Assembly (NCBI RefSeq): GCF_900115615.1 | Contig: NZ_FOXB01000001.1 | Span: forward strand, 1 to 64,000 | Direction of reading: 5' to 3' | Length of the DNA stretch: 64,000 nucleotides | Source: Hydrogenimonas thermophila | GTDB taxonomy: Bacteria; Campylobacterota; Campylobacteria; Campylobacterales; Hydrogenimonadaceae | Shown here: one piece after another, positions 1 to 64,000 of the stretch | Layout of the letters: each line of letters begins with the position of its first letter | How positions within the stretch are numbered: position 1 is the stretch's first letter | Position numbers and translations under genes: made by a program | The notes under the pieces: model-generated | Database searches by the model: none | Told to the model about the DNA's origin: nothing | Seen by the model: the letters and a program-made list of their open reading frames with translations, nothing else

Positions 1-255
1 GCTGGTGAACTGATAGAGGCAGGAATGCCAAGAGCCGTATTGTGGAACAATGCAAAAGATAAAAAAGTTCCCATTGATATCTTTATCGTCTCGACACTTC
101 AAAAAGCCTATAACGATTTTGTTATCGATAAACTTGTAGAGTTTTTTGGTGAAGAAAAAGTGCTTACTGCTTTGATCAAGCATAGAGATCATCTATCTGA
201 TAGACTGATACAAAGTGTGCTTTCTCATATCAAGACACTTCCTCAAAGCGCATGA
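1..255 (+). CDS. Partial partner gene of an AbiE-type nucleotidyltransferase
   Basis: The reading frame is open from base 1, so the gene starts upstream of the window and only the last 84 codons are seen. An internal ATG at 25 is not the likely start. The visible part has no diagnostic motif. Its stop overlaps the start of the next gene (ATGA at 252-255), which means translational coupling. The next gene is an AbiEii-like nucleotidyltransferase, so this is probably the antitoxin or partner of a type IV toxin-antitoxin pair. That role is inferred from position only. The DNA here is visibly richer in G+C than the glycan genes downstream, which hints at separate acquisition. Confidence 0.5.
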   Translation, partial: AGELIEAGMPRAVLWNNAKDKKVPIDIFIVSTLQKAYNDFVIDKLVEFFGEEKVLTALIKHRDHLSDRLIQSVLSHIKTLPQSA

Positions 256-938
256 TTAATCCTCAAACAAACACACTTCTGAAGCGATTCAAAGAGATTC
301 CGCTTTTTAAAGAATATCGAGCGATTCTGATTGGCGGTACCGCTTTGGCGTATCATGTTGGACACAGAGAGAGTTTCGATCTGGATATCTGTTTTCCTTT
401 CGCAGATACGCTACCGACATTGGATTTTTTAACTCAATTTGAAAATGTGATTCCTATCGAGTTTGACCAGGGCATTATTGATACGGCTATCAATGAAGGC
501 GGCGATATCCACGAAATAATGCAGCGTTTCATCATCGATGGAGTTAAAGTCGATTTTATGATCAATCCTTCCAGCAACATTTATGAAAGTGAAATACTCC
601 AAAAAGATGATGCCCTCCCTTATGGGTCATTACATATCGCTTCGATAGAAAGTATTTTCAAACTTAAATCCCTATTGCTTCTCGATCGTAATAAGATCCG
701 GGATCTTTATGATGTGGTTTATCTGATCAAACACAAAGGATTTACCGGAAAAAATCTAATCGAAACGATCAGATACTATCGTATCACTTATCTTCCCGAA
801 GATATTGTTCAACTGATCCAAGCAAAAAAAGAAGATCCGTTTGATACGGAGGGAGTAGAGAATCCGGCGATAGAGCTTGTGGAGTATGAAGTACTCAAAC
901 AAACTCTTTTAGAAGAATTACTCAAACAATTAGGGTGA
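252..938 (+). CDS. AbiEii/AbiGii-type nucleotidyltransferase (toxin)
   Basis: This 228-residue protein has the nucleotidyltransferase signature of the AbiEii family: LIGGTALAYHVGHRESFDLDI around residues 26-46, that is a GG-T-AL motif followed by a D-x-D metal-binding pair. A later KL-SLLLLDRNKIRDLYDVVYL stretch is typical of the family C-terminal half. Family members are toxins of type IV toxin-antitoxin and abortive-infection modules. It overlaps the upstream partner by four bases. Base composition is higher in G+C than the following operon. A degenerate copy of the array repeat lies 58 bases after its stop. Family assignment is firm; toxic activity is inferred. Confidence 0.8.
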   Translation: MINPQTNTLLKRFKEIPLFKEYRAILIGGTALAYHVGHRESFDLDICFPFADTLPTLDFLTQFENVIPIEFDQGIIDTAINEGGDIHEIMQRFIIDGVKVDFMINPSSNIYESEILQKDDALPYGSLHIASIESIFKLKSLLLLDRNKIRDLYDVVYLIKHKGFTGKNLIETIRYYRITYLPEDIVQLIQAKKEDPFDTEGVENPAIELVEYEVLKQTLLEELLKQLG

Positions 939-939
939 A

Positions 940-967
940 CTACCAATTGCTAAAGACAATTAGGTAG
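940..967 (+). terminator. Possible hairpin after the AbiE-like pair
   Basis: CTACCAATTG (940-949) pairs with CAATTAGGTAG (957-967) with one bulge and a seven-base loop. It begins two bases after the toxin stop codon. No convincing T-run follows, so it may be a stabilising hairpin or a weak terminator rather than a strong intrinsic one. Confidence 0.35.
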
Positions 968-996
968 TGAAATTAATTGTAAAAAGCATAATAAGC

Positions 997-1016
997 AGGT
1001 CAAAGGTTTACTTTTT
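997..1016 (+). repeat. Degenerate array repeat (R0)
   Basis: AGGTCAAAGGTTTACTTTTT is a close variant of the GGGTCAGAGSTTTACTTTTT repeat found eight more times between 33.2 and 41.9 kb, in the same orientation. It lies between the AbiE-like pair and ugd, more than 32 kb from the main array. Confidence 0.7.
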
Positions 1017-1101
1017 CAATTAACCAACTTTAATCATCTTCAAAGTCAAATCAAAATAAAATACAACACTTAATTATAACTTCCAAAGGACTTTAGTTAA
1101 A

Positions 1102-2436
1102 ATGAAACTAAGCATGGTAGGCACCGGCTACGTAGGTCTGGTAACAGGCACCTGCTTTGCCGAGATGGGCAATAGCGTAATCTGCGTAGATATAGATGAA
1201 AACAAAATAGAAAAACTAAAACAAGGTATTATTCCCATCTATGAGCCGGGCCTAGAGAGTATGGTCAAAGAGAACTATAAAAAAGGTACTTTGGAATTTA
1301 CTACAGACATTAAAGAGGCTCTAAAAAAATCAGATGTCATCTTCATAGCAGTTGGAACCCCTCAAGGTGAAGATGGAAGTGCAGATTTACAATATGTCCT
1401 AAAAGTTGCCCAAGATATTGGTAAATATATGACTCATAAAATGATTGTAGTAGATAAATCAACTGTTCCAGTAGGAACTGCTGATAAAGTAAAAGAGACA
1501 ATCCAAAAAGAGTTAGATAAACGTAAAGTAAATATTCCTTTTGAAGTAGTAAGTAACCCAGAATTCCTAAAAGAGGGCTCTGCTATTGAAGATTTTATGA
1601 AACCAGATCGTGTAGTAATCGGTGCTGAAAATGAAGAGACTTTGGAAGTTATGAAAGAACTATACGCTCCATTTACCCATAACCACGAACGCTTCATAGC
1701 AATGGATGTAAGAAGCGCTGAGATGACTAAATATGCAGCTAACGCAATCTTGGCTACAAAAATTAGCTTTATGAATGAGATAGCAAACATCTGTGAAAGA
1801 GTAGGAGCAGATGTAAATAAAGTACGCATAGGAATAGGAAGCGATAAACGTATAGGCTATAGTTTCATCTATCCAGGTTGCGGTTACGGTGGAAGCTGTT
1901 TTCCTAAAGATGTTCAAGCTCTAAATAAAATAGCTCTAGATGCAGGATATAAACCAAGAATTATCCAAGCAGTAGAAGAGGTAAACAGAGATCAAAAAAG
2001 AGTACTTGCCCAAAAAGTAATAAAAAGATTTGGTGAAGATTTAAATGGAAAAACATTTGCCATCTGGGGACTTAGCTTTAAACCTGAAACTGATGATATG
2101 AGAGAGGCTAGCTCTATTACAATCATAAATGAACTCACTAAAAGAGGTGCTAAAATAAAAGCTTACGATCCTAAAGCAATGGATGAAGCAAAAGAGTTTT
2201 ACCTAAAAGATAATCCAAACGTAGAATATACTCAAAGCAAATATGATGCACTAAACGGTGCTGATGCAATGCTTTTGGTTACAGAGTGGAAAGAGTTTAG
2301 AAGCCCTGACTTTGATGAGATGAAACAGAGACTGAAAAATCCTATCATCTTTGATGGACGAAACCAGTATAACATTGAGAAGATGAATAAAAAAGGGTTT
2401 GAGTATTATCAGATTGGGGTGCCAGAAAGTATATGA
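1102..2436 (+). CDS. ugd: UDP-glucose 6-dehydrogenase
   Basis: This 444-residue protein oxidises UDP-glucose to UDP-glucuronate in the cytoplasm, a precursor for acidic surface polysaccharides. It has the N-terminal Rossmann motif [10 protein letters not shown] (residues 7-16), the central helix, and the catalytic cysteine motif GGSCFPKD with Cys at about residue 266, followed by the C-terminal UDP-binding domain ([15 protein letters not shown]). The length is normal for the family. A Shine-Dalgarno-like AAAGGA lies upstream of the ATG. The gene is followed eleven bases later by a second nucleotide-sugar dehydrogenase, and both belong to the sugar-nucleotide block of the locus. Confidence 0.93.
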
Positions 2437-2446
2437 GGAACTATTA

Positions 2447-3760
2447 ATGAGTAATTACAATATAAATATAAAAAATCCAAAAATAGCAATAATAGGTCTA
2501 GGTTACGTAGGGCTTCCCCTTGCCCACGCATTCAGCGCTAAATTTAAAGTAGTAGGTTTTGATATTGCTCAAAGCAGAATAGATGAACTCAGAAATGGTT
2601 ACGATAGAACCTTGGAGTTAAGTGAAGAGCAGGTTAAAGAAGCTATCTCCAATGGAATGGAGTTTACAAATCAATTAGAAGATATTAAAGATTGCAACAT
2701 CTACATAGTAACAGTTCCAACTCCAATAGATGAGCATAAAACCCCAGACCTGACACCGCTGAAAAAAGCGAGTGAAACCATAGGAAAAGTTCTGAAAAAA
2801 GATGATATTGTAATCTATGAGTCAACTGTTTACCCAGGAGCTACAGAAGAGGTTTGTGTTCCTATCTTGGAAAAAGTAAGCAGACTAAAATTTAATGAAG
2901 ACTTTTTCTGTGGCTACTCTCCTGAGCGTATAAACCCAGGCGATAAAGAGCATACAGTTACAAAAATCTTAAAAGTAACATCTGGTTCAACTCCAGAGGT
3001 TGCAAAATTCATAGATGATCTATATAAAAGCGTAATAAGTGCAGGAACCCATTTGGCTCCAAGCATAAAAGTAGCAGAAGCTGCTAAAGTCATAGAGAAT
3101 GCCCAACGAGACATAAACATAGCATTCGTAAATGAATTGGCTCTTATCTTTGATAAACTGGGCATAGATACACAAGATGTCTTAAAAGCAGCCGGAACAA
3201 AGTGGAACTTCTTACCTTTTAAACCAGGACTTGTAGGAGGTCACTGCATAGGAGTTGATCCTTACTACCTAACATACAAAGCAAAAGAGGTAGGCTACCA
3301 TCCAGAAGTCATTCTAGCAGGTAGAAGAATAAATGACAATATGGGAATTCATGTAGCTAACAAAGTAGTAAAACTGATGATCCACAAAGGTCACACCATA
3401 AAAGGCTCCAGAGTATTAGTACTTGGAATAACATTTAAAGAGAATTGTCCAGACATCAGAAACAGTAGAGTAATAGATGTCATTAGAGAGCTTCAAGAGT
3501 TTGGTTGCAATGTAGATGTTTATGATCCTTGGGCGGATAAAGAAGAAGTAAAAAGAGAATATGATATTGATCTTTTACAAATAACTAATAACCAATTACC
3601 AATAACAAATTACAACTCTATCATTTTAGCAGTGGCACATAATGAATTTAAAAAACTAAATGATATAATCCAAAATTTAAATTCGGATATTAAAGACTCT
3701 TTAGTAGTTTATGATATTAAAGGAATTTTAGATAAAAATAGTGTTGACAATAGATTATAG
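2447..3760 (+). CDS. tviB: UDP-N-acetylhexosamine 6-dehydrogenase (TviB/WbpA-like)
   Basis: This is a nucleotide-sugar dehydrogenase of the TviB/WbpO type, which typically makes UDP-N-acetyl-galactosaminuronate or -glucosaminuronate. It shows the Rossmann motif [10 protein letters not shown] and the catalytic motif [11 protein letters not shown] with Cys at about residue 267. I chose the ATG at 2447 (MSNYNI) rather than an upstream ATG that overlaps ugd, because GAGGAA lies just before it; this gives 437 residues. Residues of about 379-390 ([12 protein letters not shown]) are encoded by a heptanucleotide repeat tract inserted in frame in the C-terminal UDP-binding domain. The exact substrate cannot be decided by eye. 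Confidence 0.85.
3581..3615 (+). repeat. In-frame heptanucleotide repeat tract H1 (in tviB)
   Basis: Five units of seven bases: AATAACT, AATAACC, AATTACC, AATAACA, AATTACA. The tract has no G on the coding strand. The reading frame passes through it uninterrupted and resumes family-like sequence ([11 protein letters not shown]). Confidence 0.85.
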
Positions 3761-3782
3761 TTTAAATATAAGGATAAGTTAA

Positions 3783-3917
3783 ATGTTACCAACTAAAATG
3801 TTAATAGGCTTTTTTTTAATTTATATTTCAATATTTTTTATTGATTTTAGAAAAAATAAAGCTTTAACTGTTTTACTTTTTTTAATAGGAATATTTTATT
3901 CACTTAAAAATATATAA
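3783..3917 (+). CDS. Small hydrophobic protein, 44 residues
   Basis: ATG at 3783 follows a good AAGGATAAG ribosome binding site and opens a 44-codon frame beginning [19 protein letters not shown] and ending at TAA 3915-3917. It would form two short membrane segments separated by a basic loop (DFRKNK). It fills most of the gap between tviB and rmlA. No family is recognised. The case rests on the ribosome binding site and composition, so it remains tentative. Confidence 0.5.
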
Positions 3918-3949
3918 TTTTAAATAAGAAAATAAGGAATATTATTTGC

Positions 3950-4813
3950 ATGAAAGGCATCATTTTAGCAGGTGGAAGCGGAACAAGACTTTACCCTGTA
4001 ACTAAGACTATAAATAAACAACTACTTCCAATTTACGATAAACCTATGATCTACTATCCGCTTTCAGTTTTGATGCTTGCAGGGATAAAAGATATTTTAC
4101 TTATCTCAACTCCAAAAGATTTATCAAGATTTGAAGAGTTATTGGGTGATGGTGGCAATTGGGGGATCAACCTTTCCTATAAGGTACAGAAATCACCAGA
4201 TGGTTTAGCAGAAGCGTTTATAATAGGTGAAGAGTTTATAGGTAAAGATAGTGTTTGCTTGATTTTAGGTGATAATATCTTTTATGGGCAAGGGTTTTCT
4301 CCTGTTCTTCAGAGATCAGCTAAATTAGAAGATGGAGCTATTGTTTTTGCATACCAAGTAAAAGATCCACAACGATTTGGTGTAGTAGAGTTTGATGAAA
4401 ATAGACAAGCAATAAGCATAGAAGAGAAACCCAAAAAACCAAAATCAAACTTTGCTGTTACTGGTTTATATTTTTACGATAATGATGTAGTTGAGATTGC
4501 TAAAAATGTTAAACCTTCAGATCGTGGTGAATTAGAGATCACATCTGTAAATGAAGAGTATCTAAAAAGAAGAAAGTTAAAAGTAGAGCTTTTAGGGCGC
4601 GGGTTTGCTTGGTTAGATACAGGAACGCACGATAGTTTAATAGATGCAAGTCAATTTGTACAGACAATCGAGCATCGTCAAGGTTACAAAATAGCCTGTT
4701 TAGAAGAGATAGCTTACCGAAATGGATGGATAGATAAAGAGAAGGTACTTGAAATTGCAAAGCCATTAAGTAAAAATGGATATGGCAAATATCTTCAAGA
4801 ATTGGTGAAATAG
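3950..4813 (+). CDS. rmlA: Glucose-1-phosphate thymidylyltransferase
   Basis: This 287-residue enzyme makes dTDP-glucose from glucose 1-phosphate and dTTP. The N-terminal nucleotide-binding signature [11 protein letters not shown] and the sugar-binding [16 protein letters not shown] are intact, as are GDNIFYG and EEKPKKPKS. Length matches RmlA. It works with rmlB about 0.3 kb downstream, although two tiny genes separate them. No rmlC or rmlD is present in the window. A WecE-type transaminase gene at 14.8 kb suggests the product feeds amino-deoxysugar rather than rhamnose synthesis here; that is inference. Confidence 0.94.
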
Positions 4814-4814
4814 T

Positions 4815-5030
4815 ATGGCTAAAATAGATAAAGTTAAAGAATTTATTGGTTTTTTAAAAGCTGTTTTTATTACATCTATTGTTATTATGTCTTCGTTAAT
4901 AGCATATTTATATAATAAAAACATTGAAGATAATTATTTGGTTGTGGTTGCACTATTGATTGATTTTGTTATTATCGTGTTATTGTTTAAAAAAATAATC
5001 AAAGAGATAAATCTATTGGAGGACTTATAA
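4815..5030 (+). CDS. Small two-helix membrane protein, 71 residues
   Basis: The ATG is one base after the rmlA stop. The protein starts with a charged amphipathic stretch (MAKIDKVKEFIGFLKA) and has two membrane segments, about residues 15-33 and 42-58, separated by a short loop (NKNIEDNY). Its stop codon overlaps the start of a second tiny membrane gene (TAATG), so the two are coupled. I do not recognise a named family. The pair is embedded in the rml genes and could be an accessory, possibly phage- or stress-related module; no function is claimed. Confidence 0.65.
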   Translation: MAKIDKVKEFIGFLKAVFITSIVIMSSLIAYLYNKNIEDNYLVVVALLIDFVIIVLLFKKIIKEINLLEDL

Positions 5031-5125
5031 TGAATGCATTTGAAATAGGGTTAAGTATAGGTATGGTTGCATTAATATATATTACATACGAAATACTAAA
5101 ATATGAACCGTTAAATGAAAAGTAG
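5030..5125 (+). CDS. Tiny membrane protein, 31 residues
   Basis: The ATG overlaps the previous stop codon (TAATG), with GGAGGA nine bases upstream, an excellent ribosome binding site. The frame encodes MNAFEIGLSIGMVALIYITY and a short charged tail, a single membrane helix. It ends at TAG 5123-5125, inside the first codons of rmlB, whose ATG is at 5115. The strong ribosome binding site and the coupling to both neighbours support a real gene despite its size. Confidence 0.6.
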   Translation: MNAFEIGLSIGMVALIYITYEILKYEPLNEK

Positions 5126-6176
5126 TAATAGTAATATACTTATAACCGGTGGAGCAGGATTCATAGGAAGTAATTTCATTCCATACTTTTTAGAAAAGTA
5201 TCCAAACTATAAACTCATAAACTTAGATCTTCTAACTTACGCAGGAAACCTTGAAAACTTAAAAGAGGTAGAAGAACATCCAAGATATAAGTTCATAAAG
5301 GGAAATATCTGCAATAGAGAGTTGGTAGAGTATATATTTAAAGAGTATGACATAAGAGGTGTCATTCACTTTGCAGCAGAGAGTCATGTAGATAACTCTA
5401 TAAAAAACCCAGGGGTCTTTGTAGAGACAAATGTAAATGGAACATATACCCTTATAGATGTAGCAAAAAATTACTGGATGGAAAAACCATTTACTTACAA
5501 AAAAGAGTATGAAAATTGTAGATTCCACCATATATCTACAGATGAAGTTTATGGAACATTAGGAGAGACTGGACTATTTACAGAAGAGACTCCATACGCA
5601 CCAAACTCTCCATACAGTGCAAGTAAAGCAAGTAGCGATATGATAGTAAGAAGCTACCACCATACTTACGGCTTAAATACAATCATAACAAACTGTTCAA
5701 ACAACTACGGACCAAAACAGCACGATGAAAAACTCATACCAACTATCATAAGAAATGCTTTGCAAGGAAATCCCATACCAATCTATGGAGATGGGAAAAA
5801 TATAAGAGACTGGCTATATATACTAGATCACTGTAAAGGAATAGACTTAGCTTACCATAAAGGCAAAGCAGGAGAGACCTACAACATAGGAGGAAGAAAC
5901 GAAAGAACAAACATCTATATAGCAGAAAAAATTTGTGAAATATTAGATGAACTTCTACCTATAGAAAAAAATAAAAAATTTAATTCATCATCTATCATCC
6001 ATCATCCATCATCTTACAAAAGTTTAATAACCTTTGTACCTGATCGTCCCGGTCACGATAGACGCTATGCTATAGATGCTACTAAAATAGAAAAAGAACT
6101 TGGCTGGAAAGCAGATGAAAATTTTGAAAGTGGAATAGTTAAAACAGTAAAGTGGTATTTGGAGAAATATTTATGA
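5115..6176 (+). CDS. rmlB: dTDP-glucose 4,6-dehydratase
   Basis: This 353-residue short-chain dehydrogenase/reductase converts dTDP-glucose to dTDP-4-keto-6-deoxyglucose. It carries the N-terminal GGAGFIGSNF cofactor motif, the substrate-contact STDEVYG motif, and the catalytic YSASKASSD. The C-terminal TFVPDRPGHDRRYAID is diagnostic of RmlB. Just before that, residues of about 289-303 (around SSIIHHPSSY) replace the short loop of usual RmlB and are encoded by a heptanucleotide repeat. The start overlaps the tiny upstream gene. Confidence 0.94.
   Translation: MKSSNSNILITGGAGFIGSNFIPYFLEKYPNYKLINLDLLTYAGNLENLKEVEEHPRYKFIKGNICNRELVEYIFKEYDIRGVIHFAAESHVDNSIKNPGVFVETNVNGTYTLIDVAKNYWMEKPFTYKKEYENCRFHHISTDEVYGTLGETGLFTEETPYAPNSPYSASKASSDMIVRSYHHTYGLNTIITNCSNNYGPKQHDEKLIPTIIRNALQGNPIPIYGDGKNIRDWLYILDHCKGIDLAYHKGKAGETYNIGGRNERTNIYIAEKICEILDELLPIEKNKKFNSSSIIHHPSSYKSLITFVPDRPGHDRRYAIDATKIEKELGWKADENFESGIVKTVKWYLEKYL
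5987..6014 (+). repeat. In-frame heptanucleotide repeat tract H2 (in rmlB)
   Basis: Four units of seven bases: ATCATCT, ATCATCC, ATCATCC, ATCATCT. There is no G on the coding strand. It lies in a surface-loop position before the conserved RPGHDRRYAID block, and the frame is kept. Confidence 0.85.
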
Positions 6177-6217
6177 AAATTCTACTAAGTAATACGATAA
6201 TAAGGTTATAAAAAGAT

Positions 6218-7711
6218 ATGCAATTAACTTTTTTTGTCATTCCAAATAATACTTGCTTTCCAGAAACTGGAAAATCTCAAGTATATTTAAGAATAGATAA
6301 TTGGAATGATTATAGTTATAAAACTTTGTATGAGATTGTTTTATTTGATGAAAAAGGCAACAAGCGTGAATTAGGATATGTAAAAATTGCTAATTTTGGT
6401 CAAACTACAGAAGAGAGAATAGAGTTACCAAAACAGTTTGAATTTTTGGATGAAAGATTTTTTTCTTTAGGTCAAAGTGATCATTATTATTCGACTCTTA
6501 TGACACTAGAACGACAATTGAGAGAAAAGTTTCTTAGAAATATAAATGATATAGTTTTTAATGAAGAACTGCTTAAAAAGGCTTTAGACGAGGATGTAAC
6601 AACTACATCATTACTTCGAGATACTAGTTTAACCACTATAAAAGGACAGTACCGACGAATACTTAATGACGGTGCCATACTTACTAGATATAATTTTGCG
6701 TATGAAACAAAACAAACAAATAATGAAGCTGGGTATAGATTGGAATTTAAGGTAGAGCCAGAATCTAATCCACCTACAAATATTCATGTACTCATAGGTA
6801 GAAATGGTGTAGGTAAAACACATCTGTTAAACAATATAGTTAAAACACTTATCAAAGAACCAAGCAATAAAGGTAGATTTGATTATATATCTGATAAGCA
6901 GAATGAAGGATATTTTTTCTCAAGAGTTGTTTCTGTGTCATATAGTGCATTTGATCCATTTAAACCATATATAAAAACAGAGGGTTTAAGATATGAATAT
7001 ATTGGCTTAAAAGAGATTAGAAAAGATAATATAACATCATTAAAAAATCGCGATCAATTAACAATTGAATTTGTAAAAAGTTTTGAGCACTGTTTTCATG
7101 TGGGCAAAAAAGATAGATTAAAAAAAGCTATATCATCTTTAAACTCAGATCCGTTATTTGAAGAGCTTGAGATAACTTTATTATTAGAACAAAATTGGGA
7201 TGAAAATAAGATTAAATATATATTTGATAGATTAAGTTCTGGACATGCTATTGTCTTGCTCACTATTACCAAGTTAGTAGAAACTTTGGAAGAAAAAACT
7301 TTATTACTTTTAGATGAACCAGAGGGGCATTTACATCCACCACTTTTGTCTGCTTTTATAAGAACACTATCTGATATTTTAAAAGATAGAAATGCTGTTG
7401 CTATTGTTGCTACTCATTCACCTGTAATAGTTCAAGAGGTACCACGCAGTTGTGTTTGGAAATTGAGTAGATTTGGCTTAGAAGCAAAAGCTGAAAGAGT
7501 AGATACGGAAACTTTTGGAGAAAATATAGGGACATTAACTCGTGAAATATTTGGTTTGGAGGTTAGCAAATCTGGTTTTCATAAGCTATTAAAAGATGAT
7601 GTTGAAAATGGATTAACTTATGAGCAAATAATTCAAAAATATAGTAATCAATTAGGTTTTGAAGCAAGGCTATTACTTAGGGCTTTATTGTCTGATAAGG
7701 ATATTTTTTAA
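6218..7711 (+). CDS. AAA ATPase of a Septu-like (PtuA-type) defence pair
   Basis: This 497-residue protein has an N-terminal domain of about 190 residues without a recognised family, then an SMC/ABC-like ATPase: Walker A GRNGVGKTH starting at about residue 194, Walker B LLLLDEPEGHLHPP with D366/E367, and an H-loop THSP with His at about 400. Its stop codon overlaps the start of an HNH nuclease gene (TAATG). An ATPase coupled to an HNH protein is the organisation of Septu (PtuA/PtuB) anti-phage systems; retrons use a similar pair, but no reverse transcriptase is visible here. The defence role is inferred from family and gene pairing. Confidence 0.75.
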   Translation: MQLTFFVIPNNTCFPETGKSQVYLRIDNWNDYSYKTLYEIVLFDEKGNKRELGYVKIANFGQTTEERIELPKQFEFLDERFFSLGQSDHYYSTLMTLERQLREKFLRNINDIVFNEELLKKALDEDVTTTSLLRDTSLTTIKGQYRRILNDGAILTRYNFAYETKQTNNEAGYRLEFKVEPESNPPTNIHVLIGRNGVGKTHLLNNIVKTLIKEPSNKGRFDYISDKQNEGYFFSRVVSVSYSAFDPFKPYIKTEGLRYEYIGLKEIRKDNITSLKNRDQLTIEFVKSFEHCFHVGKKDRLKKAISSLNSDPLFEELEITLLLEQNWDENKIKYIFDRLSSGHAIVLLTITKLVETLEEKTLLLLDEPEGHLHPPLLSAFIRTLSDILKDRNAVAIVATHSPVIVQEVPRSCVWKLSRFGLEAKAERVDTETFGENIGTLTREIFGLEVSKSGFHKLLKDDVENGLTYEQIIQKYSNQLGFEARLLLRALLSDKDIF

Positions 7712-8562
7712 TGATATATATAGCTTTTTCCGATGAGATAAAACCAGTAAAAAGTTATATGACTTGTGTCCATAGTATAAAAAAATCTATAGATAAAGAT
7801 AAGTATTATAGAGTAGTTATAAACTATGCACTTATGGTAAAAAAATATATAAGGTATGCTATAAATGGCGACTTATATATTTTTAGTAATCATAAGGGAA
7901 TGTTGTCTTATAAAAATCTTTTTAACACTGACGATATATCAACAGATGATTTGAAAAATTTATATACTAAAATGGTTGACAATAAAGAACCAAGAAAAAT
8001 ATATAACAAATTAATCTCATTGGCTCCATTAGATAGATGTCCATACTGTGGTATAGGACAAGTTAGCACACTTGATCATTATTTACCAAAAAGTAAGTTC
8101 CCAACTTTTTCTGTTTTACCTTACAATTTAGTTCCATCTTGTAAAGATTGCAATACTGGAAAAGGTCAAAGTTTTACAACTGTAAAAGAAGAGCAAACTT
8201 TACATCCATATTATGATGATTTTACAAAAGAGCAGTGGCTGTTTGCAGAAGTACAAAAAACTTCTCCAGTATCTGTAAAGTTTTTTGTAAAGGCTCCAAA
8301 TAAGTGGGATGATACTGATAAAAAAAGATTGGAGAGCCATTTTAAAAACTATAATTTAGCTAAAAGATTTGCCATAGAAGCTTCTAATGAGTTAGCAACT
8401 ATTAGAGAAGAATTTAAACTTTTTCTAATGAGTGAACAAGATAGAAAGTCGGAATTAAATAAAAGATTTATGACTTATAATAAAAGATACATAAATTCTT
8501 GGCAAACAGCCTTGTATCAAGCATTGGTAAATAGTGATTGGTATTGTAAATATGAACTTTAA
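7711..8562 (+). CDS. HNH endonuclease, PtuB-like
   Basis: This 283-residue protein contains a treble-clef HNH nuclease core: CPYC (Cys about 110 and 113), LDHYLPKS with the catalytic His at about 123, and CKDCN (Cys about 144 and 147). The two CxxC pairs would hold a structural zinc. It is translationally coupled to the ATPase gene, consistent with a two-component nuclease system in which the ATPase controls DNA cleavage. The N-terminal ~100 residues are not recognised. Toxicity or target is unknown. Confidence 0.8.
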   Translation: MIYIAFSDEIKPVKSYMTCVHSIKKSIDKDKYYRVVINYALMVKKYIRYAINGDLYIFSNHKGMLSYKNLFNTDDISTDDLKNLYTKMVDNKEPRKIYNKLISLAPLDRCPYCGIGQVSTLDHYLPKSKFPTFSVLPYNLVPSCKDCNTGKGQSFTTVKEEQTLHPYYDDFTKEQWLFAEVQKTSPVSVKFFVKAPNKWDDTDKKRLESHFKNYNLAKRFAIEASNELATIREEFKLFLMSEQDRKSELNKRFMTYNKRYINSWQTALYQALVNSDWYCKYEL

Positions 8563-8601
8563 AATACAAATTATATATCGGTATATTTTATTCAAATATA
8601 C

Positions 8602-8607
8602 TATAAT
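8602..8607 (+). promoter_or_regulatory. Candidate -10 box for the ATP-grasp operon
   Basis: A TATAAT box lies 49 bases before the ATG at 8656 in the AT-rich gap after the HNH gene. No clear -35 element is seen, which is usual for sigma-70 promoters in this phylum. Sequence inspection only. Confidence 0.35.
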
Positions 8608-8655
8608 TGCTAATATTAAATAAGGTTATTAAAATTAATTAACAAGGTATTTTCA

Positions 8656-9837
8656 ATGAATAAAAAAATAATGGTTATAGGTGGTGGTAAGTGGCAAATT
8701 CCAATAATAAAAAAAGCAAAAGAATTAGGCAACTATGTAATATGTACAAATTTATATAAAGATTCTTTAGCTTTTAAATATGCAGATAAATCTTTTGTTG
8801 TAGATGTTTTGGATAGAGAAAAAAATTTAGAAATTGCATATAAAATAAAACCTGATGGTATTATAACAGATCAAAGTGATATAGCTGTAAAGACAGTAGC
8901 TTATATATCTGATCAATTAGGTTTAAAAGGTGTAGGAACTGATATAGCCGAATTATATACTAATAAATTTAGAATGAGAAAAGAATTAAATGTTAAAAAT
9001 CTTTTTCATCCGCGATATAAATTATGTGAGTCTTTAGAAGATGTCATTGAATTTTTTAATGAAATACAAAATTCTATAGTAATCAAGCCATTATCAAATC
9101 AATCTAGTCGTGGTGTATTTAAAATTGATTCAATTGAAAAATTAAAAGAAAAATTTGATATAACAATGAGTTTTTCTATAAATAATAAAATATTAGTTGA
9201 AGAATATATTGGAGGAGTTGAACTAACTGCTGAAGGGTTCAAATCACCTGATAGGCATTATACATTAGCAATTTCAATTAAAGAACATTATAAAAATTTG
9301 CCATCAGTTGCTAAATCATTAACTTATAAGTATAAATTTAATGAGTTTGATAAAAAAACTCTTGAAAATATAAATGATAACCTTTTTAGTAAACTTTCTT
9401 TTGGTATTACACATGTGGAGTACAAGTATTATAATAGCAAATTTTATCTTATTGAAGCGGCAATAAGAGGTGGCGGGACAAAAATTTCTTCTCATATTAT
9501 TCCTGTAATATCAGGCGTAGATGTAAATGAATTATTAATCAAATCTGTTTTAGATGAAGAAATTTATATTAAAAAAAATGAAAATAAAAATTTTGTAATT
9601 CTAAAATTTTTTGATTTTAAAACTGGTAAAGTATTAAAAATTCATGGGATAGAATATCTAATTAATAATAAAAATATTATTGATTTTGATTTTGAATTTA
9701 AAGAAGGTGATTTTATTTCATCGCCAAATGATGATAGAAGTAGATTAGGGTATTTTATAGCATATGCAAATTCAGAAGAAGAATTAGAACATATTGTTAA
9801 AAACATTGATAAAAAGGTATACCTAGAATATGTTTAA
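8656..9837 (+). CDS. ATP-grasp ligase
   Basis: This 393-residue protein of the CarB-like ATP-grasp type has an N-terminal Rossmann-like domain (IMVIGGGKWQ) and an ATP-grasp core: SIVIKPLSNQSSRGV with the ATP-binding lysine and mobile loop, EEYIGGVELTAEG, and the Mg-binding EAAIRGGG. Such enzymes join a carboxylate to an amine or similar nucleophile via an acyl-phosphate. The last ~90 residues are less conserved. It overlaps the next gene by eight bases and forms an operon with an amidohydrolase and an RraA-like protein. The substrate is unknown; decoration of a sugar or small molecule in the glycan locus is plausible. Confidence 0.8.
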   Translation: MNKKIMVIGGGKWQIPIIKKAKELGNYVICTNLYKDSLAFKYADKSFVVDVLDREKNLEIAYKIKPDGIITDQSDIAVKTVAYISDQLGLKGVGTDIAELYTNKFRMRKELNVKNLFHPRYKLCESLEDVIEFFNEIQNSIVIKPLSNQSSRGVFKIDSIEKLKEKFDITMSFSINNKILVEEYIGGVELTAEGFKSPDRHYTLAISIKEHYKNLPSVAKSLTYKYKFNEFDKKTLENINDNLFSKLSFGITHVEYKYYNSKFYLIEAAIRGGGTKISSHIIPVISGVDVNELLIKSVLDEEIYIKKNENKNFVILKFFDFKTGKVLKIHGIEYLINNKNIIDFDFEFKEGDFISSPNDDRSRLGYFIAYANSEEELEHIVKNIDKKVYLEYV

Positions 9838-10585
9838 AATATTTGACTCACATATACATTTTAATATGAAAGAAAAAGATATAGTTAGTGACTTTAAAAA
9901 ACAAGCAGAAACTTTAGATGGATTTATTTTAATTTTAAATAATCAAGAAGAAAAAAAAATTTTTGAAAAAAATTTTTTAAAAGATTTTATTTATCAATTT
10001 CCTTTGTCTGCAATTGCAATCAATTATGAATTAGCAAATTATGAATTTTTAGAAAAGATAAATAATAATGGAATAACTTTAGGTATTAAACTACATCCAA
10101 GATTATCCAACATTACAAGAGATAAATTTACAAGAGTTGTAAATGTTATAGAGCAAATTGATCCTGAGTTTATTATTATTGACTGTTTTTACTATGGTTC
10201 AAGCCTTGAAACTCATATAAATTTAGATTTGTCAATATATATTGCAAAATATTTTAAAAATAATAAAATACTATTAGCTCATAGTGGTGGACATAAAATT
10301 TTAGAATATATGCTTTATACAAGAGATTTAAAAAATATTTATTATGATTTATCTCTTACTTCAAATTATTTAAGATATACTTCTGTAAGATTAGATATGA
10401 TTAATTTTATAAAATTTAATTACTCTAAGATTTTCTTTGGTTCAGATTACCCAGATTTTAGTATTGAGTCTGCAGTTGATATTTATTTAGATTTAACTAA
10501 GGAAGCAAAGCTAAATTATGACAAAATAAACTTGATTTTTGAACAAAACTTTGTATCATTTCTAAATTTGGAGGGTAAATTATGA
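9830..10585 (+). CDS. Amidohydrolase-family TIM-barrel metalloenzyme
   Basis: This 251-residue protein begins FDSHIHFNM, the metal-binding H-x-H at the first strand of the amidohydrolase superfamily. A later LLAHSGGHK and FFGSDYPDFS supply the histidine and aspartate expected near strands 5-6 and 8. It fits the shorter Amidohydro_2-type members, which hydrolyse or decarboxylate small carboxylated substrates. It overlaps both neighbours, so all three genes are probably translated together. The substrate cannot be read from the sequence. Confidence 0.72.
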   Translation: MFKIFDSHIHFNMKEKDIVSDFKKQAETLDGFILILNNQEEKKIFEKNFLKDFIYQFPLSAIAINYELANYEFLEKINNNGITLGIKLHPRLSNITRDKFTRVVNVIEQIDPEFIIIDCFYYGSSLETHINLDLSIYIAKYFKNNKILLAHSGGHKILEYMLYTRDLKNIYYDLSLTSNYLRYTSVRLDMINFIKFNYSKIFFGSDYPDFSIESAVDIYLDLTKEAKLNYDKINLIFEQNFVSFLNLEGKL

Positions 10586-11223
10586 AAAATCAGATTATAG
10601 ATTTTATAAAAAGAAATAGAGTTTCATCTACAGAAATAGCAGATTGTTTAGGTAAACAAGGTGCTATATTTAATGCCAATGCAATTAATAAAGGACATTT
10701 TGCAGTTGGAAATGTATTTTATGCTTATGCAATTAATGGAACAAACTGGGATGTTCATGAACAAATTCAGACAGTTAATGATGGTGATATAGTTTTTATT
10801 GAAGCTTTTGATAATTTAGATAAAGCAATTTTTGGTGATTTGGTTTCAAAATATTTGCTTCTTTATAAACAAGCAAGTGCAATTGTTACAAATGGACTTT
10901 TAAGAGATGCACCAAGACTTATAAAAGAAAATTGGAAGATATGGTGCAAAGGATTTAGTCCTGTTGGATATATAAATGATAAGGTTGAGTTAAGTTCAGA
11001 GCAAAATAAAATAATAAAAAAACATAAAGAAAAATATCAAGGGGCAATTGCTGTCTGTGATGATACTGGTGTAGTTATTATTCCAAAAGAATATCATACA
11101 AAATCTTTTTTAGAAAGAATTGAGTTTATAGAGCAACAAGAAGATATATGGTTTGATTGTATTGATAGGAGAAAATACTCAACATTTGAAACAGTTTGTT
11201 TAAAAAAGTATAAAAGTCAATAA
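10582..11223 (+). CDS. RraA-like / HMG-aldolase-like protein
   Basis: This 213-residue protein matches the RraA / 4-hydroxy-4-methyl-2-oxoglutarate aldolase fold: STEIADCLGK near the N-terminus, then NDGDIVFIEAF, and the active-site signature TNGLLRDAPRL corresponding to the family's G-x-x-RD. True aldolases of this family cleave 2-oxo-acid substrates with a divalent metal; RraA itself binds RNase E. Placement as the last gene of an ATP-grasp and amidohydrolase operon favours a metabolic role. The start overlaps the previous stop by four bases. Confidence 0.75.
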   Translation: MKNQIIDFIKRNRVSSTEIADCLGKQGAIFNANAINKGHFAVGNVFYAYAINGTNWDVHEQIQTVNDGDIVFIEAFDNLDKAIFGDLVSKYLLLYKQASAIVTNGLLRDAPRLIKENWKIWCKGFSPVGYINDKVELSSEQNKIIKKHKEKYQGAIAVCDDTGVVIIPKEYHTKSFLERIEFIEQQEDIWFDCIDRRKYSTFETVCLKKYKSQ

Positions 11224-11230
11224 TTATGAA

Positions 11231-11389
11231 AGGACTTTAAATAAATTAGATAGGTTATTAGAAAAACAAAGTAAGAGGAAAATCAAAATAACTACAGAGT
11301 TTCCTTTTATTGGAAGAGGAAATGTTTTAAGAGATGGGATTATTACGCATTAAAAGATTAATCAAGAGATAGATAAGATTTTAGGGTAA
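11231..11389 (+). pseudogene. Decayed short gene remnant
   Basis: A frame encoding KRKIKITTEFPFIGRGNVLRD and IITH runs to an in-frame TAA at 11351, then continues as KINQEIDKIL to TAA 11387-11389. It has no good start codon. The continuity around one stop and the protein-like composition suggest the remains of a small accessory gene. No family is assigned. The gap 11224-11632 otherwise contains only the next small frame and AT-rich DNA. Confidence 0.4.
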
Positions 11390-11392
11390 ATT

Positions 11393-11557
11393 ATGCAGAT
11401 AAAAGATGTGTTTGAATTTTATCAAGAGTATATCAAACCGACTTATGCAGAAATAGAATCGAAAAGAAATCAAATATCGATTGAACTTTTGTTTGAAACA
11501 TATGAATCATTTGATCATCTAAAAAGATTTTATTTTAGATCAAGAAAATTAAAATAA
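11393..11557 (+). CDS. Small hypothetical protein, 54 residues
   Basis: ATG at 11393 follows a TTAGGG-type site and opens a 54-codon frame starting MQIKDVFEFYQEYIKPTYAE and ending RSRKLK. It is charged and predicted soluble and helical. It may be a complete small gene or the 5' fragment of a larger one cut off before the DUF262 operon. No family recognised. Confidence 0.4.
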   Translation: MQIKDVFEFYQEYIKPTYAEIESKRNQISIELLFETYESFDHLKRFYFRSRKLK

Positions 11558-11632
11558 AAAATAAAAATAGTATAAAAGATTTATCTAATTAAAAAAAATT
11601 ATGAGAAATAATTTTTTATACAAGGAATGAAA

Positions 11633-12721
11633 ATGACACAAGAGATTGAAATAGTAGATGATATAGAAAAAGAAGAGTTGAGTAATATAAGTGAACCATA
11701 TGATGTGTCTAAAATAGATATTTTAAATGAACCTGAATATGTTGACAGAATGATAAAAAAGTATGAAAATAAAGAGCTTATTTTGAATCCTGATTTTCAA
11801 AGAAATGAAGTTTGGAATGATAAACAAAGAAGTAGATTAATTGAATCTATTTTAATAAAAATACCAATTCCAAGTTTTTATATAGATGCAAGAGATGAGA
11901 GTAGATGGATAGTTATTGATGGATTGCAAAGATTAAGTAGTATTATAAGATTTACAAAAAATGAATATCCATTGAAAAATCTTGAGTTTTTAAAAGAATT
12001 AGAAGGAAAATATTATAAAGATTTAGATAGAAATTATCAAAGAAGAATAGAAGATTATAAGTTGACACTTTATTTAGTCAGACCAAATACTCCAGAGGAA
12101 ATAGCTCTTAATATTTTTACTCGTATTAACACTTTAGGATCACCTCTTTCTCCTCAAGAATTAAGACATGCTATTTATAATGGTAAATCAACAGAATTAT
12201 TAAAAGAAATAAGTAATTCAAATATTTTTAAAAAAGTAGTCTCACCAACTTCTGCTATGACAAAAAGGATGGCAGATAGGGAATTAATTCTTAGGTTTTT
12301 GGCTTTTAAAATTCATAAATATGAAAATTATCCAAAATCAAATAATTTATCTGTTTTTTTAGCAAATACAATGAAAGGTATTAACGATATGAATGATAAA
12401 GAAATTGATAAATTAAAAAATTATGTTTATAGTGCTTTAGAAAAAACTTTTATAGTATTTAATGAATATTCTTATAGAAAAATTTATCTGGTTGATGACA
12501 AAAAAAGACCTATAAATAAATCTCTTTTTGAAACAATTAATTATTTCATTGTTGATTATAGTGATGAGTATTTAATTTCTAACAAAAAAGTAATAGAAAA
12601 ACATTTAAGAGATTTATTAACAAATGATAAAACATTTGAACTTTCTATCTCACGATCAACTAATAATTATGATAATGTAATGTATAGATTTGATAAAATC
12701 AAAAATATTTTTAAGGTTTGA
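11633..12721 (+). CDS. DUF262 (ParB/Srx-like) domain protein
   Basis: The protein has a single DUF262 domain: PDFQRNEVWNDKQRSRLIES followed by the catalytic-type motif VIDGLQRLSSI (Asp about residue 96, Arg about 100). DUF262 occurs in GmrSD-type restriction enzymes and other defence systems, usually fused to a DUF1524 HNH nuclease; here no HNH motif is seen in the rest of the 362 residues. I preferred ATG 11633 over ATG 11627 because AAGGA ends immediately before 11627. The stop overlaps the start region of the AAA ATPase gene, so it forms one operon with the next two genes. Confidence 0.78.
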   Translation: MTQEIEIVDDIEKEELSNISEPYDVSKIDILNEPEYVDRMIKKYENKELILNPDFQRNEVWNDKQRSRLIESILIKIPIPSFYIDARDESRWIVIDGLQRLSSIIRFTKNEYPLKNLEFLKELEGKYYKDLDRNYQRRIEDYKLTLYLVRPNTPEEIALNIFTRINTLGSPLSPQELRHAIYNGKSTELLKEISNSNIFKKVVSPTSAMTKRMADRELILRFLAFKIHKYENYPKSNNLSVFLANTMKGINDMNDKEIDKLKNYVYSALEKTFIVFNEYSYRKIYLVDDKKRPINKSLFETINYFIVDYSDEYLISNKKVIEKHLRDLLTNDKTFELSISRSTNNYDNVMYRFDKIKNIFKV

Positions 12722-12723
12722 AA

Positions 12724-13851
12724 ATGAAAAAAATAACACTAAAAAATTTTAAATGTTTTGAGCATCAAGAAGTGGAATTTAAAAATTTGACTGTATTATC
12801 AGGAATAAATGGTAGTGGAAAATCGACTATTATTCATAGTTTGCTTTTATTATTACAAAGTAATCAACCTTATTATAGTTTAGTTTTAAATGGTTATTAT
12901 CTTGAAGCTGGAGTTGCTAAAAATATTTTGTATCATAATGCAAAAGAAGATATTATTTCTTTCCTTTTAGAGTTTGACAAAGGGAGTGTAGAGTTTAGTT
13001 ATATGGTTGATGAAGCTAATGAAAGAATTATTTTTAAAAATAAAGATATAAAAAATACTTCAAATGATAAACATTTAGTAACTTCGCAAGAAGAATTTAT
13101 TATGAGGCGATATTATATAGAAAATTTTGTATCAAAAGTTATAGATTTTATTAGTGCTGATAGGTATGGTCCAAGACTACAATATCCTGTTAGTAATATG
13201 AGTAAAAAAGTTGGTAAATTTGGAGAATTTACTCCTTATGTTATCAATGAATATAAAGATGAAATTATTAAAAATAAAAATATTTATTTCAACAAAGAGA
13301 TTAAAAATAGTTCACTATTAAGTGAAATTAACCATTGGCTTTCATATATTTTAGATGGTGCAAGAATAAATACTAAAACATTAGAAGAGGTAAATATATC
13401 ACTTCTTGAAATTACAAATTATCCTTCAAGCATCTTAGATTTTACATCTCCTGTTCATATGCCATATGGTGCGAGTTATATACTACCTATAATAGTAAGT
13501 TGTTTAATGGCTTCTTTTGTAAATAAATCTATAGTAATTATAGAAAATCCAGAATCTCATCTTCATCCATCTGCTCAATCAAAATTAGGAGAGTTTTTTG
13601 CTATTTGTGCAAATGCTGGGATTCAGATTATATTAGAAACTCATAGTGATCATATTATAAATGGAATAAGAAAAGCAGTAAAAAAGGGTATTATTTCAAA
13701 TAATGATGTATTATTTAACTTTTTTTCAAAGGGTGATAATTTAGGTGAGCATAAATTACATAAAATAGAAATAAATAAAGATGCACAACTTTCTCATTGG
13801 CCAAAAGGCTTTTTTGATCAATATGAAAATGATTTAATGGATTTGTTATGA
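12724..13851 (+). CDS. AAA ATPase of a DUF262 operon
   Basis: This 375-residue ABC/OLD-like ATPase has Walker A GINGSGKST (about residues 27-35), Walker B IVIIENPESHLHPSAQ (Glu about 274), and an H-loop ETHSDH (His about 307). The architecture matches AAA ATPases with a DUF3696-like C-terminus that accompany nucleases in defence islands. ATG 12724 is chosen over TTG 12718 because AAGG at 12713-12716 is correctly spaced only for the former. It is coupled to the upstream DUF262 gene and to the downstream unknown gene, with which it overlaps by four bases. Confidence 0.8.
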   Translation: MKKITLKNFKCFEHQEVEFKNLTVLSGINGSGKSTIIHSLLLLLQSNQPYYSLVLNGYYLEAGVAKNILYHNAKEDIISFLLEFDKGSVEFSYMVDEANERIIFKNKDIKNTSNDKHLVTSQEEFIMRRYYIENFVSKVIDFISADRYGPRLQYPVSNMSKKVGKFGEFTPYVINEYKDEIIKNKNIYFNKEIKNSSLLSEINHWLSYILDGARINTKTLEEVNISLLEITNYPSSILDFTSPVHMPYGASYILPIIVSCLMASFVNKSIVIIENPESHLHPSAQSKLGEFFAICANAGIQIILETHSDHIINGIRKAVKKGIISNNDVLFNFFSKGDNLGEHKLHKIEINKDAQLSHWPKGFFDQYENDLMDLL

Positions 13852-14768
13852 AATATATCTATTTAAATCAAATATGCTTAGAAAATTTCAAAAGCAGTTT
13901 AATGAATGAAACTATAATAGAATTTTTTAAAAATTTGATTTATTTATTAAAAAATTTAAGGGAAATTGAAGTAGAAATTATTTTTGATTCTAACATTTCT
14001 CAATTTAAATATAATAATCAAAGTTTGTATTATTTTTTAAAAAACTTGCCAAGAGATATGAAAGAAATATTATTGGTAAAAATTACTAAGAATATACCGT
14101 TTTGTTCTAATGAGTTTGATGAGTATAGTGATAATGAAAATATAGTTTTAGGTGATTGTAAAATTAAAGAGATGAATATAGATATCTTAGATAGTTTTTT
14201 AGCTTGTGCTTTGTATCATAATGCACCAATTTTATCTACAAAATTGTGCGATATAGAAGAGCTTACAAAAGAATATATATTTATTGAATGTAAAAATAAT
14301 AGTCATAAATTAGCTAATTTTTGTATAGAAAATAAAAATGAAATTGTTGATTCATTAAATAAAAACTATCAAAATGAAATAAATAATTGGCAAAAATGGA
14401 AAGAGTCAATTAATGTTTTGTATAAATTTGTTAATATTACTGATGAATGTTTTGAAGAATTATGTAAATATAGCTTTAATTCAGTTTATGGTAAAATAGT
14501 TAGAAATTTTATGAAAAATATTGATTATTATATTAAAAAAAATGAATCTATACATTTAGATTTTTCAAAATGTTGCTCAAATACAAAAATAGAATCTGAC
14601 ACAAGATTGATTAAATTTAAAAGAGAATTAAGTATAGTAAATTGCAATGGAAATAAAGAAATTGCAAATTGGCATACTTGGATAAATAAAGATTTTAGAT
14701 TATATTTTACTATTGATAAAATTAATAATAAAATTTGTTTTATAAAATTTTGTAAAAAAATAATATAA
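13848..14768 (+). CDS. Unknown third protein of the DUF262/AAA operon
   Basis: This 306-residue protein has no motif I can name. It is lysine- and asparagine-rich, with no signal peptide or membrane segment. A middle region (LDSFLACALYHNAPILSTKL) has a hydrophobic pattern like a PIN-type or Rossmann-like core. The last ~40 residues, ending RLYFTIDKINNKICFIKFC, resemble a small beta-rich tail seen in some toxin-like proteins; this is only an impression. The ATGA overlap with the ATPase gene shows it is part of the same unit, so it is a candidate effector or specificity subunit. Confidence 0.6.
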   Translation: MKYIYLNQICLENFKSSLMNETIIEFFKNLIYLLKNLREIEVEIIFDSNISQFKYNNQSLYYFLKNLPRDMKEILLVKITKNIPFCSNEFDEYSDNENIVLGDCKIKEMNIDILDSFLACALYHNAPILSTKLCDIEELTKEYIFIECKNNSHKLANFCIENKNEIVDSLNKNYQNEINNWQKWKESINVLYKFVNITDECFEELCKYSFNSVYGKIVRNFMKNIDYYIKKNESIHLDFSKCCSNTKIESDTRLIKFKRELSIVNCNGNKEIANWHTWINKDFRLYFTIDKINNKICFIKFCKKII

Positions 14769-14777
14769 GAGAAAAAA

Positions 14778-15917
14778 ATGATTCCATTCAATAAATCACC
14801 ATACACAGGCAATGAAGATAAATATGTTTTAGAGTCTTTGCATAGTTCTAAAATTAGTGGCGATGGAATTTTTAGTAAAAAATGCCAAAGTTGGTTTGAA
14901 GAAAAATTAAAATGTAAAAAAGCTCTTTTAACTCCATCTTGTACTCACGCTTTAGAAATGGCTGCAATGCTCATAAACATTCAACCTGGTGATGAAGTTA
15001 TTATGCCATCATATACATTTGTATCTACTGCAAATGCTTTTGTGTTAAGGGGAGCTAAAGTTGTTTTTGTAGATATTCGACCAGATACTCTAAACATAGA
15101 TGAAACAAAGATAGAATCTGCTATTACAGAGAAAACTAAAGCCATAGTTCCAGTACATTATGCTGGTGTTGGTTGCAAGATGGATGCTATTATGAAGATA
15201 GCAGATATATACAATCTTTTTGTCATAGAAGATGCTGCTCAAGGCATGATGAGTAGTTACAAAGGTAAACCATTGGGAACTATAGGGCATTTAGGAGCTT
15301 TTAGTTTTCACGAAACAAAGAACTATACGAGTGGTGGTGAAGGTGGTTTGCTTATCATAAATGATGATCGTTTTAAAGAAAGAGCAGAGATTATTCGAGA
15401 AAAAGGAACAAATAGAAGCCAATTTTTCAGAGGGATGGTAGATAAATACTCTTGGGTAGATATAGGAAGCAGTTATCTTATGAATGATATTAGTGCTTCT
15501 TATCTTTGGGGTCAGTTAGAAAAAGCTGATGAGATAAATAACAATAGACTTGAAAGTTGGAAAATGTACTATGAAGGACTAAAAAGTTTAGAATATGATG
15601 GCTTTTTAGAGTTGCCAGTTATTCCACAAGAGTGTATTCATAATGCTCATATGTTTTACATTAAAGTTAAAGATTTAAGAACCAGAACAGATCTTTTGGA
15701 ACATCTAAAATCTAAAGGTATTAATGCTGTGTTTCATTATGTACCTTTACATAGTAGTGAAGCAGGCAAAAGATTTGGTAGATTTAATGGAGTTGATGAG
15801 TTTACTACTAAAGAGAGTGAAAGATTGATAAGGTTGCCTATGTATTATGAACTTAAAGCAAAAGACGTAGAAAGAGTAATAGACGTTATAAAGGATTTTT
15901 ATGATAAAAAGTTATGA
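14778..15917 (+). CDS. wecE: dTDP-4-amino-4,6-dideoxygalactose transaminase
   Basis: This 379-residue DegT/DnrJ/EryC1-type aminotransferase needs PLP. Visible features are MIPFNKSPYTGNE at the start (typical of WecE/RffA), the cofactor region PSYTFVSTANAF, VIEDAAQG, and the PLP lysine in FHETKNYTSGGEGG (Lys about 181). WecE aminates the 4-keto-6-deoxyhexose made by RmlA and RmlB, both present at 4-6 kb. It overlaps the next gene, an acyltransferase, by 17 bases; together they could make an N-acylated 4-amino-4,6-dideoxyhexose. The family call is strong and the exact stereochemistry is inferred. Confidence 0.88.
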   Translation: MIPFNKSPYTGNEDKYVLESLHSSKISGDGIFSKKCQSWFEEKLKCKKALLTPSCTHALEMAAMLINIQPGDEVIMPSYTFVSTANAFVLRGAKVVFVDIRPDTLNIDETKIESAITEKTKAIVPVHYAGVGCKMDAIMKIADIYNLFVIEDAAQGMMSSYKGKPLGTIGHLGAFSFHETKNYTSGGEGGLLIINDDRFKERAEIIREKGTNRSQFFRGMVDKYSWVDIGSSYLMNDISASYLWGQLEKADEINNNRLESWKMYYEGLKSLEYDGFLELPVIPQECIHNAHMFYIKVKDLRTRTDLLEHLKSKGINAVFHYVPLHSSEAGKRFGRFNGVDEFTTKESERLIRLPMYYELKAKDVERVIDVIKDFYDKKL

Positions 15918-16446
15918 AAAATTTAAAGAATATATAAATGAAGATGAAAAAGTTAATTTTGGTAAATCCCTTTCTTTTAAAGAAAAAATATTTAATAATA
16001 AATATAAATTACTACTACTACTACTACGATATTGTAACTTTATGATCAATAAAAAAGATAAGAATTTAGTAGAAAAGATAGCTTTTAAGATAGCATTAAA
16101 ATTTTATAATCATTACAAACATAAGTTTAATATAGAAATAAAACCTAAAGTAAAAATAGGGAAAGGTTTTAGAATACCACATCCAATAGGTATAGTCATA
16201 AACTCCAATGCTAAAATTGGAGATTACTTTACAATTTTACAAAATGTTACTATTGGCAATAAGAGAGAAATTGATGATGTAGCTGTTATTGGTAATAATG
16301 TTTCAATTGGTGCTGGTGCAGTTGTTGTTGGTAAGGTGAAAATAGGTAATTATGTAGAAATTGGAGCAAATGCGGTAGTTGTTAAAAATGTGCCTGATAA
16401 CTGTATAGTAGCTGGAGTTCCGGCCAAAATAATCAAACAAAAATAA
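15901..16446 (+). CDS. Serine-acetyltransferase-like hexapeptide acyltransferase
   Basis: This 181-residue protein has a helical N-terminus of about 75 residues and then a left-handed beta-helix with hexapeptide repeats (GKGFRIPHPIGIVI, NVTIGNKR, AVIGNNVSIGAGAVVVGKV), ending in the typical NCIVAGVPAKIIK. The layout resembles CysE but is shorter, and many such proteins in glycan loci O- or N-acetylate sugars with acetyl-CoA. It overlaps wecE by 17 bases and is followed two bases later by the flippase gene, which supports a glycan role over cysteine synthesis. Confidence 0.78.
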   Translation: MIKSYEKFKEYINEDEKVNFGKSLSFKEKIFNNKYKLLLLLLRYCNFMINKKDKNLVEKIAFKIALKFYNHYKHKFNIEIKPKVKIGKGFRIPHPIGIVINSNAKIGDYFTILQNVTIGNKREIDDVAVIGNNVSIGAGAVVVGKVKIGNYVEIGANAVVVKNVPDNCIVAGVPAKIIKQK

Positions 16447-16447
16447 A

Positions 16448-17887
16448 ATGTCATTAAAACGAAAAACTATAAGTGGCTTAAAGTGGACATCGCTTTCTAG
16501 CATATTTACTGCAGGAATATCTTTTTTACAGTTAATCATTTTGGCTCGTATTTTAGGACCTGAAGTTTATGGGATTATGGCTATACTTATGGTTATCATT
16601 GGATTTGCAAATCTTTTTGTAGATTTAGGAATTAGTAGGATTATCATACATAAACAAGATAATATTACTCAAAATGAACTTCATTCAATGTATTGGATGA
16701 ATGTATTTTTAGCACTGTTTATGTATTTAGTTATATATTTGTTATCTCCATTTATTGCACATTTTTATGCAAATATTCAAAATCTTGAAATTTATATTAG
16801 ATTAATTGCAGTTACATTTATATTTAGTTCGTTTGCAATGCAGTATGTTGTTTTATTTCAAAAAGAGATGGAGTTTAAAGTTATTGAAGTTGCAAATATG
16901 ATAAAAGTACTTGCAAATTTTTTAATTGCACTATTTTTAGCTCTTAATGATTTTGGCGTTTTAGCATTAATTTACTCGACTATACTCTCTTCTCTTCTTT
17001 ATAGCATTATTATAGTTTTTAAGGGAATGAAGTATCATAAGATAAAATTTTATTTTAATTTTTCAGAAATAAAAGATGCTATGAAGTTTGGACTATATTT
17101 TTCTGGTAGTAAAATAATAGGTTCCATTACGGGATCTTTAGATGTTATTCTTATAGGTAAGTTTTTTTCTCAAGAAGTTTTAGGAGTTTATAACATAGGC
17201 AAAAAACTTATTTTTCAAATTTTATCTATTATGATGCCAATTATACAAAAGATCATTTATCCTTTGCTTGGAAAACTGCAACAAAATAGAGATAAACTAA
17301 AGATTATTTATATAAAGGTTATATCTATTATCTCTTTTATAGTGATTCCAGTATATTTTTTATTTTTTATTTTAGCTGATGATATAGTTTTTATCTTTTT
17401 AGGTAGTGACTGGATAAATGCAAGTAACATTATAAAAGGTTTTGTGATTTATGCAATTTTTGTAGCTATAGGAACGCCTATAGGTAGTTTATTGACAGCT
17501 ACAGGGAAAGTTAAGATAGGGTTTTATTGGAATATTTACAGCTTAATAGTAAGTTTTTTAGTTGTCTATTTATCTGTAAATAGTGGAAACATAAATTATG
17601 TACCTATTGGTTATTCTGTACTTGTAGTTTTAAACTTGATAGTAAATTATTTATTTGTTATTAAAAAAGTTATTGATACGACTTTTTTTGAGTATTATAA
17701 AAATATTTTTTTAAATATATTTATAGGACTAATAGTATCGTCTTTTGTCTATTTGATAAAGTATAAATTTACTAGTAGTTTATTTACTATTATAATAATA
17801 TATATTATTTATATAGTATTATATCTTATTTTAGTATATTTAATTAATAATAATATATTCAAGTATATCAAGGAGATTAAAAATTGA
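16448..17887 (+). CDS. wzx: Wzx-type polysaccharide flippase
   Basis: This 479-residue integral membrane protein of the MOP superfamily starts SLKRKTISGLKWTSLSSIFT and contains LARILGPEVYGIMAI, the conserved N-terminal signature of O-antigen flippases. About 12-14 hydrophobic segments are visible along its length. It would move lipid-linked repeat units across the inner membrane for Wzy-type polymerisation; a Wzy-like gene lies at 27.4 kb. Its stop overlaps the TTG start of the next gene. Confidence 0.88.
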   Translation: MSLKRKTISGLKWTSLSSIFTAGISFLQLIILARILGPEVYGIMAILMVIIGFANLFVDLGISRIIIHKQDNITQNELHSMYWMNVFLALFMYLVIYLLSPFIAHFYANIQNLEIYIRLIAVTFIFSSFAMQYVVLFQKEMEFKVIEVANMIKVLANFLIALFLALNDFGVLALIYSTILSSLLYSIIIVFKGMKYHKIKFYFNFSEIKDAMKFGLYFSGSKIIGSITGSLDVILIGKFFSQEVLGVYNIGKKLIFQILSIMMPIIQKIIYPLLGKLQQNRDKLKIIYIKVISIISFIVIPVYFLFFILADDIVFIFLGSDWINASNIIKGFVIYAIFVAIGTPIGSLLTATGKVKIGFYWNIYSLIVSFLVVYLSVNSGNINYVPIGYSVLVVLNLIVNYLFVIKKVIDTTFFEYYKNIFLNIFIGLIVSSFVYLIKYKFTSSLFTIIIIYIIYIVLYLILVYLINNNIFKYIKEIKN

Positions 17888-19248
17888 AGCAAATAATAAA
17901 AAGAATCTTGCTTGCAATTGTGCAAAAAGGGTATTTGAATTTTATTGCTAGAAATTTAAAACTAAAGTTTTATAAAGAACTTGAAATTAAAAAAGTACCA
18001 TTAATAAGAGATGTTTTATATACCTATTATGAAAGTATACTTAATAGAAAACATATAAATTGTGATGAAGATTTAGAGAGTCAACCAAGAGTGTTTTTTC
18101 TTACAAATATCTTTCCCTTATGGGAAAAAAGTACAAGTAATTTTTTGAAAATAAATGCAGATATAGCTAATGTTTATATAAAAAATGGAATAGAAGTGAA
18201 TTTTATATTAGCTAATCATTCTCATCTTTCATATTTAACAAATAGAGGAATTAAATGGAAAGATTTTATGAATGTAGATTATGAACAAATAGAAAATAAA
18301 ATTAAAGAAGATCTTTATAATATGTATAAAATTGAGAGGGATAAAGTTAAGGTACATATATTAAATAAAAATAATGGAAATATAAAATTAAAAGATTATA
18401 TAGAAAATGTCATTAACTTTTTTAATAGTTTAAATTTAACGAAAAAAGATATAGTAGTGTTTAGTGGAGGTAAATGTAAATCTGATTTGCTTCAAATAAT
18501 TATGCCTAAGTTATGTTCAAAAAAAATATATTTAACTACAGGGGCAAAAGAAGAGGTAGAATGTAGCAATTATGATTATGTATTAACTTCCAACAGTAAT
18601 TTGCTAAACAAATATAAAAATGCAATACTGCCAATCAATGTAAACTTTTCACCTTTTAAATGGGAAGAAGATGAAAATATCTCTAATAAAGAAAAGATAA
18701 TAATTGAAAGTTTAGAAAAAGAAAGTATTATATTTGTATCGTCTAAACAACGATATGCCGATAGTATAGATAACAAATATATAGATATATTAAATAACAT
18801 TATGTTGAAGCATAATAATTTATATTTAATCTTGATAGGTGATAGCAAAGAAAGAATATTATCAATATTAGAAAATAAAATTGAATTTAATAGTAATAGA
18901 ATCATTTGTATAGAATTTATAAATAGTTTATATACTTTTTTCAAAGAGTTAAATAATAATAATTTTAAAACTTTATATATCTTACCAAGAATTACAGGTA
19001 GTGGAGTTAGTAATTTAATGGCTGCTTGTGCTAAAATTCCAACAACAATTTTTAAAGGTAATGATGCTGATGGAAACTGGATACCTTCTAAATATTTTGT
19101 AGAAACAAAGGAAGAGTACATAAATCAGATAGAAGAGTTTATAAAAGATGAGAAAAAAATAGAAGAGTTTATAAATGATTTTGAAAAGTTTAGAAGAGAA
19201 AAACAAAAAATTGGTGAAAAGTTTTATTTGGAGTTATTAAAAGGATAA
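17884..19248 (+). CDS. Putative GT-B type glycosyltransferase, unassigned family
   Basis: This 454-residue soluble protein is encoded between the flippase and an acyltransferase. Its C-terminal half has a GT-B-like pattern: SIIFVSSKQRYADSID, LYLILIGDSKERI, and RITGSGVSNLMAACAKIPT where glycosyltransferases bind the nucleotide. The usual E-x7-E motif is not evident. Translation starts at TTG 17884 inside the previous stop, with AGGAG at 17871-17875 correctly spaced and no better ATG nearby. The family is not recognised with confidence; a transferase or other glycan-modifying role is inferred from position. Confidence 0.55.
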   Translation: MKQIIKRILLAIVQKGYLNFIARNLKLKFYKELEIKKVPLIRDVLYTYYESILNRKHINCDEDLESQPRVFFLTNIFPLWEKSTSNFLKINADIANVYIKNGIEVNFILANHSHLSYLTNRGIKWKDFMNVDYEQIENKIKEDLYNMYKIERDKVKVHILNKNNGNIKLKDYIENVINFFNSLNLTKKDIVVFSGGKCKSDLLQIIMPKLCSKKIYLTTGAKEEVECSNYDYVLTSNSNLLNKYKNAILPINVNFSPFKWEEDENISNKEKIIIESLEKESIIFVSSKQRYADSIDNKYIDILNNIMLKHNNLYLILIGDSKERILSILENKIEFNSNRIICIEFINSLYTFFKELNNNNFKTLYILPRITGSGVSNLMAACAKIPTTIFKGNDADGNWIPSKYFVETKEEYINQIEEFIKDEKKIEEFINDFEKFRREKQKIGEKFYLELLKG

Positions 19249-19250
19249 TT

Positions 19251-19724
19251 ATGAATTTATTAGAATATATATGGAAACAATATAACTATAAATGGCTACT
19301 TCCTTTTAGAAAATTAAAATTTTATATGATAGGGTCTAAAGTTGGAAAAGTAAAAATTTATGGAAAAGTAAAGGTTGGTGGTTGGTATCATAATATTACT
19401 ATTGAAGATAATGTAACATTGAATGAGGGTGTTTATTTACAAGCAAGAGAAAAGATTATAATTAAAAAGAATAGTAGAATTTCTTCTTTTGTAAAGATTT
19501 ATACAGCTAAACTTACTGTAGAATCTTCTAGAAAACATATAAGTAAACCAGTAGTCATTGAAGAAAATGTATGGATTGGTAGTGGTGCAATCATATTGTC
19601 TGGAGTAAAGATAGGAAAAAATAGTATTATTGGAGCAGGTTCAGTTGTCTCAAAAAATGTAGAAGCAAATAGTTTTTATGCTGGAAACCCTGCAAAAAAA
19701 ATAAAGGATTTAGAAATTGAATAA
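19251..19724 (+). CDS. Hexapeptide acyltransferase (WbbJ-like)
   Basis: This 157-residue left-handed beta-helix protein has hexapeptide repeats and the acetyl-CoA binding end VVIEENVWIGSGAIILSGV, IIGAGSVVSKNV and FYAGNPAKKIK. It is the length of colanic-acid or maltose-type O-acetyltransferases. It follows the previous gene by two bases and overlaps the sulfotransferase gene by eight. It probably acetylates a sugar of the repeat unit. Confidence 0.82.
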   Translation: MNLLEYIWKQYNYKWLLPFRKLKFYMIGSKVGKVKIYGKVKVGGWYHNITIEDNVTLNEGVYLQAREKIIIKKNSRISSFVKIYTAKLTVESSRKHISKPVVIEENVWIGSGAIILSGVKIGKNSIIGAGSVVSKNVEANSFYAGNPAKKIKDLEIE

Positions 19725-20589
19725 GTTACCAAGTTTTATTTTAGTTGGAAGTGCAAAATGTGGAACAAGCTTTTTATTAAAATATTTAAGGCAACATCCT
19801 GACATATTTTTACCAAGAACAAATGAATTATATTTTCATTCTAGTTTTAAAGACTATAATGGTCCATTTGATAAACCATATGAAAAAAAAGTTACTAAAA
19901 CATTTGATGATTATAAAAAAAATTTTGAAAAAGCTAATGACAGACAAATAATAGGAGAATTTGCTACAGATTATTTATATGCTTATGAAAATTCAATTGA
20001 AAGTATTAAAAAGTTTATTGGTGATCCTAAGATTTTAATTATTTTAAGAAACCCTATAGATAGAACTTTTTCTCATTATAAACATATGCTTAGTAAGTTT
20101 GAAGAACCATTAAGTTTTTTTAATGCATTGAACGCACAAGAAGAAAGAAGAAAAAAAGGATGGAGATGGGTTTATCAGTATAGTAGAATAAGTTCATATT
20201 ATGAACAAGTAAAGGCTTATTTAGAAAATTTTAAAAATGTAAAAGTCATAGTTTATGAAGACTTAAGAGACAACCCTGAACAAACTATAGATGAGATTTA
20301 TGAATTTTTAAAAGTTAAGAAAATTCACTTTGAAAATATTAGTGAAAAAGTAAATGTAAAAAAGATTCAAAAAAATAGGCATATTGCTCATATAGGCTCA
20401 ATCATTTCTAAAATTGAAAAAGTACTTTATAAAAAATCTTTATTAGGCGGATACATAATAAGTAAAAATGAAATAAAAATATCATTAAGTACTTTAGAAA
20501 AAACAACTTTATATGAGGATAGATTTAAAACTGATATAGCAAAACTGGAAAGTTTACTAAATCGTGATTTATCAATTTGGAGATATTAA
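19717..20589 (+). CDS. Sulfotransferase (PAPS-dependent)
   Basis: This 290-residue protein has both cofactor motifs of the Sulfotransfer_1 family: the 5'-phosphosulfate loop VGSAKCGTSFLLKYLRQHP near the N-terminus and the 3'-phosphate motif LRNPIDRTFSHYKH at about residues 108-121. The HPDIFLPRTNELYFHSS region is also typical. Such enzymes transfer sulfate from PAPS to sugar hydroxyls. The start is TTG 19717, with AAGGA at 19704-19708; no ATG fits. It lies inside the glycan operon together with a second sulfotransferase gene at 22.6 kb, pointing to a sulfated polysaccharide. Confidence 0.85.
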   Translation: MNKLPSFILVGSAKCGTSFLLKYLRQHPDIFLPRTNELYFHSSFKDYNGPFDKPYEKKVTKTFDDYKKNFEKANDRQIIGEFATDYLYAYENSIESIKKFIGDPKILIILRNPIDRTFSHYKHMLSKFEEPLSFFNALNAQEERRKKGWRWVYQYSRISSYYEQVKAYLENFKNVKVIVYEDLRDNPEQTIDEIYEFLKVKKIHFENISEKVNVKKIQKNRHIAHIGSIISKIEKVLYKKSLLGGYIISKNEIKISLSTLEKTTLYEDRFKTDIAKLESLLNRDLSIWRY

Positions 20590-21485
20590 TGAGTAGTTTT
20601 ATTTTTAATTTGTTTCCTATGTATTTTATAAAATTTAATCCTATTTTGCTTTATCATTCATTAGGTAAAAATAGTAATTTTGAAAAAAATATTGATCATG
20701 TAGATCTTGAAGTCTTGGATTCAACTTTGAAAACTATGAAAAAATATTTTAAGTTTGTATTTATAGATGAGTACATAACTGCTAAAGATAAAAGCAAGCT
20801 AGGTGTAATTACTATTGATGATGGATACAAAAATGTAATCGATGAAGCATTACAAGTTTTTGAATACCAAAATATTCCTATTACTATATTTATAAACTCT
20901 TCTACATTTGAAGGGAAAATTTTCTGGAGAGATAAAATAAGATATATTATAGATAATCATTTGGAAAAGGAGTTTATTAGTAATTCTAAATTAGGTAATG
21001 TAAAAAATTTTTATAGAGATACAAAATCTCCAAATATCAATAGTGCTATAGTAGATAAAAAACTAGATCTGTTTTTTGAACAAAATAATATAAAAATTGA
21101 ACAAAGTTTATGTTTTAATAGTAAAAAATATTTAATAAAGCATCCATTAATTATGTATGGCAATCATACATATTCTCATTATGTATTGTCATCTCTTACA
21201 AAAGATGAGCAGTATATTGAAATAAGTAAAACAAAATTATTTTTACAAAAACAAGATATTAATTTATCAAATGTATTTTCTATTCCATTTGGTGGTATTG
21301 ATACGTATAATCAAGATACTGTTGATATAGTCAAAGATTTAGGCTATAAGTCTATGCTTTTATCAAGAAGTAGATTGAATAATCCAACAAAAGATACTTT
21401 TTTTATTGAAAGGATTATGTTGAAAGATAATGATTTAAGTTTTATTAAAAAAGCATATTTTTTAAGTCTAATTAAAGATGATTAA
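20589..21485 (+). CDS. Polysaccharide deacetylase (NodB-like)
   Basis: The protein contains the NodB motifs GVITIDDGYKNV (catalytic and metal-binding Asp pair) and NHTYSHY (the H-x3-H-type metal motif), plus a PFGGIDTYN block. I chose ATG 20589, which overlaps the upstream stop (TAATG) and has GGAG six bases before it, rather than TTG 20577. The result is 298 residues. An insertion of about 80 residues lies between the two metal motifs. It may deacetylate an N-acetylhexosamine in the glycan. Confidence 0.82.
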   Translation: MSSFIFNLFPMYFIKFNPILLYHSLGKNSNFEKNIDHVDLEVLDSTLKTMKKYFKFVFIDEYITAKDKSKLGVITIDDGYKNVIDEALQVFEYQNIPITIFINSSTFEGKIFWRDKIRYIIDNHLEKEFISNSKLGNVKNFYRDTKSPNINSAIVDKKLDLFFEQNNIKIEQSLCFNSKKYLIKHPLIMYGNHTYSHYVLSSLTKDEQYIEISKTKLFLQKQDINLSNVFSIPFGGIDTYNQDTVDIVKDLGYKSMLLSRSRLNNPTKDTFFIERIMLKDNDLSFIKKAYFLSLIKDD

Positions 21486-21509
21486 TTATTATAAAGGATG
21501 TTTTAAATA

Positions 21510-22649
21510 ATGAAAATAACATACATAGCAAACTCATCAGTTCCATCAACAAGTGCAAATAGTGTTCATGTAATGAAAATGTGTGAAGCATTTAAAAAGA
21601 ATGGAATCAATATAAAACTGGTTACTCCAGATAAAGGAGAAAAAGAGTTATTAAAAAATTTAAATGAATATGAGTTCTATGGTATCACATATAAATTTCC
21701 TATTAAATTTTATAAAATGTTTTTTAACTCAATGAGAGGTATAAAAGTTTATTTATATTATTTATATGTGGTTTGGAAAGAGTACAAAGATGCAGATATT
21801 ATTTTTACAAGAGAACCAATAGCTTCATTTTTTTGTATACTTTTTAGAAAAAAACATATTTTAGAATTACATGGTCAATTAAAGTTTGTTTCATATAAAT
21901 TATTTAAATTATTTAAATTATTTAAATTATTTAAATCAAGATATATGTTAAATATAATTGTAATATCTACACCACTGAAAGATATATATTTAAAAGATTT
22001 TGATATAGATGAAAATAAAATAAATGTTTTACCTGATGGTGTAACAGTTGAAAATTTTACAAATATAAGTAAAAAGCAATTGCTTAAAAGTGATATTAAC
22101 ATAGGGTACACAGGAAGTTTATATAAAGGTAGAGGTATAGATATCATTTTACATATTGCAAGCAATCTAACTGAAATTAATTTTAATATATACGGGGGCG
22201 AAAAAGAGCAGATAAATTATTGGAGAGATTATTGCAAAAAAAATTGCCTGAAAAATGTAGTATTTTTCGGTCATATACCAAATAAAGATATTCCCAAAGT
22301 ACTGTGTAATCAAGATATTTTATTAATGCCATATCAAAAAAAAGTTCAAACAAGAGGAATTCAAAACACATCATCTTGGATGTCTCCTATGAAAATGTTT
22401 GAATATATGGCAAGTGGAAGAATTGTTGTTTCTTCAGATTTACCAGTATTACGAGAAGTTTTAAATGAAAAAAATGCATATTTAGTTGCTCCAGACGATA
22501 AAGACGAGTGGGTAAATATGATTAAATATATTCTTGAGAATAGAGAAGAAGGCATAAAAAAAGCAGAACAAGCTAAAATTGATGTTTTAAAATATACTTG
22601 GCAAAATAGAGCTAAAACCATAGTAGATTCTATAAAAGGGAAATTATGA
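21510..22649 (+). CDS. Glycosyltransferase family 4
   Basis: This 379-residue GT-B transferase begins MKITYIANSSVPSTSANSVH, the donor-acceptor loop of many GT4 enzymes. The C-terminal half has NIGYTGSLYKGRGIDI and the nucleotide-sugar binding SPMKMFEYMASGRIVVSSD. A run of four LFK-type units (LFKLFKLFKLFK) near residues 130-143 comes from a 9-bp repeat. It overlaps the next gene by four bases. Confidence 0.85.
   Translation: MKITYIANSSVPSTSANSVHVMKMCEAFKKNGINIKLVTPDKGEKELLKNLNEYEFYGITYKFPIKFYKMFFNSMRGIKVYLYYLYVVWKEYKDADIIFTREPIASFFCILFRKKHILELHGQLKFVSYKLFKLFKLFKLFKSRYMLNIIVISTPLKDIYLKDFDIDENKINVLPDGVTVENFTNISKKQLLKSDINIGYTGSLYKGRGIDIILHIASNLTEINFNIYGGEKEQINYWRDYCKKNCLKNVVFFGHIPNKDIPKVLCNQDILLMPYQKKVQTRGIQNTSSWMSPMKMFEYMASGRIVVSSDLPVLREVLNEKNAYLVAPDDKDEWVNMIKYILENREEGIKKAEQAKIDVLKYTWQNRAKTIVDSIKGKL
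21901..21936 (+). repeat. 9-bp tandem repeat in a glycosyltransferase gene
   Basis: Four exact copies of TATTTAAAT encode a Leu-Phe-Lys run. Unit length is a multiple of three, so copy-number changes would lengthen or shorten the protein without a frameshift. Confidence 0.9.
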
Positions 22650-23491
22650 AAACTATTGTATCAATTACATCACTTGAAAGAAGTGGCTCTACAATACTTG
22701 ATCTAAGCCTATCTAAACATCCTAAAATGATTAGTTTTGGAGAAGTTTGGAGAACCTTGTCTCCTGGTAGAAGTATAGACAGGGTTAAAAATATGGATTG
22801 TAATTGTGGTCATAAAGTAAAAGATTGTGAGTTTTGGAGTAAAGTTTTTGAACAAATAGAAAGAGAAAAGTCAATAAAATGGATTGAGAGATATTACATT
22901 TTTTTAGAAATATTTTATAGTTTTTATGGAGATGATTTTATTCCTATAGACTCATCAAAATTCTTAAGGGCTATTGAAAAGTTTAAGTTGTTAGATGATT
23001 ACCAAGTAAAAACAATTTTTACAATTAGAGATGTTAGAGGTTGGACATATTCCATTAAGCTATCTGAAAAAAGAAAGAAAGAGATGCCTTTAAAGCTTAT
23101 TTTTGATTTTAATGAATTTAAATGGCAATGGAAAGCATACATAAGATATAATTTTCTTAGAAAAGTACCTGGATGGCTCTCTTATGAGTGGATGTATAGA
23201 AATAGAAAGATATTAAAATTTTTAGAAAAAAATAACTATAATTATCTAAAAATAAGTTACGAAGAATTAAACTTTAATGATAAAGTTTTTGATAAAATAT
23301 TTAATTTTATTGGTTTAAATAATACTGTTTTGCAGAACTCAAAAGCTCATATTGTTGATGGAAATAGAACAGCATTTTCTAAAGATTTATCTCTAAGATA
23401 TGATTTAAAGTGGTTAAGAGATAAGCCTATTAATATAATGTTACCTCAAGTAGGATATTTTAATAAAAAATATGTCTGGGAATGGGACTGA
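22646..23491 (+). CDS. Second sulfotransferase-family protein
   Basis: This 281-residue protein has the PAPS-loop motif SLERSGSTILDLSLSKHP at the N-terminus and a 3'-phosphate motif FTIRDVRGWTYS at about residues 127-138. Between them, CNCGHKVKDCEFW is a cysteine-rich motif common in this bacterial sulfotransferase subgroup. It differs clearly from the sulfotransferase at 19.7 kb, so it probably sulfates a different position. It overlaps both neighbours. Confidence 0.8.
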   Translation: MKTIVSITSLERSGSTILDLSLSKHPKMISFGEVWRTLSPGRSIDRVKNMDCNCGHKVKDCEFWSKVFEQIEREKSIKWIERYYIFLEIFYSFYGDDFIPIDSSKFLRAIEKFKLLDDYQVKTIFTIRDVRGWTYSIKLSEKRKKEMPLKLIFDFNEFKWQWKAYIRYNFLRKVPGWLSYEWMYRNRKILKFLEKNNYNYLKISYEELNFNDKVFDKIFNFIGLNNTVLQNSKAHIVDGNRTAFSKDLSLRYDLKWLRDKPINIMLPQVGYFNKKYVWEWD

Positions 23492-24015
23492 TGATATATA
23501 AATTAATTAATAATTTAAGGTTTTTTAAGAAAAATAATATCTATATTTCAAAATCAGCTAATATAAGCTTATTGACAAAAGTTAGAGTTTTAAAAGAAGG
23601 CAAAATTAAAATAGGTAGTAATAGTAAAATTTATGAAAACTGTTTAATAGATGCAGGAAAATCGAAATTAATTATAGGAAATAATGTAAAAATTCATAGA
23701 TTGTGTACATTGAGTGCAGGTAAATATTCAAGATTAATAATAGGAGATAATGTATTAATTGCAGAAAAGACTTCAATTTTTGCTTCTAATCATCAGTTTA
23801 AAGAAAAAAATATTTTAATAAATCAAAGAGGAGTAATTTCAAAGGGCATAGTAATTGAAGATGATGTATGGATAGGAGTAAACTGTATAATTTTAGATGG
23901 AGTAAAAATTGCTAAGGGATGTGTTATAGGGGGGGGAAGTGTGGTAACTAAGAATACTGAGCCATATGGTATATATGTAGGCAATCCTGCAAGAAAAATA
24001 GGAGAAAGGGTTTGA
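23491..24015 (+). CDS. Hexapeptide acyltransferase with a G8 tract
   Basis: This is a left-handed beta-helix acyltransferase: repeats include IKIGSNSKIYENCLI and LIIGDNVLIAEKTSI, then the acetyl-CoA site HQFKEK, DDVWIGVNCIILDGV, IGGGSVVTKN and YVGNPARKIGE. ATG 23491 overlaps the previous stop (TGATG); an in-frame ATG at 23482 is an alternative. Codons for IGGG contain eight consecutive G residues (23929-23936). The gene is ON as sequenced, but one G more or less would stop translation within a few codons, before the end of the fold. The TTG start of the next glycosyltransferase overlaps its stop. Confidence 0.85.
   Translation: MIYKLINNLRFFKKNNIYISKSANISLLTKVRVLKEGKIKIGSNSKIYENCLIDAGKSKLIIGNNVKIHRLCTLSAGKYSRLIIGDNVLIAEKTSIFASNHQFKEKNILINQRGVISKGIVIEDDVWIGVNCIILDGVKIAKGCVIGGGSVVTKNTEPYGIYVGNPARKIGERV
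23929..23936 (+). repeat. Poly-G (G8) tract, candidate phase-variable switch
   Basis: Eight G residues in a coding sequence in otherwise very AT-rich DNA. Seven G would give a TAA stop six codons later and nine G a TAA after eight codons. Such tracts are the standard phase-variation switches of Campylobacter surface-glycan genes. Confidence 0.8.
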
Positions 24016-25127
24016 AAATTTCTATATTTATTCCTTCTTTTGAAACAGGAGGTGTAGAAAATAATGTTATATTATATTCAAAAATTTTTGTAGAAAATTC
24101 TATTGAAACTGAACTAGTATATGTAAGAGCAGTTGAAAAGAAATTAAGTAAAGTAGATGAAAAAGTAAAAAAAATTAAAATTGGTAAAAAGATAAATATA
24201 CCGTTTATTCATCCAAGAGTTTTAGACTCTTTAAGTTTAATTTGGGACTATTATAGATATTTAAAAAATAATGAGGTATTAATTTTTTCATTTCAAAATA
24301 GTGTTGTAGCTATTATTCTGGCAAAATTAACAAGGAGAAAAATAATTATAAGAGTTGCTAATCATCCAAATAGTGCAAAAATTGAAAAATCTTTTACTGT
24401 AAAACTATCTAATTTTTTAAAAAAGGTAATTTATAAATATGCAAATTTGATCATTACAAATTCTGAAGTTACAGCACAAGCCTTAAAACAAATTACAAAA
24501 AATAATAATGTAAAAACAATATATAATCCATCTTATTCTCTAGATCTTATAAGTAAAAGTAAAGAGGATATAGTGGATGAAAAATTTAATAATATAATCG
24601 GATCAAAAATTATAGCAGTTGGAAGATTAGTAATTCAAAAAGATTTCATAACTTTACTAAAAGCATTCAAAATCGTAAAAGAAAAAATCAATGATGCAAA
24701 CTTAATAATAATCGGTGAAGGAAGCGAAAGATTAAAAATAGAAAAGTTAATAAAAGAACTAAATTTATATGATGTATATTTACTTGGATTTCAAGACAAT
24801 CCACATAAATATGTTTCAAAAAGTGATTTATTTGTGTTAAGTTCATTATATGAAGGCTTGCCAAATGCATTAATTGAAGCTATTGGAGTTGGAACACCTG
24901 CAGTTTCAACAAATTGTTTAAGTGGACCTAGTGAAATATTACTTGATGGAAGAGGTGGAGATTTGGTAGAAGTAGGAAATTATAAAGCTTTAGCAAAATG
25001 TATAATTAAAAATTTAGAGGATAGAGATTATGCTATATCAAAATGGAAAATTGCATATGACAATTTAGATAGATTTTCTTATGATAATATAAAAAATAAA
25101 TTACTTGAAATTATAAAAAATGTATAA
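24012..25127 (+). CDS. Glycosyltransferase family 4 (first of three tandem)
   Basis: This 371-residue GT-B protein starts SIFIPSFETGGVENN, the G-G-V-E loop typical of GT4. It has IIAVGRLVIQKDFITLLKAF and the E-x7-E nucleotide-sugar motif SSLYEGLPNALIEAIGVGTP. Start is TTG 24012, overlapping the upstream stop, with AAAGG just before it. Its C-terminal half is closely similar to the next two genes, suggesting tandem duplication. Translational coupling places it under the influence of the G8 tract 76 bases upstream. Confidence 0.87.
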   Translation: MKISIFIPSFETGGVENNVILYSKIFVENSIETELVYVRAVEKKLSKVDEKVKKIKIGKKINIPFIHPRVLDSLSLIWDYYRYLKNNEVLIFSFQNSVVAIILAKLTRRKIIIRVANHPNSAKIEKSFTVKLSNFLKKVIYKYANLIITNSEVTAQALKQITKNNNVKTIYNPSYSLDLISKSKEDIVDEKFNNIIGSKIIAVGRLVIQKDFITLLKAFKIVKEKINDANLIIIGEGSERLKIEKLIKELNLYDVYLLGFQDNPHKYVSKSDLFVLSSLYEGLPNALIEAIGVGTPAVSTNCLSGPSEILLDGRGGDLVEVGNYKALAKCIIKNLEDRDYAISKWKIAYDNLDRFSYDNIKNKLLEIIKNV

Positions 25128-26208
25128 GAAAGAAGTAATATTTTTTCATCCTTATTTTAGTGATGGGGGTGTTGAAAGAACAAATTTAACTTTAGCAAAA
25201 GGTTTAATTGAAAATAATTATAAAGTAACATTTTTAACAACAAATTTTACAAATCATTTTTTAAAAGAGATTGAAGGTATTGGAATCAATTTTGTATCTT
25301 TAGGAAATAAATCTGTTTCAAGAGCCATTTTTGATATTAAAAATTTTTTAGATAAAAAACAAGAAAAAGTTTATTTTATAAGTTGTCAATATTATGTAAA
25401 TGTAATAAGTATGATAGTCTCTAAAATAGTAAAAAATAGAAATAATATAAAATTTATAAATTTTGAAAGAAATCATTTAGACGAATTTAAATATAAAGAA
25501 GGAATAAAAAATAAATTAATTCCATTATTTGTAAAAAAACTGTATAAAAATTCGGATGTCATTTTAGCGAATTCTAAAGAAACTGCTAATGATTTACAAA
25601 GGTTTATAGATAAAAAAGTAGAATATGTATATAATCCTACAATCAATAAGAGATTAGATTTTTTAAAAGATGAAAATATTTGTGAAGAATGGTTTTTAAA
25701 AGATAATAGACCCTTTGTTTTAGGAATTGGTAGGTTAGCGATTCAAAAGGATTTTCAAACACTTATAAAAGCATTTAAACTTTTTAATGAAAACAAGAAT
25801 TATAGACTAATTATTTTAGGTGATGGTGAGTTGAGAAATAAACTTCAAGAAGTGGCAATAAATTTAGGCATAAAAAATGATGTTTTTATGCCAGGTTTTG
25901 TAAAAAATCCTTATAAATTTTTAATAAAAGCTGATTTATTTGTATTAAGCTCATTATATGAAGGTCTTCCCAATGTTCTTATAGAGGCATTATATGTAGG
26001 TTCTAAAGTATTATCTACTAATTGTAAAAGTGGTCCAAAAGAGATTTTATTAAATGATGATAGATTTTTATGTAATGTTGGAGATGTTAATGGTATGGCA
26101 AATAAAATGAAATTTTTAGTTAAAAATGAGATTAAAAGAGATTTTAGTTTAGAAAGATTTAAGTATGAAAATGTAATAGAAAAATTTATTAAGGTTATTG
26201 AACAATGA
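25120..26208 (+). CDS. Glycosyltransferase family 4 (second of three tandem)
   Basis: This 362-residue protein has the N-terminal FHPYFSDGGVERTN, the middle LGIGRLAIQKDFQTLIKAF and the donor motif SSLYEGLPNVLIEALYVGSK. It is clearly paralogous to its neighbours on both sides (shared FVLSSLYEGLPN and STNC-SGP-EILL). It overlaps the upstream gene by eight bases and the downstream gene by four. Confidence 0.87.
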   Translation: MYKKEVIFFHPYFSDGGVERTNLTLAKGLIENNYKVTFLTTNFTNHFLKEIEGIGINFVSLGNKSVSRAIFDIKNFLDKKQEKVYFISCQYYVNVISMIVSKIVKNRNNIKFINFERNHLDEFKYKEGIKNKLIPLFVKKLYKNSDVILANSKETANDLQRFIDKKVEYVYNPTINKRLDFLKDENICEEWFLKDNRPFVLGIGRLAIQKDFQTLIKAFKLFNENKNYRLIILGDGELRNKLQEVAINLGIKNDVFMPGFVKNPYKFLIKADLFVLSSLYEGLPNVLIEALYVGSKVLSTNCKSGPKEILLNDDRFLCNVGDVNGMANKMKFLVKNEIKRDFSLERFKYENVIEKFIKVIEQ

Positions 26209-27371
26209 AGAAAATAGTTTTTTGGGCACCATATTTTAAGAAAGTAGGAACAATAAAAGCTACAATTCATAGTGCCAAGTCTTTAAGAAAATACGGAAAT
26301 TATGACATAGATTTAATAAAGGTTTATAAAGAATGGGAAGAATATAAAGAAGAATGTAAAAATTTTAATATTATTGATTTTAAATTACAAAAAGTTTTTC
26401 CAAAATTGCCTTTAAATGATTTAGGGTATAGGTTTTCAATGCTATTTATTATATTATTTTCTCTTCCTAAATTAATAAATTATTTTAATAGAAAAAAACC
26501 AGATGTTGTATTTTCATATTTACAAGGTTTTACTCCATTATTAGCTAAAAGTTTATCACATCATAAGTTTAAATTGATTGTAAGTATTCAAGGATTACCA
26601 AGTTTTTTGGCTAAAGAGGAAACAATAAAAACTTATCCAGTTTATAAAAAAATAGAAAATGAAATAAGAAAATTTGTTTGGAAGAGGTTATATAAAAATG
26701 CTGATTATATTATAACTCTTACGGAAAATACTAAAATTAATTTAGAAAAATTTTTAGATACTAAAAATATAAAATATATTCCCAACCCTGTTATTAATGA
26801 AGAAGAAGTTTTAAAAAAAGCTAACGAACCACTAAAGGATGAACTTTTTATAAAAAATGAATATATATTGGGAATTGGTAGATTATCTGTTCAAAAAAAT
26901 TTTGCTACTTTAATAAAAGCCTTTAAAATAGTTAGTAAAAAATTTCCTGATTTAAAATTGATCATTTTAGGAGAAGGAGAATTAAAAAAAGAACTAGAAA
27001 GGTTAATTGATGAATTAGAATTAATTAATAGAGTTATTTTATATGGATTTGTTGGTAATCCTTTTAATATTTTAAAAAATGCGAAGATATTTGTACTTAG
27101 CTCTTTATGGGAAGATCAAGGTCATGCTTTGGTTGAGGCTGCATATTTAAAAATTCCTTGTGTTTCTACTAAGTGTCCAAGTGGGCAAGAAGAGCTTTTA
27201 TCTTATGGAGAAGCAGGTTACTTATGTAATATAGGTGATGAAAAAAATATGGCAGATAAAATTTTAGAAGCTTTAAATAGTAATAATAAAGAAAAGATAG
27301 AACTAGCTTATAAAAACTCATTGCAGTTTAGTGGTAAAAGCTTTTATGAAAATATAAAGGGTTTGATTTGA
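26205..27371 (+). CDS. Glycosyltransferase family 4 (third of three tandem)
   Basis: This 388-residue GT-B protein starts KKIVFWAPYFKKVGTIKA. The donor site reads SSLWEDQGHALVEAAYLKIP: the E-x7-E pair is kept but the intervening GLPN of its two upstream paralogues is replaced, suggesting a different donor or acceptor. LGIGRLSVQKNFATLIKAF and STKCPSGQEELL match the shared framework. Confidence 0.86.
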   Translation: MKKIVFWAPYFKKVGTIKATIHSAKSLRKYGNYDIDLIKVYKEWEEYKEECKNFNIIDFKLQKVFPKLPLNDLGYRFSMLFIILFSLPKLINYFNRKKPDVVFSYLQGFTPLLAKSLSHHKFKLIVSIQGLPSFLAKEETIKTYPVYKKIENEIRKFVWKRLYKNADYIITLTENTKINLEKFLDTKNIKYIPNPVINEEEVLKKANEPLKDELFIKNEYILGIGRLSVQKNFATLIKAFKIVSKKFPDLKLIILGEGELKKELERLIDELELINRVILYGFVGNPFNILKNAKIFVLSSLWEDQGHALVEAAYLKIPCVSTKCPSGQEELLSYGEAGYLCNIGDEKNMADKILEALNSNNKEKIELAYKNSLQFSGKSFYENIKGLI

Positions 27372-28516
27372 ATATAGCTATAAAAGCAAAGTATTTTAAT
27401 TTTAAAATCCTTAATTCCTATAGAAAAATTAATATTAAAAGAGCTGATGAATTTATATTATTTTTTTTGATATTTAGCTCTCCTATAGGATTTAGATTTT
27501 TACCTTTTGGTTTAGTGCATATTGCATTTATAGTTGGGGTAATTTATTTATTAGTTAGAATATATTCTACACGCAGTTTAATAGTGTTTGATAAAGTACA
27601 ATTTTATTTTTTTTTATATGTTATTTATTTTGTTGTTGATCAAATATTAGTTAATGGTTCTTTTAAGCATGTTTTGAATTTACTTATAAGTTATTTATAT
27701 TTTTTTCTTATAGTTAATATAGGTATTTACATTGATAGAAATAGAATTATTTGTTTATTCAATAAAGCTATTTCATATTTACTGTTATTTTTTTTAGTTG
27801 AAGTTATCTATAGATATTTACATCCAGGTGGAGGTGACTTTTTACATAAGTTTAAAGAAAATAGTTTGTTTTTTATGGATTCAAATTTTGCGGGATTAGA
27901 TTTAATTTTATTGTATTTTTTATTAATTTTAATAAGAAATAAAAGATCTGGTATTTATAGGAAAGCTGTATTTATTTTCAATATTCTTTCTTTATCTAGG
28001 GCAAGTATCATTTCTTCTATTTTCTGGAAATATTTTTTTAAAAAAATAAAAAGTCCAAATCAAGTATTTAAATATGCTATTATAGCAATAGTATTATTAG
28101 TAATTTTTGTAATATATTTTTATGATACTATAACGCATGATGGTAGTTTAAGAAGCAAATTTATTTTTACCGAACAAGCATTTAATTTTATTCAAGCAAT
28201 TCCAACAGAAAAGATATTATTAGGGTATGGTGCCAATAGTAGCATAGAATTATTTGGACACTTTCTACATAATTATGTTTTAGTGTATGTAATAGATCAG
28301 GGTATTATAGGATTATTTTTAATTTTTGTATTTCACTATGTTCTTGCCAAGCAGACAAATGGAATGTGGTTAATAGTATTTTTACCTTATTTGATGGTAG
28401 CTATGTCAGTTGTAAGTTATGCTAGCCATGTAGTTTATATGGCTGCTGGTTTAGTGTATCTTTTATTTGTAAATAAAAATAAAATAAAATTTATTGTATA
28501 TAAAAAAGGATATTGA
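27368..28516 (+). CDS. wzy: O-antigen polymerase-like membrane protein (Wzy)
   Basis: This 382-residue protein is highly hydrophobic with roughly ten membrane segments and a larger periplasmic stretch containing YRYLHPGGGDFLHKFKEN and HNYVLVYVIDQG, similar to the H-N..L loop of O-antigen ligase/polymerase proteins. It starts at TTG 27368 with AAAGGG upstream, overlapping the previous stop. Wzy proteins are poorly conserved, so the call rests on topology and position among wzx and glycosyltransferase genes. Confidence 0.7.
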   Translation: MNIAIKAKYFNFKILNSYRKINIKRADEFILFFLIFSSPIGFRFLPFGLVHIAFIVGVIYLLVRIYSTRSLIVFDKVQFYFFLYVIYFVVDQILVNGSFKHVLNLLISYLYFFLIVNIGIYIDRNRIICLFNKAISYLLLFFLVEVIYRYLHPGGGDFLHKFKENSLFFMDSNFAGLDLILLYFLLILIRNKRSGIYRKAVFIFNILSLSRASIISSIFWKYFFKKIKSPNQVFKYAIIAIVLLVIFVIYFYDTITHDGSLRSKFIFTEQAFNFIQAIPTEKILLGYGANSSIELFGHFLHNYVLVYVIDQGIIGLFLIFVFHYVLAKQTNGMWLIVFLPYLMVAMSVVSYASHVVYMAAGLVYLLFVNKNKIKFIVYKKGY

Positions 28517-28518
28517 AA

Positions 28519-29403
28519 ATGAAAGTAGATTTGGTAATAGCTACATATAATAGAGCTAGTTTTTTAAAACAAACATTAGATAATGTATTAGAATATCAAA
28601 ATGAATTAAATAAAATCTTTGTTATTAATAATAATTCTCAGGATAATACTATGGATATTTTGATAGAGTATGAAAAAAAAAGTCCTAAAATTAAAGTTTT
28701 TAATATGGATAAAAATTTAGGAGCACCAGGAGGTAAAAATATTGGTCTAAAAGAAAGCAAAGCAGATGTAGTTATAGTATTAGATGATGATGCAATTTTT
28801 TGTTCATATAATCCTATAAAAGAAATTATAAATATTTTTAAGCAAGAAAAAGATCTAGGAATTATTCAATTTAAAATTATCAACTATCAAACAAAAAAAA
28901 TACTCAATTATGAGTTCCCTGGCAAACTTCCTGAAAAAAATGGAGATAAAGAATTTTATACAGGATATTTTATAGGTGCTGGACATGCTATTAAGAGAGA
29001 AATGCTAGAAAAGGTTGGATATTATCCGGATGACTTTTTTTATGCACATGAAGAACTTGACTTAAGTTATAGAGCTATAAATAATGGATATAAAATAAAA
29101 TATTATCCAAAAGTAGCTATCTATCATAAAAAGGCTCCTGGAGGTAGATTGTCTCCAAAAGAAGTAATAAAGCATAATTTTAGAAATAGATTAATAATGA
29201 ATTACAAATATTTACCACTAAAATATCGCATAATAAATAATTCTTTATGGTTTTTGAAAACACTAAAAGATTCAAAAAATTTGTTAATACCTTTAAAGGC
29301 TATAGTAGAATATATTCAAATAAAAGATGATTTAAAGATAAATAAACTTAAAGAAAAAGCTATTGATTATTGTAGGCAATATAATGGAAGGCTATATTAC
29401 TAA
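28519..29403 (+). CDS. Glycosyltransferase family 2
   Basis: This protein has a GT-A fold start VDLVIATYNRASFLKQTLDN, the metal-binding VIVLDDDA motif, an FYAHEELDLSYRAINNGYK acceptor/catalytic region, and a C-terminal extension of about 80 residues. It resembles rhamnosyl- or galactofuranosyl-transferase-type GT2 enzymes. ATG 28519 is chosen over TTG 28513 because AAAGGA at 28505-28510 is properly spaced only for the ATG. Its stop overlaps the next start (TAATG). Confidence 0.87.
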   Translation: MKVDLVIATYNRASFLKQTLDNVLEYQNELNKIFVINNNSQDNTMDILIEYEKKSPKIKVFNMDKNLGAPGGKNIGLKESKADVVIVLDDDAIFCSYNPIKEIINIFKQEKDLGIIQFKIINYQTKKILNYEFPGKLPEKNGDKEFYTGYFIGAGHAIKREMLEKVGYYPDDFFYAHEELDLSYRAINNGYKIKYYPKVAIYHKKAPGGRLSPKEVIKHNFRNRLIMNYKYLPLKYRIINNSLWFLKTLKDSKNLLIPLKAIVEYIQIKDDLKINKLKEKAIDYCRQYNGRLYY

Positions 29404-30146
29404 TGAATTTAGTTTCCGTAATTACACCATCTTACAACTCATCAAAATTTATTGCTAAAACAATTGAATCTGTTTTAAACCAAACCTATCAAAATTGGGA
29501 AATGATTATAGTTGATGATGTTTCATCTGATAATTCAAATGAAATTATTGAAGGATATAGAAAAAAAGATAACCGTATTAAATTAATTAAATTAGAAAAA
29601 AATAGTGGTCCAGCAATAGCAAGAAATATAGGGATAAAAAAAGCAAAAGGAAGATTTATTGCATTTTTAGATAGTGATGATATTTGGTTACCACAAAAAT
29701 TACAAAAACAAATTGATTTTATGATAACTAATGATTTAAGCCTAACTTATAGTGCTTATGATACTATAGATGAAATAGGAAATAAAATTAACACTAGATA
29801 TATTAAAGAGTATATTACATATACTGATATGTTAAAAACAAATCATATAGGTAATCTTACAGGAATATATGATAGTAAAAAAATAGGTAAGTTTTATATG
29901 GATAATGTTGGACATGAAGATTATACTTTATGGTTGAAAATAATGAATAATATAAAAGAGACTAAAGGTTTAAATGAGCCTTTGGCTCAATATAGAATAA
30001 TATCTAATTCAATATCTGCAAATAAACTTAAAGTAATAAAATGGCAGTGGAATATATATAGAAATATTTTGAATTTAAGTTTATTAAAAAGTAGTTATTA
30101 TTTTGTATATTATATTTTTAATGCTATTAAAAAAAGAAAAGCTTAA
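29403..30146 (+). CDS. Glycosyltransferase family 2
   Basis: This 247-residue GT-A transferase begins VSVITPSYNSSKFIAKTIES, with SVLNQTYQNWEMIIVDDVSSD, the metal-binding FLDSDDIWLP, and GHEDYTLWLKI as the catalytic-base region. It is the compact WaaB/EpsE-like type. It is the last gene of the + strand operon; its stop overlaps the stop of the convergent sugar-transferase gene by four bases (shared CTTAAA region), leaving no room for a terminator. Confidence 0.87.
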   Translation: MNLVSVITPSYNSSKFIAKTIESVLNQTYQNWEMIIVDDVSSDNSNEIIEGYRKKDNRIKLIKLEKNSGPAIARNIGIKKAKGRFIAFLDSDDIWLPQKLQKQIDFMITNDLSLTYSAYDTIDEIGNKINTRYIKEYITYTDMLKTNHIGNLTGIYDSKKIGKFYMDNVGHEDYTLWLKIMNNIKETKGLNEPLAQYRIISNSISANKLKVIKWQWNIYRNILNLSLLKSSYYFVYYIFNAIKKRKA

Positions 30147-31069
30147 ACCCCCTTTTTCCCAATAACCGTCATAGCTGTCATCCAAACTATTTTAAGTTCA
30201 AGCAAAATGTTCCAGTATTTGATGTAGTAAAGATCATACATTAACTTTTGCTTAGCATCTTCACCATTTTCTCCATAGGGGTACATTACCTGTGCCCACC
30301 CTGTAACTCCTGGTCTTACCAAGTGTCTTTCATTGTAGTAAGGTATGATCTTTTCAAATTGATCTGTCCAGTACTTTCTTTCTGGTCTTGGACCTATGAG
30401 ATGTATTTCACCTTTTAAGATGTTCCACATTTGAGGCAGTTCATCTAGTCTGGTTTTTCGCATAACTGCTCCCCACTTAAATACTCTAGGATCATCCTTG
30501 CTTGCAAATTTTGGTATGCCTTTTTCTGCATCTGGAACCATACTGCGAAACTTAATGCAAACAAACTCTTTGCCATTTAGCCCAACTCTTTTTTGTTTAA
30601 AGAGAATTGGACCATCTGGAGACTCTTTTTTTATGCGGTAGGCACAGTAGATCATAACAGGCCAAGAGAAGAAAAAGAGCCAAAAGATCCCAAAAAAGTC
30701 TATTGCTCTTTTTTGAATGTATTGCCATTTGGTGTATGGTTTTATGTTTTCTAAAAAGCTTATATCTGTATGATCTTCTGGAATGTAGCATTTTTGCATA
30801 TGTTTTTCTAAAAAGTGTTCTATGGAGATGAAAGATACACCTTTTAACTCTAAGTTTGTTAGGTAAGTTATGAGTTTGTCTGGAATAGATTCAGAGGTGT
30901 TTAGAATGATGAGTTTTCTGTTTTTGTTTTCCAGAGCTTTTTCAATGGCTTCTATGACATCTTCGCTATTTTTCTCTTTATATGGAATATTTGTAATATC
31001 TTGAAATTTTTTTTTAAGATTCTCTAGCTCATACTCTGTAAATTTATACTTATTACCTAGAACTATCAT
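30143..31069 (-). CDS. Initiating polyprenyl-phosphate sugar-phosphate transferase
   Basis: This 308-residue protein of the bacterial sugar transferase family (PF02397) transfers a hexose-1-phosphate to undecaprenyl phosphate, the first step of repeat-unit assembly. The catalytic domain is clear: one membrane-inserted helix (IDFFGIFWLFFFSWPVMIY), LFKQKRVGLNGKEF, KFRSM, RKTRLDELPQMWNIL, LIGPRPER and RPGVTGWAQV. The ~110-residue N-terminus is a small Rossmann-like domain, not the four-helix CoA-binding-like domain of WbaP. It is the only minus-strand gene of the glycan region and has its own promoter. Confidence 0.9.
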   Translation of the reverse strand: MIVLGNKYKFTEYELENLKKKFQDITNIPYKEKNSEDVIEAIEKALENKNRKLIILNTSESIPDKLITYLTNLELKGVSFISIEHFLEKHMQKCYIPEDHTDISFLENIKPYTKWQYIQKRAIDFFGIFWLFFFSWPVMIYCAYRIKKESPDGPILFKQKRVGLNGKEFVCIKFRSMVPDAEKGIPKFASKDDPRVFKWGAVMRKTRLDELPQMWNILKGEIHLIGPRPERKYWTDQFEKIIPYYNERHLVRPGVTGWAQVMYPYGENGEDAKQKLMYDLYYIKYWNILLELKIVWMTAMTVIGKKGV

Positions 31070-31099
31070 ACAGAATTACCTTTTGTTTAGAGTAGTGTA

Positions 31100-31105
31100 A
31101 TTATA
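31100..31105 (-). promoter_or_regulatory. Candidate -10 box for the sugar transferase gene
   Basis: Read on the minus strand, this is TATAAT, 31 bases before the ATG of the sugar-phosphate transferase, with AAAGGT as a ribosome binding site in between. Confidence 0.4.
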
Positions 31106-31163
31106 ATGATCTTATTTGAATGTTTAGTTAATTTAACTCTTCAAGCTATTTCAAGTCAAACTT

Positions 31164-32069
31164 AATGAGATCTATAACCTAGCAGCTATGAGCCACGTTG
31201 CTGTAAGCTTTGAAACACCAGAGTATGTGGCAAATGCTGACGGTACAGGAACTTTGCGAATTCTTGAAGCTGTACGTCTGCTGGGTTTGACTGACAAGAC
31301 ACGTGTTTACCAAGCCTCAACTTCAGAACTCTACGGAAAAGTACAAGAGATTCCTCAAACTGAAAAGACACCATTTTACCCACGCTCTCCATATGCTGTA
31401 GCTAAAATGTATGCTTACTGGATCACAGTTAACTATCGTGAAGCTTACAATATGTTTGCTTGTAACGGGATTTTGTTTAACCACGAATCACCAGTGCGAG
31501 GTGAAACATTTGTTACCCGTAAGATCACCCGTGCGGCGGCTAAAATAGCACTTGGATTGCAAGATAAACTCTACCTTGGAAACTTAGATGCAAAACGTGA
31601 TTGGGGTCATGCAAAAGATTATGTAAGAATGATGTGGATGATTTTGCAAGCTGATGAGCCAGAAGATTGGGTAATTGCAACAGGCAAGACAACATCTGTT
31701 AGAGACTTTGTAAAGATGGCATTTGGGTATTTGGGTGTAGAATTGAGGTTTGAGGGTGAAGGGATTGATGAAGTTGGGATTATAGATAGTGTAGATACGA
31801 AAAGATTAAATGAATTAAACCTAAATCCTAAATCCTCAAACCTAAATCCTGGCAATATTGTAGTAGCTGTAGATCCTCGTTACTTCCGTCCGACTGAAGT
31901 AGATCTACTCATAGGTGATCCTACTAAAGCAAAAGAGAAACTTGGCTGGGAGCCACAATATACTCTAAATGAGCTTGTAGATGAGATGATGGCAAGTGAT
32001 TTGAAGCTTATGAAGAAGGATGAGTACTTAAAAGATGGTGGTTATACCATTATGAACTACTTTGAGTAG
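31164..32069 (+). pseudogene. gmd: 5'-truncated GDP-mannose 4,6-dehydratase
   Basis: The frame from 31164 encodes [20 protein letters not shown], the middle of Gmd, then [28 protein letters not shown] with the catalytic Tyr-x3-Lys, [17 protein letters not shown] and a normal C-terminus ([14 protein letters not shown]). The N-terminal ~75 residues, with the GxxGxxG NADP-binding site, are missing; an in-frame TAA at 31134 lies upstream. An ATG at 31188 could start a 293-residue protein that could not bind cofactor normally. The break lies just beyond the divergent sugar-transferase promoter. A heptanucleotide tract lies at 31818. Confidence 0.85.
31818..31852 (+). repeat. In-frame heptanucleotide repeat tract H3 (in gmd)
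   Basis: Five units of seven bases: AACCTAA, ATCCTAA, ATCCTCA, AACCTAA, ATCCTGG. It encodes [12 protein letters not shown]. The only G residues are the last two bases. It sits between the conserved SVDTKRLNE and [15 protein letters not shown] blocks. Confidence 0.85.
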
Positions 32070-32083
32070 AAGGTAGTGTAAAT

Positions 32084-33238
32084 ATGAATAAGCAAAGCAA
32101 AATTTTTGTAGCTGGTGGAACAGGGTTGGTAGGAAGTGCGATTGTTAAAAATTTGTTGGAAAAAGGCTATACAAACATAGTAGCAAATTATCACAATCGT
32201 ACTCCAGATAACTCAACATTCAAAACAGAATCTATTGTTTGGAAAAAGTTAGACCTTTTAGACCCAATTGCTGTGGCAGAATTTTTTGAATCTGAAAAGC
32301 CAGAATATGTTTTTCTAGCCGCTGCAAAAGTTGGCGGTATTGTGGCAAATAATACTTACAGAGCTGAGTTTATTTATGAAAATCTGCAAATTCAAAATAA
32401 TGTCATTCACCAAAGCTACTTAAATGGTGTAAAAAAGCTTATGTTTTTAGGCTCTACCTGCATCTACCCAAAAAACTGCCCACAGCCTATGAAAGAGGAG
32501 TACCTTTTAACAAGTGAGTTGGAATATACTAACGAGCCATACGCCATAGCTAAGATAGCCGGCATCAAGATGTGCGAAAGCTACAATTTGCAATATGGTA
32601 CAAACTACATTTCAGTAATGCCTACAAACCTCTACGGACCAAATGATAACTTTGACCTTGAAAAGAGTCATGTTCTACCAGCTCTTATAAGAAAGATTCA
32701 TTTGGGTAAAGCTTTAGAAAAGAATAACTGGGAAACAATAAGAGAAGATCTAAACAAGTTACCAATAGAAGGCATAGATGGCAATGCAAGTGAAGAAGAG
32801 ATACTTAAGATTTTAGAGAAATATGGAATAAAAAAATTCAACATTCAAAATTCAACATTCAAAATTAACATAGAAATCTGGGGTTCTGGAAAACCGATGC
32901 GAGAATTCCTTTGGAGTGAAGATATGGCAGATGCCTGTGTTTACCTAATGGAAAATATCGATGTCAAAGATTTAGACAATAATCTCAACCCTCAATCCTC
33001 AACCCCCAATCCTCACTTCCTAAACATAGGCACAGGAAAAGATATATCTATTAAAGATTTGGCATATTTAATAAAAGAGATAGTAGGTTTTAAAGGAGAG
33101 TTCTACTTCAACACTCAAAAACCTGACGGAACAATGAAAAAACTAACAGATCCATCAAAGCTAAACAGCCTAGGCTGGAGACACTCTGTAGAGTTAAAAG
33201 AGGGCATTGAGAGAATTTACAACTGGTACCACCAATAA
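32084..33238 (+). CDS. fcl: GDP-L-fucose synthase
   Basis: This short-chain dehydrogenase/reductase epimerises and reduces GDP-4-keto-6-deoxymannose to GDP-L-fucose. Motifs are GGTGLVGSAIV (cofactor), LGSTCIYPKNCPQP, YAIAKIAGIKMCE (catalytic Tyr-x3-Lys) and NLYGPNDNFD. At 384 residues it is longer than E. coli WcaG: one insertion around residues 205-250 is of the Bacteroidetes-like long type, and two further inserts (about residues 252-261 and 300-311) are coded by separate heptanucleotide repeats. It follows gmd by 14 bases, and an array repeat begins two bases after its stop. Confidence 0.88.
   Translation: MNKQSKIFVAGGTGLVGSAIVKNLLEKGYTNIVANYHNRTPDNSTFKTESIVWKKLDLLDPIAVAEFFESEKPEYVFLAAAKVGGIVANNTYRAEFIYENLQIQNNVIHQSYLNGVKKLMFLGSTCIYPKNCPQPMKEEYLLTSELEYTNEPYAIAKIAGIKMCESYNLQYGTNYISVMPTNLYGPNDNFDLEKSHVLPALIRKIHLGKALEKNNWETIREDLNKLPIEGIDGNASEEEILKILEKYGIKKFNIQNSTFKINIEIWGSGKPMREFLWSEDMADACVYLMENIDVKDLDNNLNPQSSTPNPHFLNIGTGKDISIKDLAYLIKEIVGFKGEFYFNTQKPDGTMKKLTDPSKLNSLGWRHSVELKEGIERIYNWYHQ
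32837..32864 (+). repeat. In-frame heptanucleotide repeat tract H4 (in fcl)
   Basis: Alternating units TTCAACA, TTCAAAA, TTCAACA, TTCAAAA. There is no G on the coding strand. The encoded FNIQNSTFKI precedes the conserved WGSGKPMREF block. Confidence 0.85.
32981..33015 (+). repeat. In-frame heptanucleotide repeat tract H5 (in fcl)
   Basis: Five units: AATCTCA, ACCCTCA, ATCCTCA, ACCCCCA, ATCCTCA. There is no G on the coding strand; the complement is G-rich. It encodes NLNPQSSTPNPH just before FLNIGTGKDISI. It is the second tract in the same gene. Confidence 0.85.
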
Positions 33239-33240
33239 TC

Positions 33241-33260
33241 GGGTCAGAGCTTTACTTTTT
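33241..33260 (+). repeat. Array repeat R1
   Basis: GGGTCAGAGCTTTACTTTTT begins two bases after the fcl stop codon. It is a consensus copy of the direct-repeat family that delimits the genes of the following 8.6 kb. Confidence 0.85.
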
Positions 33261-33262
33261 CT

Positions 33263-33363
33263 GGGACTCTTGTGCTTGCATTCTCTGTGAGAAAGTCCCA
33301 ACCCCTAATAGGGGATGCGACTTCAGTCGCACAATTTATGCTTTAAATATTGAATTACCGTGA
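33263..33363 (+). repeat. Palindromic (REP/BIME-like) element, copy A
   Basis: This ~100-bp element contains three nested inverted repeats: GGGACT...AGTCCC (33263-33268 with 33294-33299), CCCC-TAATA-GGGG (33302-33314) and GCGACT-TC-AGTCGC (33317-33330). A second copy in the opposite orientation is at 37486-37582, about 90% identical by eye, ending at the same TTGAATTACCGTGA edge. It lies directly after R1. Confidence 0.82.
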
Positions 33364-33369
33364 TGGAGC

Positions 33370-33427
33370 TTGCTTTATTAACCCCCTTTTGTTAAAATAG
33401 TTTATAAATCAAAAAGTTGGAGAAAAA
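33370..33427 (+). promoter_or_regulatory. Leader with candidate promoter, duplicated at 37337
   Basis: GCTTTATTAAC, then CCTTTTGTTAAAATAG, then TTTATAAATC, precede the coiled-coil gene. Nearly the same 50 bases recur at 37337-37386 in front of the broken paralogue. A TAAAAT box at 33393-33398 is a plausible -10, and GGAG near 33420 the ribosome binding site. Confidence 0.45.
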
Positions 33428-33814
33428 ATGCACTATACAGTACCAAGAGAGCTTTTTGAAGATTTGGTAAAAAGTGTAGGTAAAGAGAGTGCAGAGAAGT
33501 TTGTAAATGCTATAGAGATATTTTTAGAAACAATTCAAAAAGAGAGCCAAAAAGAGATAAGTGAGAAGAAAGAGACATTAAAAGCGGAACTATATAATGA
33601 ATTGAGAAGTGAGCTTGCAACCAAAGAGTTTGTAAGAGCAGAGATAAATGAAGTAAGGGCAGAGATAAATGAAGTAAGAGCAGAGATAAGTGAAGTGCGT
33701 TCAGAGATAAAACAAAATAATCTATTACTAAAAGTTTTAATAGGTATATCAATATTTGCTTTGACTATTTTTAATCCTAATTTTGTAACGCTTATTGAAA
33801 AAATAGTGAAGTAA
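33428..33814 (+). CDS. Coiled-coil protein with C-terminal membrane anchor
   Basis: This 128-residue protein has a helical N-terminus (MHYTVPRELFEDLVKSVGKE), a long charged coiled coil containing three AEI(N/S)EVR heptads in tandem, and a C-terminal hydrophobic helix (LLKVLIGISIFALTIF) that probably anchors it in the membrane. The layout resembles DUF1640-like small proteins that are frequent near accessory genes. The gene sits 11 bases before the truncated ATPase/nuclease gene. A start-less copy is at 37.4 kb. The function is unknown. Confidence 0.7.
   Translation: MHYTVPRELFEDLVKSVGKESAEKFVNAIEIFLETIQKESQKEISEKKETLKAELYNELRSELATKEFVRAEINEVRAEINEVRAEISEVRSEIKQNNLLLKVLIGISIFALTIFNPNFVTLIEKIVK
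33638..33700 (+). repeat. 21-bp tandem repeat coding coiled-coil heptads
   Basis: Three copies of a 21-bp unit beginning GCAGAGATAAATGAAGTAAG, each coding one seven-residue coil heptad. The third copy has diverged. Confidence 0.85.
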
Positions 33815-33825
33815 AGGAAAAACAG

Positions 33826-34860
33826 ATGCTAAAAAAACTTCCAATAGGCATACAGACATTCAGTCATATAAGAGAAGAGAACTATATTTATGTAGATAAA
33901 ACAGAAGATGCTTTGGAAGTAATAGAGAATTATAAATATGCTTTTTTGTCTCGACCAAGAAGATTTGGTAAGAGCCTTTTTTTAGATACTCTAAGAAATA
34001 TTTTTGAAGGAAAAAGAGAGCTTTTTGAAGGGCTCTATATTTACGATAAATGGGATTGGAGCATAAAGTATCCTGTTATTAAGATCAGTTGGGATGGTAG
34101 AAATAGAAGTATAGAAGATTTAAAACTAAATACAGAAAAATTTATTAGAGATAATCAAGAAAAATTAGGCATTAAATGTGAAGCTCCATTGAGTCATCCT
34201 ACTTGCTTTGCAGAATTAATAGAAAAAGCTTGTAAAAAATATAACCAAAAAGTGGTAGTACTTATAGATGAGTACGATAAGCCAATCTTAGATGTCATAG
34301 AAGATAAAGAGCAAGCAAAAGAGCATAGAGAGTATATAAAAGGTCTATACTCAACATTAAAAGGGGTAGATGAGTACATACGCTTTGCATTCCTAACCGG
34401 TGTAAGTAAATTCTCTAAAGCAAGTATCTTTAGTGGTTTAAATAATTTAGAGGATATTTCACTAACTCCAAAGTTTGGCAATATCTGTGGTTATACTCAA
34501 AACGATCTTGAAACAACTTTTAAAGAGTATCTGCAAGATGCAAATATGCAAAAGATAAAAGAGTGGTACAATGGCTACAACTTTTTAAAAGATAATCTCT
34601 ATAATCCATTTGATATTTTACAGTTTATTAGAAATGATAAAGTATTTAAAAACTATTGGTTTAAAAGTGCAACTCCAACATTTCTAATCAAATTAATTGA
34701 GAAAAACAACTACTTTTTACCAAAACTTTCAAACTTGGTAGTTGGTGAAGAGTTGGTTGATAGTTTTGATATTGAAAATATAAGTTTAGAAACGTTGAGC
34801 GGGTCAGAGGTTTACTTTTTACTAAAAAGTATCAATTTAAATCGTACTTTACGATTATAA
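33826..34860 (+). pseudogene. Truncated AAA-ATPase-like / PD-(D/E)XK nuclease gene
   Basis: The first ~325 codons closely match the full-length gene at 39325: MLKKLPIGIQTFS, YIYVDKTEDALEVI, SRPRRFGKSLFLDTL (Walker A-like), VVVLIDEYDKPILDV (Walker B) and FLTGVSKFSKASIFSGLNNL. After SFDIENISLE the frame enters the array repeat at 34801 and ends with about 20 unrelated codons at 34860. The C-terminal nuclease domain (about 200 residues in the intact copy) is lost. The junction suggests a deletion that fused the interior of the gene to the repeat after its former stop. Confidence 0.85.
34801..34820 (+). repeat. Array repeat R2
   Basis: GGGTCAGAGGTTTACTTTTT, preceded by TTGAGC as in R7. Here it lies inside the truncated nuclease frame and marks the deletion junction. 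Confidence 0.85.
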
Positions 34861-34873
34861 TCTCTTATGTAAA

Positions 34874-34889
34874 GTTGGCTTTAGCCGAC
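34874..34889 (+). repeat. Short hairpin element
   Basis: GTTGGCTTTAGCCGAC forms a GTTGGC/GCCGAC hairpin (one G-T pair) in the intergenic DNA after R2. It is a REP-like palindrome of a different sequence from the 33.3 kb element. Confidence 0.55.
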
Positions 34890-34907
34890 AAGAGCATTTT
34901 ATTTTGA

Positions 34908-34913
34908 TATAAT
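34908..34913 (+). promoter_or_regulatory. Candidate -10 box for the AAA ATPase gene
   Basis: TATAAT preceded by TGA, an extended -10 type arrangement, 39 bases before the chosen ATG at 34952. Confidence 0.45.
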
Positions 34914-34951
34914 TTTTGAAAAACAAAATAGCAAGCTATCAAAGGGACAAA

Positions 34952-36016
34952 ATGCAAAACATACTTTTTAGAGAAGAAAGATTGATTGACAGAGAAGAAG
35001 AGAGAAGGTATATAAAAGATTGGTTTGAGAAGGTACCAAAAGAGATACTCTGGATCTATGGACCAAAGTCAACCGGTAAAACTACCATAATAGAGTACAT
35101 AGTAGAGAATGAACTCTTTGATGATTTTAAACTATTTAAGAGTGAAAAGTATAATGTTAAATATATAAACTTTAGACAAAAACTTTTTGGAAATTACGAC
35201 TCATTTATAAATTCTATGACATCAACTATAGATGCATCTTCATATAGCTTAACCGCTTCATTTAACTTGGGCTTTTTTAAGATAGAATCGAAGCTTTATG
35301 AAGATATAAAAGCAAAAAATGTAGATCTCTTTGATGTTCTTTTTGATGAGCTAAAACAGAGTGGTAAGAGAAATGTACTTATATTTGATGAGATTCAGAG
35401 TTTAGAGAATATCTATGTAGATAAAGAGAGAGAACTTCTGCACGAGTTTTTGAACTTTTGTGTAAGACTTACAAAAGAGACACACCTGTCTCACGTTGTA
35501 CTGCTAAGCTCAAATACAATCTTCATAAACAAGATCTACAACAATGCAAAACTTAAAGTTACAAGCAAATTTTACAAGATAGATCATCTAAGTTTCAATG
35601 TAGTAAAAGAGTGGTTGAGTGATGAAGGTTTCAGTAGTGATGATATAGATCTGATCTATGACTATCTTGGCGGAAGTATTGCTCATATTCAAAGATTGAT
35701 GAGAGAAAAAGAGTGGCAAAAAGAGAAGAGTTTAAAAGAGTTATTAGATGAGATGGTGCAGTTTGCCTGGAGTGAAGTAAATCTATTCTTAGAGTATAGT
35801 AAAAAGATAGACAGAGATGAGAAAAAGTATTTTTATGAAATAATTAAAGATATTTTGAATAAAGGTTACTATATTAAAACAAAAGATGATGATAAAATCA
35901 TATCTGTCATAGAAAAATTTTGTGAGATAGAGATACTCTTCTTTGAGCCGTCAAATAATAGGGTCTATGCCAACAGCAGAGTTTATGAAAAAGCATTTGA
36001 GAGGTTTATAAAATAA
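34952..36016 (+). CDS. AAA ATPase, archaeal-type ATPase_2 family
   Basis: The protein begins MQNILFREERLIDREEERRY and has Walker A YGPKSTGKTTIIEYI, Walker B NVLIFDEIQSLENI and a sensor-like VVLLSSNTIF, followed by a helical lid and a C-terminal winged-helix-like region. ATG 34952 is chosen because AAAGGGA precedes it; an upstream TTG at 34916 lacks a site. The 354-residue length is typical of STAND-like ATPases found as stand-alone accessory genes. An array repeat begins two bases after the stop. The function is unknown; defence or mobile-element association is likely. Confidence 0.78.
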   Translation: MQNILFREERLIDREEERRYIKDWFEKVPKEILWIYGPKSTGKTTIIEYIVENELFDDFKLFKSEKYNVKYINFRQKLFGNYDSFINSMTSTIDASSYSLTASFNLGFFKIESKLYEDIKAKNVDLFDVLFDELKQSGKRNVLIFDEIQSLENIYVDKERELLHEFLNFCVRLTKETHLSHVVLLSSNTIFINKIYNNAKLKVTSKFYKIDHLSFNVVKEWLSDEGFSSDDIDLIYDYLGGSIAHIQRLMREKEWQKEKSLKELLDEMVQFAWSEVNLFLEYSKKIDRDEKKYFYEIIKDILNKGYYIKTKDDDKIISVIEKFCEIEILFFEPSNNRVYANSRVYEKAFERFIK

Positions 36017-36018
36017 GT

Positions 36019-36037
36019 AGGTCAGAGCTTTACTTTT
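36019..36037 (+). repeat. Array repeat R3
   Basis: AGGTCAGAGCTTTACTTTT, a slightly shortened copy, two bases after the upstream AAA ATPase stop and 12 bases before the end of the convergent DUF4143 gene. Confidence 0.78.
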
Positions 36038-36049
36038 AACCAAAATAAT

Positions 36050-37231
36050 TTAATACAAAAATCCAAATAACCAAAGAGGGATTCTGTTTTTAAAACCTAT
36101 TTCAATATCATCTGCTACTATGAAGGAGTTTTGCAAATCTTTTATTTGGTTGAATCTTTTGTTTTTGCCACCTATCTCGAAAATGTATTTATCATCAACC
36201 AAAAAATCTCCTTTTTTTGGAATCTCTATCTTGTGTTGAAAAATCATAGACCTAAAGAATACCTCTCTGATGGTTCCAATGTTAGGTGTATCACAATAGG
36301 CATAATGCAGGTTTGTATTGTTAAAATATATCTTATCCGGTTTTGCAAAGATATTATCGCTTTTTGATTTTGGTCGAATAATTGTGATTATTTTTGCTTT
36401 ATGCAGATAATCTAAGTATCTGTATAGAGTTCTGTAATCTTTACCCATATTCATTTTACCTAAGAGTTCATTGATATTTGGGGTGTATGGAACACTCTCG
36501 CAAAGAATCAATAAAAGTTTTTTTAAGCTTTTGATGTTTTGATATTCGATATTAAAAATTGAGGGTATATCAACTTCTAATACGGTATTTATAGTCTCAT
36601 TTAGTTTTATTTGATAGTTTGAGTATTTGTCAAAATAAAATGGGTAGTATCCATACTGTAGATACTCTTGAAATACTTTTGGTGTGTAGTATTTGGATAG
36701 ATCGTAGGCGATATCTATGTGATGAGATAGGATATCCTCCAAGGAGTAAGTCTTTATTTGATTACCAGATTTCAACTCTAAAAACTCTCTAAAACTTAAG
36801 CCCTCTATCTCATAAATTACAACCCTTCGGCTCAAATCTGCCTTTGAATTATCAATCCTCAAAGCACTGCTACCGCTAAAGATAACTTCCAACTCTAAAA
36901 AATCATATATCTTTTTTAATTCAAGTTCAAAACCTACAAATTTGTGTATCTCGTCTATTATGAGCAGTTCTCCTCCTTCACTCTCGAAGCTTTTGGCTAT
37001 GTCAAACAAAGAGTCTATTTTGATAGCATCAGCACTTATGTATAATTTTTTAGACATAGGCAGAGGATTCTCTTTTAGGTATTGTAGTAAAAAAGTTGTT
37101 TTACCTGCTCCCCTTGCACCGATGATTCCTGTCAATCTGTCAAAATTAATTTTATAAAAAAAGTATCTTTTGTATTGAGTTTTTACTTTTTTGAGCAAAA
37201 GTTTTTGCAATTCTCGTATTTCATCAAGCAT
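36050..37231 (-). CDS. AAA_14/DUF4143 ATPase
   Basis: This 393-residue protein has Walker A GARGAGKTTFLLQYL, Walker B LLIIDEIHKFVGFE, sensor SGSSALRI and ADLSRRVVIYEIEGLSFREFL, then a DUF4143 C-terminal domain (NELLGKMNMGKDYRTLYRYLDYL winged helix and a final nuclease-like fold with FLVDDKYIFEIGGKN). It is the only gene of the array read on the minus strand, although the flanking repeats R3 and R4 keep the common orientation. Its upstream region carries TTGATAT palindromes that look like operators. Confidence 0.82.
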   Translation of the reverse strand: MLDEIRELQKLLLKKVKTQYKRYFFYKINFDRLTGIIGARGAGKTTFLLQYLKENPLPMSKKLYISADAIKIDSLFDIAKSFESEGGELLIIDEIHKFVGFELELKKIYDFLELEVIFSGSSALRIDNSKADLSRRVVIYEIEGLSFREFLELKSGNQIKTYSLEDILSHHIDIAYDLSKYYTPKVFQEYLQYGYYPFYFDKYSNYQIKLNETINTVLEVDIPSIFNIEYQNIKSLKKLLLILCESVPYTPNINELLGKMNMGKDYRTLYRYLDYLHKAKIITIIRPKSKSDNIFAKPDKIYFNNTNLHYAYCDTPNIGTIREVFFRSMIFQHKIEIPKKGDFLVDDKYIFEIGGKNKRFNQIKDLQNSFIVADDIEIGFKNRIPLWLFGFLY

Positions 37232-37246
37232 AATATTCCCTATAAA

Positions 37247-37296
37247 TTTGATATATATATCAAAAAAAGCATATCATAATTTGATATACATATCAA
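37247..37296. promoter_or_regulatory. Operator-like palindrome cluster upstream of the DUF4143 gene
   Basis: TTTGATATATATATCAAA (37247-37264) is a perfect 18-bp palindrome starting 16 bases before the DUF4143 start codon. TTGATATACATATCAA (37281-37296) is a near-perfect second copy, and ATATCAT at 37271 adds a fifth half-site. This arrangement is typical of a dimeric repressor site, possibly autoregulation through the winged helix of the encoded protein. Confidence 0.55.
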
Positions 37297-37308
37297 TAAA
37301 ATAAAGCA

Positions 37309-37328
37309 GGGTCAGAGCTTTACTTTTT
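37309..37328 (+). repeat. Array repeat R4
   Basis: GGGTCAGAGCTTTACTTTTT between the DUF4143 upstream region and the broken coiled-coil gene. Confidence 0.85.
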
Positions 37329-37336
37329 TAGAAATT

Positions 37337-37485
37337 TGCTTTATTAACACCCTTTTGTTAAAATAGTTTATAAATCAAAAATTTGGAGAGCTTTTTGAAG
37401 ATTTGGTAAAAAGTGTAGGTAAAGAGAGTGCAGAGAAGTTTATAAACGCTATAGAGAAATTTTTAGAGGTAATTCAAAAAGAGAG
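37337..37485 (+). pseudogene. Start-less, interrupted copy of the coiled-coil gene
   Basis: Bases 37337-37386 repeat the leader of the gene at 33428, then the coding match resumes at GAGCTTTTTGAAGATTTGG (37387 on), encoding LVKSVGKESAEKFINAIEKF. The 25 or so bases carrying the start codon are missing; the deletion lies between two GAGA motifs present in the intact copy. Homology ends where the palindromic element (copy B) begins at 37486. Confidence 0.8.
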
Positions 37486-37582
37486 TCACGGTAATTCAAA
37501 ATTAAGCATAAATTGTGCGACTGAAGTCGCATCCCCGATTGGGGTCGGGACTTTCTCACAGAGAGTGCAAGCACAAGAGTCC
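37486..37582 (-). repeat. Palindromic (REP/BIME-like) element, copy B
   Basis: Inverted copy of the element at 33263-33363, with GCGACT-GA-AGTCGC, CCCC-GATT-GGGG and GGGACT...AGTCC stems. Several paired changes relative to copy A keep pairing in the second stem (CCCC/GGGG). It interrupts the coiled-coil pseudogene. Confidence 0.82.
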
Positions 37583-37663
37583 AACAAAAATGTTGTAGTT
37601 TGATTTAAGATAGGTATATTGTAGTTCTATATTACAATAGTTAAAACAGATAAAGGAGTAACA

Positions 37664-37888
37664 ATGTATGCGGTGGAATTTGAAGCCAATATTAGAAATG
37701 GGGTGGTTGAAATACCTCAAGATGTGAAAGATTTAGGGGATATTCGGAAAGCTAAATTTATAATGATGTTTGAAAAAGAAGCAAAAAAGAAAGCGGTAAG
37801 AAAAGAAGAAAAGAAAGAAAAAATGAGTGCTATTTCTATTGATACCATAGGTTTTAAATTTAATAGAGAAGAAGCTCATGAGAGATAA
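37664..37888 (+). CDS. Antitoxin-like protein of a PIN (VapBC-like) module
   Basis: This 74-residue protein starts MYAVEFEANIRNGVVEIPQD, a short beta-rich N-terminus like AbrB or DUF2281-type antitoxins, followed by a lysine-rich linker and a C-terminal SIDTIGFKFNREEAHER that would wrap the toxin. AAAGGAG is a strong ribosome binding site. It overlaps the PIN-domain gene by 11 bases. The antitoxin frame is intact while the toxin frame is broken. Confidence 0.72.
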   Translation: MYAVEFEANIRNGVVEIPQDVKDLGDIRKAKFIMMFEKEAKKKAVRKEEKKEKMSAISIDTIGFKFNREEAHER

Positions 37889-38292
37889 AGCTTTTTTAGA
37901 TTCAAATATTATATTGTACTCCTATTCAAGAACAGAATATGATAAAAATAAAATTGCTAATGAGCTTATATTTTCAATTGAATATACCTTGATATCTACT
38001 CAAGTTATCAATGAGATTACAAATATTTTATATAAAAAGTTTAAAATAGATACTGAAAGTATAAAAAATGTGATATTGGAGATTGGTAAATAATCTTGAG
38101 ATTGTTAGTTTTTCTTTAGATACACAGATTAAGGCTATAGATATTAAAGAAAAATATAAACTTCAATATTATGACTCTTTAATTTTAGCGACTGCATTAG
38201 AAAATGGTTGCAATATTCTTTATAGTGAAGACATGCAACACAATCAAATCATAGAAAATCAACTCAAAATCATAAATCCTTTTATATGTTAA
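37878..38292 (+). pseudogene. PIN-domain toxin gene broken by a one-base frameshift
   Basis: Frame one encodes KAFLDSNIILYSYSRTEYDK and VINEITNILYKK, the first half of a PIN RNase with the conserved Asp and Glu, then reaches a stop at 38091-38093. A second frame, overlapping from 38083, encodes NNLEIVSFSLDTQIKAIDI, YYDSLILATALENG and ILYSEDMQH, the second half with the remaining acidic residues. Removing one G at 38085-38086 would restore a single ~138-residue PIN protein. A recent inactivating mutation or a sequencing error are both possible. Confidence 0.82.
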
Positions 38293-38294
38293 AT

Positions 38295-38315
38295 AGGTTA
38301 GAGCTTTAAGTTTTT
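38295..38315 (+). repeat. Degenerate array repeat R5
   Basis: AGGTTAGAGCTTTAAGTTTTT, two bases after the PIN frame stop. It differs from consensus at three positions but keeps location and orientation. Confidence 0.65.
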
Positions 38316-38325
38316 CATCTTTTGT

Positions 38326-38331
38326 TATAAT
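38326..38331 (+). promoter_or_regulatory. Candidate -10 box, paralogous to that at 39288
   Basis: TATAAT within CTTTTGTTATAATATTCT, the same sequence that precedes the full nuclease gene. Here it stands in front of a nuclease fragment and the MNT/HEPN pair, for which it may now serve as promoter. Confidence 0.45.
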
Positions 38332-38336
38332 ATTCT

Positions 38337-38438
38337 CAAAAGATAAAAGAGTGGTACAATGGCTATAACTTTTTAAAAGATGATGTCTATAACTCTTTTG
38401 ATATGGAAAATAAAAGTAAAGTTTTTAATATGGTTTAA
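38337..38438 (+). pseudogene. Internal fragment of the ATPase/nuclease gene
   Basis: The frame encodes QKIKEWYNGYNFLKDDVYN and SFDMENKSKVF before a stop, matching a middle segment of the genes at 33826 and 39325. It directly follows the duplicated promoter, so about 700 bases between promoter and this segment have been deleted, probably at the shared AAAAGATAAA motif. Confidence 0.8.
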
Positions 38439-38450
38439 AAGGTGGTTTGA

Positions 38451-38741
38451 ATGAGATTAACACAACATGAGATTAGATCAATAAAAAAAGCTTTTGAAGA
38501 AGTATTTGAAGGTGGTAAAATTTATCTTTTTGGGTCTCGTGTAGATGATACAAAAAGGGGTGGGGATATAGATTTATATTTAGTTCCATCTAAAAAATTT
38601 GATGATGAGAGAGAACGAAAAATAAAATTTCTTATAAAACTTGATGAATATATTGGTGAACAAAAAATTGATGTAATTTTAGCAAAAGATAAAAATAGAC
38701 TAATAGAGCAAGAAGCATTAAGATATGGAGTAGAATTATGA
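38451..38741 (+). CDS. mntA: MNT-type nucleotidyltransferase (MntA-like antitoxin)
   Basis: This 96-residue minimal nucleotidyltransferase has GSRVDDTKRGGDIDLYL: the G-S motif at about residue 28 and the D39-x-D41 metal pair. In MNT-HEPN modules this protein neutralises the HEPN RNase by adding nucleotides to it. It overlaps the HEPN gene by four bases (ATGA). Confidence 0.85.
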   Translation: MRLTQHEIRSIKKAFEEVFEGGKIYLFGSRVDDTKRGGDIDLYLVPSKKFDDERERKIKFLIKLDEYIGEQKIDVILAKDKNRLIEQEALRYGVEL

Positions 38742-39232
38742 GAAATATAAAGCAAACTTTTATAGAAAAGTTACATGAGTGTAATCAGCATAAAAAAAGA
38801 TTATTAAAAGCAAAGAGCTATTTGAAAGATATAATGCCATTAGATATAGATAGATATAATACTCTTAATGAAGTACAAATGAGCTTTATAGATCAGATGA
38901 TCTTTAGATTTTCAAAGCTTCAAGATACAATGGGGGAGAAAATATTTCCTAATATTTTAGAACTGCTTGGAGAAGATATTAAAAAACTAACTTTTATAGA
39001 TAGATTAAATCGTCTTGAGGAGCTTGAACTTTTGTATAAAGATGAGTGGATGAGTTTAAGAAAAGATAGAAATGAGATAGCTCATGAATATAGTTTTAAT
39101 CAAGATGAAGTAGTAGATGGTATAAATTTAATTTTTGACAGAACAGATGATTTATTAAAAATTTATCAAGATATATATAGGTATTGTTTTGAAAAATTTG
39201 AATTTGTAAAAGAATCTAAGATATTGGAGTAA
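38738..39232 (+). CDS. hepT: HEPN-domain RNase toxin
   Basis: This 164-residue all-helical protein carries the HEPN catalytic R-x4-H motif as RNEIAH (about residues 111-116). It pairs with the MNT gene immediately upstream, the standard MntA/HepT toxin-antitoxin layout. Array repeat R6 begins three bases after its stop. Confidence 0.83.
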   Translation: MRNIKQTFIEKLHECNQHKKRLLKAKSYLKDIMPLDIDRYNTLNEVQMSFIDQMIFRFSKLQDTMGEKIFPNILELLGEDIKKLTFIDRLNRLEELELLYKDEWMSLRKDRNEIAHEYSFNQDEVVDGINLIFDRTDDLLKIYQDIYRYCFEKFEFVKESKILE

Positions 39233-39235
39233 AGC

Positions 39236-39255
39236 GGGTCAGAGGTTTACTTTTT
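39236..39255 (+). repeat. Array repeat R6
   Basis: GGGTCAGAGGTTTACTTTTT, three bases after the HEPN stop, with the extended context AGC before GGG as in R2, R7 and R8. Confidence 0.85.
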
Positions 39256-39287
39256 CAGGTTGGTGTTTTAAGTTTTTTATCTTTTGT

Positions 39288-39293
39288 TATAAT
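39288..39293 (+). promoter_or_regulatory. Candidate -10 box for the ATPase/nuclease gene
   Basis: TATAAT 31 bases before the ATG, followed by the GAGCAGGAAA ribosome binding region. The same promoter block occurs at 38326. Confidence 0.5.
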
Positions 39294-39324
39294 ATTCTTA
39301 AAAGATAAAGAGCAGGAAAAGCAA

Positions 39325-40911
39325 ATGCTAAAAAAACTTCCAATAGGCATACAGACATTTAGTAAAATAAGAGAAGAAAACTATATTTATGTAGATAAAA
39401 CAAAAGAGGCTTTGGAAGTAATAGAAAATTATACCTATGCTTTTTTGTCTCGTCCCAGAAGATTTGGTAAAAGCCTTTTTTTAGATACTTTAAGAAATAT
39501 TTTTGAAGGAAAAAGAGAGCTTTTTGAAGGGCTTTATATTTACGATAAATGGGATTGGAGCATAAAGTACCCTGTCATTAAAATTGATTGGAGAGGTGAC
39601 TTTCAAACATTAGATAGCTTAAAAAGCGTAGCAACAAGAATATTTAACCAGAATAAAGAGAGATTGAAAGTTAACTGCAAAGATATAGACAATTCAGTAA
39701 TGTGTTTTGATGAGTTAATCCAACAAACCTATGAAAAATATAATCAAAAAGTAGTTATCTTAATAGATGAGTACGATAAACCGATTCTTGATGTCATTGA
39801 AAATAGAGAGCAAGCAAAGATAAATAGAGAGTTTATAAAAGCCCTTTACACTATTATAAAATCAAATGATGAATACATTCGCTTTGCATTCTTAACAGGT
39901 GTAAGTAAATTTTCTAAAGCAAGCATATTTAGCGGTTTAAACAATTTAGAAGATATTTCACTAACTCCAAAATTTGGAAATATCTGTGGCTACACTCAAA
40001 AAGACCTTGAAACAACCTTTAAAGAGTATCTGCTTGGTACTAACCTTCAAAAAGTTAAAGAGTGGTACAATGGTTATAACTTTTTAAAAGATGATGTATA
40101 TAATCCTTTTGATATATTGAAGTTTATAAAGAATGATTTAGTATTTGATAACTACTGGTTTAGTAGTGGAACTCCAACATTTCTAATTAAACTCATAGAA
40201 AAGAATAACTACTTTTTACCAAAACTTTCAAACTTGGTAGTTGGCAAAGAGCTAGTTGACAGCTTCGACATTGAAAATATAAGTTTAGAAGTCATCCTTT
40301 ATCAGTCTGGGTATTTAACAATTGATGAGAAGATAGTAGAAGAGTTTGGCTTTAATACAATCATAAAATATAAGTTAAAACTGCCAAACCTTGAAGTAAA
40401 AGCTTCACTAAATAACTATATATTAGAACATCTTTTAAACCAAACAAATGGAGAAAAACTACAAAACCAGACAAATCTATATAAGGCATTGGCAAATGCA
40501 AAACTAGATGACTTTAAAAATACTCTAATCTCCATCTTTGCATCAATCCCATACAACAACTACTCAAACAACTACATTCAAAACTATGAAGGCTTTTATG
40601 CTAGCTTAGTATATGTTTACCTTCAATCTCTAGGAATAAAAATAATAGGAGAAGATGTAACAAACCAAGGAAGAATAGACTTAACTCTTTTCATAGAAGA
40701 TAAGATTTATATTATAGAGTTTAAAGTAGTTGATAGTGATGGTAAAGAAAAAAACAGTGCATTAGCACAAATTAAAGAGAAAAACTACCACCGAAAATAC
40801 CTTAACTCTAAACTTCTAACTTCGAACTCAAAACTCTACCTTTTAGGCATAGAATTTAGCAAAGAGGAAAAAAATATTGTTGGTTTTGAGTGGGAGAGCA
40901 TCAATAATTGA
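39325..40911 (+). CDS. AAA-ATPase-like protein with PD-(D/E)XK nuclease domain
   Basis: This intact 528-residue protein has an N-terminal AAA-ATPase-like domain (YIYVDKTKEALEVI, SRPRRFGKSLFLDTL, VVILIDEYDKPILDV, FLTGVSKFSKASIF) and a C-terminal PD-(D/E)XK nuclease-like domain (GRIDLTLFIEDKIYIIEFKV with Asp about 452, Glu about 465, Lys about 467). This family is widespread, often multicopy, and of unknown function. Two decayed relatives lie at 33.8 and 38.3 kb. Residues of about 494-505 (NSKLLTSNSKLY) come from a heptanucleotide tract. R6 and R7 flank the gene. Confidence 0.88.
   Translation: MLKKLPIGIQTFSKIREENYIYVDKTKEALEVIENYTYAFLSRPRRFGKSLFLDTLRNIFEGKRELFEGLYIYDKWDWSIKYPVIKIDWRGDFQTLDSLKSVATRIFNQNKERLKVNCKDIDNSVMCFDELIQQTYEKYNQKVVILIDEYDKPILDVIENREQAKINREFIKALYTIIKSNDEYIRFAFLTGVSKFSKASIFSGLNNLEDISLTPKFGNICGYTQKDLETTFKEYLLGTNLQKVKEWYNGYNFLKDDVYNPFDILKFIKNDLVFDNYWFSSGTPTFLIKLIEKNNYFLPKLSNLVVGKELVDSFDIENISLEVILYQSGYLTIDEKIVEEFGFNTIIKYKLKLPNLEVKASLNNYILEHLLNQTNGEKLQNQTNLYKALANAKLDDFKNTLISIFASIPYNNYSNNYIQNYEGFYASLVYVYLQSLGIKIIGEDVTNQGRIDLTLFIEDKIYIIEFKVVDSDGKEKNSALAQIKEKNYHRKYLNSKLLTSNSKLYLLGIEFSKEEKNIVGFEWESINN
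40804..40838 (+). repeat. In-frame heptanucleotide repeat tract H6 (in the nuclease gene)
   Basis: Five units: AACTCTA, AACTTCT, AACTTCG, AACTCAA, AACTCTA. One G only. It lies just before the last conserved strand (LLGIEFSKEEKNI). Confidence 0.82.
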
Positions 40912-40913
40912 GC

Positions 40914-40933
40914 GGGTCAGAGGTTTACTTTTT
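40914..40933 (+). repeat. Array repeat R7
   Basis: GGGTCAGAGGTTTACTTTTT, two bases after the nuclease stop; the stop codon itself is part of the shared TTGAGC context also seen at R2. Confidence 0.85.
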
Positions 40934-40958
40934 TGATAAATAAAAATAAAGATTACTT

Positions 40959-41864
40959 ATGCCAAGACAAAATAGAATAGAGCAAAATGGTTTTTACCAT
41001 ATTATTAATCGTGGAGTTGCTAAAAATACCATTTATCATGATGATGAAGATTTTAATAAATTTTTAGAGATAGTTAATGATACTAGTGATGAGTATGGAT
41101 TTGAGATCTACTCATTTTGTTTAATGAATAATCATTATCATCTTCTTATGAAAATCATTAATCAAAATCTTTCTATGTCTTTACAAAAAATTAATGCAAG
41201 ATATAGTATTTATTACAATAAAAAATATGAAAGAGTCGGTCCACTTTGGCGAGGTAGGTTTAAGTCTTGGTATATTTATGATGGTAATTATTTAAATGTA
41301 CTTGTAAGATATATAGAGTTTAATCCTGTAAAAGCAAAATTATGCAAAAAAATAGGTCAATACAGATGGGCTATGAGTAGTCGTGGTTTTAGGTTTTCAA
41401 TGTTAAACTATGAACTAATTGACTCTACTAATTTTGATAAAGAGATGGATTTAAGCGAATTAAAAAAGATTGATGAACTTTACAATACAAAAGTTAAAAT
41501 GAAAGATATTATTGATAAAAAAGAGTTAAAGCCACTTGAAGAGTATTTTGAAACACTGCCAAAAGAAGAAGCTATTTTTTGTGCTATCAAAAATGGTTAC
41601 AAAGCTTCACAAGTAGCTGAACATTTAGATCTTTCCAAATCTACTGTTTCAAGAATTTTAAAAAAATATAGACAAAAGATAAAACTATTTAATAAGCTAA
41701 AAGATAAAGGAGTGTTTCAGAGCTATAGTAAAGATGTAGAATATGCTACGGTAGGTGAGAAGTTAACTATTGAGAATCTTCTAAAATATGGTGACTTAAA
41801 TGATATAGCGCTCGGTTTTAAACTTTTTGGCAAAAGACCTATGAAAAAAGCTTTAGGTTATTAA
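40959..41864 (+). CDS. Y1 (REP-associated, RAYT-like) transposase
   Basis: This 301-residue protein has an N-terminal Y1 transposase domain: NGFYHIINRGVAKNTIYHDD, the HUH motif NNHYHLLMK (His about 59 and 61) and the catalytic tyrosine in VRYIEFNPVKA (Tyr about 118). The C-terminal part has a helix-turn-helix SQVAEHLDLSKSTVSRILKK. RAYT-type enzymes bind and mobilise short palindromic or G-T-rich repeats rather than full insertion sequences. It stands at the right end of the repeat array, and a repeat copy begins two bases after its stop, making it the prime candidate to act on that repeat. Confidence 0.88.
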   Translation: MPRQNRIEQNGFYHIINRGVAKNTIYHDDEDFNKFLEIVNDTSDEYGFEIYSFCLMNNHYHLLMKIINQNLSMSLQKINARYSIYYNKKYERVGPLWRGRFKSWYIYDGNYLNVLVRYIEFNPVKAKLCKKIGQYRWAMSSRGFRFSMLNYELIDSTNFDKEMDLSELKKIDELYNTKVKMKDIIDKKELKPLEEYFETLPKEEAIFCAIKNGYKASQVAEHLDLSKSTVSRILKKYRQKIKLFNKLKDKGVFQSYSKDVEYATVGEKLTIENLLKYGDLNDIALGFKLFGKRPMKKALGY

Positions 41865-41866
41865 GC

Positions 41867-41903
41867 GGGTCAGAGGTTTACTTTTTCAAGGTTTACTTTT
41901 TCA
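41867..41903 (+). repeat. Array repeat R8 with a partial second copy
   Basis: GGGTCAGAGGTTTACTTTTT (41867-41886) begins two bases after the transposase stop and is followed by CAAGGTTTACTTTTTC, a repeated 3' half. It marks the right end of the array. Confidence 0.85.
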
Positions 41904-42005
41904 TATTTGAACGACTGCTGTCGATACTTCATAATCTTTAATTTTAAGCTCTATTTTGTTACGATCTCATCTAATTTTTTTATTTTTTAATTGAAAATTA
42001 TAAAT

Positions 42006-42017
42006 AGCGTGAACGCT
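42006..42017 (+). other. Short inverted repeat before the export gene
   Basis: AGCGT-GA-ACGCT lies 30 bases upstream of the SLBB gene start. It could be a short operator or leader hairpin. The rest of 41904-42046 is AT-rich with no recognisable gene. Confidence 0.35.
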
Positions 42018-42046
42018 GATTTGGCAAAATATAAAAAGGAGTGGTT

Positions 42047-44854
42047 TTGAAAAAGTTTACAGGTGCTTTGGTTTATCTGTTATTTATTTTATTTATAGGT
42101 GGTACACAAGAGTTATTTGCTGGTTTAAGTAATGAGCAGTTAACCCAAGCTGTAATTGCTAACCCGAAATTGCTCAGTGAACCTAAAATAAATGATATGC
42201 TTAAATTAAAATCACAAAGAGGTTCTTCAACTGATATTAAAAATAATGAAGAGTTGAAAGTAGAAAATAATATTACCACTTTTGAAGATTTATCTAAAAA
42301 TGAAAATGACAAAAATGAAACTACTAGTGATCTAAATAAATTTGATGCTTTTAAATCTCCTCTTGAGACTCCGGATCTTAACAAATTATTTAAAAATTTA
42401 GAAAAACAGCAGATAAAAGAGGATTTTGTTAAGTTAAAAAGATATGGTGATGAGTTTTTCCTCAATAGAAACAGAGTCAACTTATCTTCTTTACCTGTAC
42501 CTGAAAACTATCAGCTTGTACCAGAGGATGAAGTATCTATTACTCTATATGGTCCTAAAAATGACAATTGGAAATTAACTATAGATAATGAAGGGCGCAT
42601 AGTTATTCCTGGGTTTGGTCCTTTAACTGTAGCTGGTCTTACTTTTAAAGAAGCAAAATCACTCATTTCAGACACAATAACAAAGGCTTACCCTAACACT
42701 GGTGTTTTGGTAAATGTTACAGGATTTGCCACTATTCAAGTAATTTTATCGGGAGAGGTTGATGCTCCAGGTGTTTATAATATCAGGTCATTTTCTACTG
42801 TTAAAGATGCATTAATTGCAGCACATGGCATAAGTGAAAATGGATCAATGCGAGATGTTGTTGTAAAACGAAATAACCAAATCATTAAACATATAGATTT
42901 TTATAAGCTAATGAGATATGGAGATAAAAGTCAAGAAATATTGCTGAAAGCTGGTGATGTAATAGTTGTTAAACCAGTAAAGAGTCTTGTTACTCTTGCA
43001 GGGTATGTTAAACATCCGGCTATATTTGAGGTAAAGAGAGGTGAAACACTTGGTGAACTCATAAAACTTGCTGGTGGATTAAAAGCAAATGCAAGCAGTT
43101 ATGGAATAAAAATAAAAAGACATGAAAACTTTAAAAATATAAAAATAATCTCACTAAAACTTTCTGAAGCAAATAGGGTTAAGCTTAAAGATGGTGATAA
43201 GATATATATTTATGACATGGATGAGGCTAATATTCAGAAGGTTACACTATATGGAAATGTTGTAAAGCCAGGCTCTTTGGGTTTACCAAAAGAGGGCATG
43301 ACTTTTTATGAACTCTTTGCTCCAATTGTTAAAGAGAAAGGGCTTAGAGGAGTGTTTTTAAAAGACACACTGTTTGATTATGCAGTAATTCTTCGCATAA
43401 CTCCTGACTTGGAAGAGAAGCTAATAGGTTTTAATCTAAAATCAGCACTAGAGGGAAAAGTTTCTATTCCTCTTTATAGTAGAGATGAGATTTATATATT
43501 CAACTCATTGGTTGTCAAGCCGTCAGAATCTATAACAGTAATTGGTGAGTGTGTAAGAAGCGATATAAAAAATAGCAAGGAAATTATCAGTAAAGACAAT
43601 GTAGAAAATAATGTAACATTAAGATATATTGATGGAATGACACTAAATGATGCCATAACAACTGCAGGACTTAAATGCTCTATAGATAAAGAGCATATTA
43701 GAATAACATCTTATGACCCAGTAACATCTCAACCTTCAACAAAAGTTGTAAATCTGTTAAAAGAGAACAACTATAAACTTCAACCTAAAGATGAAATTTT
43801 TACATACTCAGCATTAGCTACAAATCCTCCAAAAACAGCATACATAAAAGGAGAAGTATATAATCCTGGCAAATACCCAATAAATGACAATACAACAATT
43901 AAAGAACTCATACTGGCTGCAGGTGGTTTGACTGAGAGAGCAGGTAATAAGGTTGAAATAGTCCACTATATAGTAGAAGATGGGAAACGCAAAAGAGTAA
44001 TTGAGCATAGTATAAAATCGCTCATAATGTCAGAAAAATCTCCAAAAGTAAAAAATTATGATGAAATTACAATTTTTAAAATACCTTATTGGTCAGAGAA
44101 AAAAACAGTTACCATAAAAGGGCAGGTATTATACCCAGGAACGTACCCTATTGAAGATGGTGATAAGCTTGCTGATCTCATTAAAAGAGCAGGTGGTTTT
44201 ACAAGTAATGCATTCATAGAGGGAGCTGTTTTTACTCGTAAAGATATTAAAAAGATGCAAGAAAAAGGGCTGGAGCGTGAAGTAAAAGAGCTTGAAAAAA
44301 GAATAACCTATATTGCTGCTTCTCCTTCTCAAGCTGGTGAAAATAGTGGTGATAAACAGATGCTTATTTCACTGCTCGATAATTTAAAAGAGGAGATAAA
44401 AGATATAAATATGACCGGTAGAATAGTTGTAAAACTTGATAAAGATATAGATGAATTCAGTAAATCACCTTACAATATAATTTTAAAAGATGGTGACACT
44501 CTTTATGTACCATCACAAGAAGATAGTGTTGTTGTTTTAGGAGAAGTTTTAAACCCATCTGCTCAAATATATAACCCTGAGTATACATTTAGTGACTATA
44601 TTGAACGATGCGGTGGATTAAAAGAGAGTGCAGGAACAGATACAATATATGTAATTCACGCTAACGGTGAAGCTGAAAAAATAGAAACAGGTTACTTCTT
44701 TGCATCGAATGTAAAAATTCAAAAAGGAGATACTATAGTTGTTCCTATGAAGATCGACACTATATCTAATATTCAATTAGCAAAAGACATTACATCTATT
44801 TTCTATCAGTTAGCTGTATCAGCTGCAGCACTTAAAACAATAGGATCATTATAA
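42047..44854 (+). CDS. Large SLBB-domain polysaccharide export protein (Wza-like)
   Basis: This ~935-residue secreted or outer-membrane protein starts at TTG 42047: AAAAGGA at 42034-42040 is six bases upstream, whereas GTG 42041 abuts it. It has a hydrophobic signal sequence (VYLLFILFIGGTQELFAG), then a polysaccharide export domain (YQLVPEDEVSITLYGP and LVIPGFGPLTVAGL-like region) and many SLBB modules (VNVTGFATIQVILSGEV, GEVYNPGKYPINDNTTI, GQVLYPGTYPIEDGDKL, LGEVLNPSAQIYNPEY). It is more than twice the length of E. coli Wza, like the multi-SLBB exporters of other phyla. It is coupled to the Wzz-type gene by TAATG. Confidence 0.85.
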   Translation: MKKFTGALVYLLFILFIGGTQELFAGLSNEQLTQAVIANPKLLSEPKINDMLKLKSQRGSSTDIKNNEELKVENNITTFEDLSKNENDKNETTSDLNKFDAFKSPLETPDLNKLFKNLEKQQIKEDFVKLKRYGDEFFLNRNRVNLSSLPVPENYQLVPEDEVSITLYGPKNDNWKLTIDNEGRIVIPGFGPLTVAGLTFKEAKSLISDTITKAYPNTGVLVNVTGFATIQVILSGEVDAPGVYNIRSFSTVKDALIAAHGISENGSMRDVVVKRNNQIIKHIDFYKLMRYGDKSQEILLKAGDVIVVKPVKSLVTLAGYVKHPAIFEVKRGETLGELIKLAGGLKANASSYGIKIKRHENFKNIKIISLKLSEANRVKLKDGDKIYIYDMDEANIQKVTLYGNVVKPGSLGLPKEGMTFYELFAPIVKEKGLRGVFLKDTLFDYAVILRITPDLEEKLIGFNLKSALEGKVSIPLYSRDEIYIFNSLVVKPSESITVIGECVRSDIKNSKEIISKDNVENNVTLRYIDGMTLNDAITTAGLKCSIDKEHIRITSYDPVTSQPSTKVVNLLKENNYKLQPKDEIFTYSALATNPPKTAYIKGEVYNPGKYPINDNTTIKELILAAGGLTERAGNKVEIVHYIVEDGKRKRVIEHSIKSLIMSEKSPKVKNYDEITIFKIPYWSEKKTVTIKGQVLYPGTYPIEDGDKLADLIKRAGGFTSNAFIEGAVFTRKDIKKMQEKGLEREVKELEKRITYIAASPSQAGENSGDKQMLISLLDNLKEEIKDINMTGRIVVKLDKDIDEFSKSPYNIILKDGDTLYVPSQEDSVVVLGEVLNPSAQIYNPEYTFSDYIERCGGLKESAGTDTIYVIHANGEAEKIETGYFFASNVKIQKGDTIVVPMKIDTISNIQLAKDITSIFYQLAVSAAALKTIGSL

Positions 44855-45825
44855 TGAAAAAAGAAGAGATGATGTACCCAAATCAACCATACCCGCCTGT
44901 TTGCATTGATGATGAGGATGAAATAGATCTAAGAGAGCTTGGAAGAACTATTTGGAAGTATAGATGGAAGCTTTTACTGTTTACTATAATCGTAACATTT
45001 ATAACAGTACTGTCTATGCTTGCAAAACCAAATACATATACGTCATCTGCAAAATTGATTCCACAAGAGAAACAGAGAGGTCTTCCTGGAGGACTTAGCA
45101 GTTTAGCTTCTCTTGCCGGCATTGATGTAGGAGGTGGCGGCGGTTCTTTAAGACCAGATGAAGCATTAAACGCTTTAGCTAATGATTATAAATTTATGAG
45201 AGAATTTTTACTGCGCAATAAATTCTTTGATCGTTTAAACTCCCCAGATGCAGACAAAAACTATGTTTTTGCTTTTGGCTATGATGGTATATATAGATTG
45301 TTACACTCAAAAGATAAGAAAACAGAAGAAAATAAAAATATCGAAGACTCGCTTTTTAATGCATACAAGCAGTTTAGTAAAAAACTTTCAATTAGCAGTG
45401 ACAAAAAGTCTTCTTTAATAACTATTAGTTTTAAAGATCCAGATCGTTTTTTAGCACGTGATGTTGTGTTGGCATTTTTACAAGATGCTTCTAAAAAACT
45501 TAAAGAGAATGATTTAAGTGACATAAAAAAGAAGATTGCTTACTATAAAGAAGAGTTGGCTAAAACAACAGATGCCAGCCTTAAAAAACAACTTAGCGAT
45601 CTTATATCTGCTTTAATACAAAAAGAGGTTCTTGCAAAATCAAGCAAGTACTATAATGTAAAACTTTTTACACCACCTGAAGTACCATATGTAAAAGACA
45701 AAACAGGACCAAAACGCGGCTTAGTTGTCATTGTTGCTTTTATAACATCAATCATTTTAGGTATTTTTGGGATCTTTTTTATAGAGTTTTTACGTGGAGA
45801 AAGTGAGAAAGAATCAAATGATTAA
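44854..45825 (+). CDS. wzz: Wzz-type chain-length determinant protein
   Basis: This 323-residue inner-membrane protein has an N-terminal EIDLRELGRTIWKYRWKLLL before the first membrane helix, a periplasmic domain with coiled coil, and a second helix (GLVVIVAFITSIILGIFGIFF) near the C-terminus with the preceding Pro-rich TPPEVPYVKDKTGPKR motif of Wzz proteins. No tyrosine kinase domain is attached. It regulates chain length of a Wzy-polymerised glycan together with the SLBB exporter, to which its start is coupled. Confidence 0.85.
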   Translation: MKKEEMMYPNQPYPPVCIDDEDEIDLRELGRTIWKYRWKLLLFTIIVTFITVLSMLAKPNTYTSSAKLIPQEKQRGLPGGLSSLASLAGIDVGGGGGSLRPDEALNALANDYKFMREFLLRNKFFDRLNSPDADKNYVFAFGYDGIYRLLHSKDKKTEENKNIEDSLFNAYKQFSKKLSISSDKKSSLITISFKDPDRFLARDVVLAFLQDASKKLKENDLSDIKKKIAYYKEELAKTTDASLKKQLSDLISALIQKEVLAKSSKYYNVKLFTPPEVPYVKDKTGPKRGLVVIVAFITSIILGIFGIFFIEFLRGESEKESND

Positions 45826-45834
45826 ATAATAGCT

Positions 45835-45860
45835 AAACCTCCGGTTTTATTGGAGGTTTT
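45835..45860 (+). terminator. Intrinsic terminator after wzz
   Basis: AAACCTCC pairs with GGAGGTTT around a nine-base loop; a TTTTGATATTTT tail follows. It lies nine bases after the wzz stop and closes the export operon. Confidence 0.8.
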
Positions 45861-46197
45861 GATATTTTCTACATAATTTATAGTTAAAGTTATAAACCAA
45901 GCAAAAATAATGTAAACTTATTTTTATATTGATACATCAATACAAGCTTCAATAAGTCCTTACAAAATTTAGTAAATCCAATAATTTAAAACTTTTTATA
46001 CTATCAGAAATTGATTTTGTTATTTTAACATTAACTATTTTAGTTGTTTTTAAAGAATTTTTTTATAGAGTTTTTAAGTGAAGAAATATAACAAAAATCC
46101 AATAATTGATAAAACTATTAATCAGTTTTTGTTTATTTTAAAAGAAACTGTTGTAGAATTGATTGTATGTGATCTTAAAGTATAAAAAGGAGTTTAG
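45861..46197. other. AT-rich intergenic region before the secreted-protein cluster
   Basis: No coding frame, tRNA or strong repeat is visible. The last bases hold AAAAAGGAG as ribosome binding site for the lipoprotein gene at 46198, and the promoter of the secreted-protein cluster should lie here, but no single -10 box stands out from the AT-rich background. Confidence 0.5.
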
Positions 46198-48585
46198 ATG
46201 TATAAAGGTAGAAAAGTAAGCTTGGCTGCAAGCTTAGCTGTTGCAGGAGTAATTGTTCTTTCAGGATGTGGCGGTGGAGATTCCACACCAACTACAGAGA
46301 CAACAACAATTAGTGGTACAGCATACGATGGACCAGTAATTGATGCAGACGTTTGTGCATATGATGTAAATGGTAATAAGTTGGGGTGTACAACAACTAA
46401 TAATGATGGTACATACTCGCTTACAGTTTCAGGTACTCCTTACTATTTGGAAGTTAAAGGAAATGATACTGCAAAAGATATAGGTGCAGATGAAAAAGTT
46501 GGTACTGCTGATGATATAAACTTTACATCAAACGACTATATGAAAGCACTTTATAGCGATGGTGGAAATATTACACCGTTAACATATCTTCAGTATCTTA
46601 CAACTACAGATATGACTTCAGATGGAATTAGTTCAGAAATTAATGATTCTACTAAGTTTGATATAGCTAAAGTAGTGGTATCAGTTAAAATTATACAAGG
46701 TTTGGGGTTAACTACAGAAGAAGCATACAAAGCATTAGCTTATATTATAAATAATAATGTTGAGTATAGGGCTTTGAGTTTTACTATTACAAGTGATGCT
46801 CTTAAAAATGCTATTAGTAAAGTTAATTCAACTATCACAGTAGATGATACAATATTAAGTAAAGTAGCAGAAAGTATAACAAATATTATTAGTACAATTG
46901 AGGCTTTGGAAGGTATACCTTTTAAAGATGTAAGTACTGATATTTCTGCTACCATTAAAGTAGTAATATACACTATAAAAGTAGAAGTAGAAGAAGCGGT
47001 CAAAACAGGTTCTGCTGAAGGTATTGCAACTACCTTAGATGAAATAAAAACTTTGATTGATAAAGAAAAAAGTAAGTTGGAATCTACAGACACAGGAACA
47101 GACACAGGAACAGACACAGGAACAGACACAGGAACAGACACAGGAACAGACACAGGAACAGACACAGGAACAGACACAGAAACTGTAGTAACAGAAGATG
47201 GAACAGAAATTAATGTAACTATTCTTAGTGGCTATGACATTTTAACTGCAACAGCAGATATGAGTGATACATCTTTAAATGTTAAATCTATAGAAGATGT
47301 AACAGCTGATGCTAGTGGTATTTTTAATTTGAAAAAATATTATATAAAAGTTGATCCTACTCCAGATCTTGACAATGTTACAGATGTAAATAACACATTT
47401 ACTGCAATAAAAGATAAACTAGGTGAGTATTTAGATCTAAACTTAAGCTTAGTTAATGATACTACATCTGATACTTTCTCAAAAGATGTAAATGTAACTG
47501 TTTATATAAAAGGTGATGATGGTGGCTGGTTAACTGGTACTGCAGAAGCAAAATTTGAAAAAATTGATGGAAACTTTAAAGTAACTGTTGCAGAGGGTAC
47601 TACTTTACAACTATGTGGAGCATTTGGTGATTTAGATATGACTTGTGCTACTAAAACCAATTATGGTGTAAATGCAATTACAAGTGATGGAAAGAATTTA
47701 ATTTTCAATGCGTCAAGCATTATAAACGAATTTGCAAACAATGAACAGGTAGGAGATACTATTAAGAAAAACTTGGTTAAATATGTTACAAGAGCAAATA
47801 CATATGACGCATATTTGGTAATAGTAGATAAAGACGGATATGACTTCATAGGAAATACAACAGAGGTAACTCTACCTATACCTGATGATAAATGGCCATA
47901 TACTACTGGGAAAATAAGAAAAGCTACTCAAGTACATTTAGATGTTTTAGATAACTTCCCTCCTGAATTAACATTAACTACAAGTTCTATTAGTGCAAAT
48001 ATTGATGCATCATTCAGTGAGATAATAGGAACAGCAAAAGATCCTGAAAGTGATGCATTGACTTGTACTGCTACAAGTTCTTCATTAACAACGTTAACTT
48101 GTAATATTGCCAGTGATGGAAATGTAACTTTAAACGGTACTGCTCCAAGCACAGATGGCACATATAGTGCAAATGTAAAAGTATGCGATGCTAAAGCTTG
48201 TGTATCTAAAGATATAAGTGTAGAAGTAAGTGATCCACTTGCTGGATTTAAAGATGCAGCTGATAGAATAAAAAGCTACTATACTGTTAATCCTGTTCTT
48301 TTTACACTTTTGAATAATGGAGATGTTAACTCAACTAGTGTTACAGGTGTAACAGTAAAAAGTTATTCTGATTTACCTATAGCCGTTGCATTAGATCAAT
48401 TAGACGAAGATACATCTGCTGGTGGAATAATGTATGTATATGATGATAATGTTGATAGCAGTAAAGCTTTTTTGAAAATTACTTATCAAGGTACATATGA
48501 AGGTAAAAATGTAACTATTTATTATAGTGGAGATGAATTTAATACTACAATTCAAAGTGGAGATATACATTTACCATTACCATAA
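46198..48585 (+). CDS. Large surface lipoprotein with TDTG repeats
   Basis: This 795-residue protein has a lipoprotein signal (LAVAGVIVLSGC, lipobox LSGC at about residues 21-24). After a Thr-rich linker comes an SGTAYDGPVIDADVCAYDVN carboxypeptidase-regulatory-like domain, a helical middle, a TDTG tetrapeptide repeat coded by a 12-bp minisatellite, and beta-rich domains including a cadherin/Ig-like stretch (ISANIDASFSEIIGTAKDPE). It heads a run of secreted-protein genes and probably sits on the cell surface. Confidence 0.75.
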   Translation: MYKGRKVSLAASLAVAGVIVLSGCGGGDSTPTTETTTISGTAYDGPVIDADVCAYDVNGNKLGCTTTNNDGTYSLTVSGTPYYLEVKGNDTAKDIGADEKVGTADDINFTSNDYMKALYSDGGNITPLTYLQYLTTTDMTSDGISSEINDSTKFDIAKVVVSVKIIQGLGLTTEEAYKALAYIINNNVEYRALSFTITSDALKNAISKVNSTITVDDTILSKVAESITNIISTIEALEGIPFKDVSTDISATIKVVIYTIKVEVEEAVKTGSAEGIATTLDEIKTLIDKEKSKLESTDTGTDTGTDTGTDTGTDTGTDTGTDTGTDTETVVTEDGTEINVTILSGYDILTATADMSDTSLNVKSIEDVTADASGIFNLKKYYIKVDPTPDLDNVTDVNNTFTAIKDKLGEYLDLNLSLVNDTTSDTFSKDVNVTVYIKGDDGGWLTGTAEAKFEKIDGNFKVTVAEGTTLQLCGAFGDLDMTCATKTNYGVNAITSDGKNLIFNASSIINEFANNEQVGDTIKKNLVKYVTRANTYDAYLVIVDKDGYDFIGNTTEVTLPIPDDKWPYTTGKIRKATQVHLDVLDNFPPELTLTTSSISANIDASFSEIIGTAKDPESDALTCTATSSSLTTLTCNIASDGNVTLNGTAPSTDGTYSANVKVCDAKACVSKDISVEVSDPLAGFKDAADRIKSYYTVNPVLFTLLNNGDVNSTSVTGVTVKSYSDLPIAVALDQLDEDTSAGGIMYVYDDNVDSSKAFLKITYQGTYEGKNVTIYYSGDEFNTTIQSGDIHLPLP
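47089..47172 (+). repeat. 12-bp minisatellite coding Asp-Thr-Gly-Thr
   Basis: Seven exact copies of GACACAGGAACA, followed by one degenerate copy. Unit length is a multiple of three, so copy number can change without frameshift. The perfect identity suggests recent expansion. Confidence 0.92.
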
Positions 48586-48599
48586 TTAAGGAGTAGGTT

Positions 48600-51500
48600 A
48601 TGAAAAAAATAGGATTTTTATCTATAGTAGCATCATCCGTTTTAATTACGAATGTTTGTGCGCTTGATATTAATTTAAAGGCAGGATGGAATGCAGTTGG
48701 CATTTCATCTGCAGGTGATTATGATATATCAACAATTGTTGATACGTCAAAAGTAGAAAGTATAATTGCATATAATGGCAATATTATTGAGAGCTACGAT
48801 CCATTAAAACCTACTTATAGTGATTTTACTACTCTTACCGCTGGAAAAGGATATTGGGTTAAAGTAAAATCAGATACTGTTCTTAACATAGGGGATACTC
48901 CAATTTCATTGAGCACAGTAACTTTTAACATTGGATGGAATTTACTTGGAATTCCATCTATGAATATAGCAGATATTTCTACTGAATTATCTGCAAAAGA
49001 TATGAAAATTGATAGTGTTATAACATATAATGGAAGCATAATTGAGAGCTATGACCCTTTAAAACCATCTTATAGTGATTTTAGTTCTACTGTTAACGGT
49101 AAAGGCTACTGGTTCAAAATTTCTAAAAAATTAACTCCTGTACCAATTCCTACACTTGATGGATACACTGTAACACTATATAGTTCTACTTCTGAAACTG
49201 TATCAGCAAGTTTAGTAGATACTATTAAATCATCTACTTTGAATGAATTAACATCTGTCCCAGACTGGGAAAACGTTACAAGTGTTGTTTTAGGAAGTGG
49301 AGATAATGAAAAAGAGTACACTCCTGCGACACTTAGTTCTTTAAGTGATGATGATATAGCAAATTTAAAAGATGAGTTAGCCGGTACGGCAGTAGCAAGT
49401 GCATCTCTTTACATCTATGGAGTTAGTGAAGGTTCGGCACCTTATGCATTAGTTGATGCATTGGTTTATAAAGTAGAGAGTGACGATACAACTACATTGG
49501 TTGGTACAACAGATATAAGTGGTTTCATAACAGCACCAACTTTAATTAGTGGTACTAAGCTACTTATTAAAAAAGATGGTATGGCTGATAAAATATATAC
49601 TATCGATGTAGCTGGAACTAATTACATATTTATGACTGAAGATAATGCACTGGAGCTTCCAGAAGAGAAAGCACCTACAACGACTACTACTTCAGGTAGA
49701 GTTTTAGACTACATAAGTGAAACCTTTAAATTAAAAGATAACATAGGTTACTATTCTCCAAGTAGTAGTGATAGTCTGAAAAAAGACTTACCTGTAAGAA
49801 GAATTAAACCTGCTCCTGTAGATACATTAGATGAGAGTGATAAACTCAAGTCACTAATCGATAGTAAAGCAAAAGAGGGTTATAAGAGTGATGTTTTAGC
49901 TTCTTTTGATTTCTATTTAAAAATATCTAGAAGACTTGGTGGCAAAGGGTATGGTGACTTTAGTGATTATTATCCTACAGAACCATACATTACTATTGCA
50001 CTGCCAGGTACTGATAAATATGAAATAGATGATGCTCTAGCCGGATCTGGAGGAGAAATTAGAGTATTCTATTTTGATGGTACTGAATGGAGAGAAAAAG
50101 CTTCTCCAAGTATTACACTCAAAACAGTTAATGATGAAACTACAAAGATCAAAACAGGCTATGCTAGAAAATTTGATCTTTCAACCCCTGTTTTAGAACT
50201 TAAAGGGACAGGATTTTATCCACATGTAATTGTACTCGACAAGAAAGTTAGTTTTACATATCCTGTTAAGTTTCACATAACAGATAGTAGTGATGCAAAT
50301 CTTTCTGATGCAGCTGTTTTCATTGGTGACAGACTAATAGGAACTACTGATGCAAATGGTTATGTAGATTATAACATAACAGCTGGTTATGGTGATGTAA
50401 ATTTCCATGTAAAAGCCATGAAAACAGACTATAAGAGTGCTGATAAAACAGTATACATTAGTAGTTTAACAGAAGGTTCAGATACAACAGTTAATTTGAA
50501 ACTTGAAAAGATCTCTACAACTGCCTCTATTGAAGGATTTGTTTATGATACAAATGAGACAAATCCAGTCTATCTAAGTAAAGTAGATCTATATTTCCCT
50601 TATGCTTTAGCTTATGTTAAAGCTGATGTATATAAAGATGGTAAACTTGGAGTAGAAGTTGGTAATCAACCAAATACCAAGTATAAGTGGTATATGAAAA
50701 TACATGAAGATGCAGTCCCAACTACTGGAGTGGCAAGGATCAGTAAAGATAGATGGCTTCTAGTCAAAGAGGGTAGTTCAAGTGACAACGGTAACTTCCT
50801 AAGCTACCAAGATATGAAAAGAATGGTAGCAGAAACTAAAGATAGTACAGACCCTGAAGATGTAAAGTCTATGGTCAGCGGTTTGTTTGACATAGCAGTC
50901 ATAGCTGAACACGACATAGACGGAGACGGTTCACCAGACCTTGTGGAGCTCTCTGCAACTGAAGATAAAGCTAGTACAGACTTTACATCAACTTATGCAA
51001 GTGATGTAGAGATAGACAACTATGCAAAAATAGTTGGCACAGTAAAATTTAATTTTGATGTTGATAAGTTTGCCGGTTCTGCTACAATAGATTCAGATAT
51101 AGCTCCTGCAGTGAAAGTTGATGGAGTTTGGGGTTATGGTTCATATGATGCAGATGATACAACAACTTATTATAATAATGTTAAATATGTTGATAATGGA
51201 ATAAATGGCGATCCTGCTGCAGATGATGCTGCTTTTAAAGTTCTTCTTACCACTGATTATTTTAAATATGATGGATTAGATGAAACAGCTATACAAGCAA
51301 ATGGTGATTTTATATTAAATTATGGCACTGCAGTAATAGCTGATTTGACTACTTCATCTACAACTGGAACCAAAACAGTTGTACTAGTAAAAAGTGATAC
51401 AGGATATAGCTGGAAGTTGTTAGATATAGTAAATGATTATGAACTATATGCAAAACTGTACGATATGAATGCTAGTATGACGATTGGTCAAAAGGTTTGG

Positions 51501-53963
51501 GATAGTACAACACATAGCTATACTGTATTTGACGGTAAAATCCCTTATAGTAAAATCTCAAAATTCATTTCTCAAAATGAGATAATGGAAAAATTAAATA
51601 TGACTCTTAGTCAAATAGCAGATGAAGCTGGTGCAAGTGATGATGTTAAGAGTGCTGTTGCTAGTTCAGGTGATGCAGATAAGCCTTTGATTTCAACTGG
51701 TATGACAATAGTTCCAATGGTTGACTTGCATGCAAAAAATGATGCAGGAAAAGACATTATTCTTGTTGAAGGAGAAACACTTCAACAAGGTGCTATAGCT
51801 GATATAACAAACTACATCTTGACAGGAGATGTAAATGTTAATCCACCAGTTTCAGCACCGAGAGTTTTAGTAGACAGTACAGACAGAAGTGGTAAGTTTA
51901 TATTCTCTAAATTACCTTTGGAGTATGCTAAACTTGGAGATAAAGATATCTCAATGCTTACACTTGGAGCTTCAAAATATGGTCATTATGACTCTCCAGT
52001 TATAAATGTTGCAGAATATAGTGCAGGTAAGGTTGAAAATATTAAAATCAACCTTAAATCAAAAGGTATTGCAACTGTAAATGTAGAAGTAAAAGATGCA
52101 GATACAAATGCAAGTATAGATGCAAATATAACTATTGATGGGCAGTATAAAGAGGTAACTTCTGTTATTGATGATTTTAAAGAGTATTCATCTCTTGAAA
52201 GCAAGATTGGAAGCAAAATAGCGTTTGATGACATTATTTCAGGTTTAAGAACTATAACTGTTACAGCTGATGGTTACTATCCGCAAGCAATATCTAAAAC
52301 AGTCTATAAAGATAATGAAAACAATGTAACAGTTTATCTAAAACCTGCTACTGGAATAGATGATGTCATAGAGCCAAGTATAGGTCTAGTTTCATTTGTA
52401 CCAGATGAGATAAATGGAATTATTAAACTAGAGTTAGTTGGTTTAGATAAAGAAGATGGTACTTTAAAAAAGTTGGCTGATGGTAGTTTTGCATCTGAAG
52501 TAGTTGTTTATGATAATGGTGACAGAATTTATCCACGTGTTACAATGAACAGTGATGGAACAATTGAGGTCATCATTGATACTCCAAAAATAGGTGAAAA
52601 TGAGATAGTAGTAAAACTCATTAACCCTAAAGGAGAGAGAGCTACTTCACCAATTGTTATAGATTTCTACCCTACAATGGGAGCAATTAAAGGTAGTGTG
52701 GCAGATTTTATTGATGACAACCACGACAGCGTGATTGATGATGGTTACTTTGTAGTAGTAGATTTATATGATGATAAAATGAACTATATTGAATCAGTAA
52801 TGACAGACAAAGCTGGAAGCTTTATGTTCCCAATGGCTCCAGTAGGAAGTGTTTATGCCAAAGCCATACTGATAGATGAAAAGTATGGTACGATAAAAAA
52901 AGAGAGTGACTATACTAATGTTGTTGTTGCTGTAGGTAGTATTAAAAAAGTCAACTTGGCTCTTAAAGATAAGAGCGGAGATACCTCTATGTGGATTCCA
53001 GAGGTAGATTTTGATCCAGCTATAAGTGAAGATTCACTTGAGAGTGAAGCAGAAGCAAGAAGTGGAACTGTTACCATAAAAGGGAAAGTTAATCACTATG
53101 ATCCAGCTGGTCAGTTAATGGTAATTGTTAACTATACTCCATATTTACTAAATGAGAGTGATATTTCAACTGAAGATACTACTGATGGATCTTATAACTT
53201 TACAAAAGATGTAAACTTGAGTAGAGGGCTTAATCAAATTTTTGTGAAAGCACTTAACCCAAGTGGATTTTATGATACAACTCCTATTTTAGAAGTAAAC
53301 TATGGAAAAGCTGAAAATTATATGCTTCACTTGAGTGTAAAAGATGATAGCAATGCAACTATTCCGTATGCATATGTAAGTATCATTAATCCAATGAGTG
53401 GAATCTATATGTCTGAAGACACAAATGAGAGTGGTGAAGTTAAAGTTGAAATTCCATATACTGACACTGCATATGAGATTGATGTATTTGCGCCAGGATA
53501 TATTTCATCACCAGTATACTTGTCTGATTTAATTGAAGCAGATAATGCAGATGGTGTAGAAGATAAAAATATAACCTTGAATATCAATCTATTCTCTGAC
53601 ACATATATACCTGATTGGTATATTGAAAGTGTTGAATATACTCAAGACTTATCATTTGAAGTACCATATGGAGTTGTTGTTGTATCTGAACCTGTTACAT
53701 TTACAGTTAAACCTAGTGATGAAGCCACACATACATACAATGTAATAGTAAGAAATGAGCTAGGAGAAGAGATCTTAAATACAACAACAACAGGAGCTCT
53801 TACTCATACATTCAGTGAAGTAGGAAACTATGAGATAGAGTTTAAAGATGAAGAAGGAACAATTTCACCATATATTATATATATCAATGTTGCTGGACTT
53901 GATGAAGTTCTGCCTGAACCACCGGTGGCACCTGTTATTCCAACACCGTCTATTGGACTATAA
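48600..53963 (+). CDS. Giant secreted multi-domain protein, 1787 residues
   Basis: The protein has a Sec signal peptide (KKIGFLSIVASSVLITNVCA). The N-terminus holds two GWN modules (LKAGWNAVGISS...GKGYWVKV and FNIGWNLLGIPS...GKGYWFKI), each with SYDPLKP-YSDF. Further on are several carboxypeptidase-regulatory-like beta domains (LSDAAVFIGDRLIGTTDANG; PYAYVSIINPMSGIYMSED), an Asp-rich calcium-type loop (DIDGDGSPDLVEL), and Ig-like domains near the end. It finishes PPVAPVIPTPSIGL. A structural or adhesive surface role is likely. It follows the lipoprotein gene by 14 bases. Confidence 0.75.
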   Translation: MKKIGFLSIVASSVLITNVCALDINLKAGWNAVGISSAGDYDISTIVDTSKVESIIAYNGNIIESYDPLKPTYSDFTTLTAGKGYWVKVKSDTVLNIGDTPISLSTVTFNIGWNLLGIPSMNIADISTELSAKDMKIDSVITYNGSIIESYDPLKPSYSDFSSTVNGKGYWFKISKKLTPVPIPTLDGYTVTLYSSTSETVSASLVDTIKSSTLNELTSVPDWENVTSVVLGSGDNEKEYTPATLSSLSDDDIANLKDELAGTAVASASLYIYGVSEGSAPYALVDALVYKVESDDTTTLVGTTDISGFITAPTLISGTKLLIKKDGMADKIYTIDVAGTNYIFMTEDNALELPEEKAPTTTTTSGRVLDYISETFKLKDNIGYYSPSSSDSLKKDLPVRRIKPAPVDTLDESDKLKSLIDSKAKEGYKSDVLASFDFYLKISRRLGGKGYGDFSDYYPTEPYITIALPGTDKYEIDDALAGSGGEIRVFYFDGTEWREKASPSITLKTVNDETTKIKTGYARKFDLSTPVLELKGTGFYPHVIVLDKKVSFTYPVKFHITDSSDANLSDAAVFIGDRLIGTTDANGYVDYNITAGYGDVNFHVKAMKTDYKSADKTVYISSLTEGSDTTVNLKLEKISTTASIEGFVYDTNETNPVYLSKVDLYFPYALAYVKADVYKDGKLGVEVGNQPNTKYKWYMKIHEDAVPTTGVARISKDRWLLVKEGSSSDNGNFLSYQDMKRMVAETKDSTDPEDVKSMVSGLFDIAVIAEHDIDGDGSPDLVELSATEDKASTDFTSTYASDVEIDNYAKIVGTVKFNFDVDKFAGSATIDSDIAPAVKVDGVWGYGSYDADDTTTYYNNVKYVDNGINGDPAADDAAFKVLLTTDYFKYDGLDETAIQANGDFILNYGTAVIADLTTSSTTGTKTVVLVKSDTGYSWKLLDIVNDYELYAKLYDMNASMTIGQKVWDSTTHSYTVFDGKIPYSKISKFISQNEIMEKLNMTLSQIADEAGASDDVKSAVASSGDADKPLISTGMTIVPMVDLHAKNDAGKDIILVEGETLQQGAIADITNYILTGDVNVNPPVSAPRVLVDSTDRSGKFIFSKLPLEYAKLGDKDISMLTLGASKYGHYDSPVINVAEYSAGKVENIKINLKSKGIATVNVEVKDADTNASIDANITIDGQYKEVTSVIDDFKEYSSLESKIGSKIAFDDIISGLRTITVTADGYYPQAISKTVYKDNENNVTVYLKPATGIDDVIEPSIGLVSFVPDEINGIIKLELVGLDKEDGTLKKLADGSFASEVVVYDNGDRIYPRVTMNSDGTIEVIIDTPKIGENEIVVKLINPKGERATSPIVIDFYPTMGAIKGSVADFIDDNHDSVIDDGYFVVVDLYDDKMNYIESVMTDKAGSFMFPMAPVGSVYAKAILIDEKYGTIKKESDYTNVVVAVGSIKKVNLALKDKSGDTSMWIPEVDFDPAISEDSLESEAEARSGTVTIKGKVNHYDPAGQLMVIVNYTPYLLNESDISTEDTTDGSYNFTKDVNLSRGLNQIFVKALNPSGFYDTTPILEVNYGKAENYMLHLSVKDDSNATIPYAYVSIINPMSGIYMSEDTNESGEVKVEIPYTDTAYEIDVFAPGYISSPVYLSDLIEADNADGVEDKNITLNINLFSDTYIPDWYIESVEYTQDLSFEVPYGVVVVSEPVTFTVKPSDEATHTYNVIVRNELGEEILNTTTTGALTHTFSEVGNYEIEFKDEEGTISPYIIYINVAGLDEVLPEPPVAPVIPTPSIGL

Positions 53964-53975
53964 AAGGAGGAAAGT

Positions 53976-55556
53976 ATGAAAAAGCTTGTTACAATAGGTT
54001 TAAGTTTAGTTACAGCGGGGATGCTTTTAGCATCTCCAAATGACTCTTATGATTCTGGATTAAAAAGAGCAATTGACTCAACTAACTCACTAATTATGGA
54101 TAACCATTTCATAAAAGCTGGGGTTAGTGATGACGGTACTTTTGGAGTTAATGGTAATACCAAACCTGGGTTTGAGTTAGATCCTGATGGTGAGGGAAAT
54201 TATACTTTTGTTAAAGAAGATGGAACAGAAGTGATTCCAGATTATTTAACTCCTGGTTCTCCATTTGAGGGATTTAGTATTAAATTTACTCTTGATGATA
54301 ATAGTACAGTTTATAAAGTTAATGAAAATAGTTACACAACAGATATTACTGAATCAAACATTACAGCAGTTGACAAATCTACTGATGGTAACATAACAGC
54401 TGTAATGCATCAGGCAATTGTGAGCGAAGGAGCAACGAATTATATTGAAATTAAACAGCTATATACACTCGTACCTGGAAGTACAACACTAAATATTCAA
54501 GTATATATAACAAATATAAGCGATCAAACACTTAAAGATGTTAAATATGCTAGATTTTTGGATCCAGATCCGGATAATTTGGTATATGGTGATTTTGATA
54601 CAAAAAATCAGCTAGGACTCAATATAGAGACTCCTGATGGAAATATTACTTTGCCTAGTCAAAATATTGCTTATGCATTAGGTGCTAAAACAAATATGCC
54701 AGTAGGATTATTTACTTTTGATGAAAAGTATGAGCATAACGCTGTTATTTCACCTAGTTGGACAAAAGATCCAGATAAAATATTGCTTGGTGGATGTGAT
54801 GGAGATGGAGATGAAAATGCAACAAGTTGTTCAGATGGTGACTATACAATAGGAATGGCTTTTAAAGTAAATGAAATAATGCCTGGAGAGACTGTAGTAT
54901 TGAACCTCGGCTACCTTTTTGGAAATTCACTGGCTGAAGCTATAGAGTCTTCTACAAAAGCTGTACTTGATAAAACATTTATAGATTCATTAGGCTTAGG
55001 ATGGCACTTAGTTGGTACAAGTGAAGCAATATTGGATATGTCAATATTTGATAGTGCTGACATTGTATGGGTTTATCAAGATGGCTCTTGGCAATGGTAT
55101 ACAGTAAATGACATATATAAGCCAACGCTTGTAGATAGTGGATTCCCAGAAATTAAATCTATTAAACCTTTAAGCGGAATTTGGGTTTATAAAAAAGAGA
55201 TTACAATTCCAGTAATTGAAACAATAACTACTTCATCATCTGCAGATTTGGGTACAGTGTATATGGTCAGTGAATCTGAAATTATTTCTAAAAAATTTGA
55301 TTTAGTTGATGATACTGGTAGTACTGTTACAGTAGAGTTTAATTCAGATTATACTGTAACTGTTGTAGATGCAGATGGAAGCACATATGATTATACTTGG
55401 AGTGTAGATAGTGATGGAAAACTGTTTTTAACTTCTGAAGGAGAAGATATTACAGTAACCTTTTATGGACCAGTTGAAGCTGGTACAAAACTTTACTTAG
55501 AGTTTGATGATGGTACTTCTGAAGTAAATACTATTACATTAGTAACTGATATTTAA
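53976..55556 (+). CDS. Secreted beta-rich protein with a GWN-like module
   Basis: This 526-residue protein has a signal peptide (VTIGLSLVTAGMLLASPNDS), a large beta-rich N-terminal region, an Asp-rich DGDGDENATSCSDGD loop, and one GWN-like module (LGWHLVGTSEAILDMSIF, IVWVYQDGSWQWYT, LSGIWVYK) shared with its neighbours. AAAGGAGG precedes the ATG, 12 bases after the giant gene. The function is unknown; it probably works with the other cluster proteins at the surface. Confidence 0.7.
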   Translation: MKKLVTIGLSLVTAGMLLASPNDSYDSGLKRAIDSTNSLIMDNHFIKAGVSDDGTFGVNGNTKPGFELDPDGEGNYTFVKEDGTEVIPDYLTPGSPFEGFSIKFTLDDNSTVYKVNENSYTTDITESNITAVDKSTDGNITAVMHQAIVSEGATNYIEIKQLYTLVPGSTTLNIQVYITNISDQTLKDVKYARFLDPDPDNLVYGDFDTKNQLGLNIETPDGNITLPSQNIAYALGAKTNMPVGLFTFDEKYEHNAVISPSWTKDPDKILLGGCDGDGDENATSCSDGDYTIGMAFKVNEIMPGETVVLNLGYLFGNSLAEAIESSTKAVLDKTFIDSLGLGWHLVGTSEAILDMSIFDSADIVWVYQDGSWQWYTVNDIYKPTLVDSGFPEIKSIKPLSGIWVYKKEITIPVIETITTSSSADLGTVYMVSESEIISKKFDLVDDTGSTVTVEFNSDYTVTVVDADGSTYDYTWSVDSDGKLFLTSEGEDITVTFYGPVEAGTKLYLEFDDGTSEVNTITLVTDI

Positions 55557-55567
55557 TTTATTAATTT

Positions 55568-55594
55568 CCTCTTCTCCTTAAGTAGGGGAAGAGG
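55568..55594 (+). terminator. Strong hairpin after the 526-residue protein gene
   Basis: CCTCTTCTCC pairs with GGGGAAGAGG (one G-T pair) around a seven-base loop, 11 bases after the stop codon. The following sequence is only moderately T-rich, so it may be a terminator or an mRNA-stabilising hairpin. AT-rich non-coding DNA continues to 55707. Confidence 0.6.
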
Positions 55595-55707
55595 TGTAAT
55601 TGTAAATTTATAATTTACTAATTTTATGGTACATTAAAGTAATTATAAATTTGCAATTATTGTTAATCTTTTTGTCTTAAATTAAGTTTAATATGGGAAA
55701 ATGAAAT

Positions 55708-57345
55708 ATGAAAAAACTTTTAATTTTAATTATTTTAGTTAGCTACTCTTTTGGTATTACTGATATATTATATAAACCTGTTGTATATAGCTCCACTTTA
55801 TCAGCACGAACACTTTACTCTGCTACACCTTATTACCCTGAGTATCTCTCTTCAAGTATTGATAAAGATGACAAAAATATTTTTATTTATTCAGGTCATT
55901 TTAGAGTAATTTATGGAATATCATATGAAGATTCGATTTTAACAAGAGATTTAGCAAACACAATATTGAGTGCAGCAAATGAAGTATGGGACAAAGAGAT
56001 AGATGAATTTGGATTTAAAGCTCCAAGGAATAGTGAAAATTACTATATTGATATATATATTGGAAATAGAAGTGCATACAATAAAGATAGTGGTTCATAT
56101 ATGAATATAAGTAGTTATTATGCTGGATATGCTACAGCCTATAGTGACGGTACTCCATATTTTGTCATAAATCCAAGTGTTGACATAAATATTTTAAAAG
56201 TAACTATTGCTCATGAGTTTTTTCATACCATACAGTATGCTTATGGTTTAGGAGATGTATCAAATGAAATTTGGTATAAAAATTTATGGTTTATGGAAGC
56301 TACTGCTACAATGATGGAGGATGAAGTATTTGATTATGTTAACGATTATGTTAATTTTATCAAATATTACATTGACAGTACATATAAATCTATTGAATAT
56401 TACAACTCTGCAGTAGAGTATGGCAAAGTGATCTTTGCAAAGTATTTAAAAGAGAAGTATGGATTGAATTTCATTAAAAGTTTTTTTGAGAGTTATAATG
56501 TAGAAAAAAGTGCATTAGATGTTTTAAAAGAGAAGTTTGTTGAAGAGAACAGCTCTTTTACGGATGAAATGTTGGAGTTTGGTACTTGGATGGTAAATAA
56601 AGATAGTTTTTTTGAAGAAGGAATTTCTTATCCATCTCCTTATACATTTGATTTAGATGATAATTTAAGTGTAGAAGAGTATGGGCTGGTTTTTATTAAC
56701 AGGGGTTCAGATAGATATTTAGTAAGCTCTAATCCTGAGTATGCTCAATGCAATTTTAAAGGTGAAAAAGATTTAATAGATAATGTAGATATTAACGGAT
56801 TAATTTTTTTAAATACTAAAAATATACCAATTTATACTGATATTTCAAAAAATAATAAATTTAATGGTTATTCTTTAAAAGCTGGTTGGAATATGGTTTC
56901 AAATATTTTAGATAGAAATTTAAGTTTGGAAGATTTATTTGTAAACAATGAAATAGTATGGCTTTTTAGGGATGGAAAATATTATGCATATTCAGCAAAT
57001 AGCACAATACAAAAAATTATTGAAGAAAAAAATATAGATATTCTTGATAATCAAATGTTACCTGGTGAAGGTGCTTGGGTATATGTTGAAAATGATGAAG
57101 TTATTGATTTTGATAATGAAAAAGTTTCAGGTTTTAATCTTAATTTAAAAGAGGGATGGAATTTTATTTCTATTGCATCAAGTTCATTTGATATTAATAA
57201 AATAATTGAACCAGTAATAATTTGGTTTTTTAATAAAGAAAGTGGAAATTGGGAGTATTATACTAATTTAGATATAGAGTTATCTTATGAAAAGATTGAT
57301 AAAATAATTCCTGGAAATGGGTATTTTGTCTATTTTTATCCATAA
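55708..57345 (+). CDS. Secreted putative zinc metalloprotease with GWN modules
   Basis: This 545-residue protein has a signal peptide (LLILIILVSYSFG). The catalytic region has the zincin motif IAHEFFHTIQYAYG with His169-Glu170-x2-His173, followed by WFMEATATMMEDEVFDYVND with a Glu as the likely third ligand, a pattern seen in secreted metallopeptidases of the MXAN_6640 type. The C-terminus has two GWN modules (LKAGWNMVSNIL...GEGAWVYVE and LKEGWNFISIAS...GNGYFVYF). It could process surface proteins of this cluster; that is inference. Confidence 0.78.
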   Translation: MKKLLILIILVSYSFGITDILYKPVVYSSTLSARTLYSATPYYPEYLSSSIDKDDKNIFIYSGHFRVIYGISYEDSILTRDLANTILSAANEVWDKEIDEFGFKAPRNSENYYIDIYIGNRSAYNKDSGSYMNISSYYAGYATAYSDGTPYFVINPSVDINILKVTIAHEFFHTIQYAYGLGDVSNEIWYKNLWFMEATATMMEDEVFDYVNDYVNFIKYYIDSTYKSIEYYNSAVEYGKVIFAKYLKEKYGLNFIKSFFESYNVEKSALDVLKEKFVEENSSFTDEMLEFGTWMVNKDSFFEEGISYPSPYTFDLDDNLSVEEYGLVFINRGSDRYLVSSNPEYAQCNFKGEKDLIDNVDINGLIFLNTKNIPIYTDISKNNKFNGYSLKAGWNMVSNILDRNLSLEDLFVNNEIVWLFRDGKYYAYSANSTIQKIIEEKNIDILDNQMLPGEGAWVYVENDEVIDFDNEKVSGFNLNLKEGWNFISIASSSFDINKIIEPVIIWFFNKESGNWEYYTNLDIELSYEKIDKIIPGNGYFVYFYP

Positions 57346-57365
57346 AATTAAAGAAGGGGAGATTT

Positions 57366-57797
57366 GTGAAATACTTTAATTTACTGTTTTTGTGTTTAGG
57401 GATGGCTTTACCTCTTTACTCTGAAAACATACCTATGCCACCAGCTATGCCATCAGTTAATTTAAATACTAAAAATGATTTAAAAAAAATTGAAAAAAAA
57501 GTTACAAAAAAATCAAGTTCAAAGAATTCATGTTCACTTATTCCACCTATGATAGTCAATCTTCCACCTATGTTAGAAGATGACTTAGAAAAGTGTAAAA
57601 ACAGTATGTATCTTCCAACAAAAACAATTGCAGAAAAAAAGTTGAAGATGCTTTTAAAAAAAGAGGTAAAAGTAAATAGTGTAGATATTGTTAATGGTTT
57701 TAGTATGCTTTATAAAATTTATACTAATAAAGGTATCTATTATTGCAATAAAAAGATAGATAAGTGTCTATTTGCTTCTGTTGGAGTTATTGAATGA
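57366..57797 (+). CDS. Small exported protein of unknown function
   Basis: This 143-residue protein has a signal peptide (FNLLFLCLGMALPLYS) followed by IPMPPAMPSVNL, a lysine-rich linker, and a C-terminal domain with four cysteines. GGGGA is the ribosome binding site. It overlaps the next gene by four bases. The start codon is GTG at 57366. No family is recognised; the MPP proline motif recurs in the next protein, suggesting they act together. Confidence 0.6.
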   Translation: MKYFNLLFLCLGMALPLYSENIPMPPAMPSVNLNTKNDLKKIEKKVTKKSSSKNSCSLIPPMIVNLPPMLEDDLEKCKNSMYLPTKTIAEKKLKMLLKKEVKVNSVDIVNGFSMLYKIYTNKGIYYCNKKIDKCLFASVGVIE

Positions 57798-58561
57798 GTC
57801 GATACTTTTTATTTGGCTTACCTGTTATAGTTTTAGTTTATATAATTACTTTTTCGGAACCTACTGTTACTAAAGTTAATGATGTTAGTATTAAAAAAGA
57901 GGTATCTGAAAAATATAGTTCAAAAAATAATACAATTTCAAATGATATTGTAATTGAATATGATTCTACTTCCTCAGATAAAATAAATGTATCAAAAAGT
58001 TTAAATAATGAAAAAAAAATTATGAAATCAGATAAAGTAGAAGATAAAAGATATACTGCAATAAACAATGAAAAAGACTATAGCTCTAAAGTTGAAAAAA
58101 GTATTCTTATAAAGAAAGAGAAAGATATAAGAAGTAAAGAAATAACAAAATTAACAATAGATGAAAATGTAAAAAAGATCATTGGAAAACCTAATTTGAA
58201 ACCAGTATATAAAGATTGGAAGAAGAGTGGTGAACTTTATTATAATGTTTATGTGGAAGTAGCAAAAAAAGAAAATCTAAAAATACAAAGTGAGTATTCT
58301 AATTCAGAAAATGTAAATCAGAGTTTGACTCCTCCAAGTATGCCTATTATTACAACTGTAAATATTGAGAATGAAACAGTTCATGTTATATTACCTGAAA
58401 ATACAACAGAGGCATATGTAGTAACTAAAGATAGTACTGACAGTGATTTAGAGTCGCAAACTGATAGTAGTAAAAGCGATACTGATAATATAAACTATAC
58501 TCAGATAGATACTACTAGCAATGAGGTTATTGTAATGACTCCTCCATCTATTGGTGAATGA
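57794..58561 (+). CDS. Membrane-anchored periplasmic protein of unknown function
   Basis: This 255-residue protein has an N-terminal membrane helix (YFLFGLPVIVLVYIITF), a long charged, low-complexity region rich in Ser and Lys, and a C-terminal part with LTPPSMPIITTVNIENE. It ends VIVMTPPSIGE, resembling the PTPSIGL end of the giant secreted protein. It is coupled by overlap to genes on both sides. It could link inner membrane and surface proteins; function not recognised. Confidence 0.6.
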   Translation: MSRYFLFGLPVIVLVYIITFSEPTVTKVNDVSIKKEVSEKYSSKNNTISNDIVIEYDSTSSDKINVSKSLNNEKKIMKSDKVEDKRYTAINNEKDYSSKVEKSILIKKEKDIRSKEITKLTIDENVKKIIGKPNLKPVYKDWKKSGELYYNVYVEVAKKENLKIQSEYSNSENVNQSLTPPSMPIITTVNIENETVHVILPENTTEAYVVTKDSTDSDLESQTDSSKSDTDNINYTQIDTTSNEVIVMTPPSIGE

Positions 58562-59655
58562 TGTTAATGCGGTTAAATATATTACTACTACTTATATTAT
58601 CAGTACCACTTTTTTCTGATGGAACTTTTAACCTTCAATTACTAAACAGACATGCTTTTGTATTACCTGAAGGAAAGATACAAGTAAAATTTGGTTATTT
58701 GCGTATTAATGATGCACTTGATGTTTTCAATATAAAAGAGCAACAGATCGGTGACCTTGAATCAAAATATGGCACAATGGGTGATATGACAGGTGCTGAA
58801 ATAGAAGTAAGGCATGGTCTTACAAAGAATGATACACTTTTTTTAAATCTTCAGCAGTGGAATATAGCATACAGTAGCTCAAAATTAAAAAATCGTCATT
58901 TAGAGTTATTTGAAAGACACCTCTTATATTCTAATAAATACTTAACCACTTTTAATACTATAACTGCAGATGGTGGTGTTATATTTGATAAAGCAGATGA
59001 CCTTCATATTACAAACGATAATCTTATAAATAATATGATTCAGAAAATTAAACCGGGAACAAAAATTAAGATATTGGATGGTTCTATAATAATTGATGAT
59101 CTAAAGCTTACTTTTTATGATAAAGACGGAGACAAAATTTACCCTCACGTTGTAACCAAAAACATGTCTCACAGTGCACTGTTTGCCCGTTTAGCTACTG
59201 GAAAAAGATTTAGTTCAAAAGCAATATTAAGTCTTTATGCTGGTATAAGAAGAAGCAAAGTGACTTCAAGAGTAGAAGCTGCTCCAATAGGTGAAAACTC
59301 ATTTTTAGATAGTCAATTAAAAAAGCTTGAACCAATAAATTTTAATAGATATGAAACTATGGTAAATGTTGGTATAGTTTATGGTTTGGTCTTCTCACGC
59401 AAATGGTTTGCTGAGTTTAGTTATGAGTTTGATAAATTTTTTCGTGGAGATGATTTGACTTATATGGATACAAACCACATTATTAAAGCATCACTTACGA
59501 GGGCAATTAATCGTAATTTATCAATTTTTGCCGGTGGACAGATTATGTTTCATCAATTAAATACAGATCTCCCTTATCTCTATAATGAATATACTAAAAC
59601 TCAATTTGACAAGAAGTATGGTTTTATTAATTTAGGGTTTGTATATACATTTTAA
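58558..59655 (+). CDS. Outer-membrane beta-barrel protein
   Basis: This 365-residue protein has a signal peptide (LNILLLLILSVPLFS) and alternating amphipathic strands such as RFSSKAILSLYAGIRRSK and YGLVFSRKWFAEFSYEFDK. It ends FINLGFVYTF with the terminal aromatic residue typical of Bam-inserted barrels. As last gene of the secreted-protein cluster it may be the outer-membrane partner or porin for its neighbours. No specific family is recognised. Confidence 0.65.
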   Translation: MMLMRLNILLLLILSVPLFSDGTFNLQLLNRHAFVLPEGKIQVKFGYLRINDALDVFNIKEQQIGDLESKYGTMGDMTGAEIEVRHGLTKNDTLFLNLQQWNIAYSSSKLKNRHLELFERHLLYSNKYLTTFNTITADGGVIFDKADDLHITNDNLINNMIQKIKPGTKIKILDGSIIIDDLKLTFYDKDGDKIYPHVVTKNMSHSALFARLATGKRFSSKAILSLYAGIRRSKVTSRVEAAPIGENSFLDSQLKKLEPINFNRYETMVNVGIVYGLVFSRKWFAEFSYEFDKFFRGDDLTYMDTNHIIKASLTRAINRNLSIFAGGQIMFHQLNTDLPYLYNEYTKTQFDKKYGFINLGFVYTF

Positions 59656-59832
59656 AATTTATAATATATTTTCAATTACTTTTTTAAATTAAGTGAAGAT
59701 TTAAAGTATTATATGGTGTTTTGAAAATATAGATTAAGATTTGTACGATATAATTCCAAACAAAAAATCTAATCTTATTCTATCAAAGATTATTAAGAAG
59801 ATAAAAAAATTTTCAAAAATCACTATTTTGCT

Positions 59833-59838
59833 TATAAT
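59833..59838 (+). promoter_or_regulatory. Candidate -10 box for the manC operon
   Basis: TATAAT in TTGCTTATAATAAACC, 26 bases before the manC ATG. The rest of the 208-base gap 59656-59863 is AT-rich with no gene. Confidence 0.45.
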
Positions 59839-59863
59839 AAACCTACATTAAAAAGAGAGAAGT

Positions 59864-61273
59864 ATGACAAATATTGTTTTATGTGGTGGCAACGGGACCA
59901 GGCTTTGGCCATTAAGCCGAAAATTGATGCCAAAGCAATTTATAAAATTATTTGATGAAAAGTCTCTTTTTCAGCTTACTATAGAAAGAAATGATGTATG
60001 CTGTAGCAAAAAGTTGATAATTTCAAATACTGAACAATATTTTTTAGCGCTAGATCAAATAGAAGAACTAGATAATGCAAAGCTAAAAACTTCTCATAAT
60101 ACAAACTATTATAGAGAAAGTTCAACATTTTTGTTGGAGCCAATTGGAAAAAACACTGCACCGGCTATTGCACTCGCTTGTTTCTCTCTAAATCTTGAAG
60201 ATGTTGTATTAGTCTCTCCATCTGATCATCTTATAAAAGACAGTATCAGTTATGAAAAGGTTTTGCTAAAAGCTGAAAAATTAGCTCAAGAGGGGTTTTT
60301 AGTTACGTTTGGTATTAAACCAAGGTATGCTGAAACTGGCTTTGGATATATTGAAGCAGATGGTACAGATGTAAAAGCATTCCATGAAAAGCCAGATGAA
60401 TCAACTGCTCAAAAATATTTAAAAGCAGGAAATTACTATTGGAATAGTGGCATATTCTGCTTTAAAGCAGGAGTTTTTTTAGAAGAGTTAAAAAAATATT
60501 CACCTGAAATTTATGAAATGGCAAAATTAGCCTATGAGAGTAGTAAAGAAGAAAAAGATATTATTAGAATAAATTATAATGATATGATAAAAATTCCAGA
60601 AGATAGCATAGATTATGCTGTAATGGAAAATAGTAAAATAGTTAAAGTAGTAATTGCTGATTTTGGATGGAATGATTTAGGAAGTTTTGATGCATTGTAT
60701 GAAGAGTTACCAAAAGATGAAAATGGTAATACGCTTAACTCAGATTATATATCTATAGATAGTAAAAACAACTTAGTATTTTGTGATACTAGGAAGATAG
60801 CAACAATTGACATTGAAAATACAATTATAGTAGATACGGGTGACGCAATTCTCATATCAAAAAAAGGCTCTTCTCAAAAAGTAAAAAAAGTTGTTGAAGA
60901 GATTAAAAAAGATACAGAGTTACATAATATTCATCTTACTGCTCATCGTCCTTGGGGAACATATACAGTATTAGAAGATACACCAGGCTATAAAATAAAA
61001 AAAATAGTAGTAAAACCAGGAAAAAGGCTTTCGCTTCAAAAACATTTTCATAGAAGTGAGCATTGGATAGTAGTGAGCGGCACAGCAACAGTAACAGTAG
61101 GCGATAGAAAATATTTAGTACGACCAAATGAGTCTACATACATAAAAATGGGAGAAGTGCATAGGCTTGAGAATGAAGGAAAAATAGATGTAGTTCTCAT
61201 AGAAGCTCAAGTAGGCGAATATACAGGTGAGGATGATATTGTTAGAATTGAAGATGATTTTAAGAGATTTTAA
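59864..61273 (+). CDS. manC: Mannose-1-phosphate guanylyltransferase / mannose-6-phosphate isomerase
   Basis: This 469-residue bifunctional enzyme makes GDP-mannose. The N-terminal nucleotidyltransferase has LCGGNGTRLWPLSRKLMPKQ and EKPDESTAQKYL. The C-terminal cupin isomerase has HRPWGTYTVLEDTPGYKIKK, LSLQKHFHRSEHWIVVSGTA with metal-binding histidines, and GEVHRLEN. Length is standard. GDP-mannose would feed the gmd/fcl branch or a mannose-containing glycan. The ABC exporter genes begin at the next base. Confidence 0.92.
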   Translation: MTNIVLCGGNGTRLWPLSRKLMPKQFIKLFDEKSLFQLTIERNDVCCSKKLIISNTEQYFLALDQIEELDNAKLKTSHNTNYYRESSTFLLEPIGKNTAPAIALACFSLNLEDVVLVSPSDHLIKDSISYEKVLLKAEKLAQEGFLVTFGIKPRYAETGFGYIEADGTDVKAFHEKPDESTAQKYLKAGNYYWNSGIFCFKAGVFLEELKKYSPEIYEMAKLAYESSKEEKDIIRINYNDMIKIPEDSIDYAVMENSKIVKVVIADFGWNDLGSFDALYEELPKDENGNTLNSDYISIDSKNNLVFCDTRKIATIDIENTIIVDTGDAILISKKGSSQKVKKVVEEIKKDTELHNIHLTAHRPWGTYTVLEDTPGYKIKKIVVKPGKRLSLQKHFHRSEHWIVVSGTATVTVGDRKYLVRPNESTYIKMGEVHRLENEGKIDVVLIEAQVGEYTGEDDIVRIEDDFKRF

Positions 61274-62047
61274 ATGAAACATAATATTTTGCTAGCTTTT
61301 GATTTTGCAAAAAGGGAATTAAAAGCAAAATATGTAGGTACTAGTATAGGACAGTTTTGGTATTTATTGTCTCCATTAATTATGATATTTATTTACTCAG
61401 TAATTTTTTCAGATTTTATGAAAATGAAATTAGACATAGTTGATAATAGTTATGCATATAGCATATATCTTATTCCTGGACTTTTAGCTTGGACTTCATT
61501 TAGTACTATAGTGATGAGATTAAATAATTCCTTTTTAGAAAAAGCAAACTTGATTAAGAAAATTAATGTACCAATGTATTCATTTCAGTTGGGTATAGTG
61601 TTAAGTGAGTTATTTATGTTTTTCATTTCTATGTTATTAGGAGTTATATTTTTAGTAATAGTTAAACAACCAATTACAGTAGAATTCTTATGGTTACCTA
61701 TAATTATGGTATTGCAAACTATATTTGCTTTTGGAATTGGAGTAATATTTTCTTTATTTACCCCTTTTTTTAAGGATTTAAAAGAGATTATACCGATAAT
61801 AATACAATTATGGTTTTGGATGACTCCTATAATTTATTTAAATACAATGTTGCAAAATAAATATCCTAAACTATTAATTTATAATCCAATATATTATTTT
61901 ATTGAAGTGTATCAAAATATTTTTTTATTTGCTAAACCACCATCAATTGATAAAATATTAATTGTTTTATTGTTGTCATTTACAACACTTTTTATAGCTA
62001 TTTATTTTTACAAAAAAATGGTATCCACAATAAAGGATATTATTTAA
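61274..62047 (+). CDS. wzm: ABC-2 polysaccharide transporter permease
   Basis: This 257-residue permease has six hydrophobic segments and the family signature REL-AKYVGTSIGQFWYLLSP near the N-terminus. It would export a complete lipid-linked polysaccharide with the ATPase encoded next. Its stop overlaps the wzt start (TAATG). Confidence 0.88.
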   Translation: MKHNILLAFDFAKRELKAKYVGTSIGQFWYLLSPLIMIFIYSVIFSDFMKMKLDIVDNSYAYSIYLIPGLLAWTSFSTIVMRLNNSFLEKANLIKKINVPMYSFQLGIVLSELFMFFISMLLGVIFLVIVKQPITVEFLWLPIIMVLQTIFAFGIGVIFSLFTPFFKDLKEIIPIIIQLWFWMTPIIYLNTMLQNKYPKLLIYNPIYYFIEVYQNIFLFAKPPSIDKILIVLLLSFTTLFIAIYFYKKMVSTIKDII

Positions 62048-63264
62048 TGAAAAAAGTCCTTGAAGTAAAGAATGTAACAAAAATATTTAAAATGTATAAT
62101 AATAATTTCGATAGATTAAAAGAGCTATTTACAAATAAATCTTATCATAAAGAATTTATAGCGAATAACAATATATCTTTTGATTTATATCAAGGTGAAA
62201 CTCTTGGTATAATTGGAGTAAATGGTGCAGGTAAATCAACTATTTTAAAACAAATAGCTGGAGTATTAGAGCCAACAAGTGGAAAAATAATTAGACATGG
62301 CAGGGTGACTGCACTTTTAGAGCTTGGTACAGGTTTTAATGACCAAATGACAGGAAGGGAAAATATTTACTTAAATGGCTCACTTATTGGAATGTCTTAT
62401 AAAGAATGTAAGGAGAAAGAAGAACAAATTATAGATTTTAGTGAATTAGGTGATTATATAGATGAGCCTATTATAACATACTCATCTGGAATGAGAATGC
62501 GCTTAGCATTTTCTATTGCTATCTTTTCAAAACCACAAATCCTTATAGTAGATGAAGCACTCTCAGTTGGAGATGCCCATTTCAGTGCAAAGTGTACAAG
62601 AGCACTAAAAGATAGAAAAAAGGAAAATATGAGTATAATTTATGTTTCACATGATTTGAATTCTCTAAAACTTCTTTGCGACAGAGTAGTATTGCTTAAT
62701 CATGGTGAAATTATAAAAATAGGTGACCCTGAAAATGTAATAAACTCATATAATTATCTTATTGCTAAATTAAATGAAAAAGAAGAGAAAATAGAAATAA
62801 AAAGCACCAAGAATAACTCTTTTGGAACTTTTGATGTAGAGATAAAAAAAGTTAGTATAAAAGGTGAGAAATCTAAATCTAATATTATTAGTTCTGGAGA
62901 GATTGTTGATATAACGATTAATATTGATTCTAAAATTAATATTAATGACGTAACTGTCGGCATAATGATACGTGACAAATTTGGTCAAGATATATTTGGG
63001 ACAAACACATTTTATCATAACATGAAAATTGATTTTAAAGCTAATAAAAGCTATTTATGTAATTTTCATTTCCCTTTAAATATAGGTATTGGAAAGTATA
63101 GTATTACTGCTGCAGTACACTCAAAAGATACTCATCTTGAATATTGCTCTCATTGGCTTGATAATGCAGCAAAATTTGAAGTAGCTGGAATTATAGGAAG
63201 TTATTTTAGTGGGTTATGTAGACTTGAACCAAAATTATCACTGAAAGAGTGCATAAATGAATAA
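62047..63264 (+). CDS. wzt: ABC polysaccharide transporter ATPase with C-terminal domain
   Basis: This 405-residue protein has an ABC ATPase domain: Walker A GVNGAGKST (about residues 57-65), signature YSSGMRMRLAFSIA, and Walker B ILIVDEALSVGDAHF, followed by a C-terminal beta-sandwich of about 150 residues (TVGIMIRDKFGQDIFGTNTF). Such C-terminal Wzt domains recognise the capped non-reducing end of O-antigen chains, so this exporter likely handles a terminally modified glycan. Confidence 0.88.
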   Translation: MKKVLEVKNVTKIFKMYNNNFDRLKELFTNKSYHKEFIANNNISFDLYQGETLGIIGVNGAGKSTILKQIAGVLEPTSGKIIRHGRVTALLELGTGFNDQMTGRENIYLNGSLIGMSYKECKEKEEQIIDFSELGDYIDEPIITYSSGMRMRLAFSIAIFSKPQILIVDEALSVGDAHFSAKCTRALKDRKKENMSIIYVSHDLNSLKLLCDRVVLLNHGEIIKIGDPENVINSYNYLIAKLNEKEEKIEIKSTKNNSFGTFDVEIKKVSIKGEKSKSNIISSGEIVDITINIDSKININDVTVGIMIRDKFGQDIFGTNTFYHNMKIDFKANKSYLCNFHFPLNIGIGKYSITAAVHSKDTHLEYCSHWLDNAAKFEVAGIIGSYFSGLCRLEPKLSLKECINE

Positions 63265-64000
63265 AATGAAAATTGATAACTCTATTGAAAGTTTAATGAA
63301 TAAAATTAAACATGATGTAGAAAAAAGAAAAAATATTATTAATACTTATAAAAATAAGAGAAATACAAATTTAGTGTTTACTCCCCAAAAAAATATTATC
63401 AATAAAAGAGATATACCTTTTGTATATAAAGATATTTATGAATATTCAGATTTTACAAAATTTCAGGATATTGAGTTTATTAAAAATTTATATAAAGGTA
63501 TATTAAGAAGAGAAGTAGATTCAAATGGCCTAGAATATTATTTAAAATTATTAAGAAGTGGAGATAAAAGTAAAAGTGAAATAGTTTCTTTAATAAGATA
63601 TTCAAAGGAGGGGAGAAGAAAAAATATAAAAATACTTGGTTCTAAAAAAAGATTCTTTCAAGCAGTTTTATATAAAGTTCCATTAATAGGCTATATGTCT
63701 AAAATTTTTATTACTATATGTACTTTGCCTAGATTATTAAAAAGATTAAATAGTTATGAAAGTTATATCGCACAAGAATCAATAATAAACTATAAAAATG
63801 ATTTATTGCTTGAAACAGCATTACATCAGAAAACTGAAGAGTTAGAAGAAAAATTAGATGAAAAGGTTAAAGAGTTAGAAGAAAAATTAGATGAAAAGGT
63901 TAAAGAGTTAGAAGAAAAATTAGATGAAAAGGTTAAAGAGTTAGAAGAAAAATTAGATAAAAAAGTTGAAGAAAAAGATTTTGAATTATACTTAGAAACT
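63257..64000 (+). CDS. DUF4214 protein with long coiled coil (3' end outside window)
   Basis: The frame is open to the end of the window. ATG 63257 overlaps the wzt stop; ATG 63266 is an alternative. After a basic N-terminus comes a DUF4214-like domain (FIKNLYKGILRREVDSNGLE, SEIVSLIRYSKEGRRKN), then a hydrophobic or amphipathic stretch and a coiled coil built from 11-residue repeats (LEEKLDEKVKE). Proteins with this layout next to Wzm/Wzt often continue into methyltransferase or glycosyltransferase domains that terminate O-antigen chains; that part is not visible here. Confidence 0.72.
   Translation, partial: MNKMKIDNSIESLMNKIKHDVEKRKNIINTYKNKRNTNLVFTPQKNIINKRDIPFVYKDIYEYSDFTKFQDIEFIKNLYKGILRREVDSNGLEYYLKLLRSGDKSKSEIVSLIRYSKEGRRKNIKILGSKKRFFQAVLYKVPLIGYMSKIFITICTLPRLLKRLNSYESYIAQESIINYKNDLLLETALHQKTEELEEKLDEKVKELEEKLDEKVKELEEKLDEKVKELEEKLDKKVEEKDFELYLET
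63842..63940 (+). repeat. 33-bp tandem repeat coding coiled coil
   Basis: Three copies of a 33-bp unit beginning TTAGAAGAAAAATTAGATGA, with a fourth degenerate copy from 63941. Each unit codes an 11-residue coil segment (LEEKLDEKVKE). The length is a multiple of three, so a change in copy number alters only the molecular-ruler length. Confidence 0.9.

Follow-up and report, generated by a model that had tools for sequence, protein, structure and literature searches.

The locus examined here raises the question of whether a run of eight G residues, lying in frame in an acyltransferase gene of Hydrogenimonas thermophila, is a phase-variation switch or a homopolymer of the kind that codon usage produces by chance. 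The window, that is the whole stretch of 64,000 nucleotides that was analysed, holds a surface-glycan locus made up of glycosyltransferases, acyltransferases, sulfotransferase-like genes and a flippase-like gene, and the gene with the tract sits in an AT-rich run with a GC content of 23-25%. The features that matter for the argument are the following.

22646..23491, forward strand: sulfotransferase-like gene, the 5' neighbour, whose stop overlaps the acyltransferase ATG; its Pfam match is weak and below cut-off.
23491..24015, forward strand: hexapeptide (LbH) acyltransferase coding sequence (Pfam Hexapep PF00132, E=5e-16; PDB sequence matches to O-/N-acyltransferases of the same fold).
23929..23936, forward strand: G8 homopolymer, codons GGG GGG GG(A), residues 150-152 (G-G-G, where homologs mostly have G-A-G).
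23945..23947, forward strand: stop TAA in the G7 (or G10) frame, by frame arithmetic.
23949..23951, forward strand: stop TAA in the G9 (or G6) frame, by frame arithmetic.
23980..23991, forward strand: codons for G167-N-P-A170, missing in both off frames; of these residues, G167 and P169 do not vary across 106 homologs.
24000..24004, forward strand: AGGAG, a ribosome-binding-like site of the 3' glycosyltransferase, seven bases before its TTG.
24012..25127, forward strand: glycosyltransferase (GT group 1 / GT4-like), the 3' neighbour, whose TTG start overlaps the acyltransferase stop TGA 24013-24015.

The product is a predicted hexapeptide (LbH) acyltransferase: the repeats, the His and the C-terminal G-x-P of the family are all present, and His104 is found in 97% of the homologs (n=106). 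It shares hexapeptide repeats, His104 and G-x-P with the LacA/Maa/SACOL2570/PglD-fold sugar O-/N-acyltransferases, and it differs from them in carrying Gly151 instead of a near-invariant Ala. Residues are numbered on the 177-aa ORF 23482-24015, counted from ATG 23482; the more likely start is ATG 23491, which overlaps the upstream stop as TGATG and would give a 174-aa protein.

The eight G fall in the codons ATA GGG GGG GGA AGT, which encode I-G-G-G-S (residues 149-153). In silico, the G8 frame gives the 177-aa product, G7 gives 154 aa ending in ...IGGEVW* and G9 gives 156 aa ending in ...IGGGKCGN*; both off products are shorter by 21-23 residues and have lost the invariant C-terminal G-x-P, so that loss of function can fairly be inferred. 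By this arithmetic a change in tract length would turn the gene on or off, and eight residues also reach the tract length regarded as prone to slippage (7-8 or more). The first-pass annotation, which had placed the G8 in the IGGG codons of a hexapeptide acyltransferase that is on at this length and had both G7 and G9 ending at an early TAA with loss of the C-terminal part, was right on these points.

The same annotation noted, correctly, that the next glycosyltransferase starts at a TTG inside the acyltransferase stop. From this overlap one may suppose an effect of the tract on its 3' neighbour, in which a change of frame alters translation of the glycosyltransferase by coupling; however, the glycosyltransferase has its own AGGAG, which makes dependence on coupling unnecessary, and this is the most improbable of the explanations considered here. 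Slightly easier to entertain, and still very improbable, is a consensus or assembly error, in which the tract is in truth of another length than eight, leaving the gene off or without a clean G8. Homopolymers are error-prone under some sequencing methods and the assembly is a 92-contig draft, but the G8 frame yields a full-length, family-conserved C-terminus that G7 or G9 would break, and common short-read methods read a run of eight reliably.

The G8 is the sole G or C run of more than 5 in the window and the sole G/C run of at least 8 in the 2.44-Mb genome, so that the search for further G8 or longer tracts that the first-pass annotation had proposed as a check returned none besides the one at 23929-23936. 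Genome-wide, G runs of at least 6 comprise seventeen G6, one G7 and one G8, with no G9, and the single G7 falls in tRNA-like, non-coding sequence. A synonymous-codon null conditioned on the first base of the codon that follows predicts 0.133 runs of at least 8 in 372 kb of predicted CDS, or about 0.74 genome-wide, a figure biased slightly upwards because this CDS was drawn in part from the window and from several stretches picked for their G6 runs; against it, one G8 is no excess. A plain synonymous shuffle gives about 0.55 such runs per 332 kb of CDS, roughly 3 genome-wide. No excess of tracts over chance was therefore found in the whole genome, with 1 observed against about 0.7 to 3 expected. 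GGG makes up 4% of the Gly codons that precede a G.

The tract is also private to this gene. A search for orthologs in the genus and the order came up empty, the best match having 46% identity. G-G-G occurs in none of 108 homologs, whose G-runs at the site reach 5 at most; runs of more than 5 are likewise absent there from 26 additional homologs of the order. One of the 26 (G368, L199) has VVGGGSVV, encoded GGG GGA GGA. The middle residue, Gly151 here, is Ala in 96% of 106 homologs. A degenerate DNA pattern for VIGGGSVV has a single hit in 399 genomes of the order, that in the source genome, and so none in the other 398; the pattern misses L199, since Ile is obligatory at its second position. 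In the same locus, two other transferases of the hexapeptide family have GGA GCA GGT and GGT GCT GGT. The comparison with relatives, also proposed in the first-pass annotation, thus went against it: other codons, and indeed another residue, occupy the site, and neither recurrence of the tract nor length variation appears there in any homolog examined, the comparison being one between species. One possible origin of the tract would be mutation of the C to G in the codons for the usual Gly-Ala-Gly, from GGG GCG GGA to GGG GGG GGA, in a gene that would already have used rare GGG codons before that step.

Other members of the genus have 0-6 G8 windows per genome, which, read singly, lie in assorted genes, most of them unrelated to glycans, or in an intergenic repeat, at 38-59% local GC; only about two are in glycosyltransferase-like genes. 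Five loci of genus members (L142, L151, L015, L147 and L017) have in common an element TTCG(A/T)AGC(T/G)TC(A/G) followed by a G8-G12 run, apparently intergenic.

Could the gene nevertheless be a true simple-sequence contingency locus, in which slipped-strand mispairing at the G8 flips the acyltransferase on (G8) or off (G7/G9) and so varies glycan acylation? The tract is in frame with stops in both other frames, truncation removes invariant residues, and the setting is a surface-glycan locus. Like cj1139 among the poly-G contingency genes of C. jejuni, it is an intragenic G8 in a surface-glycan gene with an early stop out of frame and no MutL in the genome; the tract of cj1139, also G8, has a switching frequency of 0.004, the tract threshold being 7 or more (PMC4965091). 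A homologous hexapeptide transferase is moreover frameshifted near a G11 in a poly-G-rich genome of the same order (L198 of G358, family f13). This gene belongs to the same enzyme family, with 36% identity and a coding G tract; it differs in that the G11 lies early in the repeat domain, where the frame is broken in the assembly, and its genome differs from the source genome in having 176 G9 windows and no MutS7. In L198 the homolog spans 1501-1887 with in-frame stops near the G11 at 1557, and a second tract, G12, lies at 2425.

Against a contingency locus stand the single tract in the genome, not above chance and with no G9 or longer, and the finding that neither the homologs examined nor the genus has a tract at this position. 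The position near the 3' end also argues against it, as clear sets in G284, a genome of the order that bears MutS7, are multiple, G9-G10 in length and N-terminal. C. jejuni NCTC 11168 carries 29 G/C tracts of 7 or more (PMC4965091), whereas the source genome has one coding tract, whose lengths other than G8 are in silico only. On balance we consider a contingency locus unlikely, though with a chance well above that of an assembly error. Of the first-pass claim, the frame arithmetic, the loss of function and the glycan locus stand, and the wording "likely phase-variable" does not, given a lone tract at chance number and relatives that differ. Its analogy with Campylobacter holds for length, since the G8 of cj1139 switches, and not for context: it is weakened because the genome lies in a MutS7-bearing, poly-G-poor part of the order, in a poly-G-poor genus, and the tract is lone and private.

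The best reading is that the G8 is a private homopolymer at close to chance frequency, in a context prone to slippage, and that it ranks no higher than an unproven candidate for phase variation. On this view, which we hold to be probable, the tract is real and solitary and is present at the number that codon usage yields by chance; nothing observed points to a maintained switch, and a MutS7-type protein may hold slippage down. Gain or loss of one G would leave the acyltransferase inactive, as the loss of the invariant G-x-P suggests, and slips may run somewhat above the background rate because MutL is missing. Four observations sit less easily with this reading. One G8 with zero coding G7 is slightly off a falling run-length series; the G8 required both a rare Gly at a position that is 96% Ala and two tandem GGG codons; the lone tract hits a surface-glycan gene, the typical setting of phase variation; and G284, despite its MutS7, still has a G9-G10 set in paralogous receptor-like genes. 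A single in-frame G8 in a glycan gene is in any case insufficient to call phase variation, and a genome-wide tract count, a codon null and the set of repair genes should come before any such call.

As for that set, MutL has no match in the source genome and none in 299 genomes of the order, and classical mismatch repair is ruled out as a cause of tract stability by its absence. A MutS2-like frame is found on contig C39 of the source genome. On contig C4 (C4:47112-50066; L181/L210) lies a 985-aa MutS with MutS domains I, II (sub-threshold), III and V and a C-terminal HNH; its domain make-up (MutS I, III, V + HNH) matches that of MutS7, as defined in PMC3166940, so that we class the predicted product as MutS7-type. 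The MutS7 lineage comprises epsilonproteobacteria, giant viruses and octocoral mitochondria, and self-contained mismatch repair has been proposed for it (PMC3166940). The HNH-fused protein may limit slippage in the source genome, as a correlation across the order suggests.

We scored MutS7 in 399 genomes of the order as a match to the 985-aa MutS+HNH protein at E<=1e-60, and tallied G9 windows in the same genomes, a way of counting that overcounts long tracts. A MutS7-type protein is present in 228 of the 399 genomes of this MutL-less order. In the 347 genomes at least 90% complete, the median number of G9 windows is 1 with MutS7 and 23.5 without; at least 20 windows are found in 1 of 195 genomes with MutS7 and in 82 of 152 without, so that 82 of the 83 such genomes lack it. 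These statistics ignore kinship, GC content and lifestyle, and since the genomes are related the overall p-value is no proper test. Within families, the difference holds in f8 (p=0.003), is weak in f20 (p=0.003, with small counts) and was not found in f5 (p=0.21); members of f14 with MutS7 have 0-1 G9 windows, but their genomes are incomplete.

Two strict versions of the relation fail. Loss of MutS7 alone is ruled out as the source of tracts, as f9 (0-5 G9 windows) and parts of f5 and f20 are without MutS7 yet tract-poor. MutS7 as an absolute bar to poly-G switching is ruled out by G284, an AT-rich genome with MutS7 and 34 G9 windows, where the sampled tracts (L213-L219, L221) are G9-G10 runs near the N-termini of receptor-like paralogs (VSGGGTVLSNLNSVLEE.. 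/ YGGGYNLLSANETT..), likely a phase-variable family. This set resembles our locus in being coding poly-G in a MutS7-bearing genome, and differs in its many paralogs, longer tracts and N-terminal position. Absence of MutS7 therefore looks permissive for poly-G, neither sufficient nor strictly required, and the source genome, with its MutS7-type MutS+HNH, is unlike the families with large poly-G repertoires, which are without MutS7.

A further step, which we put forward tentatively and hold to be possible rather than probable, is that MutS7 acts as a self-contained mismatch repair in the MutL-less order and keeps G tracts short, that lineages losing it have been freed to build poly-G contingency repertoires, and that the lone G8 is a stable tract. 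If MutS7 does control slippage, this would help to explain why some Campylobacterales-like lineages have dozens to hundreds of poly-G tracts and close kin almost none; it would give a testable function to a protein whose self-contained action has so far only been proposed, and the lone G8 in a MutS7-bearing genome would be a natural test object. A single library search joining "MutS7" and "phase variation" returned one paper, on antibiotic-resistance mutators, with each term once. This by-product, poly-G repertoires that track the absence of MutS7, is of more interest than the G8 itself.

Several other elements of the window deserve mention. The glycosyltransferase at 21510-22649 contains a perfect 9-bp tandem repeat at 21896-21936 (4.6 copies, KLF repeats), where a change in copy number would alter length and keep the frame. 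The GDP-mannose dehydratase-like ORF 31188-32069 apparently lacks its N-terminal part and adjoins a minus-strand sugar transferase (30143-31069); in this stretch (30143-32069) the GC content rises from about 0.23 to 0.30, which may mark a recombination boundary of the glycan locus. An AAA/nuclease-like gene occurs in two copies, 33826-34860 and 39325-40911, the former of which looks decayed, as its similarity stops after ISLE(T/V) and its reading frame ends early (344 vs 528 aa). Tandem repeats of in-frame size are also found at 47086-47183 (12 bp x 8.2, the TGTD repeats of a lipoprotein-like gene) and at 63837-63972 (33 bp x 4.1).
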